A stretch of DNA of 21,281 nt, taken from a virus. Positions 1 to 21,281 of the stretch are shown one piece after another. The DNA lies in the IMG/VR virus record IMGVR_UViG_3300042691_016947, positions 1 through 21,281 of that record. One strand, 5' to 3'. Made by a program: the position numbers and the translations under genes. Within the stretch, counting starts at the first letter, position 1; each line of letters starts with the position of its first letter. Under the pieces are notes generated by a model that was not told the DNA's origin, did not search any database, and saw nothing but the letters and a program-made list of their open reading frames with translations.

Positions 1-1
1 G

Positions 2-1600
2 AAACAAATATTAGAAGAAAATAAACGTTTAAAGTTTGATACAGAATGTAAATTAGATGAAGAAATAAGAAAGTTTTCATTATATACTCCTTTACTACGT
101 CATGGTAGATGGACTAGAAAACGTAGAAAAGTTGAATTACTACAGACAGATTTGTTTGGTAATGATGTAGAAATATCTAATGAAAATTTAAAGAATATAA
201 GTTATGGTTCTAATAAAGATTTAAAACAGTTATTTGGAATATTAAAGCAGCCATTTCCAGAGAAAGTAGATAAAGATTCTGATAAACCAGATTTTAAATT
301 TGGTGCAAAGAAAATATCCTTTGCAGAAGAAGCGTTAGAACAATATAAAATTACATATCCATCTTCTAAAATGCGTAGTTTTATTGATTTATTAATTAAA
401 TACAAAGAGTTAGATAAAGCAATAAACAGTTTTGGTAATATATTTTTAAAAGATAGAATCAAACTTAAATCTAAATCTGCTAAAAAGTATAAAATTGGAT
501 ATAGAAATCCTATTACTAATAAAGTTCATACAATTTATAAACAAGAATTTACTAAAAATGGTAGATTATCATCTGGTGATGTAGAACATGGTTTCTATAA
601 CAGTCAACAAATGATTAAAGAAGCCAAATATAGAAATTGTTTTACTTTAACACAAGAAGAAATAGATAATGATTGGTGGATTTCTACTTATGACTTAGCA
701 GCAGCAGAACTTGTTATATTAGCTAGTAATAGTGGTGATAAGAAACTTATTGAAATAATAACAAAAGATGAAGATTTACATAGTTATTTAGCAACTAGTT
801 CATATACTAAGATAATAAGGTATATTATCAATAATATGCCTGAAAATAGAGCTTATGACGAATTATATCAATTATTAAAAGCTAATAAACTTAATAATGA
901 TTTACAAAAAGTAATTGGTAAAACAGAAAATGGTGATGAAATTTATGCTGATTATACTGATGAAGAAGTAGATGAAATAACTAAACAAAGAGTTGAATCA
1001 GCTATTAAGGAAAAAGGAATCACTATACATAAGAAGAAACACGTAGATATAAGGAATCCTTATAAAAATGTTGTTTATGGTGTAAATTATGGTGCTGCAA
1101 AAGATAAAATTGCAGAAACTTTAAATGTACCTGTATATTATGGTGAACTTATTTTAGATGGTATGAGAAATGCAATACCTCAAGCATTTGCTTATTTAGA
1201 TAGAATTGCTAGAGAAGGTGTTAAAAATGGTTATATTATATTTAATAAGAGAACTAATTCAAGACATTGGTTTAAAGCTTGGTTAGATAGCGCTGAACAA
1301 GGTAGAGAATTATATGGTAAAGAAATAGGTCAAATACAACGTGCTGCTAAAAATTACGGTATTTCAGGTACTCAAGCTGATATGTTAAAAGAAGCTATGG
1401 TAGAATTACATAAAGTACTTACAGCAGGTGGTGTTGAATTTAAATTTTTATTATCAGTACATGATGAACTTGTTATAAAACATAAAGGATATGAACATGG
1501 TAAATTAATAGGTAAAACAATGACAGAAGTGTGTAATTATTACTTAAATAATATATCTATGAAAGTATCTGGTGAAACTAAACATTATTGGCATAAATAA
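2..1600 (+). CDS. DNA polymerase, family A (5' partial)
   Basis: This is the replicative polymerase, copying phage DNA from primed templates. The reading frame is open to the left edge, so the true start lies outside; the TTG at 152 is only an internal codon. Seen in order: the thumb/palm junction motif GRLSS (560-574); motif A as YDLAAAEL, with the catalytic Asp codon at 692-694 and the conserved Glu five residues on; motif B as RNPYKNVVYGVNYG (about 1052-1093), with the Arg, Lys, Tyr and Tyr-Gly spacing of Pol I; and motif C SVHDE (1454-1468). The palm, fingers and thumb are therefore complete. No 3'-5' exonuclease domain falls within the window. The aromatic residue matching E. coli Phe762 is Tyr, as in T7 polymerase. 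Motif A lacks the usual SQI and final Arg. The next gene starts six bases after the stop. Confidence 0.93.
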   Translation, partial: KQILEENKRLKFDTECKLDEEIRKFSLYTPLLRHGRWTRKRRKVELLQTDLFGNDVEISNENLKNISYGSNKDLKQLFGILKQPFPEKVDKDSDKPDFKFGAKKISFAEEALEQYKITYPSSKMRSFIDLLIKYKELDKAINSFGNIFLKDRIKLKSKSAKKYKIGYRNPITNKVHTIYKQEFTKNGRLSSGDVEHGFYNSQQMIKEAKYRNCFTLTQEEIDNDWWISTYDLAAAELVILASNSGDKKLIEIITKDEDLHSYLATSSYTKIIRYIINNMPENRAYDELYQLLKANKLNNDLQKVIGKTENGDEIYADYTDEEVDEITKQRVESAIKEKGITIHKKKHVDIRNPYKNVVYGVNYGAAKDKIAETLNVPVYYGELILDGMRNAIPQAFAYLDRIAREGVKNGYIIFNKRTNSRHWFKAWLDSAEQGRELYGKEIGQIQRAAKNYGISGTQADMLKEAMVELHKVLTAGGVEFKFLLSVHDELVIKHKGYEHGKLIGKTMTEVCNYYLNNISMKVSGETKHYWHK

Positions 1601-1605
1601 TAAAG

Positions 1606-1830
1606 ATGATAGAAGTTAGAGATTTGAATAACAACTTATTAATAGAATGTAGAAATTTATCTATATTAAGAAAATATGGTTTTATTAAAAGTCATAAAGA
1701 TAATGACTTTTACTTTGACAAACCTATTAAAATTAATAAAATAGAAGAAACTGTAATTATTAAAGAATTAGATACTGTATGGCAAAGAAAGCAGAAAATA
1801 GTGTTTTACACACAAAACAAAAAAGAGTAG
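1606..1830 (+). CDS. Small hypothetical protein, 74 aa
   Basis: I do not recognise this protein. It is charged, with alternating hydrophobic residues that suggest a small beta-rich fold in the first half (IEVRDLNNNLLIEC) and a basic C-terminus. No signal peptide or membrane segment is visible. It starts at an ATG six bases after the polymerase stop and ends in TAG. Its last 52 bases overlap the following gene in another frame, a long overlap for this genome. It sits between the polymerase and the ligase, so a replication accessory role is possible, but nothing in the sequence shows it. Confidence 0.7.
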   Translation: MIEVRDLNNNLLIECRNLSILRKYGFIKSHKDNDFYFDKPIKINKIEETVIIKELDTVWQRKQKIVFYTQNKKE

Positions 1831-2075
1831 AAAGAATTAAAAGTTGTATTCAATGTAATGGTGCGCCTCCTTCTAAAGAAGTTAATTTACAAGGAATTAT
1901 AACTTCATATTGTGAATTATGTATGGAAGTTATAGATTATACTAAAACTAACGTTGATTTACCAAAAGTTAAAAAAGTTAAACAGCCAGAAGTAGTGGAA
2001 GAAGAAATTATTCCTACAATAATGGTAGATAAAACACAACATAGTATAAATTTTAACGATATAATATTAGAATAA
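1779..2075 (+). CDS. Small putative zinc-ribbon protein, 98 aa
   Basis: The first half carries two CxxC knuckles, Cys23-Ile-Gln-Cys26 and Cys45-Glu-Leu-Cys48, separated by 18 residues; this spacing suits a zinc ribbon. The N-terminus is basic (MAKKAENS, then a KQKR patch) and the C-terminal half is a low-complexity linker with a KVKKVK stretch followed by acidic residues. A small nucleic-acid or protein adaptor is a reasonable inference; no catalytic motif is visible. The ATG at 1779 lies 52 bases inside the preceding gene. No later in-frame ATG would keep the cysteines, so this start is the only ATG that preserves the zinc-binding module. The stop is one base away from the ligase start (TAATATG). 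Confidence 0.7.
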   Translation: MAKKAENSVLHTKQKRVERIKSCIQCNGAPPSKEVNLQGIITSYCELCMEVIDYTKTNVDLPKVKKVKQPEVVEEEIIPTIMVDKTQHSINFNDIILE

Positions 2076-2076
2076 T

Positions 2077-3354
2077 ATGGAGAATCAAGAAGAATTGTTT
2101 ATAATTGATAAAGCTAAAAGAATACGTGTTTTTGGTATTAGTGCTACAAAATTAAATAGTGAATATATTATTTCTTCATATACTGGTTTAATAGGTGGTA
2201 AATATGTTACTAAAGAAACTAGAATTAGTAAAGGTTATCAAGGTAGAAGTATTGATGAACAAGCAGAACTTATGGTTAAATCAATGATTAACGATAAGAA
2301 AAACGAAGGTTATAAGTCACAAAAAGATTTATATAAAAAAGCAATAGATATTGGATTAACTGTTAAAGAAGATGAACTAATAGGTTTTTTATTTAAATAT
2401 TTACCCAATGCTTCTCAAACTAATGGTAATTGGACATATTTACCAATGTTAGCACATCCATATAGTAAAGTTAAAGATAAACTTACTTTACCATGTATAG
2501 GACAACCTAAATTAAATGGTGTTAGAGGAATAGTGCAAAATATTGATGATAATATTGTTATTGGTAGTAGAGGTGGAGAATACTATTATATTCCACATCT
2601 AAAAAATCAACTAGCAATATTATTTAATAACATGAAAAGTATATTTAATCATAATAATTTTATATTAGATGGTGAAATATATAAACATGGTGTTGCTTTA
2701 CAAGAAATATCTGGTGCTGCTAGATTAGAAGTTAAAGATAATGAGTTATTTCCTAAAAATAGTTGGTTAGAATATCATATTTATGATATTATTAATCTTA
2801 ATGATGTTAAAGAAAATAACTTAACGAGATTACAAAGTTTATATGCTTTAGGTAAAGTTATATACTTAAATCAAAATGAACTACAATCTATTAAAATTGT
2901 AGAAAGTACAAATATTCAAGAAGAAAAGCAAATTATTGAAAAACATAATTTATATGTTGAAAACGGTTATGAAGGATTAATACTAAGGCAGCAATTAAAT
3001 TCACCTTATGAATTTAATGACCGTTCATATAATCTTATTAAATTTAAATTATTTACAGATGAAGAATTTGAAATTATTGATGTAATTGCTGATGAAGGTG
3101 CTATTGATTTAGCTGAAACTGTAAGATTTAGATTAAAAAATAATAATGGTACAGGTACATCATTTTTAGCTGTTCCTACTGGAACAATGGAAGCAAAAGT
3201 TAGCTATTATAACAAGAAATCTTCTTTTATAGGCAAACAAGCTACTGTTCGTTTCTTTGAAAGAAGTAATGATGGTATTCCAACTCATGCTAATCTTAGA
3301 AGTGAATTAACAAAATGTTTACAAATTGAACATATAAGACCCTATGGAGAATAA
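2077..3354 (+). CDS. ATP-dependent DNA ligase
   Basis: Seals nicks in duplex DNA, using ATP to form an enzyme-AMP intermediate. The nucleotidyltransferase motifs appear in order: motif I QPKLNGVR, with the adenylated Lys at residue 145; motif III region LDGEIY, with Glu200; motif IV EGLILR, with Glu299; motif V IKFK, with Lys322 and Lys324. An OB-fold domain should follow from about residue 330 to the end; FFERSNDGIPTHANL near the C-terminus resembles the motif VI region. Length (425 aa) fits phage ligases with a small N-terminal domain of about 120 residues. Odd point: motif I is KxNG rather than the usual KxDG. The gene begins one base after the previous stop and overlaps the next by 11 bases. 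The lysine, both glutamates and motif V are intact, so activity is expected. Confidence 0.92.
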   Translation: MENQEELFIIDKAKRIRVFGISATKLNSEYIISSYTGLIGGKYVTKETRISKGYQGRSIDEQAELMVKSMINDKKNEGYKSQKDLYKKAIDIGLTVKEDELIGFLFKYLPNASQTNGNWTYLPMLAHPYSKVKDKLTLPCIGQPKLNGVRGIVQNIDDNIVIGSRGGEYYYIPHLKNQLAILFNNMKSIFNHNNFILDGEIYKHGVALQEISGAARLEVKDNELFPKNSWLEYHIYDIINLNDVKENNLTRLQSLYALGKVIYLNQNELQSIKIVESTNIQEEKQIIEKHNLYVENGYEGLILRQQLNSPYEFNDRSYNLIKFKLFTDEEFEIIDVIADEGAIDLAETVRFRLKNNNGTGTSFLAVPTGTMEAKVSYYNKKSSFIGKQATVRFFERSNDGIPTHANLRSELTKCLQIEHIRPYGE

Positions 3355-3592
3355 TTATATTCCTTTATATCTATATGATAATGGTATATGGGTAAAAAAT
3401 GTTAATGGTTTTATTCTTAAAACCAATAAATTTTCTAAACAAGTTGGTTATATAGATAAAATCAATAGAAAATTTAATAAAAATATTGTTGATTTATTCA
3501 GACCAATGACACAACAGGAATGTTTTGAACATGGTAAAGAGATACAAAAAATGTTAAATAATAGAAAATTAATAAAACAAAATGTTAGTTAA
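3344..3592 (+). CDS. Small hypothetical protein, 82 aa
   Basis: Unrecognised. Residues 1-25 look beta-rich (PLYLYDNGIWVKNVNGFILK) and the C-terminal half is basic and helical. There is no signal peptide, membrane segment or metal-binding pattern. It overlaps the ligase by 11 bases and the rIIA-like gene by 11 bases, so it is probably translated by coupling between the two. Both overlaps and the complete frame argue that it is a real gene. Confidence 0.68.
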   Translation: MENNYIPLYLYDNGIWVKNVNGFILKTNKFSKQVGYIDKINRKFNKNIVDLFRPMTQQECFEHGKEIQKMLNNRKLIKQNVS

Positions 3593-6125
3593 TCAAATTA
3601 ATAGTGTTGAACTAGAAGGTTTAGATAATGAAGTAGAAGCAAAAATTGATAAGAAAAATTTAGGTTTTATTTTAGATTTACTTACTAGACAACAATATAA
3701 AGACCCAATTGGTTCTATTGTTAGAGAAATAACATCTAATTGTTTTGATGCCCACGTTGAGGGAGAAGTTGATTTACCAGTAATTATTAATTTTGATAAA
3801 GATGAAGAAGGTAAATTTATAGAATTTGTAGATAGTGGTTGTGGTCTTTCGCCAGAAAGAATGGAAAATATTTATATGTCTTATGGTGAAAGTACTAAAA
3901 GAAACACTAAAAAACAAATAGGTGGTTATGGTCTTGGTGGCAAATCTCCATTATCTTATACTGATTCATATTATGTTATAACAAAATATAACAATATTCG
4001 TTATACATATATAATTTATAAAGGTAAAGAGTTACCAACTTATTCTTTGTTATTTGAAGAACCTATAACAGAAGCAAATGGTACTACTGTTAAAATTTAC
4101 ATTAAAAATGATGATGATTATTATAAATTCATTAAAAAATGTAAAGAACAGTTAGTATATTTTAAAAATGTTTATTTTAAAAATGGTTATCTTTTTAATA
4201 ATGATTATAAAATATTAGAAGCAAATAATTTTATATTTCGTTCTGATATTCTAACGTTAGTTGATTATGCTACTGCTCTAAATACTTTACATATTTGTAT
4301 TGGTAACGTTTATTATCCTATCGATTGGCAAAAAATAGGTAGAGAACCTATTCCATTACCAATAGCATTAAAATTCGAAATAAATGACCTTGATGTTACT
4401 CCTGAAAGAGAATCATTAAGGTATATTGAAATTAATGGTAAAGAAACAGTAGATATTATTAATAAAAAAATTGATAAAGTATTAAGAGAATTTAGTAATA
4501 AGTATTATAAAAAAGAACCTAAAGAATATACTAATTTATTTGATTATTTAAGAAAATTAGATAGTAACAAAGATACTATTGAGATAGGTGGTATTAATTT
4601 TGGTTTATCAAAGTCTTTATTACCGAAAGGTTTAAATATTGTTTTTAGTCCAATACCTAATTTAACTGCTCAACTTTATAAAAATATATTTGATTATCTT
4701 AATGGTATTACATTTCATTGTTATATTAAAAAACAAAGAAAATCTGGTTATGATAGTAAACTTTCATTAAGTTATCTAATAGATACTAATTGTAAAGTTT
4801 TTTATGGAAGTATAACTAAAAAAGGTAGAAAATATATAAATGATTGTCATTCTAATTATATTATTATAGACAATGATTATGAAAATAATATTAAAACTGC
4901 TATATTTAAGTTTATAAAAAATAATTTTCAAGGTACTATTTGTAATGAGGTATATGAATTTGGAATTGATGTAGGTGATTGGGTTTATATTAGGGGTAGA
5001 ATTGATGAAGAATTTATATTAAGCTCTGTTGCAACAAGTACTGATTATATTACTTATACTGATAATTCAACTAATGCAGCATTAGCATCTGTTACTAGAG
5101 TAAAAATTAATAGAACTTCTAATCCTAATAAATTTAATTCTAAAACTTTAGGTTCGAATAATTTAGTTAGTTTATATAAAAACATATATAACTATTATAT
5201 TACTTATTTTGAAGATAAGTTTAGATATTTTAGTGATGAAGAAATTCCAGTAGAATATAGAAATAAATCTACAATTCTTAAAAAACAAGATGAAATAGTT
5301 GTATATCATATCAATAATCATCAAGTATCTAAACGTAAATTATACACTACTGTTGATAAAATTTATAAAAATCATGGTGCTTTAGTAATTTATGGTTTTT
5401 CTAAAGATATTGATATTTTAAATAATTGGGCTAAGTTATATGCTAATAGTAAATATAACACTACTGGTAATAGTGATAATTTTACTGCTACTAAAGCTAT
5501 GCACATTTATCAAATATCTCAAAAAGATGAAAAATATTTTTATAATAAACCAAATACAGTATATGTAAGAAATTTTATGGGTAACAATAGAGTATTTAAA
5601 AATACAGCAACAGCTTTATTAATTGATAAAGAATTAAAATCTAATAATATTACTATTAGTGATACAGTATTAGAAATGTTGAATAGAAATATATCTGAAC
5701 ATAAAGATGAACTAATATCTTATATAAAGAAATACGGTACTTATGGCGAAGATGAATTTCTAAATACAGTAATAGATGTAGCTAAAGAACATAATTTATT
5801 GAATAATGATATTATTGATAAAGCTAATATATTTAATAATTTTTATGATGGATTAGAATTAATAGGTTATATACCAGAAGTTAGTCAATTAGATGCTTTT
5901 AAGCATATAGTTAAGTTTTTAAGATTACTTAATAAACCTATAAATGAAGAATTATATAATCCTGAATTAGAATTACAAATTATTAAAGAAAGTATTGAAA
6001 AGCTAGATTATATAATATCACTTGATAAATATAATTATAGAGCTATGTCTAATTATAAAGATAAAAAACAAGAATTAATTAAACTAAATGAATGTTATGG
6101 CAAAGAAGAAAGAAAAGCAGCCTAG
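3582..6125 (+). CDS. rIIA: rIIA-like GHKL ATPase
   Basis: A large (847 aa) protein with an N-terminal GHKL (gyrase/Hsp90/histidine kinase/MutL) ATPase domain. The N box is REITSNCFDAH, with Glu49, Asn53 and Asp56. The G1 box is VDSGCG, with Asp84, Gly86 and Gly88. The G2 lid is GGYGLGGKSP, residues 114-123, with Lys121. A GTTVKIYI strand matches the later ATP-binding edge. In T4, rIIA with rIIB guards the infected cell against lysis during exclusion by a lambda lysogen, and rIIA-like proteins are common in crAss-like phages. The remaining roughly 600 residues are Asn/Lys/Tyr-rich with no motif that I recognise. It ends in TAG and overlaps the next gene. A MutL- or topoisomerase-like role is an alternative, but no such downstream domain is visible. 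Confidence 0.82.
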   Translation: MLVNQINSVELEGLDNEVEAKIDKKNLGFILDLLTRQQYKDPIGSIVREITSNCFDAHVEGEVDLPVIINFDKDEEGKFIEFVDSGCGLSPERMENIYMSYGESTKRNTKKQIGGYGLGGKSPLSYTDSYYVITKYNNIRYTYIIYKGKELPTYSLLFEEPITEANGTTVKIYIKNDDDYYKFIKKCKEQLVYFKNVYFKNGYLFNNDYKILEANNFIFRSDILTLVDYATALNTLHICIGNVYYPIDWQKIGREPIPLPIALKFEINDLDVTPERESLRYIEINGKETVDIINKKIDKVLREFSNKYYKKEPKEYTNLFDYLRKLDSNKDTIEIGGINFGLSKSLLPKGLNIVFSPIPNLTAQLYKNIFDYLNGITFHCYIKKQRKSGYDSKLSLSYLIDTNCKVFYGSITKKGRKYINDCHSNYIIIDNDYENNIKTAIFKFIKNNFQGTICNEVYEFGIDVGDWVYIRGRIDEEFILSSVATSTDYITYTDNSTNAALASVTRVKINRTSNPNKFNSKTLGSNNLVSLYKNIYNYYITYFEDKFRYFSDEEIPVEYRNKSTILKKQDEIVVYHINNHQVSKRKLYTTVDKIYKNHGALVIYGFSKDIDILNNWAKLYANSKYNTTGNSDNFTATKAMHIYQISQKDEKYFYNKPNTVYVRNFMGNNRVFKNTATALLIDKELKSNNITISDTVLEMLNRNISEHKDELISYIKKYGTYGEDEFLNTVIDVAKEHNLLNNDIIDKANIFNNFYDGLELIGYIPEVSQLDAFKHIVKFLRLLNKPINEELYNPELELQIIKESIEKLDYIISLDKYNYRAMSNYKDKKQELIKLNECYGKEERKAA

Positions 6126-6564
6126 TCAAATTACTTTAAAAGTAATAGGTAAAACAGTAGCTAGTACTATTGATGGTAAACTACTAAAAACATCTTTAGA
6201 TAAAGATGATAAGGATAAATTAAAAGGTTATGTTGAAAAATATAACAAATCTTTTTCTGATTATTGGAAAAAATTAGTAGTAAAAATGCTTACTCCTGAT
6301 GTAAAACCTATTGAAGAAAAAGAAAAAGCTAAAACAACTAAAAAGCTTGCAGCTAAAAAAGTTAAAACTGCTAAAGTTGAAATTAAAAAAGCTAAAGTTA
6401 GTAAAGCTAAGAAAGAAGCTATTGGTGTTGTTGTTTCACAAGTAGAAAATATTGCTGAAACTAAACAAGCAGAAGCAACTACATTAGAAAAAGTTGTAGA
6501 TGTAGTTAAAGAAACAACTCCTGAACCTGTTAAAACACAAAGAAGTTACGGAAGAGAATGGTAA
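6097..6564 (+). CDS. Lys/Ala-rich protein next to rIIA
   Basis: About 155 residues. A short N-terminal domain (ITLKVIGKTVASTIDGKLL, then a helical segment to about residue 65) is followed by a strongly basic stretch full of Lys-Ala repeats (about residues 72-115, such as KVKTAKVEIKKAKVSKAKK), then a more acidic tail. The middle resembles histone H1 or HU tails and should bind nucleic acid or acidic partners. The N-terminal domain together with its place directly after rIIA invites comparison with rIIB, but I see no rIIB helix-turn-helix. I chose the second ATG (6097, giving MAKKKEKQ) over 6088 because it shortens the overlap with rIIA; 6088 would add three residues. Confidence 0.72.
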   Translation: MAKKKEKQPSQITLKVIGKTVASTIDGKLLKTSLDKDDKDKLKGYVEKYNKSFSDYWKKLVVKMLTPDVKPIEEKEKAKTTKKLAAKKVKTAKVEIKKAKVSKAKKEAIGVVVSQVENIAETKQAEATTLEKVVDVVKETTPEPVKTQRSYGREW

Positions 6565-6902
6565 ATATATTTAATATTTCATTATCAATAACTAATAATA
6601 GTTATAAAATAATGATTACTAAACGTTTAGCAAAAGAAACTAAATTACAATATAAAATACTTCGTGAAGGTAACGTTATTAGAATTATTAGTAAATCTAA
6701 CTTAAACAATATAGAATTTATTGATAGAGATACAATAATAATAGCTAATACTTGGTGTTTAGAAAAAGATATATCTAATATAACAGAAGAAATAGTTAAT
6801 AAAGTAAAAGAGTATATACAAATAAAAATTAATAATATTACTTCATTATTAAGTAAGTCTTCTAGTAAACCTGATATAATTTATAGAAAATATGATACCT
6901 AG
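6558..6902 (+). CDS. Hypothetical protein, 114 aa
   Basis: Unrecognised. It starts inside the stop of the previous gene (ATGGTAA) and ends in TAG, overlapping the start of the next gene by 11 bases. The predicted pattern is a small alpha/beta fold: strands in LQYKILREGNVIRIIS and IEFIDRDTIIIANTW, then a long helix (ITEEIVNKVKEYIQIKI). The tail is Ser/Lys-rich. There are no cysteine pairs and no signal peptide. A strong terminator-like hairpin lies 13 bases downstream of its stop, so it may be the last gene of the rIIA transcription unit. Confidence 0.68.
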   Translation: MVNIFNISLSITNNSYKIMITKRLAKETKLQYKILREGNVIRIISKSNLNNIEFIDRDTIIIANTWCLEKDISNITEEIVNKVKEYIQIKINNITSLLSKSSSKPDIIYRKYDT

Positions 6903-7665
6903 TGTTGAAGAAATAGAGGATTGTGTATATCACAATCCTCTTTTACTATTAAGTAATAAATATATTCAATTTCATAATCTAGTTAATCCATATTTAAAAT
7001 TTTCTATTGGTTTTGAAATAGAATGTGGTTATGGACAATATTATGAAGTAAATAATTTTAAAAAAATACCTAATATTATTGATGTAATAAATGATGCAGG
7101 TGAACAAAGATATAGAATAAAAAATGGTGTTCAAGGATTATTAACTTTATATTATTTAAGTACACAACTAAAACGTAATTCTGCTATACAAGATAGCGGT
7201 ATTCATTACCATGTTAAATTTCCTAGTCATATAGATATTGACCTTACTGACAATAGAGATTATATATTGAAAGAATTAGATACATGGAATTATAAAGGAA
7301 ATTATAATACTAGAGATACTTCTTATACTGGTGGTCATTATTGGGCTAGAAGAAATGGTCAGTTTGATACTTTAGAAATTAGAATAGGTGAAATGACTTT
7401 TGATTATGAATTATTAATTAAAAGAATAATTCATGTTTCAGAAATAATGCACAATTTATGTTTAATGAATAATATTAAATGTAATTATAGTTATGAAGAA
7501 ATTAATATAGTACAACATATTGATTATATTAAAGATATAATTAATTATACACCAGGTTTAGATGTTTATAAATCTGTTTTATTACAAAATAAAAAACATT
7601 TAGATTTATTAAAAGTTAATCCTAAAAGAATTATAGATAATAGAACAATAAAATTAGATGGATGA
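6892..7665 (+). CDS. Amidoligase-like protein (glutamine synthetase/GCS-like fold)
   Basis: The protein (257 aa) shows the three hallmark patches of the amidoligase group of the carboxylate-amine ligase fold. These are GFEIE (residues 40-44) for metal/ATP binding, SGIHYHV (102-108) matching the Gly-x-His-x-His strand, and TLEIRIG (160-166) matching the terminal Glu-x-Arg strand. Known members join a carboxylate to an amine using ATP and occur in phages and in peptide-tag or cell-wall modification systems. The substrate cannot be told from the sequence. The ATG at 6892 overlaps the previous gene by 11 bases and is the only ATG ahead of the core domain. Its first codons form the terminator-like hairpin at 6915-6947, so a later non-ATG start is possible. 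It ends in TGA overlapping the helicase start by eight bases. Confidence 0.62.
   Translation: MIPSVEEIEDCVYHNPLLLLSNKYIQFHNLVNPYLKFSIGFEIECGYGQYYEVNNFKKIPNIIDVINDAGEQRYRIKNGVQGLLTLYYLSTQLKRNSAIQDSGIHYHVKFPSHIDIDLTDNRDYILKELDTWNYKGNYNTRDTSYTGGHYWARRNGQFDTLEIRIGEMTFDYELLIKRIIHVSEIMHNLCLMNNIKCNYSYEEINIVQHIDYIKDIINYTPGLDVYKSVLLQNKKHLDLLKVNPKRIIDNRTIKLDG
6915..6947 (+). terminator. Intragenic rho-independent terminator or attenuator
   Basis: A perfect 11-bp stem (AGAGGATTGTG with CACAATCCTCT), a five-base loop TATAT and then TTTTACT. It starts 13 bases after the stop codon of the upstream gene but lies in codons 8-18 of the amidoligase-like gene. It is as good as the intergenic terminators elsewhere in the window, although its T-tract is short. 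It could end rIIA-operon transcripts or attenuate expression of the downstream helicase operon. Confidence 0.6.
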
Positions 7666-9151
7666 TTATTTAAATTTAATATTAAATTGGTTTAATAGTT
7701 TGGATATAAATCCTGACGTAGATAAACTAAAAAGACAGTTATCTATTATATCAAATTGGTTCAAAAAAGGATGTAAAGGTTATCTTGAAGCTATTACAGG
7801 TTTTGGTAAAACCTATGTTGCTATTATTGCTATTTATAGACTTAATTTAAAATATGAAGATGCTACAATTAATGTAATTGTACCTAGTACAAAATTATAT
7901 GATGATTGGATAGAACATATTTCATTTTTTAGATTAAAGAATACTAAAGTATTTGTTGTAAATAGTTATGTTCAAAAGTATTTGGAAACAAAACAAAGAT
8001 ATAATTGTACTTTATTAGTTTGTGATGAAGTACATAATTATCTTAGTGAAAATGCTCAAATATTTAATCAAACAATTAAATGTACTGATTATGAAATGTT
8101 TTTAGGTTTATCAGCTACTTTAGATGATAAAGAAAAAAATGAATTACATAGATTAGGCATACCTTGTATTGATACTGTTACTATGAGTGAAGGTAGAAGA
8201 TTTAATTATATTTCTGATTATGTTATTTATAACTTAGGATTAGAAATGAATGGTGACCAATTAGATTATTATAACAGATTAAATGATATACATAATTCTA
8301 ATTTTGGCAAATTTCTTCACTTTAACGATAGTGAGTTAAACTTTGAACTAATACGTGCTTGTAGTGCAGGTAATGATAAAGTAGCAAAAGTAGGTAGAGA
8401 ATTTAAAACTGGTAAAGAATGGAGATTATGGTACGCAGAAGAACATGGTTGGGATGGTAGTGATGAACATGACTTTCATCCTAATAAAATAACTAAGTAC
8501 GCTAACCAATGGTCTTGGGCTATGAGAACTAGGAAAGATTTTCTATATAATTATGAAGGTAAATTAAATGTTACTAAACAAATTATAGAGAAATTAAATG
8601 TTCCTACTATTACATTTTCACAAACTATTGATTTTGCTAATAAGTTAGTTGAAATTTTAGGTGATAAAGCTAGAGCATATCATAGTGAACTTGAATCAGA
8701 AACAATTGAATATGAAGAAACAGTCTTTAGAAAAACTTTAACATCAGCTAAATCATATAGAATAAAAACTGGTGGTGTAATAACTCCTAATATTGAACAA
8801 AAAGGTTATAATATAACTTTTAAAAAACAAAAAAGAATAGGAGTTAATAAAGTTAAAGAAGGTATATTGAAAGGTTTTCCTACTAAATATAATACTTTAT
8901 GTACTGCAAAAGCATTAGATGAAGGATTTAACGTAGAAGGAATACAATGTGCTATTACTTGTTCTGCAACTTCTAAAAGAAGACAAACAGTACAACGTAA
9001 TGGTAGAGCATTAAGATTTATTAAAGGTAAGAAAGCTATCTTAGTAAATTTATATGTTAAGAACACACAGGAAGAAACCTGGTTAAATAATAGACAACGT
9101 GGTGAAACTAATGTTGTATGGATTGATTCAGTAGATGACATTAAACTATAA
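7658..9151 (+). CDS. SF2 DNA helicase, XPB/RAD25-like
   Basis: An ATP-driven DNA translocase or helicase of superfamily 2. The motifs are in order: motif I TGFGKT (47-52, Lys51); Ia VPSTKLYDDW; motif II DEVH (123-126); motif III SAT (152-154); motif IV region ITFSQT; motif V TAKALDEGFNVEGI; motif VI QRNGRALR (446-453) with the arginine fingers. This is the layout of the COG1061/XPB-like helicases common in phage replication modules. About 60 residues lie between motifs IV and V (with KTGGVITPNIEQKGYNITFK), an insertion of unknown role. The middle section (around residues 260-290) is Trp-rich. The start overlaps the previous gene by eight bases, and its TAA is followed two bases later by the next ATG. 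Confidence 0.88.
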   Translation: MDDYLNLILNWFNSLDINPDVDKLKRQLSIISNWFKKGCKGYLEAITGFGKTYVAIIAIYRLNLKYEDATINVIVPSTKLYDDWIEHISFFRLKNTKVFVVNSYVQKYLETKQRYNCTLLVCDEVHNYLSENAQIFNQTIKCTDYEMFLGLSATLDDKEKNELHRLGIPCIDTVTMSEGRRFNYISDYVIYNLGLEMNGDQLDYYNRLNDIHNSNFGKFLHFNDSELNFELIRACSAGNDKVAKVGREFKTGKEWRLWYAEEHGWDGSDEHDFHPNKITKYANQWSWAMRTRKDFLYNYEGKLNVTKQIIEKLNVPTITFSQTIDFANKLVEILGDKARAYHSELESETIEYEETVFRKTLTSAKSYRIKTGGVITPNIEQKGYNITFKKQKRIGVNKVKEGILKGFPTKYNTLCTAKALDEGFNVEGIQCAITCSATSKRRQTVQRNGRALRFIKGKKAILVNLYVKNTQEETWLNNRQRGETNVVWIDSVDDIKL

Positions 9152-9153
9152 TA

Positions 9154-9381
9154 ATGGGAAATTTAGTTACAAACCTTAGCTTAGTAATGAAGCAAAGGAA
9201 TTATACATTTTTTAACACAACAGAACAATTTAAACAAGCACTTAAAGAAACATTTGGTACTGATTATACTAATGAAGAAATAATTAGTGCTTTATATGAT
9301 TTGGAAGTTAAAGTAATAGAAGAAGAATGGGCTAAAGAAAATGAACCTATTGAATTTCCAGAAGATTTTGACCTAAATTAA
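9154..9381 (+). CDS. Small hypothetical acidic protein, 75 aa
   Basis: Unrecognised. It looks mainly helical, with a strongly acidic C-terminus (EEEWAKENEPIEFPEDFDLN). The start is two bases after the helicase stop (TAATAATG). The acidic tail could be a protein-interaction peptide or a DNA mimic, but nothing confirms this. The start context and the unbroken operon layout support it as a real gene. Confidence 0.62.
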   Translation: MGNLVTNLSLVMKQRNYTFFNTTEQFKQALKETFGTDYTNEEIISALYDLEVKVIEEEWAKENEPIEFPEDFDLN

Positions 9382-9386
9382 TTAAT

Positions 9387-9614
9387 ATGGAAGAATTAGA
9401 AAAATGGAGATTAATTAATAGTTCTACTACTATTAATGAATTAAAAGATGCTATTACTAAAATTGGTAATATTAAAATATCTAATGGTGGAGAATTAACT
9501 AGTAAATTTATTAATAATAATATAGATTTAATCCATAAAGGAAATGTTAATTTTCGTTTAGTAACAAGAAATTATGGTATAAGACAACAACTTTTATATT
9601 TAATTCACAAATAA
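9387..9614 (+). CDS. Small hypothetical protein, 75 aa
   Basis: Unrecognised. Residues 10-40 alternate a helix (TINELKDAITKIG) with short strands. The C-terminus is basic and hydrophobic (RNYGIRQQLLYLIHK). There are no cysteines and no membrane segment. It sits in a tandem of small genes between the SF2 helicase and the DnaB-like helicase, with five bases before it and a TAATATG junction after it. Confidence 0.6.
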   Translation: MEELEKWRLINSSTTINELKDAITKIGNIKISNGGELTSKFINNNIDLIHKGNVNFRLVTRNYGIRQQLLYLIHK

Positions 9615-9615
9615 T

Positions 9616-9951
9616 ATGACTAGAACAAAGAAAAAAGTTAATTTTAAACCAAACAAAGCATTAAAAGATGCTAAAAAGAAATATGACAAATTTAATAAAG
9701 AATCTAATTTTCAATTAGTAGAAGTTGAATTACCTAGTTTTCTTTCTGAGCTTGTTGATATGGAAGAAAGAATTAATATAGCTAAAAAAATTGATACGGA
9801 GGAAGTCGTTGATATTGTATCAAAAGCTATTGATAGTTATTCAACTGCTATTATAAGATTTAAAGCAATTAGTCTTAAATTTGCAGAAAAAATCAATAAG
9901 ATGGAAGACAATCTTAATAAAAGTATTGATTTAATAGATAAACAGTTATGA
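9616..9951 (+). CDS. Hypothetical coiled-coil protein, 111 aa
   Basis: The N-terminal 30 residues are very basic (RTKKKVNFKPNK and further lysines). From about residue 50 on the protein is almost wholly helical, with heptad-like spacing (FAEKINKMEDNLNKSIDLI), so a dimer-forming helical bundle with a basic arm is likely. No known domain is recognised. It starts one base after the previous stop and shares a 4-base ATGA overlap with the next gene, which suggests tight co-translation with the replication genes downstream. Confidence 0.62.
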   Translation: MTRTKKKVNFKPNKALKDAKKKYDKFNKESNFQLVEVELPSFLSELVDMEERINIAKKIDTEEVVDIVSKAIDSYSTAIIRFKAISLKFAEKINKMEDNLNKSIDLIDKQL

Positions 9952-10511
9952 TAACTGATATTGATAAATATGTTGATTTTCTTACTGCTAATGAAATTTC
10001 AGAGCATCAATTTTTAATATTATGGTTGGTACAAAATAAAGATATTAATAATATCAAAAAGTATAAATTAAAATTTAAACAATTCAATGTTGAAGAAATA
10101 TTAGATTTAATTGATAGAGGTTTCATTGATGATTTTGGTGTAGTAAGAGATAAACAAGAATTTGATATATTCAATTTTCTAGTTACAGATAAATTTTCAA
10201 AATTAGTTACTATTGATTATCAAGATGCTTATGATAATTTAGTTATGGTATATCCTAAGTGGGTTACTGTTCAAGGTAGAAAATATCCTACTATTACAGG
10301 TGACCCACTAAAGTTATCTAAAGAATATCTAAAATATCATAAAAATAATAGACTTGCAACTGAAAGAGTTGAAAGAATTACAAAGGAGTATTTTGCTAAT
10401 CCTAATGCTGTTGTAACTAATATAGAAAAATATATATTAAATAGATTATGGAATATATATGAAGAAGAAATAGTTAATAATCCAAAATCAAATCCTTTTA
10501 CAACGTTATAA
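9948..10511 (+). CDS. Hypothetical protein upstream of the DnaB-like helicase
   Basis: A 187-residue protein without a motif I can name. The first 60 residues look like three helices followed by a short wing (VEEILDLIDRGFIDDFGVV), compatible with a winged-helix fold. The second half has an aromatic strand region (VYPKWVTVQGRKYP) and C-terminal helices. It begins with an ATGA overlap and its stop shares one base with the helicase start (TAATG). Phage helicase loaders and initiators often sit just before the replicative helicase, so this is a candidate loader or organiser by position only; it has no Walker motif. Confidence 0.65.
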   Translation: MITDIDKYVDFLTANEISEHQFLILWLVQNKDINNIKKYKLKFKQFNVEEILDLIDRGFIDDFGVVRDKQEFDIFNFLVTDKFSKLVTIDYQDAYDNLVMVYPKWVTVQGRKYPTITGDPLKLSKEYLKYHKNNRLATERVERITKEYFANPNAVVTNIEKYILNRLWNIYEEEIVNNPKSNPFTTL

Positions 10512-11596
10512 TGTATTACGAAGATTTTATTGAGCGCGTAGAAAATGGTAGGCAAGGATATTATCAAGGTTTTACAACTGGTAGTGCAAAATTAGATGGT
10601 GCAATACAAGCTGTTCAAAAAGCTACTTACTATCTAATAGGTGGAAATACTGGTACTGGTAAAACTGCTTTTGCAGACCATTGTTTTGTTTTAAAACCTT
10701 ATGAAGAGTTTCTTAAAAGTAGAGTTAATGAAAAACTTAATGATACAGAAAGTAAACTTAAATTAAGGATATTTTATAATTCTTTTGAAGTAGAAAGAAC
10801 TAGAAAAATTGGTAAATTTGTAGCACATCATTTATATAACAAATTTCGTATAATAACTGATATTAATACAATATTTTCAGCAGGTAAAAATAAATTATCT
10901 GATGAATTATATGAAAAAATTAAATTATCAAGAGATTATATAGAAAAAATGGAAGATTATGTTCATATTACAGATAACACAACTAATCCTACTGGTATTT
11001 ATATGCAATTAAAAAAGTATATGGATTCAAAAGGTAAGGTAGTGCCTGTAAAGAAGATGGTCAATGGTGTTGAAATTACATTTAACAAATACATACCAGA
11101 TGACCCGTATGAAATTGTTTTATCAATTACTGACCACGTAGGTCTATTAAGACCAGAGAAAGAAGCTACTACTAAAAAAGAACGTATTGATAAATATTCT
11201 CAACAATGTATTGATTTAAGAAATTTCTATGGTGTATCTAGTGTTGCTATATCTCAGTTTAATAGAGATATAGCTGATATGGATAGACGTAGATTTGCGG
11301 AACTAACAGTACAAATAGAAGATTTTAAAGATACTGGTAATGCTAGTGAAGATGCTAACATAGTAATGGGTTTATTTAATCCAACTAGATATAATTTAAA
11401 TACTTATTCCAATCTGGATATAAGTAGATTTGCATCAAGATATAGAAATGTAGTTATATTAAAACAAAGAGATGGCTCTGATATGTTAAAACTACATCAA
11501 AACTTTCTAGGTGAAGTAGGTTATTTCAGAGATTTTCCTGATATAATAACACAAGATACAGTAACAAAAGCAAGAGAATATAAAGACTGGATATGA
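10511..11596 (+). CDS. DnaB-like replicative helicase (SF4)
   Basis: A hexameric RecA-fold helicase expected to unwind DNA at the fork. Seen: Walker A GGNTGTGKT (44-52, Lys51); the catalytic Glu of SFEVER (about 94); the Walker B strand EIVLSITDH, ending at Asp208-His209; motif H3 AISQFNRD with Gln249; and KQRDG (318-322), which fits the arginine-finger region. At 361 residues it covers the ATPase domain, and the separate N-terminal domain of bacterial DnaB is missing. The same is true of several phage helicases that work with separate partners. It starts one base inside the previous stop and overlaps the next gene by ATGA. Confidence 0.85.
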   Translation: MYYEDFIERVENGRQGYYQGFTTGSAKLDGAIQAVQKATYYLIGGNTGTGKTAFADHCFVLKPYEEFLKSRVNEKLNDTESKLKLRIFYNSFEVERTRKIGKFVAHHLYNKFRIITDINTIFSAGKNKLSDELYEKIKLSRDYIEKMEDYVHITDNTTNPTGIYMQLKKYMDSKGKVVPVKKMVNGVEITFNKYIPDDPYEIVLSITDHVGLLRPEKEATTKKERIDKYSQQCIDLRNFYGVSSVAISQFNRDIADMDRRRFAELTVQIEDFKDTGNASEDANIVMGLFNPTRYNLNTYSNLDISRFASRYRNVVILKQRDGSDMLKLHQNFLGEVGYFRDFPDIITQDTVTKAREYKDWI

Positions 11597-12429
11597 TACT
11601 ACCAACAGCAGTAAAAGAACCAACGGTTCAAGAACCAAGACGACTATTTATTTTTAGTCACCCAAAAATAGGTAAAACTGAATTAGCTATGGCTTTACCT
11701 AATTCTTTATTAATAGATTTAGAAGATAGTTCTGGATTTTATAGAGGTACAGCAATTAATGTTAAAGATTATTGCTTAAAGAATAATAAAGATATTTTGG
11801 AAGTGCTATCAGAAATATCTGATAGTATAGCAGAAGAAAATACAAAAAGAAAAGGTTATCTTTATGATTTTATTATCTTAGATACAACTACTGTATTAGA
11901 GAATGTTGCTAGAGAATTAGCAACTCATTTATACAAAGGAAGTGTTATGGGTAAGAATTTTAAAGGTGACGATGTAGTAACTGAACTACCTAATGGTTCA
12001 GGTTATGAATGGTTAAGACAAGCATTTATTAAAATATATGCAAAGTTTCAATCATTAGCTGGTAAATGTTTAATTCTTAATGGTCACGTTAAGTTTGCAT
12101 CTATTAATAAAGATGGTAAAGATTTACAAGCAAAAGATGTTCAACTTACAGGAAAGTTAAAAGGTATTGTGTGTTCAGATGCAGATGCTATTGCTTTTAT
12201 GTATAGAAATAAAACAGAGAATGAGAATATTCTTTCTTTTAGAACTTCTGAATTAGACCTAGCAACAGGCTCTAGGCTTCCTTATTTATCAGGAAATGAG
12301 TTTATAATTTCAAAGAAGTTTGAATCTGATGGTGTTACACCATACAAATTCGACCCTGAAAATCCTAAAAAGATAGGAATTATAAAAACTTATTGGGGTG
12401 ATAGTGTTTTCCCTAGCCTATTAAAGTAA
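11593..12429 (+). CDS. Sak4/AAA_24-type RecA-like ATPase
   Basis: A compact RecA-core ATPase like the phage nucleotide-binding proteins of the AAA_24/Sak4 group, which act in single-strand annealing or strand exchange together with an SSB. Walker A reads SHPKIGKT (22-29), with Ser in place of the usual first Gly, a tolerated change in this group. Walker B is FIILDTTT. The segment LTGKLKGIVCSDADAIAFM fits the sensor region, and the C-terminus lacks a DNA-binding extension. It overlaps the helicase by ATGA. It is the last gene before a promoter region and lies near the putative SSB, the usual partner of Sak4 proteins. Confidence 0.76.
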   Translation: MILPTAVKEPTVQEPRRLFIFSHPKIGKTELAMALPNSLLIDLEDSSGFYRGTAINVKDYCLKNNKDILEVLSEISDSIAEENTKRKGYLYDFIILDTTTVLENVARELATHLYKGSVMGKNFKGDDVVTELPNGSGYEWLRQAFIKIYAKFQSLAGKCLILNGHVKFASINKDGKDLQAKDVQLTGKLKGIVCSDADAIAFMYRNKTENENILSFRTSELDLATGSRLPYLSGNEFIISKKFESDGVTPYKFDPENPKKIGIIKTYWGDSVFPSLLK

Positions 12430-12450
12430 GAAATTTTAAAAATAAATTTC
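12430..12450. repeat. Inverted repeat upstream of promoter 1
   Basis: GAAATTT, a seven-base spacer and AAATTTC, beginning directly after the stop codon of the upstream gene. The same arms recur just upstream of the second promoter at 16489-16510. It may be an operator or a weak AT-only terminator; the stem is too AT-rich to be a confident terminator. Confidence 0.45.
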
Positions 12451-12459
12451 TAAAAACAC

Positions 12460-12490
12460 TTGACACAAGGGTATAATTAAATTACCTTTG
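12460..12490 (+). promoter_or_regulatory. Bacteroidetes-type promoter 1
   Basis: TTG of the -33 element at 12460-12462 and TACCTTTG at 12483-12490, matching the Bacteroidetes -7 consensus TAnnTTTG, with 20 bases between them. This is the normal spacing for the primary sigma factor of that phylum. It lies in one of the few real intergenic gaps and points at the gene at 12556. Transcription should start near 12494-12497. Confidence 0.72.
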
Positions 12491-12510
12491 TCTTACAAAA
12501 TCGGAGTTGA

Positions 12511-12555
12511 TAACTCACTAAATAAAAACCGTTTAATCACTAAATCCAAAAAATT
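12511..12555 (+). promoter_or_regulatory. Leader with TCACTAAAT direct repeats
   Basis: The untranslated leader holds TCACTAAAT twice (12515-12523 and 12537-12545), 22 bases apart start to start. The second copy runs on as TCACTAAATCCAAAA up to the ATG. The second promoter's leader has nearly the same sequence (16542-16565). It is a candidate translation enhancer or regulator site; no Shine-Dalgarno sequence is present. Confidence 0.5.
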
Positions 12556-13107
12556 ATGTTAGACTTTGGTAACATTTCAGTCGTAGAAAAAACCTTTACA
12601 CGTACAGGTGGAGTAAGCCGTAAACAAGCTTATAATGGTATTAAATTTCGTAGAACAGCATCTAAAAAAGGTGGTGTTGAAGGAATTGATACATTTTTTG
12701 TAGTATCTAATCATCTATTTGAAAAATTAGGTTTAGCTACTAATGCTTTAACTCAAATTGCACTTCCTGATGGTTCAGTAGGTCTAATTGTAGTTGAGGA
12801 CCAAGATAAATTAGAACCAGTTGCTAAATTTATGCGCCAGTCAAAGAAAACTGATGGTACATTTCAAAAGAAAGGTAAGACAATCAATAATGACATTTTA
12901 AGAGATGCTCTTATTGCTGCTGGTACTCTTAGTGCAGATGCTATGGGTTCACAATTCTTAACTTTAGAATCAGTTGCAGCATCCAATGTTCCTGCTCATG
13001 TAAAAGGTGTTTACAAAATTGTTGTAGATGCAACTGTAAATGCAGCAGAAGCAGAAGCAGAAGAAGGTCAAACTGAATCAGTAGAATCTGACGACCAAAA
13101 CTTCTAA
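12556..13107 (+). CDS. Monocistronic protein with SSB-like acidic tip, 183 aa
   Basis: I do not recognise the fold. The first 40 residues are basic (VSRKQAYNGIKFRRTASKK). Residues 45-155 look alpha/beta, with a Lys-rich loop (RQSKKTDGTFQKKGKT) suited to DNA binding. The tail from about 160 is acidic and low in complexity (AEAEAEEGQTESVESDDQNF) and ends in DDQNF, like the protein-docking tips of bacterial SSB and T7 gp2.5. It has its own promoter, a conserved leader and a strong terminator, so it is probably made in large amounts as a single-gene transcript. An abundant DNA-binding protein is the best inference. It could act with, or in place of, the SSB-like protein encoded next. Confidence 0.82.
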   Translation: MLDFGNISVVEKTFTRTGGVSRKQAYNGIKFRRTASKKGGVEGIDTFFVVSNHLFEKLGLATNALTQIALPDGSVGLIVVEDQDKLEPVAKFMRQSKKTDGTFQKKGKTINNDILRDALIAAGTLSADAMGSQFLTLESVAASNVPAHVKGVYKIVVDATVNAAEAEAEEGQTESVESDDQNF

Positions 13108-13129
13108 AATAATCTCTCTCAACCCGATT

Positions 13130-13170
13130 ATAGGCTACTATTAATGTTCTTAGTAGCCTATTTTTATTTA
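13130..13170 (+). terminator. Strong rho-independent terminator
   Basis: A perfect 11-bp stem ATAGGCTACTA / TAGTAGCCTAT with a 10-base loop, followed by TTTTATTTA. It sits 22 bases after the stop of the preceding gene and closes the single-gene unit started by promoter 1. Confidence 0.9.
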
Positions 13171-13194
13171 ATTTAAAATTTAAAAAATAACAAC

Positions 13195-13983
13195 ATGGGA
13201 TTAAAAGTTAATAAATCAGATGAACAAGTTGTAAAACAATCAAGTCTTTATACAGGTGTAAATAAATTCGTAATTACATCTATTAATCCGACTAAAGCTG
13301 AAATGGAAGCTATGGGCATGAAACCACAAAATGACCCAGTATATAAAGGTGATGATGGTAAAGTTAGAATTGATTTTTATATGAAATCAGCTGACGGTAA
13401 AGCAAGAGCAAAAGCATCTTTTTGGTTAGAACCTAAAATTAGAAAAAATCAAAATGGCGATAAAGTACAATGGGTAAATAAATTTGGTGTATTTGCATGG
13501 TCATCAAGTGAAACTACTGTTCCTCAATATGATTGGTTTAAAACAGAAGGAGCAAGACCAGCATATATTGGAGAAGAAACTTTATTTAGTAATTCTAAAG
13601 GTTTTATTCCTGCATGGGCTAATATCTCATTAGATGACCAAGCTATTGTTGATGATATTGAAGCATTAGTGAATGGTAATGTAAAAGAATTAAAAGATAT
13701 TTATGCCCAAATACCTAATAACGAAGTTAAATGTTTATTAGGTGTTAAAGATGGTCAATATCAAGATATTTATACAAAATATTTCCAAAGAGCAAGTATT
13801 CAAAATCATGGTGCTTGGTCTAAAGCATTAAAAGAACAATATGGTGAGTTTAAATCAGATTTTCAAAGAAGTCTTGAATTTAAACCATATGAAGGTTCTA
13901 CTAATGTTGACCTAGAAACTCCTACTGATATGCCAGATACTAACAGTTCTGGTGGTGGAGAAAAGAAAAAATATAACTTTTAA
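13195..13983 (+). CDS. Putative single-stranded DNA-binding protein
   Basis: A 262-residue protein whose features match the SSB-like proteins found with this gene set in crAss-like and other Bacteroidetes phages. A beta-rich first half contains VRIDFYMKS, ASFWLEPKIR and KFGVFAWSSSE, followed by the region RPAYIGEETL...FIPAWANI, several aromatic residues suited to stacking on DNA bases, and a C-terminal linker that is acidic before a short KKKYNF end. It should coat ssDNA for the helicase, primase and Sak4-like ATPase. It follows a terminator and precedes another, and I see no clear promoter in the 24 bases between, so its transcript may come from read-through of promoter 1. The assignment rests on pattern memory and context, not on a diagnostic motif. 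Confidence 0.62.
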   Translation: MGLKVNKSDEQVVKQSSLYTGVNKFVITSINPTKAEMEAMGMKPQNDPVYKGDDGKVRIDFYMKSADGKARAKASFWLEPKIRKNQNGDKVQWVNKFGVFAWSSSETTVPQYDWFKTEGARPAYIGEETLFSNSKGFIPAWANISLDDQAIVDDIEALVNGNVKELKDIYAQIPNNEVKCLLGVKDGQYQDIYTKYFQRASIQNHGAWSKALKEQYGEFKSDFQRSLEFKPYEGSTNVDLETPTDMPDTNSSGGGEKKKYNF

Positions 13984-13987
13984 AAAT

Positions 13988-14017
13988 AGGGGAGATAACA
14001 CTCCCCTTTTTATTTTT
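13988..14017 (+). terminator. Rho-independent terminator
   Basis: AGGGGAG, a six-base loop ATAACA, CTCCCCT and then TTTTATTTTT, starting four bases after the SSB-like gene stop. The stem is GC-rich in a very AT-rich genome. The next gene starts directly after the T-tract at 14018. Confidence 0.92.
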
Positions 14018-14239
14018 ATGGAGATTAATATAGTAGGAAATGAAACAAAAGAATCTAGTACTTATACTATTACAGAATTGTTAATTACTTCATCAATAGC
14101 TTTTACTAAAGAAGGAATAATTAAAATGGTTCAAACAATAACTGGTGCTCAAGATGTTTATATTGATAAAGAAGGTAAATTTACTCCAACTGGAAGACAC
14201 ATATATCAAGTTGTAGCACGTAAAGATAGTTCTGATTAA
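14018..14239 (+). CDS. Small hypothetical protein, 73 aa
   Basis: Unrecognised. The sequence looks like a small alpha/beta protein: strand MEINIVGNE, strand/helix YTITELLITSSIAF, helix EGIIKMVQTITG, then strands VYIDKEGKF and HIYQVVARK. I set the start at the ATG at 14018. An upstream in-frame ATG at 13952 would place the first 22 codons across the terminator hairpin and inside the SSB-like gene, which is unlikely. The stop is one base from the primase start (TAATATG), so the two are probably coupled. Confidence 0.65.
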   Translation: MEINIVGNETKESSTYTITELLITSSIAFTKEGIIKMVQTITGAQDVYIDKEGKFTPTGRHIYQVVARKDSSD

Positions 14240-14240
14240 T

Positions 14241-15218
14241 ATGCCTATACAACCAGGAATTGAATTAAAGAAAGAAGTTATATTTACTTTAGTTAAAGAA
14301 GAAGATATTTTTGAAGCTTTTTTAGGAATACCAGTAACAGAAGATAAGTTTCTATTAAATCCATTAAGACCAGACACAAAACCTGGTTGTAAGTTTTATA
14401 GAAATAGTAAAGGTAGATTATACTTTAAAGATTTTAGTAAAAATTATCATTGGGATTGTTTTGATGTTGTTCGATTTATTTATAATTGTAGTTATATAGA
14501 TGCTTTAAAGATAGTAGTTAAAAGATTTAACTTAAATAAAGGTGCAGCTACAAAATATACTTATCAAGAACAAGAAATTAAAAAAAGTAGATATACTATT
14601 AAAATTTCTGTAAGAAAGTGGACTGATAAAGATTTAAATTACTGGGGTAAATATAATATAGACTTAAATACATTAATACATTATAATGTATATCCTTGTG
14701 AAGCTATTTGGATTGGTACTGATTTTTATAGATGTAAAGACAATGACCCTTGCTATGCTTATTATTTTGGTAAAAAAGATGGTATTGATTTATTTAAATT
14801 ATATTTTCCTAAAAGAAAAGAATTTAGATTTTTTCAAAATGTAATGGTAGAAGATTTACTATTACAAGGTTGGCAACAATTACCTATTAATGGTAAAGTA
14901 TGTGTTATTAATAAATCATATAAAGATGTAATATCTTTAAGTACATTTATATATGAAGGTGATAGTATTTATGGTGTAGCTCCTTTATCTGAAACACAAA
15001 CTATTACACAAGAACAATATGAAGATTTAAAAAGTAGATTTGAGTATTTATTTGTAATGGGAGATAATGATGAAGAAGGTAGAGAGTTTATGATTAGACA
15101 TAATAAGTTATATAATATACCTTATCTAGTATTTCCTTATACAATGAAAAAAGATTTTACTGATAATGTTGTTGATAAAGGTATTATATATATGCAAGAA
15201 CTAATTGATAATTTATGA
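14241..15218 (+). CDS. DnaG-type primase with TOPRIM domain
   Basis: Makes RNA primers at the fork for the family A polymerase. The N-terminal part (residues 38-80: NPLRPDTKPGCKFY, GRLYFKDFS, DCFDVV) follows the phage primase zinc-ribbon domain in layout but lacks the four metal-binding cysteines. The TOPRIM domain shows VCVINKSYKDVISL (221-233), in which the usual first glutamate is replaced as in many phage primases, then VMGDNDEEG (272-280) with the metal-binding Asp275 and Asp277, then DFTDN. At 325 residues there is no helicase domain, in keeping with the separate DnaB-like protein. It overlaps the next gene by ATGA. Confidence 0.82.
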   Translation: MPIQPGIELKKEVIFTLVKEEDIFEAFLGIPVTEDKFLLNPLRPDTKPGCKFYRNSKGRLYFKDFSKNYHWDCFDVVRFIYNCSYIDALKIVVKRFNLNKGAATKYTYQEQEIKKSRYTIKISVRKWTDKDLNYWGKYNIDLNTLIHYNVYPCEAIWIGTDFYRCKDNDPCYAYYFGKKDGIDLFKLYFPKRKEFRFFQNVMVEDLLLQGWQQLPINGKVCVINKSYKDVISLSTFIYEGDSIYGVAPLSETQTITQEQYEDLKSRFEYLFVMGDNDEEGREFMIRHNKLYNIPYLVFPYTMKKDFTDNVVDKGIIYMQELIDNL

Positions 15219-15889
15219 AACTACTACATGAAATAACTATGCCGAATTATCCTAGAAAAGTTAGAACTGCTTTATCTAGGAAAACTAAATACTTTAAGCC
15301 AAATGATAAATTACCAAAAAGATTCTATGCTGATATTACATTAACTAAATTAAAACCACAATATGTATTTAAGGAAGTTGTATTAAGTCAGACAGTTAAT
15401 AGAACTAAAAAATCATTTAAATCAGAAACTAGATTATTTGATACTACTAAGAATGAAAGTGTTATTAAAAATCCTAGAGTAGCTGGAACAGAAAGATTTG
15501 TTATTATCAATGGTAATTATATTTATAATGGTAAATATGACCCATTCACACAAGGAAAGATTATAGAACATATACACAATTGGATGAAACCTTTCTTACA
15601 GGCTTTACAACCAATTACTGAATTTCCTTTATATATTGAATGTGAAGTACATGAATATAAAACAGATGAAATAGTAGGAAGTAGGAAATGGGATGTTTTT
15701 AATAGAGCTTTTCCTTTTACTAAATCATTTGAAGATGTTTTACAAGAATTAGGTATTATACCTGGTGATGATGTTGATTATATTATATGTCCTTCACATC
15801 CTATATATAAAGAAATTACTTCAGGTGAACCTAAATTAATTTTTAAAATATATGCCTATAATTCCCAAGAATCAAACATTAACGTTTGA
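15215..15889 (+). CDS. RusA-like Holliday junction endonuclease
   Basis: The C-terminal half carries the acidic pattern of RusA-type resolvases: Asp160, Asn163, Lys170 and Asp174 in WDVFNRAFPFTKSFEDVL, then the Asp185-Asp186 pair in IIPGDDVDYI, and a final strand EPKLIFKIYAY. RusA enzymes cut four-way junctions as dimers using Mg2+. The N-terminal 100 residues are basic and may help DNA binding. Total length (224 aa) is longer than the roughly 120 residues of E. coli RusA. Context with primase, Sak4-like ATPase and nuclease genes fits recombination-dependent replication. It begins with an ATGA overlap and its last 38 bases overlap the next gene. Confidence 0.6.
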   Translation: MKLLHEITMPNYPRKVRTALSRKTKYFKPNDKLPKRFYADITLTKLKPQYVFKEVVLSQTVNRTKKSFKSETRLFDTTKNESVIKNPRVAGTERFVIINGNYIYNGKYDPFTQGKIIEHIHNWMKPFLQALQPITEFPLYIECEVHEYKTDEIVGSRKWDVFNRAFPFTKSFEDVLQELGIIPGDDVDYIICPSHPIYKEITSGEPKLIFKIYAYNSQESNINV

Positions 15890-16094
15890 TGAAAAGATAG
15901 AAAGAATAAATAAAATAATTTCCAAGCAATATAGTGAGTTTGATAAACAATTACTAAAGAACTTTATATATGAGTTATGTCAAAGATATATTGATAAAAG
16001 TAAAGAACTTGAAAAATATGTAAGTCCTCAAATATCTGAAATGGAAAAATATGAAAGAGCCTATTTTGAGTTAATACTTAAAGATATGGTATAA
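15852..16094 (+). CDS. Small helical hypothetical protein, 80 aa
   Basis: Unrecognised, and almost entirely helical (FDEKIERINKIISKQ, then LLKNFIYELCQRYIDKSKELE). A small coiled-coil or helical bundle is likely. It overlaps the RusA-like gene by 38 bases. The overlap region also contains a seven-base inverted repeat around that gene's stop. No other ATG would leave most of the protein intact. Confidence 0.6.
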   Translation: MPIIPKNQTLTFDEKIERINKIISKQYSEFDKQLLKNFIYELCQRYIDKSKELEKYVSPQISEMEKYERAYFELILKDMV

Positions 16095-16104
16095 ACGATA
16101 TATT

Positions 16105-16497
16105 ATGATAAAAAATGTAATTTTAATATTATTATTTTTTATAGCTACTACAAGTTATAGTCAAATTATAACTTATGAAACTATACAAAAAAGAGAGTAT
16201 GATATACAGTCTAAAAAGATACTTAAAGATAGTATATTTGCTCAACATGGTAAAATTGTAATATCTAAAGATAAAAAGATAATTACACAAGAAGAAGGTA
16301 ACAATAGATGGGAGTTTAAACTTATTGATTACAATAAGGAACAGAATTTATACTATTATTATATAGATGGAGAACCAAATCCTTATGCTTTATCACTTGC
16401 ATTACATCCTACTGGTCATATTATAATAGCTTGGGATAAAAATGAATACACTATATATTTAGTAAAAATTCAAATTGTCACTTACAAAGAAATTTAA
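16105..16497 (+). CDS. Secreted protein with signal peptide, 130 aa
   Basis: The N-terminus is a textbook signal peptide: MIKN, a hydrophobic core VILILLFFIATT and the cleavage region SYSQ. SxSQ endings are common in secreted Bacteroidetes proteins. The mature part (about 110 residues) is beta-rich with charged turns (KIVISKDKKIITQEE, WEFKLIDY, YYYYIDGE) and has no cysteine, so it is not a lipoprotein and has no disulphides. It should end up in the periplasm or outside the cell. It stands at the end of the primase operon, just before promoter 2. Superinfection exclusion or envelope modification are possible roles; no motif decides. Confidence 0.75.
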   Translation: MIKNVILILLFFIATTSYSQIITYETIQKREYDIQSKKILKDSIFAQHGKIVISKDKKIITQEEGNNRWEFKLIDYNKEQNLYYYYIDGEPNPYALSLALHPTGHIIIAWDKNEYTIYLVKIQIVTYKEI

Positions 16498-16510
16498 TTT
16501 CTGAAATTTC
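16488..16510. repeat. Inverted repeat upstream of promoter 2
   Basis: GAAATTT (16489-16495), an eight-base spacer and AAATTTC (16504-16510), the same arms as the repeat ahead of promoter 1. An alternative tighter hairpin AGAAAT-TTA-ATTTCT (16488-16502) shares the left side and covers the stop codon of the secreted-protein gene. Confidence 0.45.
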
Positions 16511-16544
16511 TTACATTTTATTACAAAGTTCTTTATCTTTGTAA
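16511..16544 (+). promoter_or_regulatory. Bacteroidetes-type promoter 2 with overlapping inverted repeat
   Basis: TATCTTTG at 16534-16541 matches the TAnnTTTG -7 element. The -33 position (16511-16514) reads TTAC, a weak match to TTTG. An 8-bp perfect inverted repeat TTACAAAG (16521-16528) / CTTTGTAA (16537-16544) overlaps the -7 element and could be a repressor or activator site. The weak -33 plus the operator-like repeat suggest a regulated promoter for the nuclease-thyX-kinase unit. Confidence 0.65.
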
Positions 16545-16565
16545 CTCACTGAAATCCAAAATTTT
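16542..16565 (+). promoter_or_regulatory. Leader motif shared with promoter 1
   Basis: TAACTCACTGAAATCCAAAA followed by TTTT and the ATG. It matches the leader of the gene at 12556 nearly base for base. The promoter-proximal half there is TAACTCACTAAAT and the start-proximal half is TCACTAAATCCAAAA; here the two are merged into one copy. Confidence 0.5.
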
Positions 16566-17729
16566 ATGATAAAACCAAAAGATAGTTATTATCAAAATAA
16601 TGTTAATGATGTAACATATAGTTACAGTTTAGCTAAAACAATTAGTCCTGATTTTAATGGACACCCTAAATTATTTAAAAAGATATTAGAAGAAGGTTCA
16701 CAACCAACTAAATTTACTGAACTAGGAGAATTAATTCATAAATATTTGGAAGACCCAGATAGTTTTGTAGCTGCTGAATTAGATTTACCTCCAACGCAAT
16801 TTGCAGCTATGACAGAGGAATTATATAAAATTTATCATTTAGAAGGTTATAAAGATGATAATAGGTTTGCTAGTTATATTAGTCCTACATTAGATATTGC
16901 TGAATGGGATTTAGTAGGAGTATTATATACTAATATTAAAGGTTTTAAACCAAATCAGGAAGAATTATTTCATTTTGCTAAATGTTTATATTTTTCAAGA
17001 CAATCAGTTGAACTTGATAAAAGATTAAAACCAGCTACTATAATTGAAAAATTTCAATTATGTTTACCTTATTATCAATTTTTAGTAAAAGCTACTGGCA
17101 AATTAGTATTGTCTGCATCTGATAAAAATCATTTAGCTAATGTAAAAGAAGCTATAAAAAATGATAGTAGATTAACTGACGTTTTAACTTATAACGCAGA
17201 AGAAGAGTTGTATTGGCAAGAAAGTTATGAAGTAGAAGTTAGTAATAGTGCTATTGTAAATCATACTATTAAACGTAAAGGTAAAGTTGATAGATATAAA
17301 ATAACTGAAATACCTATTGAAACACCAGAAGGTGAAGAACCTAAATTTAAATTAAAATTATCAATTAGAGATTTTAAAACAACATCTAAACCTATTGGTG
17401 GATATTTGAGTTATATTTATGAAAGTAATATGATAATTCAATTAATTAATTATGCTGTTGGTATTTATTATTCTAAAATTAAAACAAATGATAGATATAA
17501 AGATATTAAAATTGAAGAAATTGAATATGATTTAGGATTCATTGTTATTGAATTAGATAATAATTATCCTATTAGTATTTTTAAATTAGAACAAGATTAT
17601 TATAATTTTGTTTATCATTTCAACGATTATAAATCATTATTTAAAAAAGTATGTTTCCATGAAATTACTGGAAACTATGATATTACAATGGAAGAACAAT
17701 TAAATACAGAAAAAGTAATTTTAATATGA
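16566..17729 (+). CDS. PD-(D/E)XK nuclease, RecB/Cas4-like
   Basis: The RecB-family nuclease motifs are all visible and correctly spaced: motif I GELIHKY with His58; a Glu-rich strand followed by KGKVDR with Asp242; the DxK motif RDFKTT with Asp269 and Lys271; and QLINY with Gln292 and Tyr296. These residues bind Mg2+ and cut DNA; enzymes of this type act as exonucleases that resect ends for annealing proteins. The Sak4-like ATPase and SSB in this window would be natural partners. Length is 387 aa, with an extra N-terminal helical region of about 200 residues between motifs I and II. It has its own promoter and overlaps the next gene by ATGA. Confidence 0.8.
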   Translation: MIKPKDSYYQNNVNDVTYSYSLAKTISPDFNGHPKLFKKILEEGSQPTKFTELGELIHKYLEDPDSFVAAELDLPPTQFAAMTEELYKIYHLEGYKDDNRFASYISPTLDIAEWDLVGVLYTNIKGFKPNQEELFHFAKCLYFSRQSVELDKRLKPATIIEKFQLCLPYYQFLVKATGKLVLSASDKNHLANVKEAIKNDSRLTDVLTYNAEEELYWQESYEVEVSNSAIVNHTIKRKGKVDRYKITEIPIETPEGEEPKFKLKLSIRDFKTTSKPIGGYLSYIYESNMIIQLINYAVGIYYSKIKTNDRYKDIKIEEIEYDLGFIVIELDNNYPISIFKLEQDYYNFVYHFNDYKSLFKKVCFHEITGNYDITMEEQLNTEKVILI

Positions 17730-18022
17730 TTAGACACGATATTAATAGAAAAACTATACATTTAGTAGCTATAAATCCAAAAGGAAAGAAATTTTATACT
17801 ACTATTAATCATGCTATACAACAAATTGAATTACAATTATCTTATAAGGAAGTAACATCTATTGTACGTGGTTGTATTGATAAACTTGTAAAAGGTACAG
17901 TTACAGTACTTAAATTCGAGCCTTTTAAATTTAGTTTAGAAGAAAAAGAATTAATAGCAGATAAAATAACCTCTAAAGAAGGTTATTCATTTCAGGGTTG
18001 GACTTTTAAATATGATGTATGA
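17726..18022 (+). CDS. Small hypothetical protein, 98 aa
   Basis: The segment KGKKFYTTINHAIQQIELQLSYKEVTSI is predicted as a strand, a turn and a helix, followed by a basic strand region (VKGTVTVLKFEPFKF) and an acidic helix. The N-terminal INPKGKKFYTTI-x-A-IQQI pattern looks like the modified-DNA or regulator domains of small phage proteins that carry a NUMOD-like helix-turn-helix next to HNH genes, but the match is weak. It overlaps the nuclease gene by ATGA and is followed by the HNH gene after 12 bases. Confidence 0.58.
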   Translation: MIRHDINRKTIHLVAINPKGKKFYTTINHAIQQIELQLSYKEVTSIVRGCIDKLVKGTVTVLKFEPFKFSLEEKELIADKITSKEGYSFQGWTFKYDV

Positions 18023-18034
18023 AAAGATAATAAA

Positions 18035-18478
18035 ATGGAAAGCAGAATAGGTTTTTGTAAAAATGGTTGTAATAAAGAAATTCATGCAAGAGGTGTTTGT
18101 AAATCTTGTTATAGAAAGTTACATTATTTAGAACATGAAAAGAAAAGAAGGTATCCAAATGGAATCTCTAAAGAAAGAGAGGTTCCTATTGGTACACTAA
18201 GTAAAGATTCTAACGGTTATGTTATTATAAAGGTTAATAAAGGAGAAGGTGATGGTAATAGAGATTGGAAAAAATATCATAGATATTTAATGGAAAAATA
18301 TTTAGGTAGAAAGTTAGAATCTTTTGAAAATGTTCATCATAAAAACGGTAACAAAGAAGATAATAATTTAGATAATCTTGAACTATGGATTTCTAAACAA
18401 CCAAAAGGACAAAGACCACAAGATTTAATTGAGTACGCTAAATGGATATTAAAAATTTATGACACAGATAACAGCTAA
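18035..18478 (+). CDS. HNH endonuclease with N-terminal zinc finger
   Basis: A free-standing HNH nuclease of homing type. The N-terminus has a zinc finger: Cys8-x3-Cys12 and GVCKSCYRK with Cys22 and Cys25. The HNH core is HRYLMEKYLGRKL, then VHHKNGNKEDNNLDNLELW (100-118), with His101, His102, Asn111 and Asn114 as the expected metal-binding and catalytic residues. Such enzymes are mobile and often sit next to essential nucleotide genes; here the target could be thyX or its equivalent in related phages. Its last 20 bases overlap thyX in another frame, so it is fitted into the operon rather than interrupting a gene. No intron is evident. Confidence 0.87.
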   Translation: MESRIGFCKNGCNKEIHARGVCKSCYRKLHYLEHEKKRRYPNGISKEREVPIGTLSKDSNGYVIIKVNKGEGDGNRDWKKYHRYLMEKYLGRKLESFENVHHKNGNKEDNNLDNLELWISKQPKGQRPQDLIEYAKWILKIYDTDNS

Positions 18479-19583
18479 GATAATTGCCGATTCTTCTAAT
18501 GAGTATGGTAATAGAATAACAACTTTTGTATGTACTTACCCAAGAATAATTCATGCAGAAGTAATGACACATAGAATGTTTTCAAGAAATGCAGCTAGTA
18601 GTAGAGCAATTCCTGTTAAAAAATTAATTGAATCGGTAAAAAATAACCCTTTTGTTCCAATAGCTTTTCAAAAAGAACATTCTGGTATGCAAGGTAATGA
18701 ATATATAGAAGATACTAGTCTACTTGTAGAAAAATGGTTACAAGCTAGAGATAGTGCAATTCATCATGCCCAACAAATGCTAGATTTTGGAGCTACTAAA
18801 CAATTAATTAATAGATTATTAGAACCTTACCAATGGTATACATCAATTATAACTGCTACTGAATGGGAAAATTTCTTTGCATTAAGATGTCCACAATATG
18901 AACTTTATGCAGGTCCAGAAAATACTAATGAATATTTATGTAAAGGAAGAAGTTGGAAAGATTTTATGAAATCTAATAATGGACTTGCGGGAGATTTTGA
19001 TACTGATAATGTAGTAGAAAGACTAAAACTTAATAAAGGTCAAGCTGAAATTCACATGATGGCTTTAGCTGAAGCAATGTGGGATGCTTATAATGAATCT
19101 ACTCCTAAAGAACTTAAAGCTGGAGAATGGCATATTCCTTTTTCTGTTGAACCAAGAGAAGAAAATCAAATTAAACAATTTTCTGATTTAGTAAGAAATG
19201 GTATTGTTAAAGATGGTTGGGAAGCTCAAATTAAAATAGCAACAGCTAGATGTGCAAGAGTATCATATACAGTAGTAGGTGAAGAAGGTAAACCTGATAA
19301 CTATGAGAATGATATTAAATTACATGATAGATTAGCTGCTAGTGGTCATTGGAGTCCATTTGAGCATTGTGCTAAAGTTATGGATGAATTAGAATATTAT
19401 GAAAGATATTCTGGTATATATCCTACTTTAAAAGAACAAGATGGTGATATATTTAATGCAGAAGCTTATTGTACTGGAGAATATAAAAATACAATTACAA
19501 ATGGCAATCATGGTTGGTCAGGTAATTTTAGAGGATTTATTCAGTATCGTAAAATGTTTGATAACGAAAATATAACAAAATGA
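18459..19583 (+). CDS. thyX: Flavin-dependent thymidylate synthase (divergent, permuted motif order)
   Basis: Makes dTMP from dUMP using methylene-tetrahydrofolate, FAD and NADPH. The ThyX signature appears at residues 37-47 as THR-x7-Ser (THRMFSRNAAS), with Thr for the first Arg of RHRX7S, followed by SSRA. Next come the segments normally found after it: LINRLLEPYQWYTSIITATEWENF and GQAEIHMMALAEAM. The segments that precede the signature in ordinary ThyX, ARCARVSY and SGHWSPFEH, are instead at about residues 262-302, near the C-terminus. Phage proteins with this signature are known as divergent ThyX. Length is 374 aa against about 220-250 for ordinary ThyX. It overlaps the HNH gene by 20 bases and the next gene by ATGA. 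Confidence 0.82.
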   Translation: MTQITAKIIADSSNEYGNRITTFVCTYPRIIHAEVMTHRMFSRNAASSRAIPVKKLIESVKNNPFVPIAFQKEHSGMQGNEYIEDTSLLVEKWLQARDSAIHHAQQMLDFGATKQLINRLLEPYQWYTSIITATEWENFFALRCPQYELYAGPENTNEYLCKGRSWKDFMKSNNGLAGDFDTDNVVERLKLNKGQAEIHMMALAEAMWDAYNESTPKELKAGEWHIPFSVEPREENQIKQFSDLVRNGIVKDGWEAQIKIATARCARVSYTVVGEEGKPDNYENDIKLHDRLAASGHWSPFEHCAKVMDELEYYERYSGIYPTLKEQDGDIFNAEAYCTGEYKNTITNGNHGWSGNFRGFIQYRKMFDNENITK

Positions 19584-19831
19584 AAACAATAACAATTTAT
19601 GAACCTAATGATGTTGTTTACTTTCTTAGTATTAGTCGTGGGTTTGTTCAAGGTACAATTAAAACTGTTTATTTTAATAATAGTCTTAATGAAATATCTT
19701 ATAAAGTAACTTGTAAACATTATAATAAAGAATATGTAGGTGATGATATAACCCATAATTTATTATTTAAAACAAGTGATGATATGTTTGAATATTATAA
19801 AAATATGTTTAATAAACAATTTAATTCATGA
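19580..19831 (+). CDS. Small hypothetical protein, 83 aa
   Basis: Unrecognised. The first 60 residues alternate strands (ITIYEPNDVVYF, GFVQGTIKTVYFNN, ISYKVTCKHY) in a way that suggests a small SH3-like barrel, followed by a C-terminal helix (DDMFEYYKNMFNKQF). ATGA overlaps at both ends make it translationally coupled to thyX and to the membrane protein that follows. No membrane segment or metal site is visible. Confidence 0.65.
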   Translation: MKTITIYEPNDVVYFLSISRGFVQGTIKTVYFNNSLNEISYKVTCKHYNKEYVGDDITHNLLFKTSDDMFEYYKNMFNKQFNS

Positions 19832-20082
19832 AAGATAAAATAATGTTATTTATAACAGCATTTAGTCAAGTAACATTTGTAGCAATGAGTAGTGTGTCCA
19901 TAATTAATGGACACCTACTTTTAATTGGTATTACTGGTTTTGCTATATCTCTTATTTGGACATTTAATGTTAAGAAAGTCGCCTTTGGTAGTACAAGAGA
20001 TAGATTTGTATATGCTTTTGGTGCTATGTGTGGAACATATTTTGGTTATTTTTTAAGTAAATATTTAATAACAATATTATGA
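19828..20082 (+). CDS. Small inner-membrane protein, 84 aa
   Basis: Three hydrophobic stretches can be drawn: residues 5-22 (IMLFITAFSQVTFVAMSS), 27-46 (GHLLLIGITGFAISLIWTF) and 61-83 (VYAFGAMCGTYFGYFLSKYL), with a charged NVKKVAFGSTRDR loop between the second and third. A two- or three-pass membrane protein is likely. Small membrane proteins like this occur in nucleotide operons of several phages, but the role is unknown. A perfect 8-bp hairpin lies within codons 23-29. The gene has ATGA overlaps at both ends. Confidence 0.7.
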   Translation: MKDKIMLFITAFSQVTFVAMSSVSIINGHLLLIGITGFAISLIWTFNVKKVAFGSTRDRFVYAFGAMCGTYFGYFLSKYLITIL

Positions 20083-21038
20083 TAATAGGCGTTTCAGGAA
20101 AAATTGGTTCTGGTAAAGATACAGTAGGTAAGATTATACAATATTTAGCAGCTGAGAGTAATCATATAGCTAAGGGTCATATTTCAGATTATAAAGATTG
20201 TAGTTATACAATACAAGAATTTTTACAAGGTAAAGATATTTATAATGAGGTTTTTACTAAAAATTATACAGAATCTATATCAGAAGATAGTGGATGGCAA
20301 ATTAAGAAATTTGCTGCTAAACTTAAACAAATTGTATCTATATTAACTGGAATATCTGTTGAAGATTTAGAAAAACAAGAAGTTAAAGATAGAGTATTAG
20401 GTAATGAATGGAGTAGGATAGTAACTACATTACATTTAAGTTCTGATGTGAATCAAATTATAAAAGATATATATACTAATGCTTTTTTTGAACAAACTAA
20501 TACTTCTTTTATAGTTTATCAGAGAATGACTGTAAGACAATTGTTACAAGAAATTGGCACAGATGCAATGCGTAATGTAATTCATTCTAATATATGGGTT
20601 AATGCGTTATTTAGTGATTATAAAAGAATTAGAGGTATTGAGAGAATATTAAAAAGTACTAGGTCAGAGGAAGAACAAGAAATAGATGGATTTAAATACC
20701 CTAATTGGATTATAACTGATGTAAGATTTCCTAATGAATTAAAAGCTATTGAAGATAAAGATGGTATTACTATTAGAATTAATAGAGATTTATATCACAT
20801 AGGTGGAGGTAATTATATATCTAAAAATGAGTTTATAAATACACCATCAGTTATTAATAACAAAAACTACTCAATAGAAGAACTATTGAAAGCTAATAAG
20901 AAAATTAATAACAATGAACATCCCTCTGAAACAGCTTTAGATAATGCTCAATTTAATTATACTATTGATAATAATGGTACTATTGAAGAGCTTATTGAAA
21001 AGGTTAGAGAAATACTAATTAAAGAAATATTAATATAA
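20079..21038 (+). CDS. Deoxynucleoside monophosphate kinase (T4 gp1-like)
   Basis: Phosphorylates dNMPs, including the dTMP made by ThyX, for phage DNA synthesis. Seen: the P-loop GKIGSGKDT (7-15, Lys13), the segment RQLLQEIGTDAMR followed by NIWVNALF, and the conserved WIITDVRFPNE strand that binds the substrate, all typical of the phage dNMP kinase family. HPSETALD near the C-terminus is also typical. At 319 residues it is longer than T4 gp1 (about 240); extra segments lie between residues 20-60 and 100-140. It starts with an ATGA overlap, and the next gene follows five bases after the stop. Confidence 0.87.
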   Translation: MIIGVSGKIGSGKDTVGKIIQYLAAESNHIAKGHISDYKDCSYTIQEFLQGKDIYNEVFTKNYTESISEDSGWQIKKFAAKLKQIVSILTGISVEDLEKQEVKDRVLGNEWSRIVTTLHLSSDVNQIIKDIYTNAFFEQTNTSFIVYQRMTVRQLLQEIGTDAMRNVIHSNIWVNALFSDYKRIRGIERILKSTRSEEEQEIDGFKYPNWIITDVRFPNELKAIEDKDGITIRINRDLYHIGGGNYISKNEFINTPSVINNKNYSIEELLKANKKINNNEHPSETALDNAQFNYTIDNNGTIEELIEKVREILIKEILI

Positions 21039-21043
21039 ATAAT

Positions 21044-21196
21044 ATGGATAACATAGATAATGAAGAAGAAACAATAAATTCTATTGAACCTGAATGTACT
21101 GAAGACCCTGATGTAATAGAAGAGGTAGGAGTTGAATGTGAATTTGAAATGAAAGATGGTGGATGGTGGTGTACTACTCATAATTGTAGTGCATAA
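21044..21196 (+). CDS. Small acidic Cys/Trp-rich protein, 50 aa
   Basis: The first 30 residues are very acidic (MDNIDNEEETINSIEPECTE...). The end is a compact motif VECEFEMKDGGWWCTTHNCS with Cys32, Cys43, His46 and Cys48, which could bind one zinc ion. The ATG has the same AATAATATG context as other genes here, lies five bases after the kinase stop and gives a clean frame to TAA. A short zinc-binding phage peptide is likely; its function is unknown. Confidence 0.6.
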   Translation: MDNIDNEEETINSIEPECTEDPDVIEEVGVECEFEMKDGGWWCTTHNCSA

Positions 21197-21237
21197 ACTT
21201 ATAATATTAATGAATTGTACTAATAAAAATAAATAAT

Positions 21238-21281
21238 ATGAATTTTCCATTAGAAAAAGGTTTAGCTATACAACAAGAACA
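21238..21281 (+). CDS. Start of an unknown gene (3' partial)
   Basis: An ATG in an AATAATATG context opens a frame MNFPLEKGLAIQQEQ that runs off the window. Fourteen codons are too few to identify it. The 41 bases before it contain no promoter-like element that I can see. Confidence 0.5.
   Translation, partial: MNFPLEKGLAIQQE

Follow-up and report, generated by a model that had tools for sequence, protein, structure and literature searches.

Two intergenic modules built from the same parts, namely an A/T-rich inverted repeat, a TAnnTTTG promoter and a leader running to the ATG, stand before two genes of a 21,281-base viral DNA (the window, which is the whole IMG/VR record), and the first of them is conserved in related phage contigs. 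The pattern is real and its core is ordinary; the useful fact is a conserved promoter plus leader within a crAss-like replication block. The modules are probably two host-type promoters, each with an efficient initiation region, which boost a block of replication proteins and a RecE-like nuclease.

Results

Gene content and phage identity

The window has a GC content of 25.6%, and its major genes, all on the plus strand, encode a DNA polymerase A, a ligase, an rIIA-like ATPase, an SF2 helicase, a DnaB-like helicase, a Sak4-like ATPase, a primase, RusA-like and RecE-like nucleases and ThyX; no structural genes were found within the 21,281 bases. CrAss-like phages were among the main matches of the DnaB-like helicase, the primase and the gp81-like protein, and they match the helicase, the primase and the 262-aa protein encoded at 13195 at about 23-35% identity. 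The relative contig G001 (124,964 bases) carries crAss-type terminase, portal and capsid genes. Judged from the replication matches and from these structural genes, the window represents a crAss-like (Crassvirales) replication block, from a phage with a Bacteroidota host. The 847-aa protein encoded at 3582-6125 has a GHKL ATPase domain and matches rIIA-like proteins of many phages. Within the ThyX gene, 119 bp (19024-19142) share 87% identity with Flavobacterium psychrophilum phages (Fipvunavirus), much more than anywhere else in the window; this perhaps reflects gene exchange and hints at a Flavobacterium host.

The genes are tightly packed, so that after the first gene only three gaps exceed 20 bp (12430-12555, 13108-13194 and 16498-16565), together about 1.3% of the window, and the modules occupy the first and the last of them. 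The features referred to below are as follows.

12430..12450, no strand, inverted repeat 1: GAAATTTTAAAAATAAATTTC, GAAATTT-N7-AAATTTC, with 8-bp arms counting AGAAATTT/AAATTTCT
12460..12490, plus strand, promoter 1: -33 TTG at 12460-12462, 20-bp spacer, -7 element TACCTTTG at 12483-12490
12495..12555, plus strand, leader 1: 61 nt from predicted start to ATG, with a hairpin and two TCACTAAAT copies
12556..13107, plus strand, gene of promoter 1: 183-aa protein, function not assigned by family match, acidic tail ending DDQNF
13130..13166, plus strand, terminator-like hairpin 1: 11-bp stem and T-run, just 3' of gene 12556
13195..13983, plus strand, next gene: 262 aa, homologue of crAss001 gp81
13988..14007, plus strand, terminator-like hairpin 2: 3' of the gp81-like gene, with T-run
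16489..16510, no strand, inverted repeat 2: GAAATTTAATTTCTGAAATTTC, GAAATTT-N8-AAATTTC
16534..16541, plus strand, promoter 2: -7 element TATCTTTG, no clear -33 TTTG
16546..16565, plus strand, leader 2: predicted 20-nt 5' UTR TCACTGAAATCCAAAATTTT
16566..17729, plus strand, gene of promoter 2: 387 aa, RecE/exonuclease VIII-like PD-(D/E)XK nuclease

Promoters

TAnnTTTG occurs at 21 sites on the plus strand of the window, and only two of these, TACCTTTG and TATCTTTG, lie outside genes. Both fit TAHHTTTG, the refined form of the -7 element recognized by the Bacteroidota primary sigma factor (sigma-ABfr), whose consensus is TTTG/TANNTTTG and which starts transcription 4-5 nt downstream (PMC6847099). 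Placed from the -7 element, the predicted starts fall at about 12495 and about 16546, and the resulting leader lengths, 61 and 20 nt, are plausible beside the mean of 33 nt in F. johnsoniae (PMC6847099). A -33 TTG with a 20-bp spacer is found at promoter 1, similarly in the relative L421, and none at promoter 2; this TTTG/TTG element is weak in F. johnsoniae (PMC6847099). Elements similar to both -7 elements also stand in gaps of G001, where the other intergenic TAnnTTTG sites have different leaders. The initial annotation had called the whole cassette phage-specific; the element that the promoters carry is the host-type one, and both promoters are probably of the sigma-ABfr type, their starts and strength being predicted. 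Compared with known sigma-ABfr promoters, those of the window differ in their place within a phage replication block, in the A/T-rich inverted repeat upstream and, for promoter 2, in the missing -33 element.

Inverted repeats

Repeat 1 directly follows the stop of the AAA/Sak4-like gene upstream and covers about -45 to -65 relative to the predicted start of transcription, and the left arm of repeat 2 overlaps the final codons and the stop of ORF 16105-16497. Module 1 has 33 bp between the right arm and the -7 element, module 2 has 24 bp. Both repeats stand upstream of the only two intergenic TAnnTTTG sites, and the pattern GAAATTTN{5,12}AAATTTC has just these two matches in the window and none in 100 shuffles (mean 0.00), an estimate that, like the others given here for motifs picked after the sequence was seen, is optimistic. 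When folded, the repeats reached -4.6 and -5.6 kcal/mol (z about -3), better than shuffles, with one or two G-C pairs at most and no T-run behind repeat 1.

The 130-aa product of ORF 16105-16497 matches no family and has a signal-peptide-like stretch (MIKNVILILLFFIATTSYSQ) at its N terminus; the ORF sits between the replication genes and the nuclease, a place taken in L421 by an unrelated 61-aa ORF.

Leaders

The two leaders gave a local alignment score of 34, compared with 17.5 +/- 2.9 for dinucleotide shuffles, none of 2000 of which scored as high, and when the plus strand of the window was scanned with a sliding frame, the top non-self match of each leader was the other. Together with the shuffles of the repeats (0 of 100), this confirms that the order of repeat, TAnnTTTG and leader is truly shared by both sites. 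Over their whole length the upstream regions are weakly alike (63 of 2000 shuffles as good), with the likeness residing in the repeat, the -7 element and the leader, so the sites share short parts and are not a recent duplication of the whole stretch.

Leader 1 does hold two copies of TCACTAAAT spaced by 22 bases, as had been noticed from the letters (12515-12523 and 12537-12545). The leader pattern proposed at the same time, TCACTnAAATCCAAAA, holds for leader 2 alone: it is exact at 16546, whereas leader 1 reads TCACTAAATCCAAAA, without the extra base and with three mismatches when ungapped. In leader 2, TAACTCACT derives from the first copy of leader 1 and AAATCCAAAA from the second, so that leader 2 resembles a fusion of the two. 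From its predicted start, mRNA 2 begins exactly at the shared TCACT, and TCACT(g)AAATCCAAAA makes up nearly the whole 5' UTR, the 20-nt leader being the shared element plus UUUU.

Both leaders have AAATCC at -14 to -9. In F. johnsoniae, which initiates without a Shine-Dalgarno (SD) sequence, A at -14 to -11, -6 and -3 favours initiation (PMC6847099); both leaders have A at -14, -13, -12 and -6, and at -3 there is A in leader 1 and in L421 and T in leader 2, while the L421 leader has C at -6. Start position, AAATCC register and the A signal of F. johnsoniae thus make an efficient initiation region the simplest reading of the shared leader. The two leaders also share TCACT and CCAAAA, which goes beyond A-richness and which a generic initiation site needs in neither part. 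Leader 1 contains in addition a conserved block, CGTTTAATCACTAAA, at 12530-12544 (-26 to -12 from the ATG) and a weak predicted hairpin, GAGTT-GAT-AACTC, of 4-5 bp at 12504-12516; as a whole it is neither more stable nor less structured than shuffles. A second stem between the hairpin loop and the AUCAC block, as in a pseudoknot, was considered but not adopted, having only 3-4 bp, and an Rfam search gave no match.

Genes and hairpins downstream

Protein 12556 had no family match in Pfam, PHROG or PDB and no relatives in the GTDB genome collection, and its AlphaFold model (pLDDT 43) was too poor for use. Orthologues were found in L421-L425 (44%) and L243 (34%). Equivalence with crAss001 gp82, or with the protein that precedes the gp81-like gene in L287, L288, L251 and L265, was rejected, the sequences not being alignable. 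The hairpin at 13130-13166 is more stable than any of 200 shuffles (z = -6.0) and recurs at the same place behind the orthologue in L421 and L243.

The next protein, 13195, is a homologue of gp81, a conserved replication-block protein with an acidic, Phe-ended tail. A good structural model was obtained for it, and a PDB fold search with this model gave no significant match. The tails of both 12556 and 13195 end in F, that of 12556 being clearly acidic. From these tails and from their position, 13195 and probably 12556 may be single-strand-binding (SSB) proteins; matches by family, sequence or fold gave this identity no support for either. The hairpin after the second gene is also present in L421, and several relatives have hairpins in the corresponding position. 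A hairpin separating the gp81-like region from the primase recurs in many crAss-like relatives (L421, L244, L246, L251, L261, L266, L287 and L288).

The nuclease encoded at 16566 matches PHROG 412 (E = 5e-5), as does its L421 orthologue (30% identity; 6e-16), for which PDDEXK_1 was just under the cut-off.

Conservation in relatives and search for further copies

An alignment-based helicase search yielded 80 relatives, single-protein searches having yielded none, and the close relatives L421-L425 were reached through an alignment of 12556 with its L243 counterpart. Their identity to the window is 58% for helicase 7658, 53% for DnaB, 44% for gene 12556 and 48% for 13195. When the gap holding module 1 was compared between the window and L421, none of 1000 shuffles was as good, and the same was true of the leader alone (0 of 1000); the two further gaps that were compared are not conserved (145 of 1000 after 12556 and 381 of 1000 before the nuclease gene). 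Kept in L421 are AAATAAATTTC, then 8 bp, CTTGACA, TACCTTTG and, precisely at -26 to -12, CGTTTAATYACTAAA. Both phages have a predicted leader of 61 nt, conserved over about 48 nt. The weak hairpin keeps its position in L421 and differs by one double change (G-C to C-G), a compensatory change that is suggestive only and, between two sequences, lacks significance (247 of 500 shuffles). The claim of two promoter/leader modules before genes is thus borne out, with module 1 conserved in L421-L425.

L421 keeps the right half of repeat 1, AAATAAATTTC, 8 bp before CTTGACA as in the window, and has no left arm, so the conserved upstream part appears from this comparison to be a half-site or A/T-rich upstream element and not a palindrome. 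No intact inverted repeat was found anywhere in the 125-kb relative contig or in any of the 80 helicase relatives.

Module 2 gave a different picture. The L421 nuclease gene has no TAnnTTTG and no such leader, and it is preceded by a different, A/T-only inverted repeat (10085-10125; 15 bp, AAAATAATTTTAAAA / TTTTAAAATTATTTT) directly behind a stop codon; the L243 nuclease gene overlaps the preceding gene. Given its absence from L421 and L243, module 2 seems particular to the lineage of the window, as far as seen. An apparent 10-mer in common with L243, TTTAATCACT, was set aside: the whole-gap comparison is at chance level (695 of 1000), and what counts there is limited to a similar position of the gap and the hairpin behind the gene.

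Two further observations were made in the relatives. At 5571-5813 of L243 the Sak4-like gene seems, by eye, to be interrupted by a self-splicing-intron-like stretch, reading resuming at about 5814. At L430-L431 (G001 from 64267, minus strand) a very long open frame (at least 4,897 codons) carries DFDID and DVDYD motifs and is a candidate for crAss-type transcription proteins.

The initial annotation had also proposed a cassette controlling a chosen set of genes, for which copies were to be expected in the rest of the genome and in related phages. There are no copies in the 21,281-base window beyond the two. The 125-kb relative has one, before the 12556 orthologue, and no second leader above background, and the 80 helicase relatives gave a few leader-like matches, none forming a module. 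In IMG/VR leader scans (at least 120 stretches, then 117), promoter, leader and gene start came together only in the window, among the matches listed. The leader-pattern match in L191/L234, which also carry a primase homologue, was rejected since it falls inside the end of the primase gene. An IMG/VR scan for repeat plus promoter returned 98 stretches, with 3 of 102 matches before an ORF and none with the leader, which looks like chance. Beyond the two genes the cassette is therefore unsupported within the 21,281 bases of the window, and in related phages the search comes down to the single copy of the 125-kb relative and chance-like matches.

Discussion

In the reading that we consider probable, both modules would be internal sigma-ABfr-type promoters inside a crAss-like replication block, and the start-codon region of each mRNA would be an A-rich, SD-less and weakly structured initiation site. 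Module 1 would provide a separate strong start for two replication-type proteins with a terminator-like hairpin behind each, and we infer that promoter 1 together with stepwise termination would let 12556 and 13195 be made above the level of the helicase encoded before them and of the primase encoded after. For the RecE-like nuclease gene, module 2 would supply a separate start, located behind the lineage-specific ORF 16105-16497. The A/T-rich repeat before each promoter would most likely be a DNA upstream element or a regulator site, and the leaders would be alike because both are tuned initiation regions, with one probably also copied or fused from the other. Counting against this account are the missing -33 element of promoter 2, the L421 nuclease gene that does without a module, the sharing of TCACT and CCAAAA by the leaders and the virion RNA polymerase reported for the replication genes of phi14:2 (see below).

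Two other roles for the repeats were weighed. Were they operators for a phage or host regulator, the two promoters would form a small co-regulated pair, and the occurrence of exactly two copies, each before an intergenic promoter where none is expected by chance, would be well explained, as would the survival of the right half in L421, 8 bp ahead of the -33 region. However, L421 lacks the left arm and neither its 125 kb nor the other relatives hold an intact copy, the distance to the -7 element differs between the modules (33 vs 24 bp), the left arm in module 2 is also coding, and the IMG/VR matches to repeat plus promoter are chance-like; such an operator is thus not likely. That the repeats are 3'-end hairpins of the upstream transcripts (weak terminators or RNA stabilisers), unrelated to the promoters, would agree with their position at the stop codon of the upstream gene, with folding better than shuffles and with the different and longer A/T-only repeat of L421 at the equivalent place before its nuclease gene, but at -4.6 and -5.6 kcal/mol and with few G-C pairs they are far weaker than the terminator-like hairpins nearby, and conservation of the right half without the left in L421 fits promoter DNA better, which makes this role very unlikely.

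The shared leader could also be a translational operator through which a phage SSB or RegA-like protein, perhaps 12556 or 13195, represses both mRNAs, much as T4 gp32 acts on its own mRNA. In T4, the gene 32 operator consists of a structured element followed by UUAAA/UAAA repeats (PMC535899), and leader 1 has this layout, with a 5' hairpin and then an unstructured A/U-rich UAAA stretch to the AUG, before a block suspected to encode ssDNA-binding proteins. The sites of T4 RegA are poly(A) tracts that lack structure and lie just 5' of the AUG (PMC3014915), a form that both leaders have. The L421 hairpin at the same place, with its double change and equal leader length, and the F-ended tails of 12556 and 13195 point the same way, and an operator would account for the conservation of leader 1 and for shared CACT and CCAAAA in excess of a general initiation signal. 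Yet the double change lacks significance between two sequences and leader 1 is no different in structure from shuffles, UAAA is common in DNA of 25% GC, and compared with the T4 operator the hairpin is weak, no pseudoknot was found, the binder is a candidate only and leader 2 has no hairpin. Neither 12556 nor 13195 could be identified as an SSB, and the RegA family PF01818 had no match in the window or in G001, in a search that gave none in any control genome either. A translational operator is, on this evidence, unlikely, and the more specific proposal that both leaders are RNA operators bound by a crAss-phage SSB, in a feedback circuit evolved independently of T4 gp32, is quite unlikely.

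Efficient initiation regions, the favoured reading of the leaders, have their closest known counterpart in the SD-less regions of Flavobacterium (PMC6847099), which they resemble in A at -14 to -12 and -6, in A at -3 for leader 1 and in having little structure; they differ from these in sharing CACT and CCAAAA and in the conservation of leader 1 over about 48 nt in a relative.

Published accounts disagree on which crAss-like replication genes are left to the host polymerase and which to the virion RNA polymerase that is injected. For phi14:2, a crAss-like phage, it is reported that the virion enzyme reads the replication genes, with resistance to rifampicin (PMC10136315), whereas the crAss001 study prefers the host RNA polymerase for middle genes (PMC8375218), so that either polymerase may read the genes described here. 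A host-type promoter that is conserved within the replication block gives this question a concrete and testable site, and the conserved leader is a candidate site for the control of replication proteins. If SSB-bound leader operators were true after all, they would amount to a translational feedback linking the expression of replication and recombination genes.
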